Assembly (NCBI GenBank): GCA_029959295.1
Contig: JASCOH010000002.1
Span: forward strand, 62,001-126,000
From: Flavobacteriaceae bacterium PS02334
Lineage (GTDB): Bacteria; Bacteroidota; Bacteroidia; Flavobacteriales; Flavobacteriaceae
Reading direction: 5' to 3'
Length of the DNA: 64,000 nt
A model generated the notes under the pieces. It had not been told where the DNA came from. It did not search any database and saw nothing but the letters and a program-made list of their open reading frames with translations. A program made the translations under genes and the position numbers. Below are positions 1 to 64,000 of the stretch, piece by piece; within the stretch, counting starts at the first letter, position 1, and every line of letters starts with the position of its first letter.

Positions 1-26
1 AATATCCAACCAGGGGGTTGAATATT
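1..26. other. Imperfect inverted repeat at the window edge
   Basis: Arms 1-11 (AATATCCAACC) and 16-26 (GGTTGAATATT) pair with one mismatch around a 4-nt loop. It lies downstream of the minus-strand YceI gene and could be its terminator, but any T-tract on that strand would lie outside the window. Confidence 0.35.
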
Positions 27-79
27 TTGGGTTTCCATTAATCTGGCTTAAGATCGGGTTCCATTATCGCCCTTGCCGG

Positions 80-676
80 TTATGCAGCTGGAGGTTGCTT
101 GATCAATTGGATATTGCCTACGATATCCACATCATCGGAAACGATCAGCTTGCCTGAATGCAGGACGCCTGCCCAGTCGAGACCGAAATCTTTTCTGCTT
201 ATGCGGCCTCTCACGGTAAAGCCTGCCCGCACTTCCCCAGCAAGATCCGTAGCCAGCCCTCCAAATTCACCATTCAAAACCACCATTCTGGACAGGCCCT
301 TGATGCTCAAGAGCCCCTGGATTTTAAAATCCCTGCGCAGGGCTCCTAAAAATGACGGCGGCGACATGCCTCCCTTTTCAAAATCTACGCTTTGAAATTC
401 TAGGTATGGAAATTTTTTGGCATCAAGGAAGTCCTGTGACATCAGGTGCTTGTCCCTGGGGCCGTGTTCTGTGGAAAGTGAATCCAGGTATGCTTTCAGC
501 TGGAGAGAAATGACATTGCCAAAATCACTGCCTGTGGTCTGGACTTCCAACTCGAAATTACTGATTCGGCCGGTTACCGTGGTGATCATTATATGCCGTG
601 TCCGGAATGCTAGCTCGCTGTGAATCGGATCCACGCTCCATTTAGTTGCTGCTTCTTCTTGTGAATTTATATCCAT
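80..676 (-). CDS. YceI family protein
   Basis: The 198-aa product has the YceI-like lipocalin fold signature: an N-terminal WSVDPIHSELAFRTRHIM stretch (about residues 13-30), a central DFLDAKKFPYLEFQS segment and a C-terminal RISRKDFGLDW segment. YceI proteins bind long isoprenoid or other hydrophobic ligands; the physiological role is usually unknown. Many relatives are periplasmic, but no signal peptide is visible here, so a cytoplasmic location is inferred. The gene is richer in G and C than the chromosomal genes beyond 16 kb and shares this trait with the next gene upstream. It reads the same way as the acyltransferase at 849-2069 with a 172-bp gap, so it may be expressed separately. Confidence 0.88.
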   Translation of the reverse strand: MDINSQEEAATKWSVDPIHSELAFRTRHIMITTVTGRISNFELEVQTTGSDFGNVISLQLKAYLDSLSTEHGPRDKHLMSQDFLDAKKFPYLEFQSVDFEKGGMSPPSFLGALRRDFKIQGLLSIKGLSRMVVLNGEFGGLATDLAGEVRAGFTVRGRISRKDFGLDWAGVLHSGKLIVSDDVDIVGNIQLIKQPPAA

Positions 677-848
677 AATTGCTGGCGTATTTGTTTTGTG
701 ACCTGTAATTTAAATTGTTGAATCTGACGATCCGTGAGAAATAGTAGTATGATTTTTATCGCGCTTGGCTATAGCGCCGAAGCCTGTGGCAGACTGGTCT
801 GGCGCTGCGGCGCTATCGGGTAATTTGCTGGCGCCAGAGTAAAGATTT

Positions 849-2069
849 TTAGCAAGCCCCATAAAGTATCTCCTCCACTTTTTGCAAGAGGGATCCGGAA
901 GGGGCCAGGCCCGTCAGCGTCAGCGTCAGTTCGCCATTTAGGGTTGCAACTCCGATAGTCAGGGCGGCCTCATGCGGCGTAAGTACCATCGGGCCCCAAA
1001 GCGATTTTATCTTAACGGAACCAAAGCCAGGCTCCAGGGAAAGGTTGCCAAGATTGGTCAGCATGACTTCGTGTGCCGTTCCCTGGTGCAGCGCTTCCTC
1101 GATATGCGCTACCTGCAGGCCGTTGCTGAACAGCGCGCCGGTCGCCTTGATGTCTGTTCGGATCCAGTCCGGCGTCTGCAAGGGAGCGATGCCTTCGCGG
1201 ATTTCTCTGGCGAGACTCCAGAAGTGCTGCTGGGGCGTTGGATCGTAGGCAAGGATAGCGATGTTGATAAAAAGCCCGTATGCTTCTCCGATTCCCAGGG
1301 TCTTGCGGGCTGAGAGCGGATGCAGTATGCGGACCGGTTTTTCCTGCAGGGCAGGATTTATCTTTTTAAGTGCCATAACGGTGGCGGCGCTCAGGGCTCC
1401 ATGCACGGTAGTCCCTTCTGTTTTGGCTCTTTCAATCAGCTTTGAAGTCAGGTCGCCGGATAATTTATGCCGTTCGATAGCTACGGAAGATCTTGGCAGC
1501 ACCTTTTTTTTGACCTGCCCAAATCCATCGGTCCTGCCCACATCCATTTTGACTGGAAGCACTCCCGCGAGTTCGTCCAAGGATAGTGAAGGTGCGGGGT
1601 GGCTTACCGCCTTCCCGGATACAGCCCCTACGATATCGCGAACTGTCAAGGCGACTGACATGCCGTCTCCAATAGAATGGTTCGACAAGAACATAAATAC
1701 GCACTGCCCTGGCTGCTGGATGAGCACCGCCCTGGCCAATGGCGCAACTGCCATATCGATCGGCAGGCTGAGCTCTTCTTCAATAATGCTGTTCCAGCTT
1801 TCAGAATTGTCTTTCATCGCAAATATCTTCAAAGGAATCGGGCAATGGCCTGCATGCTGGAAACGCGCTTCTGAATAGTCATTTCCTGAAATCTGCACGG
1901 ATAGCCTGGGATGCCTTTTCTGTACTTCGTCCAGAGCCGTTCGCCACGCCTGATCTTCATAATGGCCTTCAATTTCTGCCACGATGGCAAATTGGGTAGT
2001 AGTTTTTTGGTCCAGTACCCAGAACACTTTTTCATTTGTGCCGAGTAGGCGGTTTTTTATATTATTCAT
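849..2069 (-). CDS. Condensation-domain-like acyltransferase
   Basis: The 406-aa protein carries an NHSIGDG motif (residues 130-136), matching the HxxxDG active site of the condensation/acyltransferase superfamily (NRPS C domains, PapA5-type transferases, alcohol acetyltransferases). His131 and Asp135 are present; the first His of the commoner HHxxxDG form is Asn. Only one such domain is present, with no carrier protein or adenylation domain nearby, so a stand-alone O- or N-acyltransferase is more likely than an NRPS piece. The acyl donor and acceptor cannot be inferred. A Crp-like regulator lies upstream on the same strand. Composition is GC-rich relative to the core genome, consistent with acquisition in the island. 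Confidence 0.75.
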   Translation of the reverse strand: MNNIKNRLLGTNEKVFWVLDQKTTTQFAIVAEIEGHYEDQAWRTALDEVQKRHPRLSVQISGNDYSEARFQHAGHCPIPLKIFAMKDNSESWNSIIEEELSLPIDMAVAPLARAVLIQQPGQCVFMFLSNHSIGDGMSVALTVRDIVGAVSGKAVSHPAPSLSLDELAGVLPVKMDVGRTDGFGQVKKKVLPRSSVAIERHKLSGDLTSKLIERAKTEGTTVHGALSAATVMALKKINPALQEKPVRILHPLSARKTLGIGEAYGLFINIAILAYDPTPQQHFWSLAREIREGIAPLQTPDWIRTDIKATGALFSNGLQVAHIEEALHQGTAHEVMLTNLGNLSLEPGFGSVKIKSLWGPMVLTPHEAALTIGVATLNGELTLTLTGLAPSGSLLQKVEEILYGAC

Positions 2070-2145
2070 CTCTATTCATCTGTCGGTTATGGAAAGCCTT
2101 TTACGATGCCGGTTCGCAATTTCAAATTCTTGGTCAAAATAAGAC

Positions 2146-2186
2146 GCAGGCCGGCCAGGGGCAAGCCCTGCTGAGGGCCTGCTTTT
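2146..2186. terminator. GC-rich hairpin between the Crp-like and acyltransferase genes
   Basis: GCAGGCC at 2146-2152 pairs with GGCCTGC at 2176-2182, and an inner CAGGG/CCCTG pair extends the stem. A short T-run follows on the plus strand; the minus-strand T-tract is weak. It may attenuate or end transcription from the Crp-like gene. Confidence 0.35.
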
Positions 2187-2264
2187 AAAATTTAATTCTT
2201 GGAAAATAGGTGTCTTTTAATTTTGGACTCTAAAGCCGCTGCAGGCAAGATGCCGCTGAAAGTT

Positions 2265-2852
2265 TTAGCGCCCGACCATTCGCTTCCGGATGCGGCTCAA
2301 GGACTGGGGCTTGATGCCCAGGTAGGAAGAAAGATGGTAGAGCGGGACGGTATTGAAGATATCCGGATGCTTCCTCATCATTTCCACATACCTCTCTTCT
2401 GCCGATCTGAACAGGAAGCCTTCGGTGTTGGCCATCAGCTGGTGGAAGGCATTCTCGGCTATATATCTGCCGAATCGTTCCCACTGGTGGGATTCTTGGT
2501 ACAGCTTCTTCAAATTGTCGATGTGGATGTAAAGTATAAGTGACGAATCGACCGAAGCCGTGTAGTAATTGCAGGGTTCCTGGCTCAAGAAGCTGGTATA
2601 CGATGCCACGAACTGTCCCTTAGAAAAAAACAGCATGTTCTTTTCCTCACTTGTGATGTCGTCGGCGCGGTAGATACGAAAAACGCCTTCTAAAATAAAG
2701 CCAAGATGCTTGCAGACATTATGGTATTCGTTGTAAAACTCTCCTTTTTTGTAGGCTTTCAGTTTCCAGTAGGGAAGCGACAGGTTAAAGGCATCTTCGT
2801 CCATATTTATTGCCGCAGCCATTGCAGTTCCTAGTAATTTTAATTCTGACAT
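2265..2852 (-). CDS. Crp/Fnr family transcriptional regulator
   Basis: The 195-aa protein has the Crp/Fnr arrangement. An N-terminal cyclic-nucleotide-binding-like beta barrel spans roughly residues 25-125 (YKKGEFYNEYHNVCKHLGFILEGVFRIY), followed by a dimerisation helix. A C-terminal helix-turn-helix lies around residues 165-192 (LYHLSSYLGIKPQSLSRIRK). The cAMP-contacting Arg-Ser motif is absent, as in many Bacteroidota members that bind no cAMP. It lies upstream of the acyltransferase on the same strand and may control it; this is inferred from position only. Confidence 0.88.
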   Translation of the reverse strand: MSELKLLGTAMAAAINMDEDAFNLSLPYWKLKAYKKGEFYNEYHNVCKHLGFILEGVFRIYRADDITSEEKNMLFFSKGQFVASYTSFLSQEPCNYYTASVDSSLILYIHIDNLKKLYQESHQWERFGRYIAENAFHQLMANTEGFLFRSAEERYVEMMRKHPDIFNTVPLYHLSSYLGIKPQSLSRIRKRMVGR

Positions 2853-2926
2853 CTCCTTTGTTTTAAAATTATGACTTCATTTTTTTAGTAAGAACTGCAC
2901 CATTCACAGCTGTGCCATAAAATTAA

Positions 2927-3709
2927 TTATTTGGCTTCCTTGATTAAGATGCTAGCCACCTTCTCAGGCATTGAGAAAAAAGGCGTGTGGCTGCTTAATA
3001 GTGTGTACTCCGTTTTAACTTTACCCGCTTTTGCCATTTCAAGTTGTTTTGTGTAGCTTATTGCATGGTCGTTTTTTGTATAGATATATACTTTTTCCTT
3101 TGTTCCGAAATTTTGATTCGTCAATTTGACAGGAATTGCGAATGGAGCCAAAGGATCTGCTTTTACACCGTTGGAGAATTGTTTTTTTACACTCTCAGTT
3201 CCATCAGCAACAAATATATCTACAACACCTTCTTTTCCAATCCCTGCTGAAGCATTTTCTTTGTCGATTTGTAGAAACTTGCCGACATGGCTTTCGGAAT
3301 CGGTTTTTGCCAAGTCAAGCAGGCTTTGTCCATTTTCAGGCAGATAGGCAGCTAGATAAACTAACTTCTTAATGCTTTTTGGCATGTCTTCAGCAACCTG
3401 GCTGATTACCATTCCCGCCATGCTGTGGCCTACAAGTATGATGTTCTTGCTTGAGCCGATTTCTTTTTTAACTGCATCTACGTAAGATTGCAACGTTATG
3501 GAGGCGAAGGGTGTTTTGTCATCTCCATGGCCTGGAAGGTTTACGACAATTGTATTGTATCCCTCAGCTTCTAAAAAAGGTGTAACCTGTTTCCAGGCCG
3601 ATGCATCCGACCAAGCGCCGTGAACCAACACAAATGTAGGTTTTTTGTCTTGCGCTGCGGCAGCTATTCCAACTAAACTTGCAAACACTGTAATCAATAA
3701 ATTTTTCAT
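2927..3709 (-). CDS. Secreted alpha/beta hydrolase
   Basis: The 260-aa product begins with a signal peptide (about residues 1-19, ending AAAAQ) and then shows an alpha/beta hydrolase core. The oxyanion HG is at 30-31, the nucleophile elbow GHSMAG places Ser96, and a likely catalytic His lies in SSHTPFF near residue 241. The closest family type is the salicylate esterase/hydroxynitrile lyase-like group that acts on small esters; the substrate is unknown. The promoter region contains a perfect 9-bp inverted repeat, so specific repression or activation is likely. The gene stands alone between the Crp-like regulator and the reductase gene. Confidence 0.85.
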   Translation of the reverse strand: MKNLLITVFASLVGIAAAAQDKKPTFVLVHGAWSDASAWKQVTPFLEAEGYNTIVVNLPGHGDDKTPFASITLQSYVDAVKKEIGSSKNIILVGHSMAGMVISQVAEDMPKSIKKLVYLAAYLPENGQSLLDLAKTDSESHVGKFLQIDKENASAGIGKEGVVDIFVADGTESVKKQFSNGVKADPLAPFAIPVKLTNQNFGTKEKVYIYTKNDHAISYTKQLEMAKAGKVKTEYTLLSSHTPFFSMPEKVASILIKEAK

Positions 3710-3743
3710 CTTAAATAATTTTTATTTGTCAATTCATTTTGAC

Positions 3744-3772
3744 TTAGCAAACCTACGACTAGCGTTTGCTAA
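3744..3772. promoter_or_regulatory. Perfect inverted repeat over the hydrolase promoter
   Basis: TTAGCAAAC (3744-3752) and GTTTGCTAA (3764-3772) form perfect 9-bp arms 11 bp apart. On the minus strand the sequence TAGGTTTG (3755 to 3748) fits the Bacteroidota -7 element TAnnTTTG, so the repeat covers the predicted promoter of the hydrolase whose start codon is at 3709. This is the layout expected for a dimeric repressor operator. Which regulator binds is not visible. Confidence 0.6.
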
Positions 3773-3873
3773 TAAAGTTAACCTGGGTTAATATCGAAAA
3801 AAAGCAATGGGATTTTTTGCTCCTTATCTTTTTTTTGATGGGAAATGCAATTTAAACGGATGTTGGTAGTGCT

Positions 3874-4611
3874 TTAAATTGGGTACAATTTTCTAAGTAT
3901 TGATTGTGCTTCCTTAAAAGGTTCCTTTGCCTTCATGACAAGGTCAAGACCGATGTCTCGCATCTCGGCCAGTCTAGATCTGTCTGCAAGCTGAAGCAAT
4001 CGGATAAGCTCTTCCTTACCGTGATTGGTGCAATACACAGGGCTTCCGGGTTGCTGCCTCCATGATTCTGAGAGCGGTCCGGCGTCCGCTCCGTCAAAAC
4101 CTAAAGCATCAAACAGCTTTATAATTTCTTCCTTCGCATTTTCGTCATCTCCAGAAACAGGCAAGGCAATGCGTTCTGGATTTCCTTTGGGCTTTCCATC
4201 GTCTGCGAGCGGGTGGACGCCAATGCTATTGAAAGCTTTCAAAACGGGGCGTTTCAAATGGGCAGCCACCCATGCGCTCTCCGGCAGTCCGGCATCCAGA
4301 GCTCCAATATTTCCATCCCTGAGCGGATAATAGTTTCCTGTATCCACTACAATTAATTGTCGTGGAGAATTCTCAAACAGATCCATCGGTAAATTTTCGA
4401 TGCTCTTTTGAGGTATGGCTATGATAACTATATCAACCTCTTGGACTGCTTCAGGAATGGTAACCGCAACAGCACCGATTTCCTTTGCCAACTCATCGAT
4501 AGTTTCAGGTCCTCGAGAATTTGCAATTTTTACATGATGTCCCAAAGCACTAAATTTTTTGGCCAAGGCAGAACCGATCTGGCCGGCTCCGATAATTCCT
4601 ATATTTTTCAT
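3874..4611 (-). CDS. NADP-binding oxidoreductase, F420-dependent reductase fold
   Basis: The 245-aa protein starts with a Rossmann motif (GIIGAGQIGSALAKKF, residues 5-20) and NSRG near residue 33, which usually selects NADP(H). The rest resembles the NADPH-dependent F420 reductase family (NAD-binding domain plus helical cap), also used by many F420-free bacteria for unknown reductions. It is transcribed divergently from an HxlR regulator 77 bp away, a common arrangement in which the regulator controls the reductase. A minus-strand -7 box TACATTTG lies at 4638-4631. Confidence 0.78.
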   Translation of the reverse strand: MKNIGIIGAGQIGSALAKKFSALGHHVKIANSRGPETIDELAKEIGAVAVTIPEAVQEVDIVIIAIPQKSIENLPMDLFENSPRQLIVVDTGNYYPLRDGNIGALDAGLPESAWVAAHLKRPVLKAFNSIGVHPLADDGKPKGNPERIALPVSGDDENAKEEIIKLFDALGFDGADAGPLSESWRQQPGSPVYCTNHGKEELIRLLQLADRSRLAEMRDIGLDLVMKAKEPFKEAQSILRKLYPI

Positions 4612-4630
4612 ATTAAAAGTTTAATTGGAG

Positions 4631-4638
4631 CAAATGTA
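4631..4638 (-). promoter_or_regulatory. Predicted -7 element of the reductase gene
   Basis: On the minus strand the bases read TACATTTG, an exact TAnnTTTG match 20 bp before the start codon at 4611. No clear -33 TTG is seen, which would fit activation or repression by the divergent HxlR protein. Confidence 0.45.
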
Positions 4639-4688
4639 TCGTATGTTTGTTCTATAAAAAACGGTACTAACCTTTAGGATAGCAGATT

Positions 4689-5042
4689 ATGGAAGAGATA
4701 GAATGCAATTCAACATACAGGCAATGCATACATAATATGTTTCCATTGAGAGATTCGATAGATGTTCTGGGGCCAAAATGGAGGATACAAATTCTCGTTG
4801 TCGTAAAGTACGGGAACGAAAGTTTTACTGCCATACAAAAAGCACTTGAACCAATTTCACCTCGAATTTTATCCAAAGAACTTAAGGTTTTAGAAGAAAA
4901 CGGATTATTGCTCAGGGAAATTTCTACTGCCTATCCCACTACGATAAGGTACAAATGGACGGCACATACTGAAAGTATCGTTTCTCTAATCGATACTTTA
5001 AAAGATTGGGGACAGGCGCATAGGGACCATCTGTTCCGATAA
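4689..5042 (+). CDS. HxlR family transcriptional regulator
   Basis: The 117-aa protein is the usual length for HxlR winged-helix regulators. It has the typical start with a Cys near residue 13 (YRQCIHNMFPLRDSIDVLG), then PKWRIQILVVVKYG and the DNA-binding segment PISPRILSKELKVLEENGLL. These proteins act as dimers and often sense electrophiles or oxidants through the N-terminal Cys. The divergent reductase at 3874-4611 is its likely target. The start at 4689 fits the family length. Confidence 0.9.
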   Translation: MEEIECNSTYRQCIHNMFPLRDSIDVLGPKWRIQILVVVKYGNESFTAIQKALEPISPRILSKELKVLEENGLLLREISTAYPTTIRYKWTAHTESIVSLIDTLKDWGQAHRDHLFR

Positions 5043-5171
5043 GCTCTGCTTTTTTTCTGTAAAATTGGCAAGTTCCTCAGTATCCCGGCGGGCTTCTAAT
5101 TCCGTAGCAAATTACTATTTCGAAACGGGCACGACTTTGCGTCATCTATTCTTATAAATTTTAAAGGGATG

Positions 5172-5642
5172 CTACAGCATCCCCTGGTCCGCAAAGGAAT
5201 AATATCCTTCGGTAGTAAGAATCAAGTGGTCCAGCAGCGGAATTTCCAGAATCCTGCCGGCATCCTTCACTTTTTTCGTGATGTCCCGGTCGGCCTGGCT
5301 GGGTGCAAGCGTGCCGGAAGGATGGTTGTGCGCCATGATGATGCCTGACGCATTGGCCTTCAGTGCTGCCGCAAAGATCAGCCTCACGTCGGCCACGGTG
5401 CCAGTTGTACCTCCGGTGGACAGTTCATACTGCCCGAGGACCCTGTTGCTGCGGCTCAGGAGCAGTACCTTGAACTGCTCTATGAATTCAATCTTGTCAG
5501 GATTCCAGCCTGCCAGCAGAATTTCGAAAGCCGTGGCCGACGAGCTTACCTGAGGGCGCTGCGACGGCCTGATCGCCGTCCTGTAGACCAGTTCAATTTC
5601 TGATACTATTTTCCATTTGTCTGATGCTGTTAACGTTTCCAT
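5172..5642 (-). CDS. RadC-type JAB/MPN domain protein
   Basis: The 156-aa protein is the short, accessory form of RadC. It carries the JAMM metal-binding signature HNHPSG (His105, His107) with Asp118 about ten residues later, as in metal-dependent JAB proteases and deubiquitinase-like folds. The helix-hairpin-helix part of chromosomal RadC is missing. Short RadC proteins are typical of Bacteroidota conjugative or integrative elements and may help replication or restriction evasion; their role is not settled. The gene is GC-richer than the hipBST module beside it, matching the integrase gene. Confidence 0.85.
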   Translation of the reverse strand: METLTASDKWKIVSEIELVYRTAIRPSQRPQVSSSATAFEILLAGWNPDKIEFIEQFKVLLLSRSNRVLGQYELSTGGTTGTVADVRLIFAAALKANASGIIMAHNHPSGTLAPSQADRDITKKVKDAGRILEIPLLDHLILTTEGYYSFADQGML

Positions 5643-5970
5643 AATTTCTAGATTTTAAGATTAATTATGGAGCGCTGTCGGCAGCCGGCAAGCGAGCGCA
5701 AAAAGCAACGCAATAAAGCGACGGCGCAGCCCGAGCATTTATGGGGGAATTTTTTGCAGCGAACCGAAGCCGGGCGGCCGAACTTTGTGAGAGAATTTGT
5801 CGATAAGAGCCCTGCCGTAATAAGTAAAGAATAATGACCAACAAAATATAAAACCAGATATAAGCTACAATTAGCAATCAATAAATTATTGTACAGCTTG
5901 AACCGGAAGACTCTGGTACATCTTTTTTTGTATAAAAATAAAATCCTCAAAGTCATTCATCGTGTCTTTC
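5643..5970. other. Non-coding GC-rich block upstream of radC
   Basis: About 5665-5825 is strikingly GC-rich (GCGCTGTCGGCAGCCGGC, CCGGGCGGCC) and sits inside an AT-rich intergenic stretch. Potential short stems exist, such as GCGCT/AGCGC. A minus-strand reading frame (5648-5956) crosses it but has odd Cys/Arg-rich composition and no recognisable domain, so I treat the block as non-coding, possibly an element-specific leader or scar. Confidence 0.4.
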
Positions 5971-5994
5971 AAAAGTGCGTTTTGATGCACTTTT
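5971..5994. promoter_or_regulatory. Operator-like site O1 of hipBST
   Basis: AAAAGTGC (5971-5978) and GCACTTTT (5987-5994) are perfect arms separated by 8 bp. It is the most distant of three sites sharing the TGC-N8-GC core before hipB. Confidence 0.65.
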
Positions 5995-6029
5995 CAAGAC
6001 TTCTTTTCTCTTATAATCTTTTAAATTCC

Positions 6030-6055
6030 AAATAGTGCTTTTTAATGCTCTATTT
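6030..6055. promoter_or_regulatory. Operator-like site O2 of hipBST
   Basis: AAATAGTGC (6030-6038) and GCTCTATTT (6047-6055) pair with a single mismatch around an 8-bp spacer. The site is centred 60 bp from O1 and borders the predicted -33 element. Confidence 0.65.
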
Positions 6056-6056
6056 G

Positions 6057-6086
6057 TTGTAACATAAAAAAATAGTTTTATATTTG
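6057..6086 (+). promoter_or_regulatory. hipBST promoter
   Basis: TTG at 6057-6059, a 19-bp spacer and TATATTTG at 6079-6086 give a full match to the Bacteroidota consensus. It lies between operator-like sites O2 and O3, so a bound repressor would block it. Confidence 0.65.
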
Positions 6087-6090
6087 TGTT

Positions 6091-6116
6091 AAATAATGCT
6101 ATATAATGCACTTTAT
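6091..6116. promoter_or_regulatory. Operator-like site O3 overlapping the hipB start
   Basis: TGC (6097-6099), an 8-bp spacer and GCA (6108-6110) repeat the core of O1 and O2; flanking pairing is weaker. The site is centred 61 bp from O2 and covers the hipB start codon (6106). Confidence 0.5.
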
Positions 6117-6327
6117 AGAAATCATAAAAACCATCAAGGAGCGCAGGGAAGTTTTGCAAGTGACACAAGAGACCTTGGCAGAACTATCGGGAGTTGGCTT
6201 GCGGACCTTGAAACAGCTTGAAAGCGGAAAAGGAAATCCAACGTTGCTAACCTTGCAGAAAGTAGCCGACGTATTAGGTATGGAAGTTTGTTTAAAGTTA
6301 AAACGATTGGTAAATGAGAAGCGCTAA
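6106..6327 (+). CDS. hipB: HipB-like antitoxin, XRE-family HTH
   Basis: The 73-aa protein is essentially one XRE helix-turn-helix (TQETLAELSGVGLRTLKQLE, about residues 20-39, then LLTLQKVADVLG). It is the expected DNA-binding antitoxin and autorepressor of a hip module. Three inverted-repeat sites precede it. Its end overlaps the next gene by 14 bp, implying translational coupling. The start at 6106 lies only 20 bp behind the -7 box, which is normal for leader-poor Bacteroidota genes. Confidence 0.88.
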   Translation: MHFIEIIKTIKERREVLQVTQETLAELSGVGLRTLKQLESGKGNPTLLTLQKVADVLGMEVCLKLKRLVNEKR

Positions 6328-6646
6328 AATACTATTTAAAAATGAGGAGGCTGGAATTTTAATCCAGCATGATGATGCGTCGTTTAGCTTTCGTTATCAT
6401 GATGCGTGGTTTGCCAACGAGAATAAACCCGGAATTAGTCTGGGTTTGCCTAAAGTGAAGCAGGAGTATCAGTCGCAGTATCTTTTTCCTTTTTTTTATA
6501 ATCTACTGCCTGAGGGTTCTAACAAACAGGTTGTTTGTAAATTAAATAAAATTGACCGTAACGATTATTTTGGCTTGTTGCTTACCACTGCCAAGAATGA
6601 CAGCATAGGAGCTGTACGCGTTATTGAAATAGCACAGAAAGTATAA
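6314..6646 (+). CDS. hipS: HipS-like protein: detached N-terminal subdomain of HipA
   Basis: The 110-aa protein matches the N-terminal subdomain of HipA kinases (ISLGLPKVKQ, then FPFFYNLLPEGSNKQ and DYFGLLLTTAKNDSIGAVRV). In classical hipBA systems this is residues 1 to about 100 of HipA. In the E. coli O127 hipBST system the detached piece, HipS, acts as the antitoxin. Here it is a separate gene between hipB and the kinase, overlapping hipB by 14 bp and leaving 16 bp before hipT. The reading frame differs from the kinase and each has its own ATG, so this looks like a true split rather than a recent frameshift. Confidence 0.82.
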   Translation: MRSAKILFKNEEAGILIQHDDASFSFRYHDAWFANENKPGISLGLPKVKQEYQSQYLFPFFYNLLPEGSNKQVVCKLNKIDRNDYFGLLLTTAKNDSIGAVRVIEIAQKV

Positions 6647-6662
6647 ACTACAGTCGATATTT

Positions 6663-7676
6663 ATGAAAGCAAAAGATATAGTAACCCATAACGATTTGTT
6701 GCCTTTTACACATTGCCCAGGAACATTAGCCAGCGGGTTTTACACCTATAGCAAAACCGCCTTGAACAGAGTGTTCCAAGGTAAAAAAGTACATCATATT
6801 TTGCCTTATGTTTCTCCTGCTTCTAATGCCGAAACAGATGCTCTGTTTGAAGAAAACCGAAGACAGATGTCTATATCTGGCGTTCAAGAAAAATTTTCTG
6901 TTCTCCTTGAAAAAAACAAACTGCGGCTAATAGCTGAAAATGAACAAGGCAGCTATATATTAAAACCTATTCCTGCTGCCGGAAAAAAACCAGATCAAAT
7001 GCCTGCTAATGAACATTTAACCATGCAAATTGCCCGTCAATTGTATGGTATAGATACAGCGGAAAACGCAATGATTTTTTTCCAAGATGGCACTCCTGCC
7101 TATATCACTAAACGATTTGATGTCCGAAGCGATGGTTCAAAATCAGCTCAAGAAGATTTTGCCTCTTTGGCACAGCGAACACCGCAAACACATGGTACTG
7201 ATTACAAATATTTAGGTAACTATTTAGAACTGTTTGAGTTGATGCAGCGCCATTTGCCAACTTATAAAATAGAAGCTCCCAAGCTATTAAAATTATTGGT
7301 GTTTAATTATCTTTTTTCAAATGGAGACGCTCATTTTAAAAATTTTTCTGTTATTGAAACTTCAATGGGCGACTATCGTTTGAGTCCTGCTTATGATTTG
7401 CTTAATAGTCGTATTCACATAGACGATAAAGATTTTGCGTTGAATGATGGCTTATTGCCTAAAAATTTAGCCCAAGGTAAAATAGGTTTGCAATTTGCCA
7501 AATTAGCGGAACAGGCCGGAATTGGCGAGAAGAATTTTAAAGCCATTATGGAATTGATGCTCTCTAAATCTGATTTGGTTGAAAAAATGGTAGCAGCTTC
7601 TTTTTTGAATACTGCTACTAAACGGAATTATTTACAGTCTTATCAGTGGCGATTGAAACAGCTGGCAAAGGCGTGA
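6663..7676 (+). CDS. hipT: HipT-like serine/threonine kinase toxin
   Basis: The 337-aa protein contains the HipA kinase core. The flexible SISGVQEKFSVLL loop (70-82) holds candidate autophosphorylated serines, Lys101 lies in the nucleotide pocket, the catalytic NGDAHFKNF is at 220-228 (Asp222, Asn227) and the metal-binding SPAYDLLN places Asp245. HipA-type toxins phosphorylate an aminoacyl-tRNA synthetase (GltX for HipA, TrpS for HipT) and arrest growth. The target here cannot be told from sequence. HipS plus HipT together equal the length of a full HipA (about 440 aa). Confidence 0.85.
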   Translation: MKAKDIVTHNDLLPFTHCPGTLASGFYTYSKTALNRVFQGKKVHHILPYVSPASNAETDALFEENRRQMSISGVQEKFSVLLEKNKLRLIAENEQGSYILKPIPAAGKKPDQMPANEHLTMQIARQLYGIDTAENAMIFFQDGTPAYITKRFDVRSDGSKSAQEDFASLAQRTPQTHGTDYKYLGNYLELFELMQRHLPTYKIEAPKLLKLLVFNYLFSNGDAHFKNFSVIETSMGDYRLSPAYDLLNSRIHIDDKDFALNDGLLPKNLAQGKIGLQFAKLAEQAGIGEKNFKAIMELMLSKSDLVEKMVAASFLNTATKRNYLQSYQWRLKQLAKA

Positions 7677-7917
7677 TAGGTTGTTTTTGATAAAACTTTT
7701 TTTTGCCAGGTTGGATCATTGTAACTCATAAGCATAAATGTATGTGGAGGAATGATAGCTGGAAGAGTAGGAATAAATAGAGATGCTTAGGCGTGAGTTT
7801 GTTATCGATGCTTAATTAGAGGTTAAAATTTGAGATATTTTAAATTCATAAGTAGTTTTACGTTAATTGTCTCGTAGATTTGCTTGTCAAATATAATTTT
7901 AACTAAGAGTATATGTA

Positions 7918-10050
7918 ATGAAAATCAAAACTGTAGAAATTAAAAATTTCAGATTATTGAGAGATACGAAGATTTCTCTCGAAGAGTATACCACAGTAAT
8001 TGTAGGACGTAATAACTCAGGTAAAACTTCTTTAACTGAAATATTTCGAAGGCTATTTGGTAGCAAGTCAGGGTTTTCAATTCACGACTTCAGTATTGAA
8101 TCTCTCGAAGGCTTTAAAAAAGCACTTGCAGAAAAACTTGCTGGTAAAAGCGATGAAAATATTCGAATGGTTATACCAGCTATCGAAATAAAAATAACAA
8201 TAGAATATCCAAAGGATGCGCCTGATCTTGGTGCGCTGGGTGATTTTGTTATTGATCTTAATCCTGCAAGCAATTTAGCTGTTATCATAGTTCAGTACAC
8301 ATTAAAAAATGGTAAGATTGATTATCTTTTTGACGGTATTACTGATGAGGGTGAGGAAAGTATCAAAGCCTTCATGCGTGCTCTCAAAGAAAAGATTCCT
8401 GCACTTTTTGAGATTAGGATTTTTGCACAAGACCCGAACGATGCAAGTAATATGCTTTCAATGGAGCACTCAAAATTACGCTCAGTCATAGGAGCGGGAT
8501 TCGTAAATGCACAACGTGGGCTAGATGATGAGACACATACTGAGAAAGATGTCCTTGGTAGGGTTTTGGCTCAACTATTTGATACGTCAAAATCAGAAAC
8601 TGCACCTCCTGATATGAAGGAGAAGTCGGATGCATTGCAAAAAGTTGTCGGAGATATTCAAGCGACTGTTGATACAGACTTTAATGGACAGTTAAACAAC
8701 CTTCTTCCTGCATTAGCCTTGTTTGGTTTCCCAAGTATTGCTGATTCCAAGTTAAGCACTGAGACCACCATTGATGTCGCAAATATTTTAAGTAGTCATA
8801 CTAAGGTTAGGTACGAGCATTCAGGTTTTGTCTATCTTCCAGAAACTTACAACGGATTGGGAACACGAAATCTTATTTACATCTTGTTTCAACTATATGA
8901 ATTTTTCAGAGCTTATCAGAGCAGGGCATCTGTAAACAGTTTAGATATTATTTTTATAGAAGAGCCCGAAGCTCACCTGCATCCGCAGATGCAACAAGTA
9001 TTTATTGCAAAATTGCATGAAATTGCTAAGCAGTTTTCGGATAAGTTCAATGATAAGAAACCTTGGCCTGTTCAGTTTGTAGTTACAACGCACTCCACTC
9101 ACATTGCTAATGAAGCACCATTTGAAGCAATACGATATTTTTTAACAACTACGAATGGATATCGGAAAACAACTATAAAAGATCTTCGTGTCGAATTTAG
9201 TGATACTGGATTGAAGCCCGACAAAGAGTTTTTGCACAAGTATCTTACGTTAACAAAATGCGATCTATATTTCGCTGATAAAGCGATATTAATTGAAGGA
9301 ACGGCAGAAAGATTAATGATGCCGATTCTTATTCAAAAAAGCGATGCTTTAGATACCGATAATCAACAACTTGCACAACAGTATTTGACAATTATAGAGG
9401 TAGGTGGTGCCTATGCACATCATTTTTACAAATTCCTAGATTTTCTTGATTTAAGATGTCTAGTAATTACTGATTTGGATTCTATCGCTCGTACAGAAGG
9501 AGAAAGAATTACTTATCCTGCTTCAATCGCATCACGAGGTACGCATACATCAAATGCAGGTATAAAGAATTGGTTTTCACCTGCAACGGAAGGATATTAT
9601 GAACTCGCTACTTGCATAGCAAATACCGAAGAACATAAAGTTGTCGGTTCACGCAGAATTGCATTCCAAATTCCAGAAGATGAGCTCGTTGGAACAGGAA
9701 GAAGTTTGGAAGAGGCGATTTTTTTAGCCAATAGAGATAAATTTGCCATTGTTGGTGCTACAGCTGAAGAAGTAGAGGAAATCGCTGATAGACTTGCGCC
9801 ATCAAATAATCAAAAAGCAGACTTTGCATTACGTCACGCGCTCGATGACAAAGAGTGGAGTGCGCCAAAGTATATAATTCAAGGTTTGCAATGGCTCGCC
9901 CAGAATCCTGTTTTAAATGTAGTAGCTCCTATGGTTCCGGAATCGTTACCAGAACATTCGCTTGAAGCGCCAGTTTCACTTGCAGTATCAGTTGCTTTGA
10001 ATAATGTTGGAACTACGTCTGACGAATTAAATGTCGCAAAAGAATTGTAA
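7918..10050 (+). CDS. gajA: GajA-like OLD family ATPase/TOPRIM nuclease (Gabija)
   Basis: The 710-aa protein has an ABC-type ATPase head with Walker A GRNNSGKTS (30-38), an IIFIEEPEAHLHP Walker B/signature segment (344-356) and TTHSTH (390-395). A TOPRIM domain follows, with IEGTAE (459-464) and ITDLDS (517-522), and a GTGRSLEEAIFLAN motif near 592-605. This order defines OLD nucleases. A UvrD-type helicase gene overlapping the 3-prime end makes it class 2, the Gabija layout. GajA nicks DNA when nucleotide pools fall during phage infection. It is longer than the Bacillus cereus protein (578 aa), mainly between the Walker motifs. Composition is AT-rich, unlike the flanking integrase. Confidence 0.85.
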   Translation: MKIKTVEIKNFRLLRDTKISLEEYTTVIVGRNNSGKTSLTEIFRRLFGSKSGFSIHDFSIESLEGFKKALAEKLAGKSDENIRMVIPAIEIKITIEYPKDAPDLGALGDFVIDLNPASNLAVIIVQYTLKNGKIDYLFDGITDEGEESIKAFMRALKEKIPALFEIRIFAQDPNDASNMLSMEHSKLRSVIGAGFVNAQRGLDDETHTEKDVLGRVLAQLFDTSKSETAPPDMKEKSDALQKVVGDIQATVDTDFNGQLNNLLPALALFGFPSIADSKLSTETTIDVANILSSHTKVRYEHSGFVYLPETYNGLGTRNLIYILFQLYEFFRAYQSRASVNSLDIIFIEEPEAHLHPQMQQVFIAKLHEIAKQFSDKFNDKKPWPVQFVVTTHSTHIANEAPFEAIRYFLTTTNGYRKTTIKDLRVEFSDTGLKPDKEFLHKYLTLTKCDLYFADKAILIEGTAERLMMPILIQKSDALDTDNQQLAQQYLTIIEVGGAYAHHFYKFLDFLDLRCLVITDLDSIARTEGERITYPASIASRGTHTSNAGIKNWFSPATEGYYELATCIANTEEHKVVGSRRIAFQIPEDELVGTGRSLEEAIFLANRDKFAIVGATAEEVEEIADRLAPSNNQKADFALRHALDDKEWSAPKYIIQGLQWLAQNPVLNVVAPMVPESLPEHSLEAPVSLAVSVALNNVGTTSDELNVAKEL

Positions 10051-11818
10051 AATGGAACAACAGCTACAAGAAATTAATCCGGCAGAAAAAGCATCTATAG
10101 AGTGTATTAACAAAGTCTATGAAGCTATCGACCAAAACCTGAGCTTCCGTGTTGAAGCTGGCGCTGGTGCAGGTAAAACATATACTCTAATAAAAGCACT
10201 TAAACATCTCATAAAAAAGTACGAGGGTGAGTTTATAAAGAACCACAAGAAAATTGTCTGTATAACGTATACGAATGTTGCAAAAGATGAAATTCAATCA
10301 CGCGTTGACAGCCATCCGATTATTGTCGCAGATACGATTCACGCTTTTGCGTGGCAAGTGATACAATGTTTTCAGCAACCCTTGCGCGATAGGATGAGCG
10401 AATTAGATGGAGATTGGGAAGAAAGAATAAAACAAGCTGGTGGAGTAAATAAGCAAAAAGTTAAGTATGATCTTGGTTATCCTAAAATAACCACAGATGA
10501 AATTTACCTTCACCACAACGATATTATAAAACTATTTGCATCACTAATCCGTGATGACAAATTCAGAAGGATTTTCTCGAGTAAATATCCTGTAGTTTTG
10601 ATAGATGAGTATCAGGATACAAATAGAGGCCTTGCTGATGCGATAGTTGAAACATTTATTGAGACTCAAAGCGGTTCAAGAATTGGGCTGTTTGGAGATC
10701 ACTGGCAAAAAATATACGGTTCTGAAGCTTGCGGATTAATTGAAGCTGATGCTGATAAATTGATAGTTATTGGTAAAGAGGCAAATTTCAGGTCAGACAA
10801 AAATATTGTAACCGTTCTGAATAGAATGCGTCCAGAGCTACCCCAACAGGAGTGTGATCCGAATTCTCAAGGAGATGTAGTAGTCTACCATACAAATGAT
10901 TGGCAAGGTATTCGTCGCTCGCCAGGGCCGGGCGGACATTGGGGGGGTGACCTACCTGCACAGCAAGCTCATAATTATTTGGAAATTACTAAAGACAAGC
11001 TTAACCATAAGGGCTGGAACATTTCACCTGATACTACAAAAATTCTAATGCTGACTAATAATGTCTTAGCTTCAGAACAAGGCTATCAGACAATAAATAG
11101 CACCTTTAGATATAATGACGACTATTTGAAATTGAATGACCCATATATGGATTTTTTGGTAAGTACTATCGAAGTTGGAGCGGAAGCATTTCGTGAGCAG
11201 AAGTATGGAGCAATGCTTGATGCATTTGGATTAAGGACAGTCAAAATTAGAACCCATGCTGATAAAGAAGTGTGGCAGGATAATATGGCGAGATTAGAGG
11301 AAGTTAGAAACAACGGAACCATTGGCAATGTTATCGACTTATTAAAGGTCACTAAAAGACCACGACTCTCTCCAAAATTGGAGGAGAAAGAAGCGAGGTT
11401 TGAGGGAATTAGTAAAATCGATACTGCTGATCGCGATGAAGACGATAGAAATTTTTTTGAAAAGACAAGTCGCATTCGATCTATTCCTTATAAAGAAATA
11501 CCAAACCTTTCGGCCTATATAAATGATCAAACCCTATATTCAACAAAACATGGTGTTAAAGGTGCTGAATTTGAAAATGTAATTGTTGTGCTTGGCCGGG
11601 GTTGGAATCACTATAATTGGAGCTCATTTCTTGAAAAGATAGATCAAGCAAATGTTGCCGAAGATGATAGAGATACTTTTGAAAGAAATAGAAATTTATT
11701 CTATGTGGCTTGTTCTCGCCCACGGAAGCGACTCTGCTTACTGTTTACTCAAGAATTATCTGTGAGCGCTATGGAAGGTTTGCGAGAATTGTTTGGCGAC
11801 ACTATTAATATTGCTTAA
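10031..11818 (+). CDS. gajB: GajB-like UvrD/REP-family helicase (Gabija)
   Basis: The 595-aa protein shows superfamily 1A helicase motifs in order: I AGAGAGKT (43-50), Ia ITYTNVAKDEI (78-88), II VVLIDEYQDT (188-197), III GLFGDHWQKIYG, V STKHGVKGAEFENVIVV and VI FYVACSRPRKRL near the end. GajB senses DNA ends made by GajA and hydrolyses (d)A/GTP. It overlaps gajA by 20 bp. A second ATG at 10052 (Met8), just after the gajA stop, is an equally possible start. The accessory 2B domain is short, as in other GajB proteins. Confidence 0.85.
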   Translation: MSQKNCKMEQQLQEINPAEKASIECINKVYEAIDQNLSFRVEAGAGAGKTYTLIKALKHLIKKYEGEFIKNHKKIVCITYTNVAKDEIQSRVDSHPIIVADTIHAFAWQVIQCFQQPLRDRMSELDGDWEERIKQAGGVNKQKVKYDLGYPKITTDEIYLHHNDIIKLFASLIRDDKFRRIFSSKYPVVLIDEYQDTNRGLADAIVETFIETQSGSRIGLFGDHWQKIYGSEACGLIEADADKLIVIGKEANFRSDKNIVTVLNRMRPELPQQECDPNSQGDVVVYHTNDWQGIRRSPGPGGHWGGDLPAQQAHNYLEITKDKLNHKGWNISPDTTKILMLTNNVLASEQGYQTINSTFRYNDDYLKLNDPYMDFLVSTIEVGAEAFREQKYGAMLDAFGLRTVKIRTHADKEVWQDNMARLEEVRNNGTIGNVIDLLKVTKRPRLSPKLEEKEARFEGISKIDTADRDEDDRNFFEKTSRIRSIPYKEIPNLSAYINDQTLYSTKHGVKGAEFENVIVVLGRGWNHYNWSSFLEKIDQANVAEDDRDTFERNRNLFYVACSRPRKRLCLLFTQELSVSAMEGLRELFGDTINIA

Positions 11819-11924
11819 TTTTTCCAAGCAGTGTTTTAAAATTTTCATTGTCTGAAAAATAAGTTTGATTTCTTTGGAGCTATTGGAATTAGAAATGAAG
11901 TTTTGATTAAATTATTAATATTAC

Positions 11925-12905
11925 ATGCAAAAATATTTAACTACGGTTTTTGTTTTATTCTTTTTCGTATCAGTAAGGTGTGAAGCTCAGGATACTTTGA
12001 AAGTGAAAATATCTGATAGTGTCGTGCTTACTAAAGAACAGTTGGCACCTAAAGAAAATGTACACATCTATTTCCGCGACCGTGCACAAAACAATTATTT
12101 TAAAGATGTACTACCAATTATTACTTTGCTCTTAGGTATATTTCTTAATCGCGGATGGGATAAATTGGAAAAAAGACGGCAGTCTAAAAAGCACGCTCAA
12201 CGTTGGAGGGATGAGCTGGAGCTTTTAAGAGCGCCTTTAGAATCACAAATTGATGCGTGTAATAAATTTCTTGTAGAGCTTAAAGCAAGCAATTCTAAGG
12301 TTCCAAATATAACTACGCATTTTACATTACAATGCCTTGCTTTCGATGCGTTGGATAAATCGGAATTCATTCGATATCTTGAAGCTTTTAAAGGTGATCA
12401 TACAACAGCAGTGAGAATTGCTGGTAGCGTTAATGTGTTAATTCTAGCACTTAAAAACAATCGAAAAATTTTTGATGAAAGACTCCAAAGTTTTATAAGT
12501 AGTGTCTCATCACATACCTTAGAACTAAGACATGCTCTTCATGATTTCGGGCAGAGCTTACAAAATTACATGATCGAGCGTGAAAGGGCTAAAGACGATC
12601 AAAACAATCCTCACGTCATCGCGTTATGGTTGTTGTTTGAAGAATACATAGAGCAGTATCAGAAGCACTCTGTTTACGATATTGATAAACTTGAAAAAGA
12701 ATTTGTTCCCAAATATTTCATTATAGGAGACAATCTGCGATTAGATTACCGTTTAGCACCAATCACAGCAACAGTTCAAAATGTCTTCACCGCTACTCAA
12801 AACCTAAAGAACAACAGGTTTTATATTGAGAATAATATTGAGGGTGTAATAGAAAGATATGTAGAATCTAGCAGTAACCTCGAAAATATTTTGAAAGAAT
12901 TGTAG
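11925..12905 (+). CDS. Unrecognised membrane-anchored protein next to Gabija
   Basis: I do not recognise the family. The 326-aa protein has a signal peptide (about 1-22, ending CEAQ), a short exported stretch, one transmembrane segment (61-77, VLPIITLLLGIFLNRGW) followed by Lys/Arg-rich residues, and a mostly helical region of about 245 aa predicted to face the cytoplasm. There are no Walker, nuclease or peptidase motifs. It follows the helicase gene by 106 bp on the same strand and shares its low GC content, so it belongs to the same cargo block. A membrane-bound accessory or independent defence protein is possible but unproven. Confidence 0.65.
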   Translation: MQKYLTTVFVLFFFVSVRCEAQDTLKVKISDSVVLTKEQLAPKENVHIYFRDRAQNNYFKDVLPIITLLLGIFLNRGWDKLEKRRQSKKHAQRWRDELELLRAPLESQIDACNKFLVELKASNSKVPNITTHFTLQCLAFDALDKSEFIRYLEAFKGDHTTAVRIAGSVNVLILALKNNRKIFDERLQSFISSVSSHTLELRHALHDFGQSLQNYMIERERAKDDQNNPHVIALWLLFEEYIEQYQKHSVYDIDKLEKEFVPKYFIIGDNLRLDYRLAPITATVQNVFTATQNLKNNRFYIENNIEGVIERYVESSSNLENILKEL

Positions 12906-13021
12906 ATAATATAATTCGGTAAGTTGCCAGGGTAGAAAGTCAACAAGTGGTAATAAGGTTGAGAAATGTAACTATTAAATAGTTGAAGATAGCACTAAAT
13001 ACTAAACTAATTATAAATAAA

Positions 13022-13546
13022 ATGAATGACGGAGATTTTGTAAGATATGAAGGTGACTCTACTTCATTAGACCCACTTAGAAGAAATGAAACAATTGCTA
13101 AAATTATTTCATCAGTAAAAAATGAAGATGAGTGGAGGGTTCTTTTAGAAGTAAATGCTTCGGAAAGTATCTCATGCCCAATCAATTTTGTGCGTCCTAT
13201 TAGCACAGATAAAATACACCTGAAGCGTTTAGGTTTTGAAGAAATTGTTGTTGATGATAAAAAAAGGTACGTAAATAATCTTGGGATTACAATATCAGGT
13301 ATGGGTGGTGGAATAACTATTGGTAATAACACATCATACTTTGTCACAGGATATTGCTTAGGAGACCTCACTAATATCAAAAATACTGAAATGCAAAATT
13401 ATATAAATAATGAGGGATTTGATAAAAATGCATTTAATATGGTCTACCCGAATCTGAATAATATAAATAGCGTGTTTAGAGTTCTTGAAGAGAATGGGGT
13501 GGTTTTTGATAAAAGAGAAATCTTAGATGTGTTGAAAATTAGATAA
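13022..13546 (+). CDS. Unrecognised 174-aa cytoplasmic protein
   Basis: No family is recognised. I prefer the ATG at 13022 (MNDGDFVRYEG) to the upstream start at 12983, because the first 13 residues of the longer form look like translated leader. The protein has a beta-rich first half with a KIHLKRLGFEEI segment and a Gly-rich ITISGMGGGITIGN turn, and a helical C-terminus. No signal peptide or membrane segment is present. It is the last plus-strand gene of the Gabija block. Confidence 0.55.
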   Translation: MNDGDFVRYEGDSTSLDPLRRNETIAKIISSVKNEDEWRVLLEVNASESISCPINFVRPISTDKIHLKRLGFEEIVVDDKKRYVNNLGITISGMGGGITIGNNTSYFVTGYCLGDLTNIKNTEMQNYINNEGFDKNAFNMVYPNLNNINSVFRVLEENGVVFDKREILDVLKIR

Positions 13547-14010
13547 TAAAAGAAGTCACCGTGAAAGGAACTTTTAGTTAATATTCTTTAGAAATAAGCT
13601 ACAGTGGATTAAAAGTGGTACTACAAGAGAATGAATCTGCTGCACTAATAGTGGCCACTTGTGCCAGAGCTATGTATTTAAATTGCATTCAAAATTAGGT
13701 AACTATATACATGTTTACGGCTTTTTAGATTGATTGCAAAAAAAGCCCCAAAATTTACCGAGATTAAGGGGAGCATGCAAATCAGTGAACAGACTTGTAT
13801 TTGCTTTTTCCTGAATTGTAACAAAAATTTCCTAGCAGTAGGATGAATCTATCAAAACAGGAATAATTGAAAAGGATATTTCACATAATACCCCCGATTC
13901 GATTTTGAAACTTTTTTTTATAATTTAAAAATTTTGGAGATTTATAAAATTTATGAACTGTGCACAGTTTCAAAAGCAAATATAGCAATCTTTAAAAGGT
14001 ATTGTAAAAA
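13547..14010. other. AT-rich non-coding region between cargo and integration genes
   Basis: No credible gene is seen. It holds a perfect 14-bp palindrome AACTGTGCACAGTT (13956-13969) and an inverted pair TTTTGAAAC (13903-13911)/GTTTCAAAA (13967-13975). The boundary between AT-rich defence cargo and GC-richer recombination genes falls here. Confidence 0.5.
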
Positions 14011-14038
14011 AATGGATGGAACAAAAGTTCCATCCATT
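14004..14038 (-). terminator. Terminator of the excisionase-like gene
   Basis: AATGGATGGAAC (14011-14022) and GTTCCATCCATT (14027-14038) form a perfect 12-bp stem with an AAAA loop. On the minus strand it is followed by a run of T, so it should end transcription from the gene at 14137-14439. Confidence 0.7.
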
Positions 14039-14136
14039 GATTAGTAAAGAAGTTTTTGTTCCTGTCTGGATCTCGCAATTTAGGCGATGAGGTTATCGAA
14101 CCTTCGAAAACCCGATAGCCTATTAATCCTTATAGT

Positions 14137-14439
14137 TTATTTAGTATCCTGTGATCCATCCATCAATTTTTGGATTTCCTCATAGCGGTAGTACATCAGC
14201 CCGCCAATCTTGGTGAATGGGAGGGTGCCGTTTACGCGCAGGTTCTGCAGCGTGCCGGCTGAAATGCCCAGAAGCTTGCGGACCTCATAACTTTTAAGCC
14301 ATACCCGCACTTCCTGGCCTTGCTTGCGGGGATACTGCTGGTACCTGCGAATTTCATCCAGCAGTTCTTTTTTAAATCTTTCAAGGTCCTCCCTGGTAAT
14401 TAGATCCACATTCATAATTCTCACTTTTGCATTGAACAA
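14137..14439 (-). CDS. Helix-turn-helix protein, excisionase-like
   Basis: The 100-aa protein has a MerR-type winged helix in its C-terminal half (VRKLLGISAGTLQNLRVNGTLPFTKIGGLMYYRYEEIQKLM), the HTH_17/excisionase fold. The N-terminal half is helical (LITREDLERFKKELLDEIRRYQ). Small proteins of this kind accompany integrases in Bacteroidota integrative elements and act as recombination directionality factors or local regulators. It lies 170 bp downstream of the integrase on the same strand and has its own terminator. Confidence 0.82.
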   Translation of the reverse strand: MFNAKVRIMNVDLITREDLERFKKELLDEIRRYQQYPRKQGQEVRVWLKSYEVRKLLGISAGTLQNLRVNGTLPFTKIGGLMYYRYEEIQKLMDGSQDTK

Positions 14440-14609
14440 TATCTAACTTAGCTTTTGGCGGTTTTTACAAACCGTTACAAAATAAGCCCACGATTGGATC
14501 AAAAGAATAAAAGTGTCTGTATACGGAAGACTTTGGCTCTTTATTACCAAAGAAAATCTGTAGGTGGCCACTATTGACCACCTATTAAATTTCTGCTTTT
14601 TAAACCGCC

Positions 14610-15845
14610 TTACTCATCCGCAGCCATCCGCTGCTGCAGATTGCGCATATCCTCGCTCAGTTTCTGTTCAACAACCTTGGCATAAATCTGAGTAGTACGG
14701 ATACTGGTATGCCCGAGCATTTTTGATACGCTTTCAATCGGTACGCCATTGCTCAAGGTGACTGTCGTTGCGAATGTATGCCGTGCGATATGAAATGTCA
14801 AAGTCTTCGTGATCCCGCAAATATCAGCGATTTCTTTTAAGTAGCCGTTCATTCGCTGGTTCGAAATTACCGGAAAAACGGTACCATTGTTTAATGCCCT
14901 GGGATCATCGCGGTATTTTTCCATCAAATCCGTCGCCACAGGTAGTAAAGGCACGCGTACTCTAGTGTCTGTCTTCGCCCTGCTTGTAGATATCCATAGA
15001 CCGCCGTCTACACCTGTAATAATCTTGTCTGGAGTGAGTTCGGCGAGTTCAATATACGAAAGACCCGTATAGCAGCTGAAAACGAACATATCCCTAACAT
15101 GCCCCAGCCGATCGATAGACAGCACCTTGCCTGCCAGTGCAGCAAGCTCCTCGCTGTTCAGTGACTCGCGTTCTACCTTGTCGAAACGCTTCTTAAAACT
15201 TGCAAAAGGATCTTTGGCCAGCCAATCCAGTCTGACGGCCATGTTTATCATTTTGCGCAGCCGTTCGATATGCTTCATGATGCCATTGTTGTTAATTGGC
15301 TTCTGGTGATCTTTGGGTACATAATTAAAAAGGTAGCGCTCAAATTCCAAAAGGAACTTGTAGTTAAGCTGCGAAAGGAAAATATCAGTTCTCTTGAATT
15401 TCTCCATGAGAAAGCTTTTTACATACCGCTGGGTGGTATGGTAGTTCTTCATTGTCCCGGGAGCAAGTTTATGCAGTTGCTGCTCATTGTGATATTCCAT
15501 CAACAGCACTAATGTTGGAGCGAGGCGGTCGGTGCCCATGACCTTATCGCGGATTGTCGGCCCATCGATCGGTTCATCATTGAGGAGCATCGTCTGATAG
15601 GTATTTATGATCTTCGCCTTGAATTGGGTAAGGAACAGGTTGAGTTCAGTGATTTCCTTGCGGTTTCCCTTGGCCATGCCTTTAATTTCATTCCACTCGT
15701 TTACATGCAACGAATGCTTCAATGAAATCTCGGTCCGCTTTCCGTTTACTGTAACCCTCGCACAGAGGGGCGCCTTTCCCTTCAGGGAGGTCTTTTGTTT
15801 CTTTAGGTAAAATAGTACCGCGAATGTTGTAGTAGCTCTTTTCAT
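14610..15845 (-). CDS. int: Tyrosine recombinase of CTnDOT-type elements
   Basis: The 411-aa protein has an N-terminal arm-binding region, a SAM-like core-binding domain (about 110-215) and a C-terminal catalytic domain. Catalytic residues visible are His352 and Arg355 (HIARH), His379 (LGHTS) and nucleophile Tyr388. The first catalytic Arg (usually TGLRxxEL) is Ser263 (TGLSYIEL), as in IntDOT from Bacteroides CTnDOT. Its upstream side faces the 3-prime end of tRNA-Pro, the usual layout for an element inserted at a tRNA gene. Base composition is richer in GC than the neighbouring core genes. Confidence 0.92.
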   Translation of the reverse strand: MKRATTTFAVLFYLKKQKTSLKGKAPLCARVTVNGKRTEISLKHSLHVNEWNEIKGMAKGNRKEITELNLFLTQFKAKIINTYQTMLLNDEPIDGPTIRDKVMGTDRLAPTLVLLMEYHNEQQLHKLAPGTMKNYHTTQRYVKSFLMEKFKRTDIFLSQLNYKFLLEFERYLFNYVPKDHQKPINNNGIMKHIERLRKMINMAVRLDWLAKDPFASFKKRFDKVERESLNSEELAALAGKVLSIDRLGHVRDMFVFSCYTGLSYIELAELTPDKIITGVDGGLWISTSRAKTDTRVRVPLLPVATDLMEKYRDDPRALNNGTVFPVISNQRMNGYLKEIADICGITKTLTFHIARHTFATTVTLSNGVPIESVSKMLGHTSIRTTQIYAKVVEQKLSEDMRNLQQRMAADE

Positions 15846-16087
15846 ATCTCGAAAATTTAATGTTTCAGATCAACTGCACATTTAAAATGATCTCAATGCT
15901 GCCGAATTGTCAACTAAAAAACGCAGTTATTGAGAAGCAATAAATGTTAAAATAAAAGAACAATTGACTGATTGCTAATAAATTAAATCGAATTTCGGGA
16001 CCCTAAAGATAAAAAAAGAAAAAGGGTAGCCTAGGTGGCACCATTTTCTTTGATATAACTTGTATAATTTGGAGTGGAATAAAAAGA
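15846..16087. other. Integrase leader, possible attachment region
   Basis: No coding sequence is seen. The junction between island and chromosome should lie here or in the tRNA-Pro 3-prime end. I could not find a copy of the tRNA end elsewhere in the window, so the second att site must be outside. Confidence 0.4.
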
Positions 16088-16121
16088 AAAACCCCTTAAA
16101 CCATTGGATTTAAGGGGTTTT
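16084..16121 (-). terminator. Terminator behind tRNA-Pro
   Basis: AAAACCCCTTAAA (16088-16100) and TTTAAGGGGTTTT (16109-16121) form a 13-bp stem around an 8-nt loop. A minus-strand T-tract follows. It sits 25 bp beyond the tRNA 3-prime end. Confidence 0.8.
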
Positions 16122-16145
16122 GACTGACTTTGAAAGTCTAAAAAG

Positions 16146-16220
16146 TCGGGGTGGCAGGATTCGAACCTGCGGCCTCCTGCTCCCAAAGCAGGCGCGATAA
16201 CCGGGCTACGCTACACCCCG
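16146..16220 (-). tRNA. tRNA-Pro (anticodon TGG)
   Basis: The minus strand folds as a standard cloverleaf: acceptor CGGGGTG pairing CACCCCG, discriminator A, the D arm, an anticodon stem CCTGC/GCAGG with loop TTTGGGA (anticodon TGG) and a T arm with GGTTCGAATCC. No 3-prime CCA is encoded. The 3-prime end points at the integrase gene, so this is the likely insertion target of the island. Confidence 0.95.
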
Positions 16221-16343
16221 AATTAGTGAGTGCAAATATAGAAATATATTTTTATTTTACAAGCTAAAAAAACAAATAGGGGAATATTATTTTTGAATAG
16301 CTAAAACTGATGTATTTATGCTTTTAATTTTTCAATAAAGGCG

Positions 16344-16351
16344 TACTTTTG
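16344..16351 (+). promoter_or_regulatory. Predicted -7 element of trxB
   Basis: TACTTTTG is an exact TAnnTTTG match 30 bp upstream of the ATG at 16381. A clear -33 TTG is not visible at the usual distance. Confidence 0.5.
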
Positions 16352-16380
16352 TGCTACAAAAAAAACAATCTACTAGAATT

Positions 16381-17328
16381 ATGTCTGATACTATTGAAAA
16401 AATAAAATGCCTGATCATTGGTTCAGGTCCTGCCGGATATTCTGCGGCAATTTATGCTGCAAGAGCTGATATGAAACCTGTTATGTACACCGGAATGGAG
16501 CCAGGAGGACAGTTGACAACAACTACTGAAGTTGACAATTTTCCAGGTTATCCTGAAGGAATCGACGGACCGACAATGATGATCCAATTGCAACAGCAAG
16601 CCGAACGTTTTGGAACTGAAGTTAGAATTGGAATGGCGACAGCTGTAGAATTTTCTAAGGAAAAAGGGGGCTGGCACAAAGTGATTATCGACGGAAATAA
16701 AGAAATCCAAGCACACACGGTTATCATTTCTACTGGCGCAACAGCCAAGTATTTAGGATTGCCAAGCGAGCAAAAATTACGCGGTGGCGGTGTTTCTGCC
16801 TGTGCCGTTTGCGACGGATTTTTCTACAAAAATCAAGATGTGGCGATTGTTGGAGCAGGAGATACTGCTGCAGAAGAAGCTACTTACTTGGCAAATATCT
16901 GCAAAAGTGTAACAATGCTGGTTAGAAAAGATGCCATGAAAGCTTCAAAAGCAATGCAGCACCGTGTTGAAAATACAGCAAATTTAAAAGTGCTTTACAA
17001 TACTGAAGTAGATGAGGTTATCGGTGACCAAGTGGTTGACGGTTTAAGAATGGTAAACAACGTTACTGGTGAAAAATCTGAAATTGCCATCACAGGATTG
17101 TTCATTGCCATTGGCCACAAGCCAAACACAGATATTTTCAAAGGCCAATTAGACATGGACGAAACGGGGTATTTGATCACAGCAGGAAAATCTACAAAAA
17201 CAAATCTTCCTGGGGTTTTTGCCGCAGGTGATGTTCAAGATAAAGAATACCGCCAAGCAATTACCGCTGCGGGAAGCGGCTGTATGGCTGCTTTAGATGC
17301 AGAGCGCTATTTGACAACTTTAGAATAA
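16381..17328 (+). CDS. trxB: Thioredoxin-disulfide reductase
   Basis: The 315-aa flavoprotein reduces thioredoxin with NADPH. The FAD-binding GSGPAG is at residues 14-19, the redox-active pair is CAVC (Cys141, Cys144), the NADPH motif GAGDTAAEEA follows, and the C-terminal FAD motif is GVFAAGDVQD. I chose the ATG at 16381 (MSDTIEKIKC) over an upstream GTG at 16351 because it gives the family length and fits the -7 box. A strong terminator follows, so the gene is monocistronic. It is the first chromosomal protein gene after the island. Confidence 0.96.
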   Translation: MSDTIEKIKCLIIGSGPAGYSAAIYAARADMKPVMYTGMEPGGQLTTTTEVDNFPGYPEGIDGPTMMIQLQQQAERFGTEVRIGMATAVEFSKEKGGWHKVIIDGNKEIQAHTVIISTGATAKYLGLPSEQKLRGGGVSACAVCDGFFYKNQDVAIVGAGDTAAEEATYLANICKSVTMLVRKDAMKASKAMQHRVENTANLKVLYNTEVDEVIGDQVVDGLRMVNNVTGEKSEIAITGLFIAIGHKPNTDIFKGQLDMDETGYLITAGKSTKTNLPGVFAAGDVQDKEYRQAITAAGSGCMAALDAERYLTTLE

Positions 17329-17345
17329 TAATTTTTTATATAAAC

Positions 17346-17379
17346 AAAAAAACTCCCGATGAAAGTCGGGAGTTTTTTT
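17346..17379 (+). terminator. trxB terminator, probably bidirectional
   Basis: ACTCCCGA (17352-17359) and TCGGGAGT (17366-17373) form the stem, with T-runs on both sides. Confidence 0.85.
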
Positions 17380-17486
17380 GTTTGGTGGGCATTGTACTTG
17401 AAGTTCAATTAGGTTATAAAAATGTCTATAAAAAATCGTCTTAAAATTTCTTTCCAGGCGATTTCTTTACTAAAATTCAAATCTAT

Positions 17487-20400
17487 TTATTCTTTAATAA
17501 CCTTAATCGTTTTTACTTGATTGTCAACAGTTACTTTCACAAGGTATACACCTTGTAGTAAGCCTGACATGTCAACTTGCGCTTTTGAATCGTTTAAAGT
17601 TTTGTCGATTACTTGCTGTCCTAATAAATTGAAAATGGAAACATTCGTCATTTCTTGAGAATAAGACAAGTTCAATACATCTTTCACAGGGTTTGGATAA
17701 GCCTTGAACGAATTGTTGTCAAAAGATGGAGTTGCCAGTGAAGCATCATAAGCTCCAATTTTAAATGATCCTTGCGCTCCATTATATCCCCAAACTCTAG
17801 CAGTGATAGTTTCACCTGGAGTCAAGTCGCTTAAAAATACTCTTGAAAAATTATTTCCTCTGCCAATATCTCCAGAACAATTAATGTAAGTCAATGCTGT
17901 GCATGAAGTTCCTCTATAAGCATATAAGGCTGTATTTTGCAATGATTGATCGTTATTCGTGCCAGTTTCTATGGTAAGTGTTCCTGAAGCTGGGGCAATT
18001 ACTTTAAACCAAACATCTCTTCCTGATGTTGAATAGTTGAAAGCATCGCAAGGATACATCACGGTTTCAGGATTAGGACTTGAAGGATTTCTGGTTGCAC
18101 TTCCATTTGTTGCCACAATTGCGCTTTGTGCAAAAGTTCCTGCAGGAGTCAGCGTTATTGCATTTTCACATTCGTCATTTGCAGGAGCTGGAGGTGCAGA
18201 AAAAGCACAAAGTGAAAAGCTTAAATGTGAAGATGATGCAGATGAAACAGAAACATAATATTCAGTTCCGGCTGTTAATGGCTGGCCCAAAACAGTATTG
18301 CTGTAGCAAAACGGATTCAATCTTGTCAAATTCCCTGGAGTTCCTGAATAGATAGAAATAAATCCATTTCCATTTCCAGAGATTGCGCTTCTGTTAAAAT
18401 TGTATTCACCAGTTGTAGCAGGCGTGAATTTGTACCAAACATCTACAGCAAAAGTATCACAAGCATAATCTGAAGAATGGGTAGCCAAAAGTGTTGTCCC
18501 TAAAACAGCGTTTGAGCAAGTTGAAGAATCTGGAGACGCAGTCAATACAGCTGCGTTTGAAATTTCGTCATTTGCTGGTGCTACTGGCTGTAAAAATGCG
18601 CATAAAGAAAAATTGATTCCTTCAGTGCTCGGTGAAGCTACAGAAACATAATATGTAGTTCCTGCCACCAATGCTTGATTTATAGATGAACTATAACAGC
18701 TTGTATTCAACTGTACCAAGCTTCCTGGAATGCCAGAATAAATGGAGACAAAACTTTCAGAAAAACTAGTGCTGGTTAAGTTGCTGGTCAAATAATAAGT
18801 GCCGCTTGCAGCAGGAGTAAATGTGTACCAAACATCTTTTGAATAGCTGTCGCAAGTATATTGTGTCGAATGTGAGGCAGAAATCGTTGTTCCCGCTACT
18901 GCATTTGAACAGAAGCTGTTTGGTGATGCTGTCAACACCGAAGCATTTGATGGAGAATCATTTGCAGGAGGAGCAGGAGGCGTCAAAACACAAACATTAA
19001 ATGATGCACCCAAATCTATGTTGGAAGTATATATTCTAAAATAATAAGTATCTCCTATGGTCAGACTTCCCAAAACAAACAAATCGGATGTGTAAGATTG
19101 GCATTTTATAGAAGCTCCGTTGCAGGCATCAAAAGCCTCTACAATTATGTTTGTAGCGCCACTGATATTAGAAATCATTATCGAATGCAAGGTTGTTGTG
19201 GCTACAAATTTATACCAAACGTCGTCATCTGCATTTCCTTGGCATCCTTCCAAGCTTTGCGTTGCTGCAACTGTCGAACCGCTTACTTCATTTGTGCATG
19301 TTGTGTTTGCTGAAGGAGTAAGCAATGTTGCAGTGCTGCAATTGTCATTGTCTGGAAATGGAGGCAATGTGGCAATACAGATTTTAAAAGTCGTTGTTGG
19401 GTTTGAAGCTTCATCTCTGCTGAAAACTCTCAAATAATAAACCTCCCCAACAATAAGGTCAGGTACTCGAAAAGTATTAGAATCAGAAATAGCAATGTTA
19501 TACAAAGCACCGCCGCAGTTTCCGCCTAAAATTTCTGTCACCAAGCTTGTAGGAGATCCTTGAATGTCTGACAATGTGAATCTAAGGAAAGTAGAAGTAG
19601 CCGTAAATTTATACCAAACATCATCATCAGGAACGCCTATAGTCGTTGGCGTGCTTTCTCCAGAAGCTGTAGCTCCAAGTAGAGTTCCTGAAGTAATATT
19701 GGTACAGTTTAAATCAGTATTTACAATTAAAGTACTTGCTCCTGTACAGCCATCATTAACAGGAGGAGCCGGCAATGTCTTAAAATTTTTGCTTTCCCAA
19801 GAACTGCTGTCTGTCGAACTGCAAATTGCTTTTACATAAAAAAAATACAATGTGTTTGAAACTAATGAATTTAAAGAAGTAGATAATCCGGTTTGTGTTC
19901 CTGAAGCAACTAATCCGGTTGCTCCTGAACCAGGTTCGCCTGAAGTTCTCAATTCATATTGGTATCCGTTAGCAGGTAAACTCTGCGATGCTGTAAAAGA
20001 AATAGTTGCAGCATTTGAAGCAACTGTGGCTGTCAAAGCTGTTGGCGCCAGGCAACTTGGCTGTAGTTCAACAGAAATACTGTCGATAAAAATATTATTG
20101 CCATAAAAAGAGTTTCCAAGAAAAGAAATATAGCCCGGCCCATTTGGATTTCCAGGAATATTGAAATTATAAGTATACCATCCTGGCGCACCAACCGTAG
20201 GCGTGCCGTCAATTGATCGGTTTACCTGGCCCAGCAAAGTGCCTCCAACTGATGTTGGCGTCGTATTATAATACACTTCAACGTTATCAGCTGTGGTTAG
20301 GTAGCCGTTATCTCTATACATTTTAAAAGAAACCCTGTAAGAACCTCCTGCAAAAGCAATGCTTGGAGAGGTCAAGTCATAAGAATTTCCAAGACCGATG

Positions 20401-20621
20401 CCATAAGCGTTGAACATTGCCATTCCTTCCCCTGCGAATGGCGATGCCTCCGGGCTGAATCCTTGAGTGACTCTTGACCAGCCAGAATTTGTTGAGGTTC
20501 CGGTGGGATGGGCGACCGTCCAAGTCAGTGCCGTGTCAAAATTTTGCGTTAACAGCTGTGCTTTTCCTTCTTTTGCCATAAAGACCAGAAAAAACAAAAC
20601 AAACCAAGTAATTTTTTTCAT
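17487..20621 (-). CDS. T9SS-exported multidomain repeat protein
   Basis: The 1044-aa protein has a signal peptide (about 1-21), an N-terminal cleaved-adhesin/MAM-like beta domain (about 25-185), a fibronectin type III domain (about 190-280) and about five consecutive repeats of roughly 125-135 aa. The repeats share an opening like PANDxxxNAxxLTxS, a DVWYKFTP segment and a TYYVSV segment, as in bacterial pre-peptidase C-terminal domains. The C-terminal 75 residues (YPNPVKDVLNLSYSQ... ending KVIKE) are a type A sorting domain for type IX secretion. It is predicted to be secreted or surface-attached. No catalytic domain is seen, so an adhesive or structural role is inferred. Confidence 0.88.
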   Translation of the reverse strand: MKKITWFVLFFLVFMAKEGKAQLLTQNFDTALTWTVAHPTGTSTNSGWSRVTQGFSPEASPFAGEGMAMFNAYGIGLGNSYDLTSPSIAFAGGSYRVSFKMYRDNGYLTTADNVEVYYNTTPTSVGGTLLGQVNRSIDGTPTVGAPGWYTYNFNIPGNPNGPGYISFLGNSFYGNNIFIDSISVELQPSCLAPTALTATVASNAATISFTASQSLPANGYQYELRTSGEPGSGATGLVASGTQTGLSTSLNSLVSNTLYFFYVKAICSSTDSSSWESKNFKTLPAPPVNDGCTGASTLIVNTDLNCTNITSGTLLGATASGESTPTTIGVPDDDVWYKFTATSTFLRFTLSDIQGSPTSLVTEILGGNCGGALYNIAISDSNTFRVPDLIVGEVYYLRVFSRDEASNPTTTFKICIATLPPFPDNDNCSTATLLTPSANTTCTNEVSGSTVAATQSLEGCQGNADDDVWYKFVATTTLHSIMISNISGATNIIVEAFDACNGASIKCQSYTSDLFVLGSLTIGDTYYFRIYTSNIDLGASFNVCVLTPPAPPANDSPSNASVLTASPNSFCSNAVAGTTISASHSTQYTCDSYSKDVWYTFTPAASGTYYLTSNLTSTSFSESFVSIYSGIPGSLVQLNTSCYSSSINQALVAGTTYYVSVASPSTEGINFSLCAFLQPVAPANDEISNAAVLTASPDSSTCSNAVLGTTLLATHSSDYACDTFAVDVWYKFTPATTGEYNFNRSAISGNGNGFISIYSGTPGNLTRLNPFCYSNTVLGQPLTAGTEYYVSVSSASSSHLSFSLCAFSAPPAPANDECENAITLTPAGTFAQSAIVATNGSATRNPSSPNPETVMYPCDAFNYSTSGRDVWFKVIAPASGTLTIETGTNNDQSLQNTALYAYRGTSCTALTYINCSGDIGRGNNFSRVFLSDLTPGETITARVWGYNGAQGSFKIGAYDASLATPSFDNNSFKAYPNPVKDVLNLSYSQEMTNVSIFNLLGQQVIDKTLNDSKAQVDMSGLLQGVYLVKVTVDNQVKTIKVIKE

Positions 20622-20911
20622 GTTTAATAATTTAATAAGGTGTTATTAATAGAGAGAATTCGATTCAATCAAGAAATCAATAGCAGTAAATTGAAAAGGA
20701 TACCCTAAAAATGATCCTGTGCAAATAAGATAATGCAATAATTTTGTTCTAGATTTTAGTGCTAATTCTCAAACAATGTTATCGCTATTTCAATTTCCAG
20801 CAAAATTAAATGGGCTCACATCTTCTACACTCTTAAAAAAAAATCTCTCACATTTACTATACATTATCGTTTAAGTGCTTGTTTTTAAAGGAATAATGAT
20901 GTTTTTTTAAG
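20622..20911. other. Divergent intergenic region
   Basis: AT-rich spacer between the T9SS protein gene and the TPR regulator gene. Apart from the plus-strand promoter listed next, I see no gene or RNA structure here. Confidence 0.5.
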
Positions 20912-20943
20912 TTGTCTTAAATAATGCTTTTTAGCTATCTTTG
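20912..20943 (+). promoter_or_regulatory. Promoter of the TPR/LuxR-like gene
   Basis: TTG (20912-20914), a 21-bp spacer and TATCTTTG (20936-20943) fit the Bacteroidota consensus, 17 bp before the ATG at 20961. Confidence 0.6.
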
Positions 20944-20960
20944 GAAGCAAAGAATCGAAA

Positions 20961-22523
20961 ATGAAAATCTATACTTTACTTTTACTGCTTCCTTTTTTTT
21001 CCTATTCTCAAAAAGACTTGAGTAAGAATGTAGATGCCTATGTGCTTTCTCTTTTAGATTCAAGCAACATAATGCTGAAAAAAAACAATATAAAAGCATT
21101 GAGTTACTTAAAGGAAGTGTCAAAATATGAGCAAAAGATAACAAATGACACTATACGGCTTAGGTTTTACAGCATTGCAGGTTATGCTTACAACACACAG
21201 CACTCTAATTATATAGCCTTAAATTATTTCTACAAACAATTAGAATTACATCAAAAATTAAATCCTACGGCATCTTATAGAAGCTATAGCAATATTGGTG
21301 GCGTTTTTTTTGAAATGGGGGACTATAAAAACGCCAGAAAGTTCTATAATTTAGGAATCGATAACCTTAAAAAGCACGGCACGCCCGAAGAAAAGATCAA
21401 AGGAACGCTGATTTACTGCAATCTTTCAGAAATAGAAACCAAAGAGGGGAATTATGTCAAGGCTTTGAACATGCTTACTGAATTTTTGGACTATAATATA
21501 AAAGCGAAAGACACGATCAATATGATAGTGGGCTATGAAGACCTTGCCATAGTAAATGATGAGCTCAACGACTGGAAAGAGGCCATAAAAAATCTAGAAA
21601 ACGGAATAAAATTAGCTTCCGCATCGGGCTCAGACTTTGACCTGGCAAGCCTTTACAATAAATTAGGAATCGTTTATTTCAATTATTTGCCTGACAGTGA
21701 TTTTCCGCTTTTTTATCTTCAGAAATCTTTTGACATCAGCAAAAAAAATGATTTTTTAAAGTTTGAACTGGCTTCTGCTGAGAAATTAGCAGAATTGTAT
21801 GAAAAGCGCAATAATACTCAAAAGGCTTTATACTATCTGCACATTGCAAAATCACTTTCTGAAAACAGCATTAAAGAAGAAAACAGCAGGCGAGCCACAG
21901 AACTGGAGTTTGATTATGCACAGCGCATGCAACAGCAGTTAACCATCTTGAGCCAAAAAAGGAAAGAAAATTATTTCATCGCCTCTATCATCCTTTTGCT
22001 TTTATTTTCTATAATTGCCTTCTTGATGCTTCAGTTGCAAAGAAGCAAATCTAAAAAGAGAATCGTTGAGAATGAGCTTCTGGCCAAGCAACTAGAAGAA
22101 AAAAATAGAGAACTTACGAGCAATGCCATACAAATGCTCAAGACAAAAGAATTTATTCAGTCGACGCACAAAGAACTTAACCAGCTGGAGATAAGGGATG
22201 ATAAAAATGCGAGTAAAAAAATGCTCTCAAAAATAATAGCTGACCTAAAAAAAGGCACGCAGGGCTTTAATGAGAACGAATTTGAGAAAATTTTAATCGA
22301 AACAGATGGAGAATTCTACAGAAGGCTGTTAAAAAAGGTTCCGAATCTTTCAAAAAATGAAATCAGGCTCTGCACATTCTTGAAGATGAACCTTTCTTCA
22401 AAAGAAATATCTGGAATCACACAGCAAAGCATCCACAGTATTGATGTTGCCAGATCGCGACTGCGTAAGAAATTAGAATTGGGTTCTGAAACAAATATTA
22501 CCAATTACCTGATGCAACTTTAA
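20961..22523 (+). CDS. TPR regulator with membrane anchor and LuxR-like HTH
   Basis: The 520-aa protein has a signal peptide (1-16), tetratricopeptide-type helical repeats over about residues 60-320 (for example YRSYSNIGGVFFEMGDYKNARKF split over two helices), a transmembrane helix near 335-357 (FIASIILLLLFSIIAFLML) and a coiled coil. The C-terminal LuxR-like helix-turn-helix reads LSKNEIRLCTFLKMNLSSKE then HSIDVARSRLRKKL. TPRs would sit in the periplasm and the HTH in the cytoplasm. This architecture is frequent in Flavobacteria as presumed one-component membrane-bound regulators; targets are unknown. The divergent T9SS protein gene is a candidate target by position only. Confidence 0.82.
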   Translation: MKIYTLLLLLPFFSYSQKDLSKNVDAYVLSLLDSSNIMLKKNNIKALSYLKEVSKYEQKITNDTIRLRFYSIAGYAYNTQHSNYIALNYFYKQLELHQKLNPTASYRSYSNIGGVFFEMGDYKNARKFYNLGIDNLKKHGTPEEKIKGTLIYCNLSEIETKEGNYVKALNMLTEFLDYNIKAKDTINMIVGYEDLAIVNDELNDWKEAIKNLENGIKLASASGSDFDLASLYNKLGIVYFNYLPDSDFPLFYLQKSFDISKKNDFLKFELASAEKLAELYEKRNNTQKALYYLHIAKSLSENSIKEENSRRATELEFDYAQRMQQQLTILSQKRKENYFIASIILLLLFSIIAFLMLQLQRSKSKKRIVENELLAKQLEEKNRELTSNAIQMLKTKEFIQSTHKELNQLEIRDDKNASKKMLSKIIADLKKGTQGFNENEFEKILIETDGEFYRRLLKKVPNLSKNEIRLCTFLKMNLSSKEISGITQQSIHSIDVARSRLRKKLELGSETNITNYLMQL

Positions 22524-22643
22524 AAGCAAAAAGTTCTCGCTTTTTATTTCAGCTTCTTGCTTTTCCTTGCCAAATTTTCAAAAAGGTTTTTGAGATTAAA
22601 GTTTGCCTGTTTTAAACTTTAATTTTGAAAAATGAAAAAATAA
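22524..22643. other. Non-coding spacer before the 21-bp repeat array
   Basis: AT-rich spacer after the TPR gene. A weak stem is possible (GCAAAAAG/CTTTTT around 22528-22549) and may serve as a poor terminator. Nothing else is seen. Confidence 0.35.
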
Positions 22644-22937
22644 TTTAGGCTATCGAAATATCAATTTATAGACCCGAAATTTTCATTTAGAGGGTCGAAA
22701 AATCAATTTAGGTTATCGAAATGTTGATTTAGGCACCCGAAATTTTCATTTATAGGGTCAGAAAATCAATTTAGGGGGTCGAAAAATCGATTTAGACACC
22801 CGAAATTTTCATTTAGAGGGTCAGAAAATCAATTTAGGGCATCGAAAAATCGATTTAGGCACCCGAAATTTTCATTTAGAGAGTCGAAAAATCAATTTAG
22901 GGCATCGAAAAGTTCATTTATAGACCCTGAAATTTCA
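22644..22937. repeat. Tandem array of fourteen 21-bp units with a 63-bp super-period
   Basis: Every unit starts with TTTA and is exactly 21 bp. Three classes alternate. Class A (units 2, 5, 8, 11, 14) has the core ACCCGAAATTTTCA. Class B (units 3, 6, 9, 12) has GGGTCGAAAAATCAA or a close variant. Class C (units 1, 4, 7, 10, 13) has ATCGAAAAATCGA or a variant. The array lies between two convergent genes. No frame gives a protein with a start codon, and there are no unique spacers. Confidence 0.95.
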
Positions 22938-23033
22938 TTTATTTTAGTTTGTTGTTTGTTATTTGTTATTGTATTGATTATCAGTGATTTTTATTTTTTA
23001 ATAGCGATTTTGCTTTGGTAAAGTCTAATTTTT

Positions 23034-23501
23034 TTAAATAGTAGTTTCCCCTTTATGCTTTACCGGAAAATTTACCGAGTTGGCAATAAAACACAGTTTG
23101 TTAGCTTCTTTATGGAGTTCGTTTGCTTTTTCAATCAGCGTTTCGTCCGTTATTTTTACAACTGGATTTAGTGTTACTTCCACAAAATGTCCTGAACCGT
23201 CATCATTAACTTTCATTATTCCCGTAGCATTGTCGGTGTAATCAGTCACGATGATTCCGTTTTTTACGCAAACATGCAGATAAGACATCATGTGGCAGGC
23301 TGAAAGCGATGCAAGCAATAAATCTTCGGGATTGTGAAGCGTTTTATCGCCATGAAAAACAGGATCTGCCGATCCTTTTATTGGCACTTTGTTATCCACT
23401 GAAATTAAATGGCTTCGGTCATAGGCTCTGTAGCTTGAAGTTCCGGTTCCTTTATTTCCTGTCCATTTTAGAGTTAGTTTATAGTTGTGGTCTGGATGCA
23501 T
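23034..23501 (-). CDS. OsmC family peroxiredoxin-like protein
   Basis: The 155-aa protein is of OsmC/Ohr type, thiol-dependent enzymes that reduce organic hydroperoxides. The two expected cysteines are present: one in LLASLSACHMMSYLH (about residue 69) and one in NKLCFIANS (about residue 137). The N-terminal part (LKWTGNKGTGTSSYRAYDRSH) is typical of the YhfA/OsmC-like subgroup. It is a single gene, convergent with the TPR gene across the repeat array. Confidence 0.9.
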   Translation of the reverse strand: MHPDHNYKLTLKWTGNKGTGTSSYRAYDRSHLISVDNKVPIKGSADPVFHGDKTLHNPEDLLLASLSACHMMSYLHVCVKNGIIVTDYTDNATGIMKVNDDGSGHFVEVTLNPVVKITDETLIEKANELHKEANKLCFIANSVNFPVKHKGETTI

Positions 23502-23572
23502 TGCTTTCGATTTTTAGGATAAGCAAAGCTAGTCAATCTTCCTTAAAAATCATTTTGACCGCTATTTTAAGC

Positions 23573-23605
23573 CTAAAAAAAATCCGCTGTAGCACTACAG
23601 CGGAT
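23573..23605 (-). terminator. Terminator of the GAPDH gene
   Basis: ATCCGCTGTAG (23582-23592) and CTACAGCGGAT (23595-23605) form a perfect 11-bp stem. The minus strand continues into eight T residues, just beyond the gene ending at 23638. Confidence 0.85.
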
Positions 23606-23637
23606 CTTTTACCAAAAAATTAAAATCAAAAAAACTA

Positions 23638-25086
23638 CTAGTAGTAAGAATATCTTCTCACTTTTGAGATATATTTCGCCAAGCGAATTACTTGATGGCT
23701 ATAGCCATACTCGTTGTCATACCAGATGTAAAGCACGATGTTTTTTCCGTCAGCAGAAACGATCGTAGCATTGCTGTCATAAATTGACGGCGCAGAAGTG
23801 CCGACAATATCTGAAGAAACCAATTCGTTGTTTAGCGAATATTTGATTTGTTCAACCAATTCGCCTTCCAACGCATAATGTTTCATGATTTCATTGATTT
23901 CTTCTACGGAAGTTTCTCGGCTTACTTCCAAATTCAAAACCACCAAAGAGCCATTCGGCACAGGAACACGGATTGCGTTTGAAGTAAGTTTTCCGGCCAA
24001 ACTCGGCAATGCTTTTGCCACTGCGCTGCCAGCACCGGTTTCAGTAATTACCATGTTTAGAGCTGCGGCTCTTCCGCGACGGTATTTTTTGTGCATATTA
24101 TCAACCAAATTCTGGTCGTTTGTGTAAGCGTGAATTGTTTCCAAGTGGCCTTTTACAACGCCAAGCGTATCTTCAACTGCTTTTAAAATAGGAGTAATCG
24201 CATTTGTAGTGCAAGAGGCGGCAGAAAAAATGGCAACTTCATCAGGATTGTATTCTTTGTGATTTACACCGTGAACAATATTCGGAATTCCTTTTCCTGG
24301 AGCCGTTAATAGCACTTTATCAACGCCTTTAGATTTCAAGTGTCTTTCTAAAGCTTCCTTAGTTGTGAAAGCGCCTGTGTTGTCAATCACTAAAGCATCT
24401 TTAATTCCGTAATCAGAATAGTCAATATCTTCTGGATTTCCTGCAGAAATGATGTGAACCGTAGTTCCGTTGATGATCAAAGCATTATTTTCAGGATCAG
24501 CCGCAACCGAACCTTGAAAATCACCGTGAATAGAATCATATCTTAAAAGAGAGGCTCTTTTTTCTAAGCTGACCGCGTCATTTTTCTCACGAACAACAAT
24601 CGCTCTCAGTCTTAATTGCGTTCCTTTTCCTGTTTTAGACATTAGTTCTCTTGCTAATAATCTTCCGATACGTCCAAAACCATAAAGAACTACATCTTTT
24701 GGCTTGTTGTTTTTATAATCTTTTGCATTGCTTAATTTGTCAATTACAAAAGCTTTTGCATCATGATATTTATTGTCTTCGAGATGGTATTCATACGTAA
24801 GTTTACCGATATCGAGTTTTGCAGGAGGAAGATCTAGGGACAAAAGGGCGCGGGCAATTTCAACAGAATCAAAAACATTAATAGGTTTTCCGACAAATTC
24901 GCCTGCATATTCGTGCAAGTTGATAATGTCGCTTACATTGGTATTGATCAATTGGTTTTTGAAAAGCACCAATTCGATGGATTTGTCATACCAAAGGTCG
25001 CTGATGATTTTAATAAATTCTACGCCCGCTCTTCTTCGATCGGCTTGAAAAGAAAGTTCCTTTTCGTATAAAATTGTTTTTGTCAT
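23638..25086 (-). CDS. gap: Glyceraldehyde-3-phosphate dehydrogenase, long form
   Basis: The 482-aa protein has an N-terminal extension of about 130 residues before the NAD-binding motif GFGRIGR (136-142). The catalytic Cys292 lies in SAASCTTN, and the C-terminal part holds WYDNEYGYSHQ. Ordinary GAPDH is about 335 aa; the extended form is known in Bacteroidota and is often a second GAPDH paralogue, so a gluconeogenic or NADP-linked role is possible. It catalyses phosphorylation and oxidation of glyceraldehyde-3-phosphate in the cytoplasm. It stands alone, with a strong terminator. Confidence 0.93.
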   Translation of the reverse strand: MTKTILYEKELSFQADRRRAGVEFIKIISDLWYDKSIELVLFKNQLINTNVSDIINLHEYAGEFVGKPINVFDSVEIARALLSLDLPPAKLDIGKLTYEYHLEDNKYHDAKAFVIDKLSNAKDYKNNKPKDVVLYGFGRIGRLLARELMSKTGKGTQLRLRAIVVREKNDAVSLEKRASLLRYDSIHGDFQGSVAADPENNALIINGTTVHIISAGNPEDIDYSDYGIKDALVIDNTGAFTTKEALERHLKSKGVDKVLLTAPGKGIPNIVHGVNHKEYNPDEVAIFSAASCTTNAITPILKAVEDTLGVVKGHLETIHAYTNDQNLVDNMHKKYRRGRAAALNMVITETGAGSAVAKALPSLAGKLTSNAIRVPVPNGSLVVLNLEVSRETSVEEINEIMKHYALEGELVEQIKYSLNNELVSSDIVGTSAPSIYDSNATIVSADGKNIVLYIWYDNEYGYSHQVIRLAKYISKVRRYSYY

Positions 25087-25190
25087 GATTTAGAAAAAAT
25101 GTCGTTTGAGTGTTGTAAGTTTAATTTTAGTGATGCAAAAGTATAGATTTCAAACGTTTTCGTAAACATTTTTTGAAAAAAAATTACACA

Positions 25191-25221
25191 AAAAAAGCCA
25201 GTCGTTTAAACTGGCTTTTTT
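25191..25221 (-). terminator. htrA terminator
   Basis: GCCAGT (25197-25202) and ACTGGC (25210-25215) pair, flanked by A- and T-runs. It lies just downstream of the minus-strand protease gene ending at 25244. Confidence 0.8.
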
Positions 25222-25243
25222 GCATAAGAAAATTATTATTTAA

Positions 25244-26632
25244 TTAGAAGATATAACGTTCAACTTGTCCGTTATTGTTCAAAACTTCGATTCTTGTCAT
25301 TTCTCCTGTCTGTTTTTTGCTCAAGACTTCTGAAGCTGTTTCCACATCTTTAATTTTAACATTATCGATCGTAAGAATAATTTTTCCGGCTAATTCTCTA
25401 TAAGATGGATTGGCGACGTCTTTAATTTTTACGCCATTAGAAAGCTTGAATCTCTGTTTGTCTCCTGTGTTCAAATTCTCCAACTGCAAGCCGTTAAATT
25501 CATAAGATGCAAATTCATTTTTCCCTAATTTTACTGGAGTTTCCATTGCTTTTCCATTTCTGATAAAAGAAACTTTGATGATGTCATCTGGGCGTTTTGT
25601 GTTTACAAATCCAGATAAATCAGCAAAAGTAGCAATAGCAGTATTGTCAAGCCTGATAATGATGTCGCCTTTCGTAAGTCCGGCTTTTTCAGCACCAGAA
25701 TTTTTCACGACATTATTAATATAAAAACCCTGCGTTTCAGAAATTCCTAATTCTTTTGAAGCGGCACTGTTCAATTCGCCACCTTCAACACCAAGAATTC
25801 CTCTTTGTACATTTCCGTATTCCATGATATCCTCGATAATTTTTCTAGTAATATTAGAAGGAACTGCGAAAGAATATCCTACGTAAGAACCCGTCATTGA
25901 AGAAATCATCGTATTAATTCCAATCAATTCGCCTCTCGTATTTACCAAAGCGCCACCGCTGTTTCCAGGATTTACCGCAGCATCGGTTTGGATAAAAGAC
26001 TGGATTCCTTTTTGGTCTAAATTTCTCGCTTTCGCAGAAACAATTCCGGCAGTCACCGTCGAAGTCAAATTATACGGATTACCCACAGCCAAAACCCATT
26101 CGCCGACTTTCACTCCGTCAGAATCGCCAAAAGTCGCATAAGGCAATTTTCCATCAGAATCGATTTTTAAAAGGGCAATGTCCATTTTTGAATCGGTTCC
26201 GACCAATTTTGCCTTGTAAGTCTGCTTGTTATTTAAGGTAACTTCTAATTCAGAAGCATCCTGGATCACGTGATTGTTTGTTACGATATAACCGTCTTCT
26301 GAAATAATTACGCCAGAACCAGTTCCAACCTGAGCTTGCTGCTGGCCGCCTTTATAGCCATAAAAATATTCCATCATCGGATTGCTGACCGATCTGTAGC
26401 TGACATTCTTGACATGGACAACCGTGTGAACAGCGTTTTCTGCCGCCGCAGTAAAATCTACGGTTTCCGCTCCAAGCCCAACATTTCTCGTGTAATTTAC
26501 GGGGGCTGAAGTCACAATACTTTTTTTGTTATCAGATAACAAGCCGTCATTTTCCATGAACAGCTTATAAGCGCCCAAAGTGGTCGCGCCACTCAATAGG
26601 GACACTAAGAATAAACTCGAAAATCTTTTCAT
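25244..26632 (-). CDS. HtrA/DegP-type periplasmic serine protease
   Basis: The 462-aa protein has an N-terminal signal/anchor (about 1-22), a trypsin-like domain with catalytic triad His121 (TNNHV), Asp151 (MDIALL) and Ser225 (GNSGGA), and two PDZ-type domains in the C-terminal 200 residues. The second PDZ is degenerate. It degrades or refolds misfolded envelope proteins. It is monocistronic, with its own terminator, and divergent from dapF. Confidence 0.94.
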   Translation of the reverse strand: MKRFSSLFLVSLLSGATTLGAYKLFMENDGLLSDNKKSIVTSAPVNYTRNVGLGAETVDFTAAAENAVHTVVHVKNVSYRSVSNPMMEYFYGYKGGQQQAQVGTGSGVIISEDGYIVTNNHVIQDASELEVTLNNKQTYKAKLVGTDSKMDIALLKIDSDGKLPYATFGDSDGVKVGEWVLAVGNPYNLTSTVTAGIVSAKARNLDQKGIQSFIQTDAAVNPGNSGGALVNTRGELIGINTMISSMTGSYVGYSFAVPSNITRKIIEDIMEYGNVQRGILGVEGGELNSAASKELGISETQGFYINNVVKNSGAEKAGLTKGDIIIRLDNTAIATFADLSGFVNTKRPDDIIKVSFIRNGKAMETPVKLGKNEFASYEFNGLQLENLNTGDKQRFKLSNGVKIKDVANPSYRELAGKIILTIDNVKIKDVETASEVLSKKQTGEMTRIEVLNNNGQVERYIF

Positions 26633-26739
26633 AGTATGTTATTAATTAAGTTATTTAAGCGTAAATATATATTGAAAATTGTGCCGATAATTTCGGTTTA
26701 ACTCCCGATTAACAATGATTAACTTTTCATTAATATTCG

Positions 26740-26747
26740 TACTTTTG
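26740..26747 (+). promoter_or_regulatory. Predicted -7 element of the dapF cluster
   Basis: TACTTTTG matches TAnnTTTG 32 bp before the dapF ATG at 26780. The -33 element is not obvious. Confidence 0.5.
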
Positions 26748-26779
26748 TAATGGTTTATTTTTAAATCGCTACAATACAT

Positions 26780-27562
26780 ATGGAGATTAAATTTTATAAA
26801 TATCAAGGAACTGGAAATGATTTCATCATGATTGATAATCGTGAAGAAATTTTTTTCAAAAATAATACCAAACTCGTGGAACAGCTCTGCGACAGACGTT
26901 TCGGAATCGGGGCTGACGGTTTGATTCTCTTAGAAAATGACAAAGCGACAGATTTCAAAATGGTTTATTATAATTCTGACGGAAACCAAAGTTCGATGTG
27001 TGGCAACGGGGGCAGATGTCTCGTCGCCTTCGCAAAACAACTCGGAATCATAGAAAGCGAGACTACTTTCATTGCCACAGACGGTCTGCATCACGCTACA
27101 ATTTCTGATAACGGAATCGTTTCGCTTCAGATGAAAGACGTCAATGCCGTGAAGATTGAAGAAGATTATGTCTTTTTAGATACTGGTTCGCCGCATCATG
27201 TTCAATTGGTTGATGATTTGAAAAATTATCCAATAAAAGAAAAAGGTTCTGAAATTCGCTATGGAGAATTATACGGACAATCTGGAAGCAACGTCAATTT
27301 TGTAAGTCAAAATGATGCTGACACTTTTTCAGTAAGAACCTATGAAAGAGGCGTGGAAGATGAAACTTTGTCTTGTGGCACAGGCGTTACAGCCGTTGCA
27401 ATCGCCATGAAAGCTAAAGGAAAAACAACTTCCAACAAAATTAAATTAAATGTAGAAGGAGGAAAGCTTGAGGTTTCTTTCAATGAAAAAGAAGGAAAAT
27501 TTGTAGACGTCTTCTTAAAAGGGCCTGCAACTTTTGTTTTTGAAGGAAATGTTGAAGTTTAA
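26780..27562 (+). CDS. dapF: Diaminopimelate epimerase
   Basis: The 260-aa enzyme interconverts LL- and meso-diaminopimelate for lysine and peptidoglycan synthesis. The two catalytic cysteines are present, Cys74 in MCGNGGRC and Cys199 in LSCGTG. The N-terminal FYKYQGTGNDFIMID is typical. It opens a cluster with a GNAT gene, mltG and a DUF2279 gene, so it shares expression with wall-remodelling functions. Confidence 0.97.
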   Translation: MEIKFYKYQGTGNDFIMIDNREEIFFKNNTKLVEQLCDRRFGIGADGLILLENDKATDFKMVYYNSDGNQSSMCGNGGRCLVAFAKQLGIIESETTFIATDGLHHATISDNGIVSLQMKDVNAVKIEEDYVFLDTGSPHHVQLVDDLKNYPIKEKGSEIRYGELYGQSGSNVNFVSQNDADTFSVRTYERGVEDETLSCGTGVTAVAIAMKAKGKTTSNKIKLNVEGGKLEVSFNEKEGKFVDVFLKGPATFVFEGNVEV

Positions 27563-27572
27563 ATGTATAAGA

Positions 27573-27604
27573 AGTCCAAAAATCTAACAATCTAAGAAGT
27601 CTAA
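27573..27604. repeat. Four octamer repeats abutting the GNAT start
   Basis: Units AGTCCAAA, AATCTAAC, AATCTAAG and AAGTCTAA follow each other at an 8-bp period and end at the base before the ATG at 27605. See the finding on short-period tracts. Confidence 0.6.
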
Positions 27605-28138
27605 ATGATAACCTTGCAAGGAAAAAATATCTACCTCCGCGCGCTAGAACCCGAAGATCTCGAATTTATTTTCGCTATAGAAAATGACGAATCGATGTGG
27701 GAATTCAGCAATACGCAGACTCCTTACAGTCGTTACCTAATCCGTCAATATCTAGAAAATGCGCACCAGGATATTTATGAAGCCAAACAATTGCGCTTGG
27801 CGATTTGCAATAATAATGACTTCAAAGCCATCGGTTTGATTGATTTATTTGAATATGATCCTAGAAATAATCGCGCCGGAATCGGAATTATAATCAAAGA
27901 CAGCGGCAATAGAAATCAAGGCATTGGCTCACAAGCTTTAGAGCTTTTGATAAATTATTCTTTCAAGCAATTGAATCTTCATCAATTATTTGCAAATATC
28001 AATCCCGAGAATGAAGCAAGTATAAGTCTTTTTACTAATTTTGGCTTCGAAAAAATCGGACTAAAAAAACAATGGAATCTGATTGGTGGCGTTTATAAAG
28101 ACGAAACCCTTTTTCAATTAATCAATCATCAACTTTAA
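27605..28138 (+). CDS. GNAT family N-acetyltransferase (RimJ/RimL type)
   Basis: The 177-aa protein has the RimJ/RimL-like opening (ITLQGKNIYLRALEPEDLEFIF), the acetyl-CoA loop region NRNQGIGSQALELL near residue 102, and the downstream INPENEASISLFTNFGFEKIG signature. It transfers an acetyl group to an amine. The substrate may be a protein N-terminus or polyamine and cannot be fixed from sequence. It sits between dapF and mltG on the same strand with short gaps. Confidence 0.88.
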   Translation: MITLQGKNIYLRALEPEDLEFIFAIENDESMWEFSNTQTPYSRYLIRQYLENAHQDIYEAKQLRLAICNNNDFKAIGLIDLFEYDPRNNRAGIGIIIKDSGNRNQGIGSQALELLINYSFKQLNLHQLFANINPENEASISLFTNFGFEKIGLKKQWNLIGGVYKDETLFQLINHQL

Positions 28139-28149
28139 AATTTACCACC

Positions 28150-29190
28150 TTGAAACTAAAAAAAATAATTGCTATAACTTCAGTAATCGTAATGTTGGGC
28201 TTGCTTATCTTTGGTTATTTAGCCTACCAAAAGATTTTCTCAGCCAATACAAAATTTGAAGAAAAAGAAGTTTTTGTTTACATTCCTACTGATTCTGACT
28301 TTGCTTCTGTAGAAAAAATCGTTGCCCCATATCTTGAAAATATTGATAATTTTAAAATGGTTGCAGAAAAGAAGTCTTACGTAACAAATGTAAAAGCAGG
28401 AAAATTTCTTCTAAAAAAAGGAATGAACAACAACGACATTATCAATTCATTGCGCCAGCCTTTAGAAACAAAAATCGCTTTCAACAACCAAGAAAGACTG
28501 GAAGATTTTGCAGGAAGAATCGGCTCTCAAATTGAAGCTGACAGTACTTCCCTAATGCAAGCTTTCACCGATAAAGAGTTTTTAGACGAAAACGGATTCA
28601 CAGAAGAAAATGTCTTGAGTATGTTTATCCCGAATTCCTATGATTTTTTCTGGAATACTTCTGCAGTGAAATTTCGTGACAGGATGGCGAAAGAATATAG
28701 AAAATTCTGGAATGACGACAGAAAAGCAAAAGCAGAAAAATTGAATTTAACGCCGTTGCAAGTTTCAGCATTGGCTTCAATCGTGCACAAAGAAACCGTA
28801 AAAACCGACGAAAGACCAAGAGTGGCAGGCGTTTACTTAAACAGATTAAAAACCGGAATGAAATTGGAAGCCGATCCAACGGTAATTTACGCAGTGAAAA
28901 AATCTGAAAACGATTTCAATAGAGTAATCAAAAGAGTTTTATACAAAGACTTGGAAACGGTTTCTCCTTATAATACGTATAGAAATTTCGGCTTGCCTCC
29001 AGGACCAATCGCCATGCCTGATGTAACGGCAATCGATGCAGTTTTAAATCCAGAACAACACAATTATATTTATTTCTGTGCGAGCGTGACGAATTTTGGC
29101 TACCACGAATTTGCGGTAACTCCGGCACAACACGAAGTAAACCGCCAGAAATATGTGGCTTGGGTAAACAAACAAGGCATCAAGCGATAG
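28150..29190 (+). CDS. mltG: Endolytic murein transglycosylase MltG
   Basis: The 346-aa protein has one N-terminal transmembrane helix (about 4-26), a LysM-like region and a YceG/MltG catalytic domain. Catalytic Glu215 lies in IVHKET, followed by the conserved RPRVAGVYLNRL and LEADPTVIYA. It cuts nascent glycan strands and sets their length, acting at the outer face of the inner membrane. It follows the GNAT gene by 11 bp and runs directly into the DUF2279 gene. Confidence 0.96.
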   Translation: MKLKKIIAITSVIVMLGLLIFGYLAYQKIFSANTKFEEKEVFVYIPTDSDFASVEKIVAPYLENIDNFKMVAEKKSYVTNVKAGKFLLKKGMNNNDIINSLRQPLETKIAFNNQERLEDFAGRIGSQIEADSTSLMQAFTDKEFLDENGFTEENVLSMFIPNSYDFFWNTSAVKFRDRMAKEYRKFWNDDRKAKAEKLNLTPLQVSALASIVHKETVKTDERPRVAGVYLNRLKTGMKLEADPTVIYAVKKSENDFNRVIKRVLYKDLETVSPYNTYRNFGLPPGPIAMPDVTAIDAVLNPEQHNYIYFCASVTNFGYHEFAVTPAQHEVNRQKYVAWVNKQGIKR

Positions 29191-29192
29191 TT

Positions 29193-30110
29193 TTGAGATT
29201 CTTAAAAGCAATATACTTTTTACTTATAATCACCTTTTTTTCAGATGGCGTGGCGCAAAATCAATTCCAAGATTTTCTCACGCCATCTGACACTTTAAAT
29301 ATCGCCAGACGAAATACGGTTGTGATTTCTGAAACTGTCGCGCTTGGCGGTGCTTTGGTTGGATTGAACCAACTTTGGTACAAAGATTACAAAAAATCAG
29401 ATTTTCATTTTAAGAATGACAATGCGCATTGGTTGCAGATGGACAAAGCCGGACACGCTTTTTCGGCGTATCACATGGGACGTTTTGGCGCAGAACTTTT
29501 AGAATGGAGCGGTGCTTCAAAGAAAAGCCAATTAATTTATGGTTCAACTTTAGGATTTGCATTTCTTTCTACCGTTGAGGTCATGGACGGATATTCTGCA
29601 GAATGGGGTTTTTCTTGGGGCGATGTTGCAGCCAATGCTTCCGGAACGGCTTTGTATGTCGGCCAAGAACTGCTTTGGAACGAACAGCGAATTGTTCCGA
29701 AGTTTTCTTTCCACAGAACGCCTTATGCGGGAGCACGACCAGAAGTTTTGGGAAGTACTTTTTCCGAAGAAATTTTAAAAGATTACAATGGTCAGACCTA
29801 TTGGCTTTCGGCAAATATCCATTCGTTTTTCAAGGAATCTAAAATTCCGAAATGGCTTAATCTTGCTGTCGGTTATGGCGGTGAAGGAATGATTACGGCA
29901 AACGATGCTTTGGTCAACACTATTTTTTTACCAGAAAAGGAAAGAACGCGACAGTTTTACATCAGTTTTGATGTTGATCTAACTAAAATTCAGACCCAAA
30001 ATCACTTTTTAAAGACGCTTTTTTCTGTTTTTAACACTATAAAAGTTCCGGCTCCAACTTTAGAGTTCAGAGAGTTAGGAGGCGTTAAGGGACGCATTTT
30101 ATATTTTTAG
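29193..30110 (+). CDS. DUF2279 family periplasmic protein
   Basis: The product begins MRFLKAIYFLLIITFFSDGVAQ if translation starts at the TTG at 29193, two bases behind the mltG stop. That gives a clean signal peptide and 305 aa. The upstream TTG at 29160 would overlap mltG and add charged residues before the signal peptide, so I reject it. The body has the DUF2279/YfiM-like pattern (WLQMDKAGHAFSAYHMGR, SAEWGFSWGDVAAN). The function is unknown; YfiM relatives are envelope lipoproteins. Coupling with mltG suggests an envelope role. Confidence 0.8.
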   Translation: MRFLKAIYFLLIITFFSDGVAQNQFQDFLTPSDTLNIARRNTVVISETVALGGALVGLNQLWYKDYKKSDFHFKNDNAHWLQMDKAGHAFSAYHMGRFGAELLEWSGASKKSQLIYGSTLGFAFLSTVEVMDGYSAEWGFSWGDVAANASGTALYVGQELLWNEQRIVPKFSFHRTPYAGARPEVLGSTFSEEILKDYNGQTYWLSANIHSFFKESKIPKWLNLAVGYGGEGMITANDALVNTIFLPEKERTRQFYISFDVDLTKIQTQNHFLKTLFSVFNTIKVPAPTLEFRELGGVKGRILYF

Positions 30111-30152
30111 AAAACATTAACAGCCTGATTTTCAATATCCTTTTATTTGTCG

Positions 30153-30160
30153 TATATTTG
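30153..30160 (+). promoter_or_regulatory. Predicted -7 element of the lysozyme-like gene
   Basis: TATATTTG matches TAnnTTTG 47 bp before the ATG at 30208. No convincing -33 TTG is visible. Confidence 0.45.
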
Positions 30161-30207
30161 CCCCCTAGAAATTTCAAGATGGTGACAGTGCTTGAGAAAT
30201 CCAATTT

Positions 30208-30846
30208 ATGATAAAAAAATGGTATTACTTCGCAGGATTGCTAATGGCAATCGCTTTTATTAGTTTAGGTTTTAAACCTAAAGAAACACAAGAAAACAGT
30301 TGGTTTTATGTTGGTGAAGATGAGGAAATCATCTACCAAGTTCCCACTCAAGAGGAAAGCCAATATGTAAATTTGGAGCTTCCATACACTGGAAAAACCT
30401 ACACAGGCTTCAAACAGGCAATCGCCATCAGAGAATCTCAAGGACAGTACAAATTAGTGAATTCATTTGGCTACATGGGCAAATATCAATTCGGTATGTC
30501 GGCTTTGCGTTCTATTGGAATCAAGGACAGGAATCATTTTCTGAACAATCCGAGATTGCAGGAAAGAGCGTTTAAGGCATTGCTTTCCATTAATAAAGCA
30601 CAGCTTGAAGATGAAATTGAAAAGTTTGAAGGAAAAGTGATCAACGGTGTGAAAATCACAGAATCTGGAATTTTAGCGGCGGCTCATTTAGGCGGTGCAG
30701 GTTCTGTAAAAGGCTATTTGAACAGCAACGGCAGAAGAAAATTCAAAGATGGTTTTGGAACTTCAATGAAAAGCTACTTTAAGAAATTTGGAGGTTATGA
30801 CACTTCAAATATCGTAGCAAACATGAATGCAAAAGTGAAGCTGTAA
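30208..30846 (+). CDS. Lysozyme-like (lytic transglycosylase fold) secreted protein
   Basis: The 212-aa protein has an N-terminal membrane/signal segment (about 5-21) and a lysozyme-like domain from about 65. AIAIRESQGQYKLVNSFGYM contains a candidate catalytic Glu76, followed by GKYQFGMSALRSIG and ILAAAHLGGAGSVKGYL. This resembles goose-type or SLT-type muramidases that cut peptidoglycan. A LysM or binding domain is absent. It has its own promoter and a strong terminator. Confidence 0.72.
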   Translation: MIKKWYYFAGLLMAIAFISLGFKPKETQENSWFYVGEDEEIIYQVPTQEESQYVNLELPYTGKTYTGFKQAIAIRESQGQYKLVNSFGYMGKYQFGMSALRSIGIKDRNHFLNNPRLQERAFKALLSINKAQLEDEIEKFEGKVINGVKITESGILAAAHLGGAGSVKGYLNSNGRRKFKDGFGTSMKSYFKKFGGYDTSNIVANMNAKVKL

Positions 30847-30870
30847 TTAGCTTTGTTTTATAAAAATGAA

Positions 30871-30898
30871 AAGCCGATTAGTGATAATCGGCTTTTTT
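30871..30898 (+). terminator. Bidirectional terminator of converging genes
   Basis: AAGCCGATTA (30871-30880) and TAATCGGCTT (30885-30894) form a perfect 10-bp stem with a GTGA loop and a T-run. It serves the lysozyme-like gene and perhaps the converging rsmI-like gene. Confidence 0.88.
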
Positions 30899-30902
30899 AG
30901 TT

Positions 30903-31619
30903 CTAATTCATCTTATGAATAATAAAAATGCAAGGTCTGTTGTGTAAATCAACTTTTGTTTTTTTCCAATCAGCAACTTTAAAAGTCTTGATATATTCAG
31001 TTGGTAACGTAATGTCACAAGCAATGCACAAATGCGTATTTGGCTGTAAAGCTTGCAAAATATCTTCCAATAATTTATTATTTCTATACGGAGTTTCAAT
31101 AAACAACTGCGATTGGTTTTTATCAAAAGATAGTTTTTCCAAATTTTTCAAAGCTGTTTTCTTTTCAGATTTTTCAATAGGAAGATAGCCGTTGAACGCA
31201 AAACTTTGTCCGTTCATTCCAGAACCCATCAAGGCTAATAAAATAGATGAAGGTCCGACTAATGGAACGACCTGAATTCCTTTTTCATGTGCGATTTTTA
31301 CAATCGCCGCGCCGGGATCTGCAACGCCCGGACAGCCAGCTTCAGACATTAAGCCTACATTAATTCCTTGAAGACAAGGAGCAATCATTTGTGCGTGCTC
31401 TTTTACGTCGGTATGTTTGTTCAATAAACTGATTTTTAAATCAGGCTGTTTTTTTTCTGGATGAACTATTTTGATGGATTTTCTAGCGGTTTTTTCGTTC
31501 TCAACAATATAATAATCGATGAAGTCAATCGCTCTTTTTACGGTTTGTGGCAAGACATCCATCGGGTCGCTTTCGCCAAGAGTGGTTGGGATTAAGTATA
31601 ATTTTCCTAAAGCTTTCAT
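30903..31619 (-). CDS. SAM-dependent methyltransferase, RsmI/tetrapyrrole methylase family
   Basis: The 238-aa protein has the tetrapyrrole methylase fold: N-terminal KLYLIPTTLGES, a glycine-rich SEAGCPGVADPGAAIV (about 92-107) and VGPSSILLALMGSGMNGQSF. RsmI methylates the ribose of C1402 in 16S rRNA. Bacteroidota often encode this shorter relative beside a true RsmI, so the exact target is uncertain. It converges with the lysozyme-like gene. Confidence 0.8.
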   Translation of the reverse strand: MKALGKLYLIPTTLGESDPMDVLPQTVKRAIDFIDYYIVENEKTARKSIKIVHPEKKQPDLKISLLNKHTDVKEHAQMIAPCLQGINVGLMSEAGCPGVADPGAAIVKIAHEKGIQVVPLVGPSSILLALMGSGMNGQSFAFNGYLPIEKSEKKTALKNLEKLSFDKNQSQLFIETPYRNNKLLEDILQALQPNTHLCIACDITLPTEYIKTFKVADWKKTKVDLHNRPCIFIIHKMN

Positions 31620-31694
31620 CGTAATTATTTCGTTTTATTAGATTGTAAATTTAGGGATTCTGAAAGTGATTGCGAAATTTTATAAAAAATATAA

Positions 31695-31744
31695 ACCGCA
31701 GATTCGCAGAATTTTCTTTTTAAATTAATCTGTGAATCTGCGGT
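31695..31744. repeat. Large intergenic hairpin CCGCAGATTC
   Basis: ACCGCAGATTCGCAGA (31695-31710) pairs with TCTGTGAATCTGCGGT (31729-31744) with one non-Watson-Crick position and an 18-nt AT-rich loop. It lies directly downstream of the minus-strand phosphatase gene. It could terminate that gene, but the long loop and strong symmetry also fit a dispersed palindromic repeat. Confidence 0.7.
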
Positions 31745-31760
31745 AAAACTTTTTTATAAA

Positions 31761-32228
31761 CTAAGAATGTCTAGCAGTCAATCGCTCGGCAATAATTTCG
31801 CAAACTTCATCAAGCATTCCATAAACATTTGAAAAACCGTCTTCCATTCCATAATAAGGATCTGGAACGTCTACATTTTCATCAGGAAAAAGGTCATTGA
31901 GAATCAAGCTGACTTTTGATTTTGCTTCTTGATTTGGAGCCAATCGCATCACGTCTTTGTAATTAGAATTGTCCATTACAAAAATATAGTCGTTTGTATC
32001 AAAGTCTTTTGCTATAAATAATCTTCCTTTTTGTCTGGAAATGTCAAGTCCTCTTAATTTTGCAATGGCGATAGATCTTGAATCTGGCTGTTTTCCAACG
32101 TGCCAATCTCCAGTTCCAGCAGAATCCACTATAAATTTATCTCTCGGAAGCTTGGACTGCAAAATTCCTTCTGCCAAAGGCGAACGGCAAATGTTTCCAA
32201 GGCAAACCATTAAGATTTTTATAGGCAT
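31761..32228 (-). CDS. Low molecular weight protein-tyrosine phosphatase
   Basis: The 155-aa enzyme has the P-loop CLGNICRS with nucleophile Cys9 and Arg15, and the general-acid Asp in VPDPYYG near residue 121. It dephosphorylates tyrosine phosphate on proteins, often regulators of polysaccharide export, although no kinase partner is nearby. It follows dnaA on the same strand, separated by a 51-bp spacer containing a heptamer array. Confidence 0.95.
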   Translation of the reverse strand: MPIKILMVCLGNICRSPLAEGILQSKLPRDKFIVDSAGTGDWHVGKQPDSRSIAIAKLRGLDISRQKGRLFIAKDFDTNDYIFVMDNSNYKDVMRLAPNQEAKSKVSLILNDLFPDENVDVPDPYYGMEDGFSNVYGMLDEVCEIIAERLTARHS

Positions 32229-32235
32229 TTTCTAG

Positions 32236-32270
32236 GATTTATGATTTGTGATTTCAGATTTATGATTGAA
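32236..32270. repeat. Five 7-bp units between dnaA and the phosphatase
   Basis: GATTTAT, GATTTGT, GATTTCA, GATTTAT and GATTGAA follow each other with an exact 7-bp period. Confidence 0.8.
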
Positions 32271-32279
32271 ATCTATAAA

Positions 32280-33707
32280 TTATAAAGATAATTTCTTGTT
32301 GATATCGTCTACAAATTTCTTGAACTGCTTGTCTGTTGAAACCAAATTGTCAACCGTTTTACAGGCGTGAAGAACTGTTGCGTGATCGCGATCTCCAATT
32401 TGTGAGCCGATATTTGCCAACGAAGCTTTTGTGTATTTCTTAGCAAAAAACATTGCCAACTGTCTCGCTTGAACCACGTGACGTTTTCTGGTTTTTGACT
32501 GAAGCATATCCAAATCCAACTGGAAATAATCTGAAACTACTTTTTGGATATAATCGATTGAAATTTCGCGTTTTACATTCTTAACGAATTTTTCAACAAC
32601 TTGTTTTGCCAAATCAAGAGTCACTTCTTTTTTATTGAAAGAAGATTGCGCAATCAATGAAATAATCGCTCCTTCCAATTCACGAACATTTGACTTGATA
32701 TTTCTCGCCACATATTCCAAAATTTCTTCAGGTACTTCAACACCGTCACGGTACAAAATATTCTTTAAAATCGAAATTCTTGTTTCATAATCGGGCTGGT
32801 GCAATTCCGCAGAAAGTCCCCATTTAAAACGAGAAAGCAATCTTTGCTCAATGTCTTGCATGTCCACAGGAGCCTTGTCAGAAGTCAGGATCACCTGTTT
32901 TCCGTTTTGGTGCAAGTAGTTGAAAATATGGAAAAATACATCTTGAGTCCCCGTTTTTCCTGATAAAAATTGAACGTCGTCAATAATCAGAACGTCAATC
33001 AATTGATAGAAATGAATGAAATCGTTACGCGTATTTTTCTTTACAGATTCAATATATTGTTGCGTAAAAATTTCCGCAGAAATATAAAGTACCGTTTTTT
33101 CTGGATATTTATCTTTTATTTCCACACCAATAGCGTGTGCCAAGTGTGTTTTTCCCAAACCAACACCGCCAAAAATCAATAGCGGATTGAACGAAGTTCC
33201 TCCAGGTTTATTGGCAACAGCCATACCTGCAGAACGCGCCAAACGGTTTGAATCTCCTTCCAGAAAATTGTCAAAACTGTAATTTGCATTCAGTTGCGAC
33301 TCGATTTTCACGTTTCTGATTCCAGGAATGATAAAAGGATTTTTTAATTCTGGATTTTTATTTTGCAATGGAACATCAACTTCCTGAGGTTTTACAGGGC
33401 TTCTGTGGGCACTTGGCAATTGTTCCGTAAACGGTTGTTTGTTGCCATAAGTGTTTTCCATCTTGATTTTATAAAGTAACTTTGCATTTTTTCCAAGTTC
33501 TTTGGTCAAAGCGACTTTTAATAATTTAACGTAGTGTTCTTCAAGCCATTCATAAAAGAATTTGCTAGGAACTTGAATATACAAAGCATTATCTGTCAGC
33601 TCAACCGATTTGATTGGTTCGAACCAAGTTTTATAAGCTTGATCCTGAATATTGTCCTTTATAAATAACAGACAGTTTTCCCATACCGATTGCGCAGTTT
33701 TGTTCAT
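32280..33707 (-). CDS. dnaA: Chromosomal replication initiator DnaA
   Basis: The 475-aa protein has the four DnaA domains. Domain I is N-terminal (1-80) and a short linker follows. The AAA+ domain has Walker A FGGVGLGKT (179-187) and Walker B VLIIDD (239-244). The C-terminal DNA-binding domain carries the signature IGDRDHATVLHACKTV. It opens oriC at DnaA boxes. No cluster of TTATCCACA-type boxes is visible on either side of the gene, so oriC is probably elsewhere. Confidence 0.98.
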   Translation of the reverse strand: MNKTAQSVWENCLLFIKDNIQDQAYKTWFEPIKSVELTDNALYIQVPSKFFYEWLEEHYVKLLKVALTKELGKNAKLLYKIKMENTYGNKQPFTEQLPSAHRSPVKPQEVDVPLQNKNPELKNPFIIPGIRNVKIESQLNANYSFDNFLEGDSNRLARSAGMAVANKPGGTSFNPLLIFGGVGLGKTHLAHAIGVEIKDKYPEKTVLYISAEIFTQQYIESVKKNTRNDFIHFYQLIDVLIIDDVQFLSGKTGTQDVFFHIFNYLHQNGKQVILTSDKAPVDMQDIEQRLLSRFKWGLSAELHQPDYETRISILKNILYRDGVEVPEEILEYVARNIKSNVRELEGAIISLIAQSSFNKKEVTLDLAKQVVEKFVKNVKREISIDYIQKVVSDYFQLDLDMLQSKTRKRHVVQARQLAMFFAKKYTKASLANIGSQIGDRDHATVLHACKTVDNLVSTDKQFKKFVDDINKKLSL

Positions 33708-33906
33708 ATTTAAGTTAAATTACTATGTTTTTTTAAAGTTAATCCTACAAAAGAAAAAGTGTGTCTTTTGTAACTTCTTCGGGAGAACAAATATGTGACA
33801 AAAATCTGTAAAAAAAAATTAAATAGGGATTGATTTTATAAAAATATTGTTGTAAGTAGTAGATGAAATCAAGCGTTTATAATATACAAAAAACTAATAA
33901 TAAATT

Positions 33907-34317
33907 ATGCGAGAATTTGAATTTAAAGTAAGGGTAAGATACGCAGAAACGGATCAAATGGGCGTTGTTTACCATGGAAATTATGCCCAATATTTTGAAA
34001 TGGGACGCGTGGAATGGCTGAGAAACCTAGGGTTGTCATATAAATGGATGGAAGAAAACGGAATTATGCTTCCTGTAGTTTCTTTGACAATGAATTACAA
34101 AAAGCCAGCACGTTATGATGATCTTATTCGAGTGAAAACCATCTTCAAAAGCCAGACGTCTGTGAAGATAGAATTCGACTATGAGATCTTCAACGAAAAG
34201 GAGGAGTTATTAACAACAGGCACTTCAATGTTGGTTTTTGTGGACATGAAAACGAGTCGTCCGACGCTTCCTCCAACCTATGTTTCTGAGAAACTTTTAG
34301 CGTTTATTGAAGAATGA
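33907..34317 (+). CDS. Acyl-CoA thioesterase, YbgC/4HBT family
   Basis: The 136-aa hotdog-fold protein has the YbgC active-site pattern RYAETDQMGVVYHGNY with catalytic Asp16. It hydrolyses acyl-CoA thioesters; YbgC relatives are linked to envelope and phospholipid metabolism. It is a single gene, divergent from dnaA. Confidence 0.92.
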   Translation: MREFEFKVRVRYAETDQMGVVYHGNYAQYFEMGRVEWLRNLGLSYKWMEENGIMLPVVSLTMNYKKPARYDDLIRVKTIFKSQTSVKIEFDYEIFNEKEELLTTGTSMLVFVDMKTSRPTLPPTYVSEKLLAFIEE

Positions 34318-34340
34318 TATTGAATTCGCAAAATTGGAAT

Positions 34341-34952
34341 TTATTCTTTCAATTTTATGTCAATTTCATATAAATTTGAAAAAATGTCGAATATCATTTC
34401 GGCATTTTTTTTTCGGGTTTTGATTTCAATTTCACAACTCATTTCCATCTTTTGAGAAACGATATCCAAGTTTTTTTCTTTGATAATTCGCATCACCTTA
34501 TTCATGTTTTTGTAGTCAAATTTGATGGTGTAATGAACGTCAATCGTTTTTTCGACAATTTCTGAAGCTTCCAAAGCCATTTGGGCCGAAATTTTATAAG
34601 CAGAAATCAAACCGCCAACGCCCAATTTTACGCCACCAAAATACCTGACAACAGCAACCAAAACATTGGTGACTTCAAAAGATTGAATTTGTCCATAAAT
34701 CGGCATTCCTGCAGAATTCGAAGGTTCGCCGTCGTCATTTGCTCTGAAATAAAGTTTTTCTTTACCAATTTGAAAGGCGTAACAGCAATGTCCCGCAGAA
34801 CTGTGCTGTTTTCTTAAACTTTCAAGTATTGTTTTTGCTTCGTCTTCCGAAGAAATAGGGAAGGCGTATCCAAAAAATTTGCTGTTTTTTTCTTTGTATA
34901 AAATTTCTTCTGACGGAAAATCAAGCGTTCTGTAGGTATCTTTTAGTTCCAA
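34341..34952 (-). CDS. YigZ/IMPACT family protein
   Basis: The 203-aa protein has the UPF0029/IMPACT N-terminal domain (GHCCYAFQIG, NDDGEPSNSAGMPI, VAVVRYFGGVKLGVGGL) and a ferredoxin-like C-terminal DUF1949 part. The bacterial role is unclear; the yeast relative Yih1 regulates translation control. It ends a tight minus-strand operon with a HAD gene (3-bp gap) and ribD. Confidence 0.92.
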   Translation of the reverse strand: MELKDTYRTLDFPSEEILYKEKNSKFFGYAFPISSEDEAKTILESLRKQHSSAGHCCYAFQIGKEKLYFRANDDGEPSNSAGMPIYGQIQSFEVTNVLVAVVRYFGGVKLGVGGLISAYKISAQMALEASEIVEKTIDVHYTIKFDYKNMNKVMRIIKEKNLDIVSQKMEMSCEIEIKTRKKNAEMIFDIFSNLYEIDIKLKE

Positions 34953-34955
34953 AAT

Positions 34956-35564
34956 CTAAATTAGGATAATTTTTTTCTCCAATAAATCAACGACATCTTC
35001 TTCGCCAACTTTTAAGTTCCAGACTTTCATTCCTAAACTTTCGGCCATATCGGTGTTGGTTTTTCTGTCGTCCACAAACAAAGTGCGTTTGACTGACAAT
35101 TCGTGTTTGTTAATAATATATTGGAAAGCTTCGGGTTCTGGTTTTCGCTGTCCGATTTCAAAAGAAAAATACACTTTTTCAAAACATTGATAAAAATCAC
35201 GGCTGAACGATTCGCCTACCATATTTTCAAATTGCTCCACGTGAATCGCATCGGTATTGCTCAAAAGAAACAATTGATAATTGTGTGAAAGGTTTTGTAG
35301 AAATTCCAAACGATACAAAGGAAAATCTAAAAGCACTTTGCTCCAAGCGGATTTTATTTCTTCCAAAGAAGCATTTGGAACGTATTTCTGGATGCCTTTC
35401 AAAAATTCTTCTTCTTTAATTTTTCCTTTTTCGAATTTATAATTGAGTTTTTCTAAATCGGCGTTCCATTCTTTTAAGCCTAAAGATTTCATCGCATCTT
35501 CCATCGCCTTGAAATCGATATTTATGAAAATATCTCCAAAATCAAAAATTATTGTAGTAATCAT
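34956..35564 (-). CDS. HAD-superfamily hydrolase, YihX-like
   Basis: The 202-aa protein has HAD motif I in IIFDFGDIF (Asp8 nucleophile), motif II around LLSNTDAIH, and the C-terminal FVDDRKTNTDMAESLGM. The DFGD form with an Asn/Asp at +3 resembles YihX-type sugar-phosphate phosphatases. It overlaps ribD by 4 bp, so it may supply the missing riboflavin-pathway phosphatase that removes phosphate after RibD; this is inference from context. Confidence 0.85.
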   Translation of the reverse strand: MITTIIFDFGDIFINIDFKAMEDAMKSLGLKEWNADLEKLNYKFEKGKIKEEEFLKGIQKYVPNASLEEIKSAWSKVLLDFPLYRLEFLQNLSHNYQLFLLSNTDAIHVEQFENMVGESFSRDFYQCFEKVYFSFEIGQRKPEPEAFQYIINKHELSVKRTLFVDDRKTNTDMAESLGMKVWNLKVGEEDVVDLLEKKIILI

Positions 35565-36601
35565 ATGCTTTTGAAAATTAGAAGTTCGTCATTCAAAATT
35601 GCTTCTTTTGAAACCAAAATGCCTTTGAAGTCTGGAGATTTTGTCCCATTTCCAAAAGAATTTGTTCCTTTAAAAACACGTGCTTCGTCCCAAAGATTGG
35701 CATCGATAAAAGTCTGCAGCGTTCTTTTTCCGCCTTCAATAATTACCGATTGAATTTCGTTTTTGTACAAAATATCCAAAACAGATTGAGCGAGGTTACT
35801 TTCAAAGATAGCATTTTCAAAGGAAATTTCCGAAGAATTTTCTAAATTTTCCTGTTCTGTAATGATGATAGTTTTTGATTTTCGGTCTTTTACAAAGTAA
35901 TTATTCGGGATTTTTCCACTTTTATCTAAAACAATTCTAATCGGATTATTGCCTTTCCAATCTCTAGAATCCAATTTCGGATTATCGTCTAAAACTGTTT
36001 GAGTTCCAACCAAAATCGCTTGTTCTTCCGTTCGCCATTTGTGAACCAATTGTCTTGAATATTGATTTGTAATCCAAACCGGTTTTTTTTCTTCCTTATA
36101 TATAGGACTCAAAAATTCGTCTTGGCTTTCGGCCCATTTTAAAATTATATATGGTCTTTTATTTTTATGGAAAGTAAAAAAGCGCTTGTTCAGTTCGTTG
36201 CATTCGTCTTCCAAAATCCCGACGGTCACATTTCGTCCGGCTTCGATTAATTTTTTGATTCCGTTTCCGGAAACTTTTGCAAACGGGTCAATGGTTCCAA
36301 TAACGATATTCGGAATTTTATGGGCGATAATCAAATCACAACACGGAGGCGTTTTTCCGAAATGGCTGCACGGTTCCAAACTCACATAAATCGTTGCTTT
36401 TGCCAGCAAAGATTTATCCTTTACCGAATTTACAGCGTTCACTTCAGCGTGCGGTTCGCCCGCTTTTCGGTGCCAGCCTTCGCCGATAATTTGGCTTTCA
36501 TAAACGATTACGCTTCCCACCAAAGGATTTGGATAGGTTGTTCCCAAGCCATTTTTGGCGAGTTCAATGCAACGTTTTATATATTTTTCGTGTATCTTCA
36601 C
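35561..36601 (-). CDS. ribD: Bifunctional riboflavin deaminase/reductase RibD
   Basis: The enzyme carries out the deaminase and reductase steps of riboflavin synthesis. The N-terminal zinc deaminase has HAEVNAV (His51, Glu53) and PCSHFGKTPPCC (Cys78, Cys87); the C-terminal reductase begins near RPYIILKWAESQD. I start it at GTG 36601 (MKIHEKYIKRC, 346 aa). An ATG at 36685 would add 28 unrelated residues and run over the divergent GNAT start. A minus-strand -7 box TATTTTTG sits 5 bp ahead of the GTG, suggesting a leaderless or nearly leaderless message. Confidence 0.93.
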   Translation of the reverse strand: MKIHEKYIKRCIELAKNGLGTTYPNPLVGSVIVYESQIIGEGWHRKAGEPHAEVNAVNSVKDKSLLAKATIYVSLEPCSHFGKTPPCCDLIIAHKIPNIVIGTIDPFAKVSGNGIKKLIEAGRNVTVGILEDECNELNKRFFTFHKNKRPYIILKWAESQDEFLSPIYKEEKKPVWITNQYSRQLVHKWRTEEQAILVGTQTVLDDNPKLDSRDWKGNNPIRIVLDKSGKIPNNYFVKDRKSKTIIITEQENLENSSEISFENAIFESNLAQSVLDILYKNEIQSVIIEGGKRTLQTFIDANLWDEARVFKGTNSFGNGTKSPDFKGILVSKEAILNDELLIFKSI

Positions 36602-36605
36602 GTCA

Positions 36606-36613
36606 CAAAAATA
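36606..36613 (-). promoter_or_regulatory. Predicted -7 element of ribD
   Basis: The minus strand reads TATTTTTG, a TAnnTTTG match, directly before the GTG at 36601. No FMN riboswitch is recognisable. Confidence 0.4.
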
Positions 36614-36628
36614 CCTTTTTCTGTCAAA

Positions 36629-37114
36629 ATGAATGCGATAATTATTAGAGAAATCCAAAAGGCTGACAATGTTGCGATTGCCCAAGTCATCCGCGATGTT
36701 TTAATCGAGCACAATGTGCCAAAAGTGGGAACGGCTTATGCTGATCCGTCGCTTGATTTTATGTTTGAAAATTATTCGGAAGAAAAATCGGCGTATTTTG
36801 CGGTTGAAAGCAATGGGCAACTTATCGGAGGGGCTGGAATCGCTCCTTTAGAAAATGGACCGAAAGAAATCTGCGAGTTACAAAAAATGTATTTTTTATC
36901 AGAAGCAAGAGGCTTTGGGCTCGGAGCCAAATTGATGGAAGTTTGCCTGGAAAAAGCACGTCAATTTGAGTTCAAAAAATGTTATTTGGAAACAATGCCA
37001 TACATGAAAAATGCACAAAATTTATATAAAAAATCAGGATTTCAATATTTGGATAAGCCATTGGGAAACACAGGCCATAATGCTTGTCCGGTTTGGATGC
37101 TAAAAGAATTATAA
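36629..37114 (+). CDS. GNAT family N-acetyltransferase
   Basis: I start at ATG 36629 (MNAIIIREIQKADN, 161 aa); the longer frame from 36320 is antisense to ribD. The acetyl-CoA motif is EARGFGLGAKLMEVCLEKAR, followed by the NLYKKSGF signature. The substrate is unknown. It is divergent from ribD, with only 27 bp between starts, and 3 bp ahead of a lipoprotein gene. Confidence 0.9.
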   Translation: MNAIIIREIQKADNVAIAQVIRDVLIEHNVPKVGTAYADPSLDFMFENYSEEKSAYFAVESNGQLIGGAGIAPLENGPKEICELQKMYFLSEARGFGLGAKLMEVCLEKARQFEFKKCYLETMPYMKNAQNLYKKSGFQYLDKPLGNTGHNACPVWMLKEL

Positions 37115-37117
37115 GAT

Positions 37118-37930
37118 ATGAAACAGCTATTTTTCTCATTATTTGTGCTTTTAATTTTGGTTTCTTGCAATAATTCTAAAGAAATTGAAAAAGAAGAAAT
37201 TGTGGAAATTCCGGATACTTCTGCTGTTCAGAAAATTGTTTCAAAAGAAGAAATTGTGGAAGAAGAAATTGAATTTAAAAACGATTTTGATATTCTTTTA
37301 CCAAGAAGTTATCGCAATTGGGAAGGAAAAAATCCAGCAAATTCAATCACTAAAAGCTGGATTGAGTTGTATGAAAAGAACGGAAAATATTACTTGGGAA
37401 AAGCAGATTTTAAATTAGAAAGCGGTTATGACGAATGCATTGGAGATTCTACTAAAATAATTGAATCTAAGAATAAAACGATGCTTTTTATGGATTGGAA
37501 AGATTTGAAATTAGGTGAAATTAAATCGCTTAAAATTGGCAAAAATAAAATCTGGCCAAAAGAAAAGATGTCTTTTACCTTTAATACTATAGAATATTTT
37601 TTAAGGGCTGAAGGCGAAATACTTTCTTCTTTCAAAGTTCATAATGATAATGAAAAGGAAGAAATTTTTCATAATGTAAAAGACTACAAATTGTATATTT
37701 CAACAAAAGACATTCCAGAGAAATTACTTTTAAAAGAAGAATCGTTTAACGACACTTTCGTGGAATTGCTTTTTGCCGGCGACATTGATAACGACGGAAA
37801 ACTAGATTTTATCTTTGGAGCCAATAGAAATTACGAAGAAGAAAGAGTAATTTTGTTCCTTTCTTCAAAAGCGGAAAAAGAAAATGTAGTTAAGAAAGTT
37901 TCAGAAATAGCGATTCAGTTTGATTGTTGA
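37118..37930 (+). CDS. Hypothetical lipoprotein
   Basis: The 270-aa protein has a lipoprotein signal peptide (MKQLFFSLFVLLILVSCNN, lipidated Cys18) followed by a Glu/Lys-rich linker. The rest is a beta-rich domain with a C-terminal FG-GAP or Ca-binding-like loop (AGDIDNDGKLDFIFG). No enzyme motif is visible. It is coupled to the GNAT gene. Confidence 0.78.
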   Translation: MKQLFFSLFVLLILVSCNNSKEIEKEEIVEIPDTSAVQKIVSKEEIVEEEIEFKNDFDILLPRSYRNWEGKNPANSITKSWIELYEKNGKYYLGKADFKLESGYDECIGDSTKIIESKNKTMLFMDWKDLKLGEIKSLKIGKNKIWPKEKMSFTFNTIEYFLRAEGEILSSFKVHNDNEKEEIFHNVKDYKLYISTKDIPEKLLLKEESFNDTFVELLFAGDIDNDGKLDFIFGANRNYEEERVILFLSSKAEKENVVKKVSEIAIQFDC

Positions 37931-37986
37931 TTTAGGGAATAGTAATTAGCCAAAAGGCAAAAGTCATGCGCTAAATGTAATTTTCC

Positions 37987-38014
37987 TTAAACCTTAAACC
38001 TTAAACCTTAAACC
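37987..38014. repeat. TTAAACC heptamer, four perfect copies
   Basis: Four exact, head-to-tail TTAAACC units lie 16-43 bp before the prmC start. Confidence 0.9.
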
Positions 38015-38029
38015 CTGAACTCCAAAAAA

Positions 38030-38923
38030 ATGTTCGTCAAAGACTATAGAAATAATTTCATCGAAAAACTCCTTCCTTTATATGATGTGCTGGAAGCTGA
38101 AAGTTTCTTTTATATCATTTTGGAAGATTTTCATCAAATGAAACGAATCGATTTGGCGTTAAATCCAACGTTTGTTTTTTCGGAGGAAGAAGTGTCGAAA
38201 TGGAATTCAGTTTTAGAAAAATTGCAAAAAGAAATCCCGATTCAGTACATTTTAGGAAACGCCCATTTCTACGGATTGGAATTTGAAGTCAATGAAAACA
38301 CGTTAATTCCAAGGCCAGAAACCGAAGAATTGGTGGAATGGATAATTAAAAATAATTCAAAGATTGAAGGATTTAAGTCCCGAGACTTCGGGATAAAGAT
38401 TTTGGATATCGGGACAGGTTCGGGTTGCATCGCGATTTCTTTAGCAAAAAATCTCCCACACGCCAAAGTTTTCGCCATTGATATTTCTGAAAAAGCATTG
38501 GAAACCGCCAAAAGAAATGCGTTGAAAAACGAAACAGAAGTCACTTTTTTACTGAAAAATATTTTGGAAACAGATGATTTAGAGCGGCAATTTGACATCA
38601 TCGTTTCGAATCCGCCATATGTCAGAAATTTGGAAAAAGAAGAAATCAAAAAGAATGTTTTAGATTACGAACCGCATTTGGCATTGTTCGTTGAAGATAA
38701 TGAGGCCTTGATTTTCTATAGAAAAATTGCCGATTTGGCACAAAAAAATCTCACTGAAAACGGACAGCTTTATTTTGAAATCAATCAGTATTTAGGAACA
38801 GAAATGATTGATTTGTTAAAAGCTAAAAAATTCAAAAACATTGAATTGCGAAAAGATATTTATGAAAATGACAGAATGATTTTTGGTAAAAAGGTTAGTA
38901 GTAAAATGCCAACTAAAAACTAA
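38030..38923 (+). CDS. prmC: Peptide chain release factor N5-glutamine methyltransferase
   Basis: The 297-aa enzyme methylates the GGQ glutamine of RF1 and RF2. It has the SAM motif ILDIGTGSGCIAISLAK (about 124-140) and the NPPY catalytic motif (about 195). The N-terminal helical domain includes PIQYILGNAHFYGLEF. Its last codons (TKN, stop) lie inside a 7-bp repeat tract, so the tail of the protein is set by the repeat. Confidence 0.95.
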   Translation: MFVKDYRNNFIEKLLPLYDVLEAESFFYIILEDFHQMKRIDLALNPTFVFSEEEVSKWNSVLEKLQKEIPIQYILGNAHFYGLEFEVNENTLIPRPETEELVEWIIKNNSKIEGFKSRDFGIKILDIGTGSGCIAISLAKNLPHAKVFAIDISEKALETAKRNALKNETEVTFLLKNILETDDLERQFDIIVSNPPYVRNLEKEEIKKNVLDYEPHLALFVEDNEALIFYRKIADLAQKNLTENGQLYFEINQYLGTEMIDLLKAKKFKNIELRKDIYENDRMIFGKKVSSKMPTKN

Positions 38924-38957
38924 AAACTAAAAACTGAAAACTGAAAACTGAAAACTG
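38912..38957. repeat. Heptamer tract overlapping the prmC stop
   Basis: Three ACTAAAA units and three ACTGAAA units plus a partial ACTG run at an exact 7-bp period from within the prmC C-terminus to just before the convergent ABC permease stop. Confidence 0.9.
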
Positions 38958-38963
38958 CCAAAT

Positions 38964-40205
38964 CTACTCATATCTCAAAGCCTCAATCGGATCTAAATAA
39001 GCTGCTTTAATCGCAGGGTACAATCCAGAAATTAAAGCTACCAAAAAGCTGATGATTACTGCTGCAAATATTGCCAGCCAAGGAGCTACAAACGCAAAAT
39101 CTAAAGCGGTAGAAATGCCCCAGCCGATTAATACGCCCAAAATAATCCCGACAAATCCGCCCAGTTGACCGATGACCAAACTTTCTGTAAAAAATTGAAA
39201 GGCAATTGTTGAACGTTTGGCGCCGAGTGCTTTTCTAACGCCGATTTCGCGCGTTCTTTCGGTCACCGAAACTATCATAATATTCATCAAAGCAATCGAA
39301 GAGCCAAGAATCGTGATGATTCCAATCACCCAAGCTGAAATTCCCAAAGCCGCCGTTTGCGACATAACCATTTGAAGCAATTCATCGCTTCGCGTAACGC
39401 CAAAATTATTCTCTTCAACCGGATTTAATTTTCGAACTCTTCGCATCGTGATAATCGCGTCATCCACGGCCGCGTCAAGCAATTCCTTTTTGTTAATCAT
39501 CACTTTCAAGTCATAATTAATATTCGGAGAAGTAAAAATCGAACGCGCAATCTGAGTCGGGATAAACACTCTCAAATCCTGAGCGTTTCCAAATGTTGAA
39601 CCTTTTTCTTTCAATACGCCAATCACTTTAAATTTGGCACCGCGAACCGAAATCACTTTGTCAATCGGGTTCACGTCTTTTAAAAGTCCTTTTAAAAAGT
39701 CAGAACCGACAAGGCAAACGTAGTTATTATTTTGGATGTCAAAACCAGTAAAATTTCGTCCCAATTGTGTTTCCAGACCAGAATTTACCAAGAAATTTTC
39801 GTCAACCCCCAAAACCGAAATATCCGGATCGGTTTTTTTATTTTCAAATTTAATTTCCGCTGTTGCAGTTGCCGTGAATGACAAAGAAGTCGTCGTGAAA
39901 GGATATTGGTATTTCTCCTGAAACGCCTTTGCCTGCGGATAACTGATAATCGGATTTATCTTTTCAATGTTATTATTTCGGTTAATTTGAGCCGAAGCAT
40001 CATACTGGCTCATCGAAAAAGTATTCGATCCCATCGAAGAAAAATTTCCAGAAATCGTGTTTTCCAAAGCTGAAACTAGGGTTAAAATTCCTACCAAAGC
40101 CGTGATTCCAATGGCAATAATCAGCACCGTCAAAATCGTTCGCAACAGTTGCGTTCTGATCGAACCCATCGCAATACTTACATTTTCTTTCAGCAGTTTC
40201 AGCAT
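38964..40205 (-). CDS. ABC transporter permease, MacB/FtsX type
   Basis: The 413-aa protein has an N-terminal transmembrane helix (about 20-45), a MacB periplasmic core domain (about 50-240) and an FtsX-like C-terminus with three membrane helices. The [16 protein letters not shown] motif before the second-last helix is typical. It works with a separate ATPase not found in this window, exporting lipoproteins, peptides or antibiotics. It is convergent with prmC. Confidence 0.92.
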
Positions 40206-40218
40206 AATTTAATTTTTA

Positions 40219-40246
40219 GTCGAAAGTTGAAAGTCAAAAGTAACGC
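40219..40246. repeat. Degenerate GTCGAAA heptamers
   Basis: GTCGAAA, GTTGAAA, GTCAAAA and GTAACGC follow with a 7-bp period in the divergent ABC permease-hisS spacer. Confidence 0.6.
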
Positions 40247-40351
40247 TCAATTCTCAATTCAGCTACCAATTTATAAAAATAAAGTAAGATATTTGCAACT
40301 TAGAATTTCAGAAGTAAGATTTAAGATTTCAGAATCTCTAAAACACGATTA

Positions 40352-40386
40352 AATCTGAAATCAAAAATCAAAAATCATATATCAAA
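40352..40386. repeat. AATCAAA-type heptamers abutting hisS
   Basis: AATCTGA, AATCAAA, AATCAAA, AATCATA and TATCAAA run at a 7-bp period and end on the base before the hisS ATG (40387). They replace any visible ribosome-binding site. Confidence 0.8.
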
Positions 40387-41754
40387 ATGGCAAAACCAGG
40401 CATCCCAAAAGGAACCAGAGATTTCTCTCCAATTGAAGTTTCAAAGAGACAATATATCATCCAAATCATCAAAAATAATTTTGAAAAATTTGGCTATCAG
40501 CCCATAGAAACGCCGTCTTTTGAAAACTCCGAAACCTTGATGGGTAAATATGGAGAAGAAGGCGATCGCTTGATTTTTAAGATTTTGAATTCTGGGGATA
40601 AGGTGAAAAAAGCCGATTTAAATGCTTTGGAAAATGGAAATTTAGCCAAGTTTTCAAGTTCGCTTTCAGAAAAAGCATTGCGTTATGATTTGACAGTTCC
40701 GTTTGCAAGATACGTCGTACAACACCAAAGCGAATTAGAATTTCCTTTCAAAAGATACCAAATCCAACCCGTTTGGCGTGCTGATAATCCACAAAAAGGA
40801 CGTTTCAGGGAATTTTACCAATGCGATGCTGACGTTGTAGGTTCGACATCGCTTTTTCAAGAAATTGAATTGGTACAATTATATGATTCTGTTTTTACAG
40901 AATTGGGCTTGGAAGGCGTTACTATAAAAATCAATAATAGAAAAATCTTATCAGGAATTGCGGAAGTTATCGGAGCTTCTGATAAATTAATCGATTTTAC
41001 TGTTGCTTTAGATAAATTAGACAAAATAGGGGAGGACGGCGTAAAAAAAGAAATGCTTGAAAAAGGAATTTCTGCGAAAGCGATTGAAAAAGTACAACCG
41101 TTATTCAATTTTACCGGAACCATTTCTGAAAAAATAAGCAAACTTTCTGACTTGCTTTCTTCTTCCGAAGAAGGAAAAAAAGGAGTAGAAGAGTTGCAAT
41201 TTATCTGTGAAAAAGTCGTGGAATTAGGGTTGAAAAAATCAATTTTAGATCTAGATGTGACTTTGGCTAGAGGATTAAATTATTACACAGGCGCTATTTT
41301 TGAAGTGGCTCCGCCTAAAACGGTTGCAATGGGATCCATCGGCGGTGGCGGAAGATACGACGACTTGACTGGAATCTTCGGATTGAAAAACATGAGCGGT
41401 GTCGGGATTTCCTTTGGACTAGACCGAATTTATTTGGTTATAGACGAATTGAATTTATTTCCAGAAACGGTAACGACTTCGTCAAAAGCGATCTTTTTCA
41501 ATTATGGAATCGAAGAAGCTTTTTATTCGATGAAAATTATTTCGCAATTGCGTGATGAAAACATCAAAGTAGAATTATATCCTGACAAAGCAAAAATGGA
41601 CAAGCAGTTTAAATATGCTGAAAAACGCTTGATTCCGTTTGCGGTTATGGTTGGAAATAATGAAATGGAGACTAAAACTTTCAGCGTGAAAAATTTACTT
41701 TCTGGAGAAAAGCTTACGGTTGATTATGAAGGATTGAAAGATTTATTGGCATAA
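40387..41754 (+). CDS. hisS: Histidyl-tRNA synthetase
   Basis: The 455-aa class II synthetase charges tRNA-His. It has motif 1 around [11 protein letters not shown], motif 2 [19 protein letters not shown], the histidine A-loop [23 protein letters not shown] and the motif 3 [10 protein letters not shown], followed by an anticodon-binding domain. The start at 40387 gives [13 protein letters not shown], the family N-terminus. Confidence 0.97.
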
Positions 41755-41771
41755 TTAAAAAATCTCTTGAT

Positions 41772-41804
41772 AAATCCTCAGTCTTTTGATTGGGGATTTT
41801 TTTT
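41772..41804 (+). terminator. hisS terminator
   Basis: AAATCCTCAGTC (41772-41783) pairs imperfectly with GATTGGGGATTT (41788-41799), followed by T residues. Confidence 0.65.
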
Positions 41805-41832
41805 GCCTAAATTTATATGAAAAACTATTTGC

Positions 41833-42447
41833 ATGGATTTATTCAGTATTGAACCCGATGGCTCTGAAAATCTTCTGCCCAAAGACGGCACTGTAAATTA
41901 TTATGGAAAATTGATGACTTCTTACAAAGCCAATCATTATTTTGAAGTATTGCTGAATGCTATTGAATGGAAAAATGACGAAGCCATTATTTTTGGAAAA
42001 CGAATCATTACAAAACGAAAAGTAGCTTGGTATGGCGACAAACCGTTCAGTTATACTTATTCCAATACCACAAAATCAGCTTTGCCTTGGACAAAGGAAT
42101 TATTGGAATTAAAAGCCTTGATTGAAGAAAAAACTGGAGAAACGTTCAATTCATGCCTGCTGAATTTATACCATAATGGTGATGAAGGAATGGCTTGGCA
42201 CAGCGATGCAGAAAAAGATTTGAAGAAAAACGGAGCAATCGGTTCTTTAAGTTTTGGTGCAGAGCGTAAATTTGCCTTCAAGCATAAAGAAACAAAGGAA
42301 ACAGTCTCAATGATTTTAGAACATGGAAGTTTGCTGGTGATGAAAGACGAAACGCAGACGAATTGGTTGCATCGTCTTCCTCCCACAAAAATGATTTCAA
42401 AACCGCGTGTCAATTTGACTTTCAGGACAATAGAAAATCAAGTATAA
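41833..42447 (+). CDS. alkB: AlkB-like 2-oxoglutarate/Fe(II) dioxygenase
   Basis: The 204-aa protein has the iron ligands His123 and Asp125 (WHSDAE) and His180, with Arg192/Arg198 in KPRVNLTFR for 2-oxoglutarate. It has the AlkB nucleotide-recognition lid (CLLNLYHNGDEGMAWH) and oxidatively removes alkyl groups from DNA or RNA bases. It is a single gene between two terminators. Confidence 0.93.
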   Translation: MDLFSIEPDGSENLLPKDGTVNYYGKLMTSYKANHYFEVLLNAIEWKNDEAIIFGKRIITKRKVAWYGDKPFSYTYSNTTKSALPWTKELLELKALIEEKTGETFNSCLLNLYHNGDEGMAWHSDAEKDLKKNGAIGSLSFGAERKFAFKHKETKETVSMILEHGSLLVMKDETQTNWLHRLPPTKMISKPRVNLTFRTIENQV

Positions 42448-42450
42448 AAC

Positions 42451-42485
42451 AAAAGGCTGTAAGATAATTTCTTACAGCCTTTTTT
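42451..42485. terminator. Bidirectional terminator for alkB and tRNA-Met
   Basis: AAAAGGCTGTAAGA (from 42451) pairs with TCTTACAGCCTTTT, with T-runs on both strands. It ends alkB on the plus strand and the tRNA on the minus strand. Confidence 0.85.
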
Positions 42486-42486
42486 G

Positions 42487-42560
42487 TAGCGAGGACGGGA
42501 GTTGAACCCGTGACCTCAGGGTTATGAATCCTGCGCTCTAACCAACTGAGCTACCTCGCC
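42487..42560 (-). tRNA. tRNA-Met (anticodon CAT)
   Basis: The minus strand gives a full cloverleaf: acceptor GGCGAGG pairing CCTCGCT, a D arm with AGTTGGTTAGA, an anticodon loop with CAT, and a T arm GGGTTCAACTCC. The first acceptor pair is G-U, not the mismatched C-A of initiators, so it is elongator Met, or possibly a lysidine-modified Ile2. Confidence 0.93.
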
Positions 42561-42710
42561 ATTTTGTGTGGTCATACATCCTTGAATGCGGGTGCAAATA
42601 TAAAACTAAATTCAGATGTTGCAAATTTTAATTGACTAAAAAAAAATTATTTTTAAAATCGCATTTATTTTGAATTTATTCTATATATTTCCAAAAAATT
42701 AATTGCATCT

Positions 42711-43103
42711 ATGGAAAATAAGATACGTTACGAATTAGAATTCCCCTTAAATTCTTCGCCACAATTGCTATATCAGTATATATCAACGCCTTCGGGATTA
42801 TCGGAATGGTTTGCAGACAATGTAAATTCTCGTGGAGAATTCTTTACATTTATCTGGAATGATGCAGAAGAGAAAGCAAGGCTGGCCTCAAAAAAGAGCG
42901 GTGAGAAAGTGAAATTTCGCTGGGTTGACGACAATGGAAAGGATGGCGAATATTTCTTTGAGCTGCATATTCTTGTGGACGAGATCACAAAAGACGTTTC
43001 TTTGATGGTTGTTGACTTTGCAGAAGAGGATGAAATTGCCGAAGCTTCACAGCTTTGGGAAAACCAAGTTTCCGATTTGAAGCACGTAATTGGTTCTGTA
43101 TAG
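42711..43103 (+). CDS. START-like/AHSA1-type protein
   Basis: The 130-aa protein resembles the START-like domain of the SRPBCC fold (LNSSPQLLYQYISTPSGLSEWFADNV), with the C-terminal helix covering the cavity (EASQLWENQVSDLKHVIGS). The ligand is unknown. Bacteroidota keep this gene next to a class IV aminotransferase, as here. Its terminator overlaps the start of the next gene. Confidence 0.85.
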   Translation: MENKIRYELEFPLNSSPQLLYQYISTPSGLSEWFADNVNSRGEFFTFIWNDAEEKARLASKKSGEKVKFRWVDDNGKDGEYFFELHILVDEITKDVSLMVVDFAEEDEIAEASQLWENQVSDLKHVIGSV

Positions 43104-43124
43104 TGAAATCTTGTTTTTAAGACT

Positions 43125-43160
43125 TATATTTGCCCTGCATTAATTTTCAGGGCTTTTTTT
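43125..43160 (+). promoter_or_regulatory. Overlapping promoter and terminator before the aminotransferase
   Basis: TATATTTG (43125-43132) fits the -7 element. GCCCTG (43132-43137) pairs with CAGGGC (43148-43153), followed by seven T residues (43154-43160), and the ATG starts at 43161. The last gene's terminator T-tract is thus the leader of the next message. Confidence 0.6.
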
Positions 43161-43997
43161 ATGATCAATTTCAACGGAAACGTGACTTCAGAAGACAATT
43201 TATTGACTAATAACCGCGGATTGCTGTATGGTGATTCCGTTTTTGAAACCGTAAAAATTCTTGACGGAAAGATTCTTTTTGCTGAAGATCATTACTTTAG
43301 GTTGATGGCTTCGATGCGAATTGTTCGTATGGAAATTCCGATGAATTTTACAATGGAATATTTCGAAGAACAGATTTTGACTTTGGCCAAAGCCGAAAAT
43401 CTAGAAAAATCTTCCCGCGCCAGAATTACTATTTTTAGAAATCAAGGCGGATTTTACCTCCCAAAAGACAATACTGTTTCGTTTTTGATACATATTGCTG
43501 CTTTAGAAAATTCTGTCTATCAGTTTGAAAAGGAAAGTTATGAAGTTGAATTGTACAAAGACTTTATTGTAACCAAACATTTGCTTTCCACAATCAAGTC
43601 TTCCAACCGGATGATAAACGTGACAGGAAGCATTTTTGCCGACGAAAATGGCTATGATAATTGTTTGCTTATCAATGATGATAAAAACGTAATTGAGGCT
43701 TTAAATGGCAATATTTTTATGTTGATGGGAAATAAATTGATCACGCCACCAATTTCTGAAGGTTGTTTAAACGGAGTAATGCGCAAACAAGTTTTGGCAC
43801 TTGCAAAAAAAATAGAATCTCTGGAAGTTGTAGAAGAACCAATTTCTCCTTTTGACTTGCAAAAAGCAAATGAATTGTTTGTAACCAATGTTATCAAAGG
43901 AATTCAGCCTATTACCAAATACCGCAAGAAAGACTACGAAACTAAGATTTCAAAAGAAATTTTACTTCGATTGAATGCTCAAATTCGTTTAAGTTAG
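43161..43997 (+). CDS. Class IV PLP-dependent aminotransferase
   Basis: The 278-aa protein belongs to the branched-chain aminotransferase/4-amino-4-deoxychorismate lyase/D-amino acid transaminase group. The N-terminal GLLYGDSVFETVKILDGKILFAEDH is typical, and the Schiff-base Lys is in LLSTIKSSN (about residue 149). The active-site residues do not decide between lyase (PabC) and transaminase, so I give no symbol. Confidence 0.85.
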   Translation: MINFNGNVTSEDNLLTNNRGLLYGDSVFETVKILDGKILFAEDHYFRLMASMRIVRMEIPMNFTMEYFEEQILTLAKAENLEKSSRARITIFRNQGGFYLPKDNTVSFLIHIAALENSVYQFEKESYEVELYKDFIVTKHLLSTIKSSNRMINVTGSIFADENGYDNCLLINDDKNVIEALNGNIFMLMGNKLITPPISEGCLNGVMRKQVLALAKKIESLEVVEEPISPFDLQKANELFVTNVIKGIQPITKYRKKDYETKISKEILLRLNAQIRLS

Positions 43998-44554
43998 TTT
44001 AAAATCGGATTTTCTGGTGCGTTTGACCAAATCACGTAATCGCCACCCAATTCTAAGATTTTTTCTTTCCAGAAATGCGTTGTTGATTTTCCTATGATTT
44101 TGTTTTCGTAGACATTTTTAGATACAATCCACGAATTGGCCGCCATTTCTTTTTCCAATTGTTGCGAGTCCCAGCCTGTATATCCTAAGAAAAAACGAAT
44201 ATTATTCTTTTTGATTTTTCCTTCGTTGATGAGGTCTTTTGTAGATTCAAAATCACCGCCCCAATAAATTCCGTTAGAAATTTCAATGCTGTTCGGAATC
44301 AAATCGGGAATGTTGTGGATAAAATAAAGATTGTCTTGTTCAACCGGACCTCCATTATAGATTTTAAAATTGGCCTCAATTTCTGGAATAAGGTCTTGGA
44401 TGGAATAGCCTAAAGGTTTGTTCAAGATGAACCCAACCGAACCTTCTTCATTGTGATCGGCAAGCAAAATAACTGAGCGATTGAAAGATAAGTCTCCAAT
44501 AATGGAAGGCTCTGCCACGAGCAGAAGTCCCTTTTTTAGCTTTTCTGAAATCAT
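43994..44554 (-). CDS. YqgE/AlgH family protein
   Basis: I start at ATG 44554 (MISEKLKKGLLLVAEP, 186 aa), the conserved N-terminus; the frame extends to 44602. The family signature is present: FNRSVILLADHNEEGSVGFILNKP, YNGGPVEQ and GYTGWDSQQLEKE. The function is unknown, and older claims as an alginate regulator apply to Pseudomonas only. It overlaps the convergent aminotransferase stop by 4 bp. Confidence 0.92.
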   Translation of the reverse strand: MISEKLKKGLLLVAEPSIIGDLSFNRSVILLADHNEEGSVGFILNKPLGYSIQDLIPEIEANFKIYNGGPVEQDNLYFIHNIPDLIPNSIEISNGIYWGGDFESTKDLINEGKIKKNNIRFFLGYTGWDSQQLEKEMAANSWIVSKNVYENKIIGKSTTHFWKEKILELGGDYVIWSNAPENPILN

Positions 44555-44620
44555 TTGGCTACAATTTTTACTAAATTTAGAAAAAAAATATTTCTGATAC
44601 AAATTAATTTGCGGAAATGT

Positions 44621-44652
44621 TAAAAAAAAAGCCTTCCGACATGGAAGGCTTT
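44621..44652 (-). terminator. HU gene terminator
   Basis: AAGCCTTCC (44628-44636) and GGAAGGCTT (44642-44650) pair, with nine T residues on the minus strand. Confidence 0.88.
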
Positions 44653-44671
44653 GATTTATATTGTAACAAAA

Positions 44672-44950
44672 CTATTTAGAGTTTACTGAACCTTCTAATT
44701 CAGCACCAGCTTTGAATTTTACTACATTTTTAGCAGCAATATTGATAGTTTTTCCTGTTTGAGGATTTCTTCCTTCTCTTGCAGCTCTTCCTGAAACTGA
44801 CCAAGATCCGAATCCTACTAGAGATACTCTTCCGCCTTTTTGCAAAGTACCACCTACGTTAGATAAAAAAGATTCTAAAGCTAATTTTGCAGCTGCTTTA
44901 GAGATTCCTGCGTCAGCAGCGATAGCATCGATTAATTCTGATTTGTTCAT
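44672..44950 (-). CDS. HU family DNA-binding protein
   Basis: The 92-aa nucleoid protein has the HU/IHF fold: helical N-terminus MNKSELIDAIAADAGISKAA and the DNA-binding arm with GRNPQTGK. It bends DNA as a dimer. HU and IHF subtypes cannot be separated with confidence in Bacteroidota. A minus-strand -7 box is found 40 bp upstream. Confidence 0.96.
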   Translation of the reverse strand: MNKSELIDAIAADAGISKAAAKLALESFLSNVGGTLQKGGRVSLVGFGSWSVSGRAAREGRNPQTGKTINIAAKNVVKFKAGAELEGSVNSK

Positions 44951-44989
44951 AATAATAGTTTTAATTGTTGGTTAAACATTACATTGTTA

Positions 44990-44997
44990 TAACAAAT
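44990..44997 (-). promoter_or_regulatory. Predicted -7 element of the HU gene
   Basis: The minus strand reads TAAATTTG, a TAnnTTTG match, 40 bp before the start codon at 44950. Confidence 0.45.
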
Positions 44998-45127
44998 TTA
45001 GTAGGATTTCCTTACTGTGCAAGACTTTTGAAGTGTTTTTCGCTTATTTGTTGATAACTTGAGGCTTTTGTTAATAAAAGCGACTTGTTTTTCTCGAAAT
45101 CACTGTCAAATCACTGTTTATGCGGGC

Positions 45128-46075
45128 TTAGAAAGCTTCAGCTCCTTCAGATAAAGCGATACCATTCAAAAGCTCTGCAGTCTTCAGATTTTTCTTTCCT
45201 GGGAATTGCAATTGTACTATTTCGATATAGCCGTCATTTACAGCTACTTTCATCTCTTTTTTGGTTGTAATTATTTTTCCGATTGTTTCAGAATGATTTT
45301 CTGCAGTAAATTTTGCTTCATAAATCTTTACATTCCATTCTTGGTCTTTGTCCTTGAAAAAAGTCCATGCTGCAGGATAAGGCGAAAGTCCTCGGATTAA
45401 ATTGTGGATTTCTTTCCCCGATTTATTCCAATCGATTTTGCAATTTTCTTTGTTTAATTTGTAAGCCGTTTTGATATCTTCAGAATCTACTTGAACTTTA
45501 GGTTCGGCTTTGCCGTTTTCAATCAAATATAACGTTTCCACGACAGCTTCGCTTCCTAGATTCATCAAAGTATCGTGTAAAACGCCAGCACTTTCTTCTG
45601 GATTAATTTCAGTTTCCTTGCTTAAAATAGTGGCTCCGGTGTCGATTTTATCATCAATAAAAAAGGTTGTCACGCCAGTTTTTGTTTCTCCATTGATAAT
45701 CGCCCAGTTGATTGGCGCTGCGCCGCGATAATTTGGCAACAAAGAAGCATGAAGATTAAAAGTTCCTAATTTCGGCATTTCCCAAACGGCTTTTGGCAAC
45801 ATTCTGAAAGCAACAATAACTTGAAGATTTGCGTTCAAGCTTTTCAATTCCTCTAAAAAGGCTTCATCTTTTAAATTAGTAGGCTGCAACAATCGCAAGT
45901 TATTTTCTAAGGCGTATTCCTTTACGGCAGAATATTTCAATTTTTGTCCGCGTCCTGCTGGTTTGTCTGCTGCGGTAATTACGCCCACAACTTCAAAATT
46001 ATTTTTAATTATCGTATCCAAAATGCCAACGGCAAATTCTGGCGTTCCCATAAAAACGATGCGTAACTTTTCCAT
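45128..46075 (-). CDS. fmt: Methionyl-tRNA formyltransferase
   Basis: The 315-aa enzyme formylates initiator Met-tRNA. It has the N-terminal RIVFMGTPEFAVGIL, the formyl-THF motif FNLHASLLPNYRGAAPINWAI split by the catalytic His, and a C-terminal OB-like domain. It follows recQ by 1 bp in a minus-strand operon. Confidence 0.96.
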   Translation of the reverse strand: MEKLRIVFMGTPEFAVGILDTIIKNNFEVVGVITAADKPAGRGQKLKYSAVKEYALENNLRLLQPTNLKDEAFLEELKSLNANLQVIVAFRMLPKAVWEMPKLGTFNLHASLLPNYRGAAPINWAIINGETKTGVTTFFIDDKIDTGATILSKETEINPEESAGVLHDTLMNLGSEAVVETLYLIENGKAEPKVQVDSEDIKTAYKLNKENCKIDWNKSGKEIHNLIRGLSPYPAAWTFFKDKDQEWNVKIYEAKFTAENHSETIGKIITTKKEMKVAVNDGYIEIVQLQFPGKKNLKTAELLNGIALSEGAEAF

Positions 46076-46076
46076 G

Positions 46077-47969
46077 TTATTTCAAGGTATATTTATTGTT
46101 TGGCAAAATTTCAATCTTATTTATTTCTAGCAATTGCTGTACTGCAAAGATAATCGCATCATCCGAAAATTTCGAATACATTTGGATTTCCCTTGAACTC
46201 ATCGGACTCGTTTTTAGTAATTCCAAGATTTTTTCTGCAACTGATGAAACTTTATTTTCTGTTTTATTCTTCGTAATGCAATACGAACAGATTCCGCAGT
46301 TTTTGCTTTCTTTTTCTCCAAAATAACTCAAAAGCTGGCGACTTTTGCAGGATTTATCATTTACGACATAATCCAAAACTGACTGCAATTGCTTGCGTTT
46401 CAAATCATTTTGGTTTTCCAGATATTTTGAAACTCGGTTTATCGTTCGGTCATCTTCTCGAACTTCGTTGAAAGTAATCGTCGAATCGTTATTTTTTGCG
46501 TGATAATCTATAATCTGTCTTTCTTGTAATTTATTCAAAACCGCGACAACTTGATTTTCCTTGCAATTGGATTTTTTGGCAATCAGCGAAATATTTATCG
46601 GAGTAATTATTTCATAAATTCCCGGATACGTCCGCAACATCGCTAAAATTATCTCTTCATCTTGCGGATTCAGGCTCATGTAGCGAATGACTTCCTTTGA
46701 TTCGATGATAAATTGAACCGTCACTTTCTCAGAAAATTCTTGGGATAGCGTAATAATTCCTTGGCGGTCTAAAAACTGCAATCCGTTAAAAGTCTTTAAG
46801 ATTGGAAAGCTATATTGTACGCAAAATTGATTTATATTAAACGAAAACTGCTCGTTAATTCCTTCGCCATAAGCAATTTGGAAAAAGTTGCACAGCTTCA
46901 CATACATTTCGTTCAAGAATTTCTTATCAGGAAGATTGTTCAGAATCTGGCTTTCTGAAGACTGAACATCTGACGGACTGTTCAGCAAAACAGCAAAAGC
47001 TTTTTCGCCATTTCTCCCGCCACGACCGGCTTCTTGATAGTAATTTTCTATATTTTCTGGCAATTGAATATGCACGACCGTTTTTACATTTGCCTTGTCA
47101 ATTCCCATCCCAAAAGCATTTGTGGCCACAATCGCTTGGACATCTTCGTTCATCCAAAGCTTCATGTTTTTGTCTTTCTCTTTTATATGCAAGCCTCCGT
47201 GGTAAAAAGTGGCTTTAATTCCTAAAGAATTCAATTGCGAAGAAACGTCGATACACGCTTTTCTATTCCTGACGTAAATTATTGACGGCTGCGGATTTTT
47301 CTTCAGAATTTGTTCTAATCTATATAATTTGTCTTCCACATTAAAAACCATGTAGGCTAAATTTTCTCTGGCAAAAGATTTCTGGAAAACCGCTGGATTT
47401 TCTAAACCCAATTGGGTAATCACATCTTCCTTAACGCGTTCCGTAGCCGTAGCCGTCAAAGCCAAAAACGGAATCTTGGGAAAATGATCTTTTAAAGAAG
47501 CGATTTTCAAGTAAGCCGGACGAAAATCATGTCCCCATTGAGAGACGCAATGTGCTTCGTCGATGGCAATTAAATTTATGGGAAGTGCTTTGATTCTGTC
47601 TAAAATCCAGTCTGATTGCAGGCGTTCTGGAGATAAATATAAAAACTTGTAATTTCCATATTGGCAATTGTCTAAAAGGTCGCTGATTTCATCCGAAGAT
47701 ATTCCTCCGGTCAGGGCAATTGCTTTAATGTCTATTTTTTGGAGATTGGCGACTTGGTCTTTCATTAAAGCAATCAAAGGCGAAACCACAAGACAGATTC
47801 CGTCTTGCATCATTGCTGGAATCTGAAAGCAGATGGATTTTCCGCCACCAGTTGGCATTAAGGCAAAGGTGTCTTTTCCGTCTAAAACCGAAGCTATAAT
47901 TTCGGCTTGAGGCGTTCTGAATGAATCGTGTTTCCAGTATTTTTGAAGAATCGAGAGCGCTTCTTGCAT
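46077..47969 (-). CDS. recQ: RecQ family ATP-dependent DNA helicase
   Basis: The 630-aa protein has the superfamily 2 motifs MPTGGGKSICFQ (I), AIDEAHCVSQWGHDFRP (II) and QEAGRGGRNG (VI). A zinc-binding Cys cluster is present (SKNCGICSYC), with winged-helix domains behind it. No HRDC domain is obvious. It unwinds DNA during repair and recombination. It follows the ATPase gene by 4 bp and precedes fmt. Confidence 0.92.
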   Translation of the reverse strand: MQEALSILQKYWKHDSFRTPQAEIIASVLDGKDTFALMPTGGGKSICFQIPAMMQDGICLVVSPLIALMKDQVANLQKIDIKAIALTGGISSDEISDLLDNCQYGNYKFLYLSPERLQSDWILDRIKALPINLIAIDEAHCVSQWGHDFRPAYLKIASLKDHFPKIPFLALTATATERVKEDVITQLGLENPAVFQKSFARENLAYMVFNVEDKLYRLEQILKKNPQPSIIYVRNRKACIDVSSQLNSLGIKATFYHGGLHIKEKDKNMKLWMNEDVQAIVATNAFGMGIDKANVKTVVHIQLPENIENYYQEAGRGGRNGEKAFAVLLNSPSDVQSSESQILNNLPDKKFLNEMYVKLCNFFQIAYGEGINEQFSFNINQFCVQYSFPILKTFNGLQFLDRQGIITLSQEFSEKVTVQFIIESKEVIRYMSLNPQDEEIILAMLRTYPGIYEIITPINISLIAKKSNCKENQVVAVLNKLQERQIIDYHAKNNDSTITFNEVREDDRTINRVSKYLENQNDLKRKQLQSVLDYVVNDKSCKSRQLLSYFGEKESKNCGICSYCITKNKTENKVSSVAEKILELLKTSPMSSREIQMYSKFSDDAIIFAVQQLLEINKIEILPNNKYTLK

Positions 47970-47973
47970 ATTT

Positions 47974-48513
47974 CTAGTTCGAAAGATGCCCCAAGATAAA
48001 AAGAATTCTGTTATCTACCGTGTCTTTTGGGACTTCAATCAAGTTGTAACCATAACTTTCGTAGGTTTCCTTCAAATGTTTGTAAATCAAAGTGGCCTGC
48101 TCGTAGTTTTCATAACGGGCGTCATCACTTTCATAAATGGCTTCCCAAGGTGGCAAAATAAAGATTTTTGTGTATTTGTGTTCCCGGCAAGCTTCGTCAA
48201 AAAACGCAGGATAAGCGTCGCCGATGTAGTGCATGTAAGCCAAAACGTCAGGAATACCTCGGTCTATAAAAACCACTGGATTCTCTTCTGCAACAGCCAA
48301 ATGGTATTGTTTTTTTCTTCCTTCTAAAAGTAATTCGCTGAATAAAAGCGGGTTTTCTAAGAACAATTGTTCAATTCCCTGTTTTTTTGCTTCCAGCGTA
48401 ATTTCCCTAGAAATCTCTGGAAAACAGCAATGGCCGCGTTCCAGCAAACCGTCAATAATTGTGGTTTTGCCCGTTCCAGGCCCGCCGATAATAACAATGA
48501 TATCTTTCTGCAC
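47974..48513 (-). CDS. AAA-type P-loop NTPase
   Basis: The 179-aa protein has Walker A GGPGTGKTT (9-17) and a FIDRGIPDVLAYMHYIG segment, the pattern of the AAA_28 group, a kinase-like family related to NadR/thymidylate kinase folds. Substrate unknown. It is the first gene of the recQ-fmt operon. Confidence 0.78.
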   Translation of the reverse strand: MQKDIIVIIGGPGTGKTTIIDGLLERGHCCFPEISREITLEAKKQGIEQLFLENPLLFSELLLEGRKKQYHLAVAEENPVVFIDRGIPDVLAYMHYIGDAYPAFFDEACREHKYTKIFILPPWEAIYESDDARYENYEQATLIYKHLKETYESYGYNLIEVPKDTVDNRILFILGHLSN

Positions 48514-48674
48514 TTGTAAAAAATAAGGGGCAAATTTACTTAAAGATTTTTAGATACTAAAGGGAAAGTTATTTTTTAAAGCAGAATCAATTATTTAAAG
48601 GTTTTGAGAGTGCATTATCACTTGGATTTATAGCAAATCAATAGTATAGTCATATGATGCCAATGGTACCACGG
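48514..48674. other. Non-coding spacer
   Basis: AT-rich region upstream of the ATPase operon and the divergent DUF493 operon. No gene or RNA structure is seen before the 11-bp repeats. Confidence 0.4.
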
Positions 48675-48718
48675 GTATGGATTAAGTATGCTTTATATAT
48701 GGAGTAGGTGTGGAGTAA
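48675..48718. repeat. Four 11-bp units of the type RTATGGAGTAR
   Basis: GTATGGATTAA, GTATGCTTTAT, ATATGGAGTAG and GTGTGGAGTAA follow at an exact 11-bp period; degenerate TATGGAGAC-type copies continue to about 48751. Confidence 0.7.
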
Positions 48719-48857
48719 ATATGCTATGGAGACGCTATGGCGATGTCTGGAATGTTTTGTAATGATTTAGAAGGAAGTTTTTAATTGGCATTCGACTAAG
48801 ATTCATTAAATGTGCTTTAAATTATTTCCATAATTCCCAAATCTAAAATCAATACAC

Positions 48858-48865
48858 TATATTTG
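48858..48865 (+). promoter_or_regulatory. Predicted -7 element of the DUF493-DUF4290-murA operon
   Basis: TATATTTG matches TAnnTTTG 21 bp before the ATG at 48886. Confidence 0.5.
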
Positions 48866-48885
48866 CTTTTATTTTAATTTTGAAG

Positions 48886-49170
48886 ATGGATAAGAAGACC
48901 CAAGAATTTTATGAAAGGCTGAAAGAAGAATTGGATAATGCAAATGTTTGGCCGGCAGAATATCTTTTTAAATTCATTGTTCCGACTGATACCGAAAAGG
49001 TAGAACGAGTAGAAAATGCTTTCAATGACCTTGGCGCTGTAATCAAAACTACACAGTCAAAAACCGGCAAATTTACCAGTATTTCTGTAGATGTGACCAT
49101 GAGCAGTTCGCAAAGCATCATTGATAAATACTTGGAAGTTTCTGATATCGAAGGAATTATCTCGCTTTAA
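48886..49170 (+). CDS. DUF493 (YbeD-like) family protein
   Basis: I start at ATG 48886 (94 aa), two codons after a TTG at 48880. The protein has a ferredoxin-like alpha/beta fold (WPAEYLFKFIVP, KTGKFTSISVDVTM, VSDIEGIISL). The E. coli relative YbeD lies beside lipoate genes; the function is unknown. It opens a three-gene operon with DUF4290 and murA. Confidence 0.88.
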   Translation: MDKKTQEFYERLKEELDNANVWPAEYLFKFIVPTDTEKVERVENAFNDLGAVIKTTQSKTGKFTSISVDVTMSSSQSIIDKYLEVSDIEGIISL

Positions 49171-49187
49171 AGCTTCACAACAATTTT

Positions 49188-49883
49188 ATGTATATAAAAG
49201 AAAACCCACACGACATCGTTCATCATTTGGAGTACAATGCCGAAAGACCGCATTTGATTATTCCTGAATATGGGCGCCATTTGCAAAAACTGATCGATCA
49301 GGCAACAGAAATTGAAGACAGAGTGGAGCGCAACAAAGCGGCGAAATATATCATTTCGGTGATGGGAAGCCTGAATCCGCACTTGCGCGATGTTCCTGAT
49401 TTTCAGCACAAGCTTTGGGACCAGATTTTTATAATGTCTGATTTTAAATTAGACGTTGATTCGCCTTATCCTGTGCCTTCAAGAGAACTTTTGCAACAAA
49501 AACCAGAGCGCTTAGATTATCCGCAGAATTTCCCAAAATACCGTTTCTATGGCAATAATATCAAGTATATGATTGATGTGGCCAACAAATGGGAAGACGG
49601 CGAATTAAAATCAGCTTTAGTCATTGTGATTGCCAACCATATGAAAAAATCATACTTAAGCTGGAACAAAGACACGGTGAAAGACGATGTGATTTTTGAG
49701 CATTTGTATGAATTGTCAGGCGGAAAAATCAATATGAAAGCTTCTTCTGAAGAATTATTGAATTCTACGGAATTGATGCGTACCAACAAAAAGCTTTCTA
49801 ATAAAAGCCAAATGCCGATCAAGCCGAAAATTATGGCCAAAAAGCCTAATAATCAAAATAAAAACAATAACAGAAAACCCTAA
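49188..49883 (+). CDS. DUF4290 family protein
   Basis: The 231-aa protein begins with a conserved helical core (HDIVHHLEYNAERPHLIIPEYGRHL) and ends in a disordered, Asn/Lys-rich tail (NNQNKNNNRKP). The family is restricted to Bacteroidota and uncharacterised. Its constant placement before murA suggests a link with envelope synthesis. Confidence 0.9.
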   Translation: MYIKENPHDIVHHLEYNAERPHLIIPEYGRHLQKLIDQATEIEDRVERNKAAKYIISVMGSLNPHLRDVPDFQHKLWDQIFIMSDFKLDVDSPYPVPSRELLQQKPERLDYPQNFPKYRFYGNNIKYMIDVANKWEDGELKSALVIVIANHMKKSYLSWNKDTVKDDVIFEHLYELSGGKINMKASSEELLNSTELMRTNKKLSNKSQMPIKPKIMAKKPNNQNKNNNRKP

Positions 49884-49885
49884 AT

Positions 49886-49967
49886 AATTATAAGTTATGA
49901 GTTATGAATTATGAGTTGGAAAACTCTGCGCATGACTCATAACTCATAATTTATAACTCATAATTAT
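49886..49967. repeat. Inverted pair of heptamer arrays before murA
   Basis: The left array (49886-49913) has four units of the AGTTATG type, and the right array (49935-49962) four of the ACTCATA type. AGTTATG is near the reverse complement of the right units, so the two arrays form one imperfect hairpin of about 32 bp. It lies inside the operon, 5-11 bp before the murA ATG. Confidence 0.85.
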
Positions 49968-49972
49968 TTAAA

Positions 49973-51280
49973 ATGGAAACTTTCAAGATTGAAGGTGGCG
50001 TTCCGTTAAAAGGAGAAATTACGCCACAAGGAGCGAAGAATGAGGCATTACAGATTTTGTGTGCCGTTTTGTTGACTCCAGAAAAAGTAACGATTAATAA
50101 TATTCCTGATATTATTGACGTGAACAAACTGATTACTTTATTAAAAAATCTTGGCGTAAAAATCGAGAAGATTGGCAAAGGTTCTTACACTTTTCAATCA
50201 GATGAAGTGAACATGGGGTATCTGGAATCAGAAGCTTTCAAAAAAGAGGGAAGTTCTCTTCGCGGTTCTATCATGATTGTTGGGCCTCTTTTGGCTCGTT
50301 TCGGAAAAGGATATATCCCGAAACCAGGCGGTGATAAAATCGGAAGAAGAAGATTAGATACGCATTTTGAAGGTTTCATAAGTCTTGGCGCTTCTTTTCG
50401 TTATAATAAGGAAGACCATTTTTATGGCGTGGAAGCTGAAAAATTGCAAGGAACAACAATGTTACTTGACGAAGCTTCAGTAACAGGAACTGCAAATATC
50501 GTAATGGCTGCGGTTTTGGCTGCAGGAAAAACTTCAATCTACAACGCAGCCTGCGAGCCTTATTTGCAACAGCTTTGCAAAATGTTGAATTCTATGGGTG
50601 CGAAAATCACTGGCGTAGGTTCAAATTTATTAGAAATCGAAGGCGTTGATTCACTTGGTGGTTGCACGCACACGATTCTTCCAGATATGATTGAAATCGG
50701 TTCTTGGATTGGATTGGCGGCGATGACCCGCAGTGAAATGACGATCAAAAATGTCAGCTGGGAAAATCTTGGCGTAATTCCGGGAACTTTCAGAAAACTG
50801 GGAATTACGTTAGAAAAAAGAGGCGACGATATTTTCATTCCTGCTCACACAGAGGGTTATGAAATCCAGAATTATATTGACGGTTCGATCTTGACCATTT
50901 CAGATGCGCCATGGCCAGGATTCACTCCTGACTTGTTGAGCATCGTATTGGTTGTGGCAACACAGGCTAGAGGAAGCGTTTTGATTCACCAAAAAATGTT
51001 TGAAAGCCGTTTGTTCTTCGTGGATAAATTGATTGACATGGGCGCAAAAATCATCCTTTGTGATCCGCATAGAGCAGTGGTTATCGGTCATGATTTTAAA
51101 TCGCAGTTGAAAGCTACGACAATGTCTTCTCCAGATATTCGTGCGGGAATCTCTTTATTGATTGCGGCACTTTCTGCAAAAGGCGTGAGCAAAATCCAAA
51201 ATATAGAGCAAATCCACAGAGGTTACGAAAATATCGAAGAGCGTTTGAAAGCTCTTGGGGCTGTAATTGAAACTGAATAA
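49973..51280 (+). CDS. murA: UDP-N-acetylglucosamine 1-carboxyvinyltransferase with Asp in place of the active Cys
   Basis: The 435-aa enzyme commits UDP-GlcNAc to peptidoglycan synthesis. The N-terminal FKIEGGVPLKGEITPQGAKN holds the catalytic Lys. In the mobile loop, where E. coli has PGGCxIG with Cys115, this protein has PGGDKIG with Asp121. Cys-to-Asp exchange is the known cause of natural fosfomycin resistance in Mycobacterium tuberculosis and Chlamydia MurA. A strong terminator follows. Confidence 0.96.
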   Translation: METFKIEGGVPLKGEITPQGAKNEALQILCAVLLTPEKVTINNIPDIIDVNKLITLLKNLGVKIEKIGKGSYTFQSDEVNMGYLESEAFKKEGSSLRGSIMIVGPLLARFGKGYIPKPGGDKIGRRRLDTHFEGFISLGASFRYNKEDHFYGVEAEKLQGTTMLLDEASVTGTANIVMAAVLAAGKTSIYNAACEPYLQQLCKMLNSMGAKITGVGSNLLEIEGVDSLGGCTHTILPDMIEIGSWIGLAAMTRSEMTIKNVSWENLGVIPGTFRKLGITLEKRGDDIFIPAHTEGYEIQNYIDGSILTISDAPWPGFTPDLLSIVLVVATQARGSVLIHQKMFESRLFFVDKLIDMGAKIILCDPHRAVVIGHDFKSQLKATTMSSPDIRAGISLLIAALSAKGVSKIQNIEQIHRGYENIEERLKALGAVIETE

Positions 51281-51301
51281 GTTTTTAGATTTATATAAAA
51301 G

Positions 51302-51332
51302 AAAAGGCGTTTCGATTGAAACGCCTTTTTTA
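51302..51332 (+). terminator. murA terminator, probably bidirectional
   Basis: GGCGTTTC (51306-51313) and GAAACGCC (51318-51325) pair around GATT, with a T-run to 51331. Confidence 0.88.
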
Positions 51333-51335
51333 TTT

Positions 51336-53810
51336 TTAGTCAATGAAATTCAAGAACTTTAATCCAAAAACAATGCCGTCACCTTGGAAGCCGCTTCCGT
51401 TATAGGAGCGAACATAATCAATTCTAAGCATTCTGAATTTGCCAAAACCTAAGTTGTCCAAACCGACATTAAATTCAGAATAAGGTTTTCTATCCGGAAC
51501 TCCGAAAGCATGATATCCAACAATTAAATTAGATTTCAGTAAATTCAACAACGGAATTTTATTCATAATATACCCCTTGAAATTATGTTCCAAATGTCCT
51601 TCCAGATAAGAATCGTTTGTGCTGCTTGAATAATAAGGAAGCAAGTTGAAAACGTTCAAATATCTTGAAGACATTCCGATGTGCGTTTCGTTTCCGTTGA
51701 AATGTTTGTAGTCTGCGAACGAAATTCCGTCAGCGTTGTAAAACTTTCCGGCTTTTAGATTTATTCCTAATTCGCCTTTGTTTCCTATGGTCAAATCGTA
51801 AGTCGCTCTGGCATAAAAAGCATGATATTCTAAACTTTTTTCAGATCCGGCGAATGCTTTTTCAAAAGTGGCATAAAGCACCGGATATTTTTCGTTTTGC
51901 AAATTTAGCTTTCCGTCAGGTCTTGAAATGTATTCTTGAGCAAAATTAATTCTTGCCGTAATCGAAGCTTTCGCCAAATTATGCGAACTGAAAATCTCTG
52001 AAAAATGATCATTCGGTGCCAAAGGATTGTTTGACGTATATTCTTTATTATCTTTAATCAAGACATAATCGGTGTTGTTAAAAAGTGCTTTTCTTTTAGA
52101 ATATTCGGCATTTCCATACAAAGTCAATCCGTTGACAACTTCCTGCTGATAGCTCGCTTTTGCAAATCTTTTATCGTATAATTTCATGTAATTGTCCTTG
52201 AAGAAAAGCGTGCTTACCGAATTTACGATTTCATTTATTGCAGGGGTTTGGTTGAATTGAACGATTTGATTTCCGGCTGACGCAGAGAAATAAGAATTCG
52301 TCTGGTTGTTAATTCTGGTAGAGAAATAAGCGTAAGCCCTGAGGCGATCTTCGGCAAATCCGTAGTTTAGTTTGACGCCAAAATTTGTATAGGTATTATC
52401 ATCTGGATTTCTTTTGTTGTATGAAAAACCAGTATTTAAATTCCAGCCCTGAACGGTATTGAACGATGGAATTTGCAGAATCCCTTCATAATTTAATGAC
52501 CAATTTTTAAAAGAATTTTTATAAGTATAGCCTGTAATCGGGTCAAAAACTTTAAATCTATTGTTCTTTTTATCAATAGAATCTAAATAGGTCTTCGACT
52601 TTTTCATGGTCTGGATGCTGTCTTTTTTGATATAATCGCTTGATTCTTCAATAGTCAGAGGAACTGGTCGGATTGTGTTCCAAAAATTTTCATCCTTTTT
52701 ATTGGCTTCCTTATCAATTGAAACCACTTCGCGCGTGAATGTTTTCTTCTCGAATTCGGTCTTGAATTCATAATTGCTGAAAGCGTGCGTGAATTTTCCT
52801 GTGAAAGTAACTCCGAATAATCCAGCATTAAAATCTAGCGTCTGCAGGCTTTTTGACCAAATTTTTGAATTGGTATTGTAAGTGAAATTCTGCGTAAGAT
52901 TCATCGTATTTAAAACAGGAATCTGCATTCTGTATCCTTTCATGTCTAAATCGACGGCATAAATTGCCCAAGAATCTTCTACAATATAAATGTATCCTTC
53001 AAAAACGGGCTCGGTATCTCTTCTCGGAATTACTTTTATTTTGTTGATTGTGTTGTTGTTATCATCGACAAAAGTTCCTTCAATTTTAAATTTGTAATAA
53101 TTGAAAGCGTTGTCAGCAATCGGCGAAACCATATTAATACTGAACTTTACATAGTTTTCATAAAAATCATAGTTGGTGTTCATGGCCGTATTATAGCTGA
53201 AGCCGCTGTCGTTTCCGCTAATTTTTGAAGCAATGATATTTTCTTTCAGCTTGTTTGGCTTTTCAAATGTAATTTTCGAAACTGTTTCTGACAGGTAAAT
53301 AATTCCGGTTCCCGTAGAATCTAAAATTCCATCTTCATCAACTTTTTGACCCAAGATTTTATCTGGAGCATCTTTTACCCTAAAAATTCCCCTGGAATAA
53401 AAATCAGCGGTAAACTTTGCCGTCATCGAAGAATTTTGCTTTTTTGAAGCAATGGCGCTTCGGATAATTGCATTCGCCGGATTTTCTGCAGAATTGATCA
53501 CGACTTCGGTCATCGAGATATTTTCATCAGCAAGCGTAACATCCAAAGTGTAAGGAAATTTGTCAGCGTTGACTTTAATCTTCTGTGTTTTATAACCCAA
53601 ATATTGAAAAACGACCGTGTATTTTCCTGTGTTTTTTACATTCAATTCATAAATCCCAGATTCGTTTGAAGAAGTTCCGGTGTAGGTGTTCTCAATATAA
53701 ACATTCACTGCCGGAAGCGTCTGTCCTGACTGGTCTGTAATTTTTCCCTTGATTTGAGCAAAGGCAATAAATGAGAAGAGAAAAAAAGGTAGCGTAAATA
53801 ATTTTTTCAT
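51336..53810 (-). CDS. DUF5686 protein with carboxypeptidase-regulatory domain
   Basis: The 824-aa outer-membrane protein has a signal peptide (about 1-18), a carboxypeptidase-regulatory-like domain (about 20-105, KGKITDQSGQTLPAVNVYIEN) and a long DUF5686 beta-barrel-like region ending in an aromatic C-terminus (GLKFLNFID). It resembles TonB-dependent receptor accessory proteins but lacks a plug and TonB box. Function unknown; transport or surface display is inferred. Confidence 0.88.
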   Translation of the reverse strand: MKKLFTLPFFLFSFIAFAQIKGKITDQSGQTLPAVNVYIENTYTGTSSNESGIYELNVKNTGKYTVVFQYLGYKTQKIKVNADKFPYTLDVTLADENISMTEVVINSAENPANAIIRSAIASKKQNSSMTAKFTADFYSRGIFRVKDAPDKILGQKVDEDGILDSTGTGIIYLSETVSKITFEKPNKLKENIIASKISGNDSGFSYNTAMNTNYDFYENYVKFSINMVSPIADNAFNYYKFKIEGTFVDDNNNTINKIKVIPRRDTEPVFEGYIYIVEDSWAIYAVDLDMKGYRMQIPVLNTMNLTQNFTYNTNSKIWSKSLQTLDFNAGLFGVTFTGKFTHAFSNYEFKTEFEKKTFTREVVSIDKEANKKDENFWNTIRPVPLTIEESSDYIKKDSIQTMKKSKTYLDSIDKKNNRFKVFDPITGYTYKNSFKNWSLNYEGILQIPSFNTVQGWNLNTGFSYNKRNPDDNTYTNFGVKLNYGFAEDRLRAYAYFSTRINNQTNSYFSASAGNQIVQFNQTPAINEIVNSVSTLFFKDNYMKLYDKRFAKASYQQEVVNGLTLYGNAEYSKRKALFNNTDYVLIKDNKEYTSNNPLAPNDHFSEIFSSHNLAKASITARINFAQEYISRPDGKLNLQNEKYPVLYATFEKAFAGSEKSLEYHAFYARATYDLTIGNKGELGINLKAGKFYNADGISFADYKHFNGNETHIGMSSRYLNVFNLLPYYSSSTNDSYLEGHLEHNFKGYIMNKIPLLNLLKSNLIVGYHAFGVPDRKPYSEFNVGLDNLGFGKFRMLRIDYVRSYNGSGFQGDGIVFGLKFLNFID

Positions 53811-53897
53811 AAGCAGGGGGGAATTGAAAGTTTAAATTACAAAATTAGATTTTGTAAAAAGACGAAATTATTTACAAGATGGTTGCATCACTAGGAA

Positions 53898-54314
53898 TTA
53901 TTTAACAAAATATTGCAATGCCAACTTATAGCTTTCCATTCCAAAACCGATGACGATTCCTTTTGCATTGGGCGAAATATAAGACTGATGCCTGAAAGAT
54001 TCTCTCGAAAAAGTATTTGAAATATGCACTTCGATTACAGGTGTTTTTATTGCTTTTACGGCATCGCCAATTCCTACGGATGTATGCGTATAAGCCGCAG
54101 CATTTAAAATGATTCCGTCAAATTCAAAACCAGTTTCTTGCAATTTCCCGATGATTTCGCCTTCAATATTGCTTTGGAAATAATGCAAATCAACATCAGG
54201 AAATTCAGATTTTAATAGGGAAAGATAGTCTTCAAAAGTCTGGCTTCCGTAGATTTCAGGTTCGCGCTTTCCTAATAAGTTGAGGTTTGGTCCGTTGATG
54301 ATGATGATTTTCAT
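53898..54314 (-). CDS. aroQ: Type II 3-dehydroquinate dehydratase
   Basis: I start at ATG 54314 (MKIIIINGPNLNLLG, 138 aa); the frame runs to 54371 but those residues are not conserved. Motifs: NGPNLNLLGKREPEIYG with the catalytic Tyr, NAAAYTHTSVGI and EVHISNTFSRESFRHQSYIS with the catalytic His. It catalyses the third shikimate step. Confidence 0.96.
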   Translation of the reverse strand: MKIIIINGPNLNLLGKREPEIYGSQTFEDYLSLLKSEFPDVDLHYFQSNIEGEIIGKLQETGFEFDGIILNAAAYTHTSVGIGDAVKAIKTPVIEVHISNTFSRESFRHQSYISPNAKGIVIGFGMESYKLALQYFVK

Positions 54315-54371
54315 GAAAGTTGTTTTTTGTAAAAATAATGGATTTTCTATGTAAATCAGAATTAAGGGCAT

Positions 54372-54400
54372 AAAAAAACCGCTTCGAAATCGAAACGGTT
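54372..54400 (-). terminator. Terminator of the first barrel gene
   Basis: AACCGCTTCGA (54377-54387) pairs with TCGAAACGGTT (54390-54400), one internal mismatch, then a minus-strand T-run. Confidence 0.82.
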
Positions 54401-54422
54401 TTAATAATTTTTATTTTTACTA

Positions 54423-54995
54423 TTAGAACATGTATCCAAGAGAAACTTGAAAGACAGAATTCTTTGCATCAGCGTCTTTTGAAATTTCAGTCAAACCCAC
54501 TGTGTATCTTGCTTGAGCAAAAAGTCCGCCAGCAATGTTTAATCCTAATCCTCCAGCAACAGCAAAATCAAAAGATTTTGGATCTGCACCTTCATAAGTA
54601 TTGCCTAATTCGTCTACAACTTTGCTCGAATCATTAACTAAGAAAGAAAATTGCGGCCCCGCTTCGATACTTAATTTATCTGTAATCAGGTAGAATTTAG
54701 CCATCACCGGAACTGAGATATAGTCTAAATCGAAATCATCAACGCCATCAACATCAGAAGCTGCGCCTTGAGAACTGAACATTGCCTCAGGTTGAATAGC
54801 AAAATTTGGAAGAATTTTAATTTCTGCAACGGCTCCAGCGTGAAAACCAGTTTTGTTTTTATAATCAATTCCTTCAGGTCCTCCGTCAAAGTTAGAGAAG
54901 TTGACTCCTCCTTTTAGACCAAACTTTACAATTTGGGCATTTGAGCTAGTGATTCCGGCAATCATTAAGACTGCACATAAAATTAGTTTTTTCAT
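54423..54995 (-). CDS. PorT-type outer-membrane beta-barrel protein
   Basis: I start at ATG 54995 (MKKLILCAVLMIAG, 190 aa), which begins a signal peptide cleaved after SNAQ. The mature part shows alternating beta strands of the OMP_b-brl_2 family (FGLKGGVNFSNFDG, FAIQPEAMFSSQGA, YISVPVMAKFYLI, LSIEAGPQFSFLV, FQVSLGYMF). First of five similar genes in a row. Function unknown. Confidence 0.85.
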   Translation of the reverse strand: MKKLILCAVLMIAGITSSNAQIVKFGLKGGVNFSNFDGGPEGIDYKNKTGFHAGAVAEIKILPNFAIQPEAMFSSQGAASDVDGVDDFDLDYISVPVMAKFYLITDKLSIEAGPQFSFLVNDSSKVVDELGNTYEGADPKSFDFAVAGGLGLNIAGGLFAQARYTVGLTEISKDADAKNSVFQVSLGYMF

Positions 54996-55124
54996 AATAA
55001 AATTTTTAAGGTGGTTTAAAGGTTTTATCTGTTTCTCAAATTTAACCAAATTTGTAAGAGTATCGCTTTACTTTATGAAATTATTAATATTTTATATTTA
55101 ACGAGAAATATTTTCATTGTAGGC

Positions 55125-55153
55125 TGTTTCGTGTTATTATTTTTATAAATTTA
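55125..55153 (+). promoter_or_regulatory. Promoter-like segment shared with the next barrel gene
   Basis: TGTTTCGTGTTATTA (55125-55139) is identical to 56058-56072, and TAAATTTA (55146-55153) sits where the second copy has TACATTTG. Distance to the start codon is 40 bp here and 42 bp there. Confidence 0.6.
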
Positions 55154-55178
55154 TAACCTAAAACACAAACAATCAATC

Positions 55179-55814
55179 ATGAAGAAAATTATTTTAACAG
55201 TTTCGGCAATCTTTGCCATGGGCATAATGAATGCTCAAGAAATTAAGTATGGTGTAAAAGCGGGTTTGAATCTGTCAACTCTTACGGGAGATATTACAGA
55301 TTTTACTGATGTAAAATCGAAAGCAGGTTTTCACGTTGGAGGCTTTGTAGAATTTAAGCTTACTGATAAATTTTCTATACAGCCAGAACTTTTATATTCT
55401 GCACAAGGTGCAAAATCTGAATTTTCTGATAGCGATGATGTTACATTTCAATCAGAAGAAGATAATTATAAGCTTAGCTATTTAAATCTTCCGATCATGG
55501 CTAAATATTATGTTGCGCCAGGATTTAGCGTAGAAGCTGGACCGCAAATCGGGTTTTTGCTAAGCGCTAAAGATGAATATGATTATAAATCGTCTTTCTT
55601 TGGTGAAGATTTGAGCGATTCTGGAGAAGAAGATGTTAAAGATAGTTTTAAGTCAATTGATTTCGGATTTAATTTTGGAGCTGGCTATGAATTTACAGAA
55701 AATATCTTTGTTCAGGCTAGATATAATCTTGGCTTGTCTAATATAGCTGATTCTGACAATGATCTTGAGATAAAAAATTCTGTTGTGCAAGTTTCTCTTG
55801 GATACAGATTCTAA
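55179..55814 (+). CDS. PorT-type outer-membrane beta-barrel protein
   Basis: The 211-aa protein has a signal peptide (about 1-19, MNAQ) and the same strand pattern as its neighbour (YGVKAGLNLSTLTGD, FSIQPELLYSAQGA, LSYLNLPIMAKYYV, FSVEAGPQIGFLL, VVQVSLGYRF). Acidic loops (SDSDD, SGEEDVKD) suggest exposed, possibly cation-binding surfaces. It has its own terminator. Confidence 0.87.
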   Translation: MKKIILTVSAIFAMGIMNAQEIKYGVKAGLNLSTLTGDITDFTDVKSKAGFHVGGFVEFKLTDKFSIQPELLYSAQGAKSEFSDSDDVTFQSEEDNYKLSYLNLPIMAKYYVAPGFSVEAGPQIGFLLSAKDEYDYKSSFFGEDLSDSGEEDVKDSFKSIDFGFNFGAGYEFTENIFVQARYNLGLSNIADSDNDLEIKNSVVQVSLGYRF

Positions 55815-55831
55815 TATTAAAAATGAAATGC

Positions 55832-55858
55832 AAAGCCGTCAATTTGACGGCTTTTTTT
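55832..55858 (+). terminator. Terminator of the second barrel gene
   Basis: AAGCCGTCAA (55833-55842) pairs with TTGACGGCTT (55844-55853), then a T-run. Confidence 0.85.
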
Positions 55859-56056
55859 GTGAACTGAAAGTTGATTTAGGATTAATTTAATGTTAAATAC
55901 CAAGTTGATTTTGATGTCTAAAATATATTTAAATAAAAAATTAAATTAAATATTTTAATATATAATAACTATAACGTTCATTTTCATAAGATTAATATGC
56001 TAAAATTATGGTATTATGCGTGTTTTTTGCTGTCGATAAATTTTTTGCAATGTAAG

Positions 56057-56086
56057 TTGTTTCGTGTTATTAATTTTTTACATTTG
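56057..56086 (+). promoter_or_regulatory. Promoter of the third barrel gene
   Basis: TTG (56057-56059), a 19-bp spacer and TACATTTG (56079-56086) fit the consensus. The spacer region is the copy of the element at 55125. Confidence 0.7.
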
Positions 56087-56113
56087 CCCCGTAATTTTAA
56101 ATTAATCACAATC

Positions 56114-56710
56114 ATGAAAAAAGTTATTTTATCAGTTGCGGCAATTTTCGCTTTCGGATTTGCAAATGCTCAAGAAACAGTATCAGAAGGTTTCACTAAA
56201 GGAGATGTTTTTATTTCTGGAGCTATAGGTTTTGGAAGCACTAAAACAGGTGATTTTAAAACTAATGACTTCGTTGTTGCTCCAAAAGTAGGTTACTTTG
56301 TAACTGAAAATATTGCACTTGGTTTAGCAGTAGGTTTTGAGTCTTCAAAAGTTGACACAGGAGTTGTTGATGCTAAAAACAATACATTTTCTGTTGGAGC
56401 ATTTGGTAGATATTATTTCACACCAGCTTCAAAATTCTCTCTTTTTGGTCAATTAGGAGTTAATTACAACAACTATGATTTCGAATTCAATGATTCAGGT
56501 TTAGGTGATGCTAAAGGTAATGGTTTTGATATTGCTGTTGCTCCAGGTGTTAGCTATTTCATTGCTAAAAACTTCGCTTTAGAAGCTACTTTCGGAATTC
56601 TAGGTTACGAAACAACTAAGCCAGATGCTGATGGTGCTGAAAAAACAAATGCTTTCAGTTTAGGTCTTGATACAAGAGATATTACTTTAGGTCTTGTTTA
56701 CAAATTCTAA
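56114..56710 (+). CDS. Outer-membrane beta-barrel protein, divergent subtype
   Basis: I start at ATG 56114 (MKKVILSVAAIFAFGFANAQ, 198 aa); upstream in-frame codons run through the promoter. The barrel (FISGAIGFGSTKTGDF, APKVGYFVTENIALGLAVGF, YYFTPASKFSLFGQLGVNY, TLGLVYKF) differs from the other four and is closer to general OmpW/OmpA-like 8-strand barrels. Confidence 0.85.
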   Translation: MKKVILSVAAIFAFGFANAQETVSEGFTKGDVFISGAIGFGSTKTGDFKTNDFVVAPKVGYFVTENIALGLAVGFESSKVDTGVVDAKNNTFSVGAFGRYYFTPASKFSLFGQLGVNYNNYDFEFNDSGLGDAKGNGFDIAVAPGVSYFIAKNFALEATFGILGYETTKPDADGAEKTNAFSLGLDTRDITLGLVYKF

Positions 56711-56730
56711 TTTTTAGAAAAATTTGCATA

Positions 56731-56761
56731 AAAAAACCTCCCAATTTGGGAGGTTTTTCTT
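56731..56761 (+). terminator. Bidirectional terminator between converging barrel genes
   Basis: AACCTCCCAA pairs with TTGGGAGGTT between 56735 and 56755, with A- and T-runs on both sides. Confidence 0.85.
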
Positions 56762-56778
56762 TTTATATTGGGTTTGGA

Positions 56779-57411
56779 TTAGAATTTATATCCAATACCG
56801 ATTTGGAAAACAGAGTTTTTAGCATCTGAGTTTTCAATAATTTCTGTCAGACCATAATTGTATCTTCCTGTTGCAAAAAGACCCATGTCAGTTTGAAATG
56901 TAAGACCAGCCGCTATACCAAATTCAAAATCTTTAGCTTCATATTCAGATCCTTCTAAATCAATATCGCCATCATTGTCGTTAGCATTAAAATCAATTTC
57001 TTCATTTACTTTAAAGCTAAATTGCGGACCTACTTCAAAACTAAATCCTTTTGTAACATAAAGCTTGGCTAAAACCGGAACATTGATATAGTCTAATTGG
57101 TATTCTACTTTTCCGTCGCCTCCAAAGAAATCTCCTTCGATATCAGACTCAAATCCTTGGCCAGAATATAAGGCTTCCACTTGAACAGAAAATATTTCTG
57201 CAACAGGAAATTCAGCAAGCGCACCTACGTGAAAACTTGTTCTTGAATCTGGGCTGTCAAAATCATTTCCGGTAATAGTTGCGAAGTTAACACCACCTTT
57301 TACACCAAAACTTGGCGACATTGATCTTGTATTGTCTGCCTCTTGTGCGTTAGCAGTAATTGCCGTTGCTAAAATCATTGTTCCTGCGGTAATCTTTTTT
57401 AATAGTTTCAT
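56779..57411 (-). CDS. PorT-type outer-membrane beta-barrel protein
   Basis: The 210-aa protein has a signal peptide (about 1-22, ITANAQ) and the shared pattern (FGVKGGVNFATITGN, FSVQVEALYSGQGF, LDYINVPVLAKLYV, FSFEVGPQFSFKV, VFQIGIGYKF). The promoter region bears an inverted repeat. Confidence 0.87.
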   Translation of the reverse strand: MKLLKKITAGTMILATAITANAQEADNTRSMSPSFGVKGGVNFATITGNDFDSPDSRTSFHVGALAEFPVAEIFSVQVEALYSGQGFESDIEGDFFGGDGKVEYQLDYINVPVLAKLYVTKGFSFEVGPQFSFKVNEEIDFNANDNDGDIDLEGSEYEAKDFEFGIAAGLTFQTDMGLFATGRYNYGLTEIIENSDAKNSVFQIGIGYKF

Positions 57412-57432
57412 CTTTTTTTATTTTTAAGGGTT

Positions 57433-57458
57433 TGTATTCCAAAATTAATTTGAATACA
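57433..57458. promoter_or_regulatory. Inverted repeat over the promoter of the fourth barrel gene
   Basis: TGTATTC (57433-57439) and GAATACA (57452-57458) are perfect arms with a 12-bp spacer. A minus-strand -7 match TAATTTTG (57447-57440) lies inside. Confidence 0.5.
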
Positions 57459-57622
57459 GGGCTCAAACTTTAAAATTTTCTTAATTCACAAAGAATTAAC
57501 TATCAAACAGATTGCTGTGTAAAAAATATTGTTATTGTGTAATATAAAGTTGCTTAAGTGTAAGGTTTTGATGTTCGCTTATATCGAAATTCTAGAGGTT
57601 TGCCTTACTAAAATATAAAATG

Positions 57623-58249
57623 TTAAAATTTATATCCCAAACCTACTTGAATTGCAGTGTTTTTTGCTTCAGTTTCTTTAATTACGTCTTTTAAACCGTG
57701 AGTGTACCTAAGACTTATGAATAAACCTTCATCAAATTGAAAAGAAGTTCCGGCTGCTAAGCTGATATCGAAGGACTCAATTTCTTGAGGAATCGTATGT
57801 TCTTCTGTAGAAAATGGCGTATCAATTTTATCATTAATCTTGAATCCTAATTGTGGCCCGGCTTCTAGAGAAAAACCTTTTACAATGTAATATTTTGCTA
57901 GAATTGGCAAATTGATATAATCAAATTTATATTCGGCAATATATTCTGCTTCTGAAGTTTTATGCCTTCTTTCAAAACCTTGTCGCGAATAAAGCAATTC
58001 GCCCTGAATCGAAAGCAGGTCGTTGACTATGGGAATCTCTCCAAAAATTCCAGCATAAATCCCCAGCTTCCCATCTGGATATATGGTCGCATCCCCTTTT
58101 GTAACTGTCGCATAATTGATGCCTGCCCTGACTCCATAACTGAGCGTGTTAAAAGGATTTTCTATGTCTTCAGGTTCAATGACCTGCGCAGAAACAGAAA
58201 ATGCAAACAACAGCAATAGATTTGTAGCTATAATTCTAATAGGTTTCAT
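57623..58249 (-). CDS. PorT-type outer-membrane beta-barrel protein
   Basis: I start at ATG 58249 (MKPIRIIATNLLLLFAFSVSAQ, 208 aa) since it opens the signal peptide. The barrel strands again follow the family (YGVRAGINYATVTKGD, LSIQGELLYSRQGFERR, FDYINLPILAKYYIV, FSLEAGPQLGFKI, AIQVGLGYKF). Its start lies 81 bp from divergent xerD. Confidence 0.86.
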   Translation of the reverse strand: MKPIRIIATNLLLLFAFSVSAQVIEPEDIENPFNTLSYGVRAGINYATVTKGDATIYPDGKLGIYAGIFGEIPIVNDLLSIQGELLYSRQGFERRHKTSEAEYIAEYKFDYINLPILAKYYIVKGFSLEAGPQLGFKINDKIDTPFSTEEHTIPQEIESFDISLAAGTSFQFDEGLFISLRYTHGLKDVIKETEAKNTAIQVGLGYKF

Positions 58250-58330
58250 ATTTAAATTTAATTTTGTTAGGTTCCTACAAGTTATTCCATTTATTTGTGG
58301 CGGCAACTTATCATTAACATAACTTTTAGA

Positions 58331-59236
58331 ATGTCAAATTGGTCCACTTATATTAAAAATTATCAGTCTTATTTGAGGATTGAGAGAGGATTGTCGAAAA
58401 ACACGATAGCTAATTACACTTTCGATATTGAAAAAATTGTAGATTATCTTTCAGAAAACAATATTGATGTGAATCCAATTCAAATTTCTGAGGAAATAGT
58501 GCAGCAATTTATATATGAAATTTCCAAGACCGTAAATCCTCGTTCTCAAGCCAGGATCATATCCGGATTGCGAAGCTTTTTCAGCTATTTGATTTTTGAG
58601 GATTACAGAATTACCAATCCGATGGAATTGATTGAGATTCCGAAAATCGGCAGAAAACTTCCAGATACGCTTTCTGCAGATGAAATTGATGCGCTGATTA
58701 GCGCAATTGATTTAGGTGAAGCTAAAGAAGAAGATGAGAGAAATAAGGCAATGCTTGAAACGCTTTATGGTTGCGGACTTCGGGTTTCTGAATTGGTTTC
58801 CTTAAAAATATCAGATCTTTTTTTTGAAGAAGGTTTTTTGAAAGTCAGCGGCAAGGGCAATAAAGAACGCTTTGTTCCGATCGGAAATCTTACGCAGAAA
58901 TATATCGAGCTTTATAGAAATACCAAAAGAGTACATTTAAAAATACAAAAAGGGCATGAAGACACTTTGTTTTTGAATAGGAGAGGGAGGCAACTGACGC
59001 GCGCGATGATTTTTACGATAATTAAAGATCTTGCGGCTAAAATAAATCTTCAAAAAACCATCAGTCCGCACACTTTTAGACATTCGTTTGCTACGCATCT
59101 TTTAGAAAATGGAGCTGATTTGAGATCTATCCAATTAATGCTTGGTCATGAATCAATTACGACTACAGAAATCTATGTTCACCTAGACAGAAGGCATCTT
59201 AAACAGGTAATTAATGCATTTCATCCGAGAAAATGA
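58331..59236 (+). CDS. xerD: Site-specific tyrosine recombinase XerD
   Basis: I start at ATG 58331 (301 aa), the family length. Catalytic residues: Arg151 (GLRVSEL), a Lys in the beta-hairpin near 175, His247 and Arg250 (HTFRHSF), His273 (LGHES) and nucleophile Tyr282. All are intact, unlike the island integrase. It resolves chromosome dimers at dif with XerC; XerC and XerD cannot be told apart firmly here. Confidence 0.93.
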   Translation: MSNWSTYIKNYQSYLRIERGLSKNTIANYTFDIEKIVDYLSENNIDVNPIQISEEIVQQFIYEISKTVNPRSQARIISGLRSFFSYLIFEDYRITNPMELIEIPKIGRKLPDTLSADEIDALISAIDLGEAKEEDERNKAMLETLYGCGLRVSELVSLKISDLFFEEGFLKVSGKGNKERFVPIGNLTQKYIELYRNTKRVHLKIQKGHEDTLFLNRRGRQLTRAMIFTIIKDLAAKINLQKTISPHTFRHSFATHLLENGADLRSIQLMLGHESITTTEIYVHLDRRHLKQVINAFHPRK

Positions 59237-59425
59237 CCGTTCATCGATTTTAAGTTTTTTTTATATAAAAAGTTACTTCGAATTAGATTCAGGTACATAC
59301 TTTTGTCCTCGAAAACATTTATTAGCCAATATTTTGCGTAGAAAAAAGATTAAAATTCTATAATAATGTAAGATTGAATATACATTTTTTGAGTTAGGGG
59401 AGAAGCAATTAAATGTGCCAATAAA

Positions 59426-59821
59426 ATGAATAAATTTAATGAAGTTTTTGTTGTCGACGATGATAAGGTCTATCATTACATTCTTAAAAAATTACTAAAA
59501 AAGAACAATGTGAATATTACCTCACATTTTTTTGAAAACGGACATGACGCCATGGAGGTTTTAAAAAGTAATTCTCAAAAGGGTGGAGCGATTCCAGATT
59601 TGATTCTTTTAGATATTAACATGCCTATAATGGACGGCTGGCAATTTTTAGAAGAATTTAAAAAGATAAAGGATACGCTTTTAAAAGATACGACAATATA
59701 TATGATCAGTTCATCTAATAGTTATGTTGATTTGGAAAAAGTAAAAGAATTTCCAGAAGACGTGATGGATTATTTTATGAAACCAGTAAGTTATGAAGAT
59801 ATCTGCAAGATATTTCAATAA
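59426..59821 (+). CDS. Single-domain response regulator
   Basis: The 131-aa protein is a lone receiver domain: acidic pocket DDD (11-13), phospho-acceptor Asp63 in LLLDINMPIMDGW, the Ser/Thr switch in MISSS and Lys in YFMKPVS. No output domain is present. No histidine kinase is adjacent. CheY-like or phosphorelay function is inferred. Confidence 0.92.
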   Translation: MNKFNEVFVVDDDKVYHYILKKLLKKNNVNITSHFFENGHDAMEVLKSNSQKGGAIPDLILLDINMPIMDGWQFLEEFKKIKDTLLKDTTIYMISSSNSYVDLEKVKEFPEDVMDYFMKPVSYEDICKIFQ

Positions 59822-59852
59822 AAAAAGCTCCTCAATTTGAGGAGCTTTTTTT
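59822..59852 (+). terminator. Bidirectional terminator between the response regulator and rny
   Basis: AAGCTCCTCAA (59825-59835) and TTGAGGAGCTT (59837-59847) pair, with A/T runs on both sides. Confidence 0.88.
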
Positions 59853-59869
59853 ATATGTAGAACTTTGTA

Positions 59870-61456
59870 TTATTTTGCAATATTTACAGCTCTAGTTTCT
59901 CTAATTACGGTAATTTTTACTTGTCCAGGATAAGTCATCTCTGTCTGTATTTTTTGGGAAATATCAAATGAAAGGCTTGAAGCATTGTCATCAGAAACTT
60001 TCTCGCTCTCAACAATTACGCGAAGTTCTCTACCGGCTTGAATTGCATATGCGCTTTTAACTCCAGAGAATCCATAAGCGATATCTTCAAGGTCTTTCAA
60101 TCTTTGGATGTAAGAATCTAAAACTTGTCTTCTCGCTCCAGGTCTTGCTCCAGAAATAGCATCACAAACTTGAACGATTGGAGACAGCAATGATTTCATT
60201 TCAATTTCATCGTGGTGGGCTCCAATTGCATTGCAAACTTCTTCTTTTTCACCATATTTCTCAGCCCACTGCATACCTAAAAGTGCGTGTGGCAAATCAC
60301 TTTCCGTATCTGGCACTTTACCAATATCGTGTAGCAAACCAGCTCTTTTAGCCAATTTTACATTCAATCCCAATTCAGCAGCCATGATACCGCAAAGCTT
60401 AGAAACTTCACGCGAGTGCTGTAATAAATTTTGCCCATAAGAAGAACGGTATTTCATTCTTCCCACGACTTTGATCAATTCTGGGTGCAAACCGTGGATT
60501 CCTAAATCGATAACTGTTCTTTTTCCAACTTCGATGATTTCATCGTCGATTTGTTTAGCAGTTTTGGCTACAACCTCCTCGATTCTTGCCGGGTGAATAC
60601 GTCCGTCAGTTACCAATTTGTGCAATGCCAAACGAGCAATTTCTCTACGAACCGGATCAAAACAGGAAAGGATAATCGCTTCTGGAGTATCGTCTACAAT
60701 AATTTCAACGCCAGTTGCTGCTTCTAAAGCACGGATATTTCTACCTTCACGGCCAATGATTCTACCTTTTACATCGTCAGATTCAATATTGAAAACAGAA
60801 ACGCAATTTTCAACCGCTTCTTCAGTTCCAACTCTTTGAATTGTGTTGATGATGATTTTCTTAGCTTCTTGTTGTGCAGTAAGTTTTGCTTCTTCCAGAG
60901 TATCTTGGATATAAGACATAGCTGAACTTTTTGCTTCGCCTTTCAAGCTTTCCACAAGCTGTGATTTTGCTTCATCAGCAGACAATCCAGAAATAACTTC
61001 TAGCTGTTCTACTTGGCTTTTGTGAAGTCTTTCGATTTCAGCATTTTTCTTTTCAAGCGTTTCAATTCTTGTAGAATAATCGCTGATTTTTGCTTCAAGA
61101 TCTTCCGTTGCTTTTTTAGTTTTTGATAGTTCGTTCGAAACTTGAGACTCTTTATCTCTAGCTCTTTTTTCAGCTTCAGCTGTCTTTTTTTCTTTTTCAA
61201 TAATAGCTTTATCTCTTGAAAGGATAACTTGTTCGTGTTCTGCTTTCAGTTCGATAAACTTTTCTTTTGCCTGAAGCATTTTCTCTTTTTTGGCGGCTTC
61301 GCCTTCAACTTTTGCGTCTTTTAAAATAGATGCAGCTTCCTTTTTAGCATTTTTAATTAAGTTGGAAACATTGCTCTTTTCTAAGGCTTTTGCGATAATA
61401 AATCCACCTGCAAGGCCGACGATTGCTGAAATAATTATTATTAGTGTACTGTCCAT
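59870..61456 (-). CDS. rny: Ribonuclease Y
   Basis: The 528-aa endoribonuclease has an N-terminal membrane helix (about 4-24), a long coiled coil (about 30-200), a KH domain ([20 protein letters not shown] split) and an HD domain with [10 protein letters not shown]. It starts decay of many mRNAs from the membrane. It lies immediately downstream of the 6S RNA and zapA. Confidence 0.97.
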
Positions 61457-61475
61457 GTTTGTTAAAATTATATAT

Positions 61476-61636
61476 AAAAAAAGCCTACATTAGATTGATT
61501 GAATAAACTCGATAAGACAAGTTTTGAGCTAACTCACTGTTCAAGCTTCCTTACTTAAAAGGCTTGCTATAGTAGCGACGATTTGCTCATTCTAAATTGT
61601 TAGTGTTGAGTTTACCAAATATGAACTAATGTAGGC
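61476..61636 (-). ncRNA. ssrS: 6S RNA (6S-Flavo type)
   Basis: On the minus strand the region folds as one long hairpin. GCCTACATTAG at the 5-prime end pairs perfectly with CTAATGTAGGC at the 3-prime end (plus-strand positions 61626-61636 and 61483-61493). Next come AAACTC/GAGTTT (61613-61608 with 61510-61505) and CTAAC/GTTAG, then an open region and an apical stem around AAGCCTT/AAGG. A T-run (61482-61476) ends it. 6S RNA mimics an open promoter and binds RNA polymerase. The zapA-ssrS neighbourhood is the same as in E. coli. Confidence 0.8.
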
Positions 61637-61666
61637 AGTATTTTAGTCGATGTTATAAGAACGTTT

Positions 61667-61960
61667 TTATTTATCTAAATATTGAGCTAGTAAGTCATTA
61701 ATCTTTCTTAACCGTTCGTTTGTTTCTTCGTGATCAGTTGAAGAATCAATCTTTTTTTGTTCCAGTTGCGATGCAAATTGCAGGGCGCACATGGCCAAAA
61801 CATCCTGTTTGTCTCGCACAGCATAGTTTTCTTCGAATTGCTTTATCATAACATCGATTTTTTTTGAAGCGCTTCGCAAGCCTTCTTCCTGCGACATGTC
61901 TACTGTCAGAGGATAGACTCTGTCTGCAATCGATATTTTAATTTTAAGCTTTTCGTCCAT
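61667..61960 (-). CDS. zapA: Cell division protein ZapA
   Basis: The 97-aa protein has the ZapA beta-strand start (LKIKISIADRVYPLTVD), the helical dimer region with MIKQFEENYAVRDKQDVLAMCALQ and a C-terminal coiled coil. It cross-links FtsZ filaments. It follows the coiled-coil gene by 4 bp. Confidence 0.93.
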   Translation of the reverse strand: MDEKLKIKISIADRVYPLTVDMSQEEGLRSASKKIDVMIKQFEENYAVRDKQDVLAMCALQFASQLEQKKIDSSTDHEETNERLRKINDLLAQYLDK

Positions 61961-61964
61961 ATTG

Positions 61965-62255
61965 CTAGTCTGAAAGCTGCGCTATACAGTAATCAATTTC
62001 ACGGATTAATGAATTTATCTTAAGCTTCGTATCTCTTTTATTTTCTTCACTGCCTAATAATGAATTCGCCATTTTCAGTGAGTCGTGTTGTGATTTCAGC
62101 ACTTCAATCTCTTTAGATTGCTGCTGTACAACAGTTGTTGCCTTTTTCAGTTCTTGTTGCATTTCTTGGCGATTTTTTTCCAAGCCGTCAATTTTCGCCA
62201 ATAACTTTGCGAGTCTGCTTTCAAGAGTATCAATGATTTGCGCAACTTCACTCAT
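61965..62255 (-). CDS. Small coiled-coil protein upstream of zapA
   Basis: The 96-aa protein is almost wholly heptad-rich helix (LAKLLAKIDGLEKNRQEM, VVQQQSKEIEVLKSQHD). It looks like a ZapB-type partner of ZapA in size and position, but sequence similarity to E. coli ZapB is not clear. Confidence 0.78.
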   Translation of the reverse strand: MSEVAQIIDTLESRLAKLLAKIDGLEKNRQEMQQELKKATTVVQQQSKEIEVLKSQHDSLKMANSLLGSEENKRDTKLKINSLIREIDYCIAQLSD

Positions 62256-62394
62256 TGGAGTCGATATTCATTACATAATTTACAAAGTTAGTATTCCTAT
62301 TGAATTTCGCAATATTTTCGTGCACTTTTATTTATTAATTAGATTTCGCGATGTAAGCAATTGATGAAGAGTTGGTTATGTATAATTACAATTT

Positions 62395-63486
62395 TCAGGC
62401 ATTATTGTCTTCGGCCTCCACAATTTCGGGTTCGGCACTATTTTCTTCTTCTCCTAAAACATATCCCCAAGGTTTCAATCCGTCGACTCTGTCAAAAACA
62501 ACTTTGAAAATTGCAATTATGGGGATGGATAAGAACATTCCCTTGACGCCCCAGACTAACTCTCCCAAAACCAATCCGATTAAAGCCGTCAGCGTATTGA
62601 TTTTTACTTTTGAGCCTACAATTTTCGGCATGACATAATTGCTGTCAATCAAATGAATTACAAAAACACTTGCTACAACCAGCAAAACGGCCGTTGATCC
62701 CATGGTTGAAAAAGTCAGCAAAACCGTCATTATTAAAGCAGTCAGGATTCCGATGTAAGGAATTATGTTGAAAATTCCCGTAATCAAGCCGAGCAGAAAA
62801 GCATATTTTATTCCTATGATTTCAAAAGCCGTGCAGGCCAAAATGGTCACGATCAGCATCTGGATAAACAATCCTACGATATATTTTTTTACGATATACT
62901 GAATATTTGAAACGACATCATAAACGATGACCGAGTGTTCTTCTCTGAATAAGGAGATTAAAAAGTTCAAGAGCAGCCTTCGGTGAAGCAGTATGAAAAA
63001 CGTATACAAAAAAATGAAAACTAGAAAAAGCATCAGTGATGAAACCGATAATAATGTCTGCCCAAGCAACGAAGTTCCTTTGCTTAAAGCTTCTGAAGTT
63101 GCAGAATTTATGTAGCTGATCTGTTCGTGATTGTCAATGTGGAAAGTATCAGAAATCCAATTTTGTAAGTCTGTGGAAGTGGCCAAAAGTTGCGCCTTAA
63201 AAGCGGGCAAATCGCTTGTCAAATCGCTCAATTGATTTAAAAGCAGGTATAAAATGGCAGAAATGGCGAGAATTAAAGTCAATAAAACCACTGCTGAAGA
63301 AACGGATCTAGGAAACTTCCAGCGTCTTTCTAAAAAATTGGCAAAAGGCAATAGCAAAAGTGAAAATAAGAAAGCAAAAATAAGCGGTGCTAAAAGTGTT
63401 TCTCCAATAATTGCCAGATAAAACAAGCAGATTATTGAAATTAAAACATGCGCAAGTCGCGTATAAAAAGGAGTAGTTTTTATCAT
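62395..63486 (-). CDS. AI-2E family transporter
   Basis: I start at ATG 63486 (MIKTTPFYTRLAHVLI, 363 aa). The protein has 7-8 predicted membrane helices and the family motifs (LLPFANFLERRW, LLGLITGIFNIIPYIG, IDSNYVMPKIVGSKVKINTL). Family members export autoinducer-2 or act as Na+/H+ antiporters; most are uncharacterised. Confidence 0.92.
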   Translation of the reverse strand: MIKTTPFYTRLAHVLISIICLFYLAIIGETLLAPLIFAFLFSLLLLPFANFLERRWKFPRSVSSAVVLLTLILAISAILYLLLNQLSDLTSDLPAFKAQLLATSTDLQNWISDTFHIDNHEQISYINSATSEALSKGTSLLGQTLLSVSSLMLFLVFIFLYTFFILLHRRLLLNFLISLFREEHSVIVYDVVSNIQYIVKKYIVGLFIQMLIVTILACTAFEIIGIKYAFLLGLITGIFNIIPYIGILTALIMTVLLTFSTMGSTAVLLVVASVFVIHLIDSNYVMPKIVGSKVKINTLTALIGLVLGELVWGVKGMFLSIPIIAIFKVVFDRVDGLKPWGYVLGEEENSAEPEIVEAEDNNA

Positions 63487-63649
63487 ATTAAAGAAATCTT
63501 TAGTATAAATATAAAGCAATTAAATTTTATTTATAAGGAAATGGCCAAACAATAATTTTTCAAATTGCCTAATTCCTTAATTAAGTTATCTTTGCAGCTT
63601 TAAATTCGAACCTTCGAATTATCTAATAATCCAACAATCAATAATCTAA

Positions 63650-64000
63650 ATGATTACAGTAAACGATATTTCAGTACAATTTGGCGGAACAACCCTTTTC
63701 AGCGATGTTTCTTTTGCGATAAATGAAAATGACAAAATTGCCCTTATGGGTAAAAATGGTGCAGGAAAATCTACGCTTCTGAAAATAATTGCAGGACAAA
63801 GCAAACCTTCTACGGGAAATATTTCTGCGCCAAAAGATGCTGTAATCGCTTATCTTCCACAGCATTTGCTGACAAAAGACGATTCGACTGTAATGGAAGA
63901 AACTTCAAAAGCTTTTCAGGAAGTCTTTAAAATCAAAGCAGAGATTGATCATCTAAACGAGCAATTGACGGTTCGTACAGATTATGAATCAGATGATTAC
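63650..64000 (+). CDS. ABC-F family ATPase, 5-prime part
   Basis: The open frame starts at ATG 63650 and runs off the window (117 codons visible, no stop). It reads MITVNDISVQFGGTTLFSDV with Walker A GKNGAGKST (about 35-43) and the AYLPQH Q-loop. This is the first ATPase domain of an ABC-F protein (EttA/Uup/YbiT type) that acts on ribosomes. The subtype cannot be told without the rest. An AATCTAA-type short repeat abuts the start. Confidence 0.9.
   Translation, partial: MITVNDISVQFGGTTLFSDVSFAINENDKIALMGKNGAGKSTLLKIIAGQSKPSTGNISAPKDAVIAYLPQHLLTKDDSTVMEETSKAFQEVFKIKAEIDHLNEQLTVRTDYESDDY

Follow-up and report, generated by a model that had tools for sequence, protein, structure and literature searches.

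Evenly spaced operator-like dyads ahead of hipBST in a Flavobacteriaceae genome and their pitch across Bacteroidota

The nearest known counterpart of the locus reported here is the HipBST toxin-antitoxin system of Legionella pneumophila (HipBST-Lp), which has three evenly spaced operators, each of 18 nt, separated by 53-bp gaps, or about 71 bp from centre to centre (PMC10653801). Legionella HipB binds each of the three operators in gel shifts, and HipT, alone or with HipS, joins the HipB-DNA complex (PMC10653801). The shifts obtained with HipB are stepwise, which the authors contrast with the cooperative binding of HipBA (PMC10653801). The same paper terms its operators the first for HipBST and mentions relatives across the FCB group, and the available part of its text describes no operators from Bacteroidota (PMC10653801). 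The HipBST system of E. coli O127 (HipBST-Ec) resembles the present one in its tripartite make-up, in the SIS loop of HipT and in the repression of the promoter by HipB, which is predicted here (PMC10627512). Its complex, in which a dimer of HipB carries two HipST arms, spans up to 135 Å in the crystal and 200 Å in solution, where the hexamers roughly pair and are modelled about 80 Å apart; the accessible portion of that paper contains no operator array (PMC10627512). In E. coli K-12, the hipBA operon has four TATCC-N8-GGATA sites at spacings of 28, 39 and 28 bp.

The window analyzed here is a 64,000-nucleotide stretch of the genome of Flavobacteriaceae bacterium PS02334, and the features of its hip locus are as follows.

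5971-5994, no strand: candidate operator O1, AAAAGTGC-N8-GCACTTTT, centre 5982.5, perfect 8-bp arms
6031-6054, no strand: candidate operator O2, AATAGTGC-N8-GCTCTATT, centre 6042.5, directly before the -33-like element
6057-6059, plus strand: putative -33-like element TTG, weak, 19 bp ahead of the -7 element; TTG is common in aligned loci
6079-6086, plus strand: putative -7 element TATATTTG of the Bacteroidota form TAnnTTTG, with a predicted transcript start at about 6091
6092-6115, no strand: candidate operator O3, AATAATGC-N8-GCACTTTA, centre 6103.5, overlapping the hipB start codon
6106-6327, plus strand: hipB, 73 aa, encoding an HTH_3 repressor expected to read O1-O3
6314-6646, plus strand: hipS, predicted antitoxin of 110 aa consisting of a stand-alone HipA N-terminal domain
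6663-7676, plus strand: hipT, predicted toxin of 337 aa, a HipA C-terminal kinase lacking N-subdomain 1

The hipB product has three PDB matches, HipB(Lp) 8ezt among them (E 6e-5). The hipS product matches Couple_hipA (E 1.7e-19), TIGR03071 (E 3.6e-27) and HipS(Lp) (E 1.7e-11), and the hipT product matches HipA_C (E 8.7e-40). Its closest solved structures are 7vkb (E 4.2e-27), followed by HipT(Lp) 8ezr (E 4.9e-27). The match of the hipT product to structure 7ab3, which we take to be the E. coli O127 system, is weaker (E 7.2e-13) and sets the window apart from HipBST-Ec. Couple_hipA is confined to the 110-aa protein and HipA_C to the 337-aa protein, so HipA N-subdomain 1 is encoded apart, and the genes stand in the order hipB, hipS, hipT, as in the HipBST tripartite toxin-antitoxin. 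In systems of that type HipT phosphorylates a tRNA synthetase and is neutralised by HipS. An earlier reading of this DNA made from its letters alone (the sequence-only reading) had proposed a split hip module, and the separation of the HipS and HipT domains and the gene order bear it out. The Gly-rich SIS loop of HipT (S70 I71 S72) and the kinase motifs (N220 G221 D222 A223 H224, and D245) are invariant in 9/9 aligned HipT proteins. Judged by these matches, the module is a HipB-HipS-HipT tripartite system, sequence-nearest to the Legionella type.

O1-O3 occupy the stretch that separates hipB from a radC-like gene (5172-5642, minus strand), and all are inverted repeats of the form AGTGC-N8-GCACT or near it. 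The centres of O1 and O2 are 60 bp apart and those of O2 and O3 61 bp. A repeat finder places all three in one 26-nt repeat family with start-to-start distances of 60 and 61; the spacers between the sites are dissimilar, and the repeat is restricted to the 26 nt. A triple of TGC-N8-GC(A/T) sites with both gaps at 58-63 bp occurs once in the window, in 0/200 dinucleotide shuffles of the window and in 1/20,000 shuffles of the intergenic stretch upstream of hipB, and is therefore not ascribed to chance. Three evenly spaced dyads before hipB are thus confirmed. The sequence-only reading had described three such inverted repeats at these spacings, the first with perfect 8-bp arms and the last over the start codon, and each of these statements agrees with the letters: the arms of 5971-5994 are perfect, and the hipB start (6106-6108) lies inside O3. 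Across the whole genome, the two-site pattern AGTGC-N8-GC, 46-50 bp, TGC-N8-GC matches both adjacent pairs of O1-O3 and one other place, and its reversed control has 0 matches. Single sites with up to one mismatch show no clear excess, at 62 per strand compared with 49 in the reversed control, and a regulon beyond the hipBST operon was dropped on these counts.

The locus shares with HipBST-Lp its gene order, a stand-alone HipS and three evenly spaced upstream operators (PMC10653801, PMC9325769), and the Legionella HipT is the nearest in sequence of the systems compared. The two differ in pitch, which is about 71 bp in Legionella and 60-61 bp in the window, so that the window lies outside the Legionella spacing, and in position, since the nearest Legionella operator lies 24 nt ahead of the start codon and O3 lies over it (PMC10653801). 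The recognition helix of Legionella HipB differs from that of the window; the arrays are compared here by spacing and position. E. coli K-12 HipBA resembles the window in autorepression by HipB dimers, which is predicted here, in having several dyads and in the 8-bp spacer; it differs in that HipA is fused and the sites read TATCC-N8-GGATA, as opposed to a split HipS and HipT and AGTGC-N8-GCACT-like sites in the window.

Close relatives were collected by a HipT scan of a contig collection covering 84,980 species (45 loci) and by a genome search (four loci, one of them the window). A readable hipB upstream region was available for 47 of these 49 loci; the two left out have no HipB or HipS found (L075) or a contig that begins within hipB (L067), and 26 loci with weaker HipB (L005-L030) were excluded from the analysis. 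The AGTGC motif, which defines family A, is present in 43/47 regions, and its O2-O3 spacing is 61 bp in 41 of the 43 and 60 bp in the other two. The sequence-only reading had proposed aligning homologous upstream regions and would have given way if pairs at about 60 bp were missing from them; all 43 have such a pair. A third site (O1) is found in 36 of the 43 loci, 60-62 bp from O2 in 34/36: the O1-O2 spacing is 61 bp in 23 loci, 62 bp in six, 60 bp in five, 71 bp in L004 and 69 bp in L056. One locus (L057) has a fourth site another 62 bp upstream. The other four regions carry TCACATTATAATGTGA-type sites (L071-L073) or GCAATATATTGC (L074) and, despite these non-AGTGC motifs, each has two sites 61 bp apart. 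L074 also contains, at about -240 to -160 of hipB, several TTGTTGATAATTATCAACAA-like inverted repeats in 22- and 44-bp steps, which are unrelated to its HipB-like sites at -62 and -1.

For a wider survey, HipT was searched in 395 Bacteroidota genomes, 81 of which had a match, and in 299 genomes from the genus of the window, 86 of which did. Of the 96 and 102 matches listed, 80 and 80 were examined. The remaining 16 and 22 matches were set aside before their upstream regions were seen, one place was common to both examined sets, and 100 sequence stretches supplied part of the examined loci. Loci with too little upstream sequence (L111, L132) and repeats of the same places (L076 and L110, equal to L001 and L004) were dropped, leaving a final sample of 47 + 55 + 100 = 202 hipB upstream regions, nearly all from Bacteroidota. 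Some loci in different collections are perhaps from the same species (e.g. L106 and L039), and counts are therefore also given by 82 HipB clusters at 80% identity. A HipS-like open reading frame accompanies 155/155 loci of the later set, in one case as a 41-aa fragment only. In one genome (G306) HipT has four matches, of which two resemble the window and two are distant.

The upstream regions were compared with 40 dinucleotide shuffles per locus in a motif-free search for any matching pair of dyads 30-110 bp apart, a range blind to 27-bp pairs. The best pair exceeds all 40 shuffles in 153/202 loci. The spacings of the passing loci are 60-62 bp (63 loci), 69-73 bp (38), 39-41 bp (37), 79-82 bp (12, twice 40) and 43-44 bp (three), which places 150/153 at 39-41, 60-62, 69-73 or 79-82 bp, and none of the 153 is spaced at 45-59 or 63-68 bp. 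The best pairs of the 49 non-passing loci are more scattered (e.g. 33, 48, 52, 59, 67, 78 and 105 bp). In a control within the hipB and hipS coding sequence, 3/202 pass, at 54, 107 and 110 bp, and in shuffled upstream regions the best pairs fall outside the spacing classes in 509/606 cases. Family-matrix scans, which reached down to 14 bp, found no 27-bp pairs in hipBST upstream regions. Overall, an array is present in 197/202 loci, and 196/197 lie within three pitch classes. The five loci with no array seen are L093, L094, L095, L181 and L210; the L210 region is truncated, and at L093 and L181 good pairs, at 60 and 72 bp, do not exceed all the shuffles. By cluster, 34 of the 82 are four-turn, 29 six-turn and 13 seven-turn, one is mixed, one has a 144-bp gap and four have no array. 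Four operators at equal pitch were seen in L057, L081, L089, L172, L178, L183, L214, L222, L228 and L230-L234.

The operator letters vary with the HipB family. Family A (HipB helix LRTLKQ, AGTGC sites) has 93/95 gaps at 60-62 bp and family B (NTLYK, TCACA) 29/29; family C (RFVRD, TATACC) has 131/131 at 39-41 bp; and family D (GKTT, TTACYG) has 70/72 at 69-73 bp, the others being 61 bp (L103) and 144 bp (L168, twice 72). The family matrices were trained on the same loci, which makes them circular for the motif but not for the spacing. A fifth motif, TATATGC, goes with a VALTVIRK-type helix and has 42/42 gaps at 39-41 bp in 21/21 loci, and seven loci with other HipB types have best pairs at 40, 60, 60, 61, 61, 70 and 71 bp. 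Two loci (L195, L196) have HipB frames of about 143 aa with a C-terminal extension unlike other HipB proteins. Family D shares the 71-bp class with Legionella, and its HipB helix (GVGKT) is similar. At least five operator sequences thus accompany different HipB families while the spacing is limited to three values. That the letters follow the HipB family is as expected if these are operators of HipB, as the sequence-only reading had assumed.

The three classes, 39-41, 60-62 and 69-73 bp, have means of 40.4, 61.0 and 71.0 bp; taken as 4, 6 and 7 turns, these means give a line of slope 10.2 bp and intercept -0.3. Over 69 HipB clusters the best common period is 10.2 bp, with 10.0 to 10.5 giving a nearly equal fit, and gaps within a locus are equal within 2 bp in 145/147 loci with at least three sites. 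The phasing near six turns pointed out in the sequence-only reading is upheld by the other hipBST families, which lie at about four or seven turns. Its further suggestion, that dimers on one face might bridge or loop the promoter, is a conjecture. At 10.5 bp per turn, successive sites would be about 55-85 degrees off per step and not aligned, which counts against a common face; the spacing varies by 1 bp in both directions, or about 35 degrees, so that exact facing is not required. A five-turn array of about 51 bp was found in none of the hipBST loci examined, and its absence is unexplained by pure phasing.

The even spacing may instead have been inherited, from an ancestral array or by tandem duplication, and be without function, with HipB binding each site independently. 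The stepwise gel shifts of Legionella HipB (PMC10653801) fit independent binding, as does the way in which the pitch class tracks the HipB family with only about five changes. On a tree of HipB and HipS from 82 representatives, which is weakly resolved (13/79 inner branches starred), the class changes at least five times, counting L004, which departs in just one of its two gaps. Mere inheritance is nevertheless unlikely. The inter-site spacers of the window are unlike outside the 26-nt repeat, which argues against duplication. The O2-O3 spacing is held at 60-61 bp over HipB proteins of 62-100% identity, and the pitch is still 60-62 bp where the motif has been replaced. Departures from the family pitch come in steps of about 10 bp, to 71 bp in L004, 69 bp in L056, 61 bp in L103, 70 bp in L091 and 71 bp in L098.

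The promoter was sought with the Bacteroidota -7 element because a sigma-70 scan was uninformative (10 sites against a shuffle mean of 7.3). The Bacteroidota -7 consensus is TAnnTTTG, with the transcript start 4-5 nt downstream, and the -33 consensus, TTTG, is weak in F. johnsoniae (PMC6847099). In 36/51 family-A loci, a TAnnTTTG element ends 18 bp upstream of the centre of O3. An element near O3 is found in only 6/16 loci of family B, 12/62 of family C and 5/38 of family D; where it ends 8 bp before the O3 centre in family C (11/62), the difference from family A is a 10-bp step. This placement raises the possibility that the geometry of promoter and polymerase sets the spacing, with O2 and O3 flanking the core promoter and O1 accidental, and in family A both the -7 element and the -33-like TTG do lie between O2 and O3. 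The equal O1-O2 spacing in 34/36 loci, in a segment with no conserved promoter element by eye, argues against it, and the 40- and 71-bp pitches of other families are unsuited to one fixed promoter length; this explanation is highly improbable. A divergent promoter read by O1 was also considered and dropped, the O1-O2 consensus of 21 loci having no conserved -7 element by eye.

The aligned family-A starts (n=53) read ATGCAC in 45 loci and ACGCAC in three, with ATGCAT, TTGCAC, ATACAC, ATTGCC and TCAGAA once each; where the letters are ACGCAC, TTGCAC or ATACAC, the actual hipB start may be shifted. Codon 2 is CAC at 50/53 of these starts. Among other His codons CAC accounts for 85/379 (1/25 in HipB and 84/354 in the longest downstream frame), a control drawn from the first set (44 family-A loci) with the longest downstream frame taken as hipT. 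In L064, L065 and L069 an ATG stands one codon upstream (ATG ACG CAC), and the operator half-site GCAC is unmoved. The start-codon letters (Met-His) thus seem to be fixed by the reading of the DNA through O3 and not by a need of the protein. The dyads might also act as RNA hairpins or be bound by a different regulator. Their arms are able to pair in RNA, and O3 takes in the leader and the hipB start codon. O1 and O2 are upstream of the predicted transcript start, however, and the motif varies with the HipB family, which speaks against hairpins and against another regulator; hairpins were set aside for these reasons, and either possibility is exceedingly improbable. A consensus fold of the O1 stretches was uninformative, since 7/8 stretches lack the outer arm and the four remaining pairs are invariant.

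Fused hipA was found at 13 loci in 296 Bacteroidota genomes, with a hipB for 11 of them. These loci resemble the window in having an HTH repressor and several operator-like dyads. In 8/11 loci the four best dyad pairs include one at 27 bp, but only 2/11 (L264, L266) exceed all 40 shuffles; at another locus (L272) a 50-bp pair is slightly below the shuffle maximum. A 27-bp pitch for Bacteroidota fused hipBA is suggested by these dyads but not proven. Among plasmid records (904 in all), seven of the 40 HipT hits listed were examined, of which an Azospirillum locus (L258) was dropped for want of a HipA N-terminal neighbour. With 100 shuffles as reference, the Flammeovirga and B. thetaiotaomicron plasmid loci have pairs at 61 bp (score 20 against shuffle maxima of 15 and 16). 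On an Arcobacter cloacae plasmid (Campylobacterota), two sites with a further, different sequence stand 61 bp apart (17 against a maximum of 16), and a Runella plasmid (L259) has a 61-bp pair with a score of 16, equal to the maximum. The scores of a Hymenobacter plasmid (L260; 41/82 bp, 16 against 21) and a B. finegoldii plasmid (L257; 41 bp, 16 against 17) are below the maximum. Phage records gave a single weak HipT match.

The arrangement is probably one in which HipB operators hold HipBST complexes in register around the promoter. At the window locus, we infer from the sequence comparisons that HipB is the binder of O1-O3, that it represses its own hipBST operon and that complexes cooperate. 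A Bacteroidota promoter would lie between O2 and O3, with its -33-like element after O2 and its transcript start at the O3 edge, and polymerase would be obstructed by HipB dimers at these two sites, O1 serving as an auxiliary site one pitch further upstream. The pitch of about 61 bp, as six helical turns, would set HipB dimers and their HipS-HipT arms in register on one DNA face, where adjacent HipB2S2T2 complexes might touch or otherwise cooperate across the pitch. Repression would thereby depend on the amount of HipST bound, and selection would keep the pitch at whole turns as HipB and its operator letters change together.

At a rough 3.3 Å per bp, pitches of 40, 61 and 71 bp correspond to about 134, 200 and 234 Å. 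Neighbouring complexes could therefore meet at the shorter pitch, and the longer ones would need bending or extension. The pairs of E. coli hexamers, as described in the available text, are modelled about 80 Å apart in solution, less than the 134-234 Å between sites, which counts against contact (PMC10627512). HipB alone may not be cooperative, given the stepwise Legionella gel shifts (PMC10653801). A fuller model is offered tentatively, with somewhat less than even confidence: a regular, one-faced ladder of HipB2S2T2 complexes that would bring about HipBST repression and sense the HipST:HipB ratio, in which the complex sets a pitch evolving by whole turns (four, six or seven), the operator letters are free to change and, in families A and B, the last rung lies over the hipB start.

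hipBST is followed immediately, in the same orientation, by a Gabija anti-phage pair (7918-11818; GajA E 1.3e-267, GajB E 5.5e-244). The GC content is 0.31-0.39 at 6001-14000, compared with 0.39-0.53 leftward and, on the right, 0.43 immediately outside and 0.37-0.40 farther out, and the radC-like gene is at the left edge of this low-GC stretch. The segment 6001-14000 may be an acquired island carrying hipBST and Gabija.

The sequence-only reading knew of no description of this operator type in Bacteroidota, and no report of HipB operator arrays in this phylum was found in the open-licence literature on HipBST or HipB operators and antitoxin operator spacing. Evenly spaced triple HipB operators as a kind, which that reading did not mention, are already known from Legionella HipBST (PMC10653801). 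What is new, as judged from upstream sequence, is their presence in 197/202 hipBST upstream regions, with variable letters and a pitch in three classes. The result provides a catalogue that pairs HipB recognition helices with operator sequences. It turns a single Legionella observation into a testable rule for Bacteroidota hipBST, that of a constant helical pitch with variable operator letters. This pitch is unlike the spacing of E. coli hipBA, and its constancy points to possible contact among toxin-antitoxin complexes bound at the promoter.
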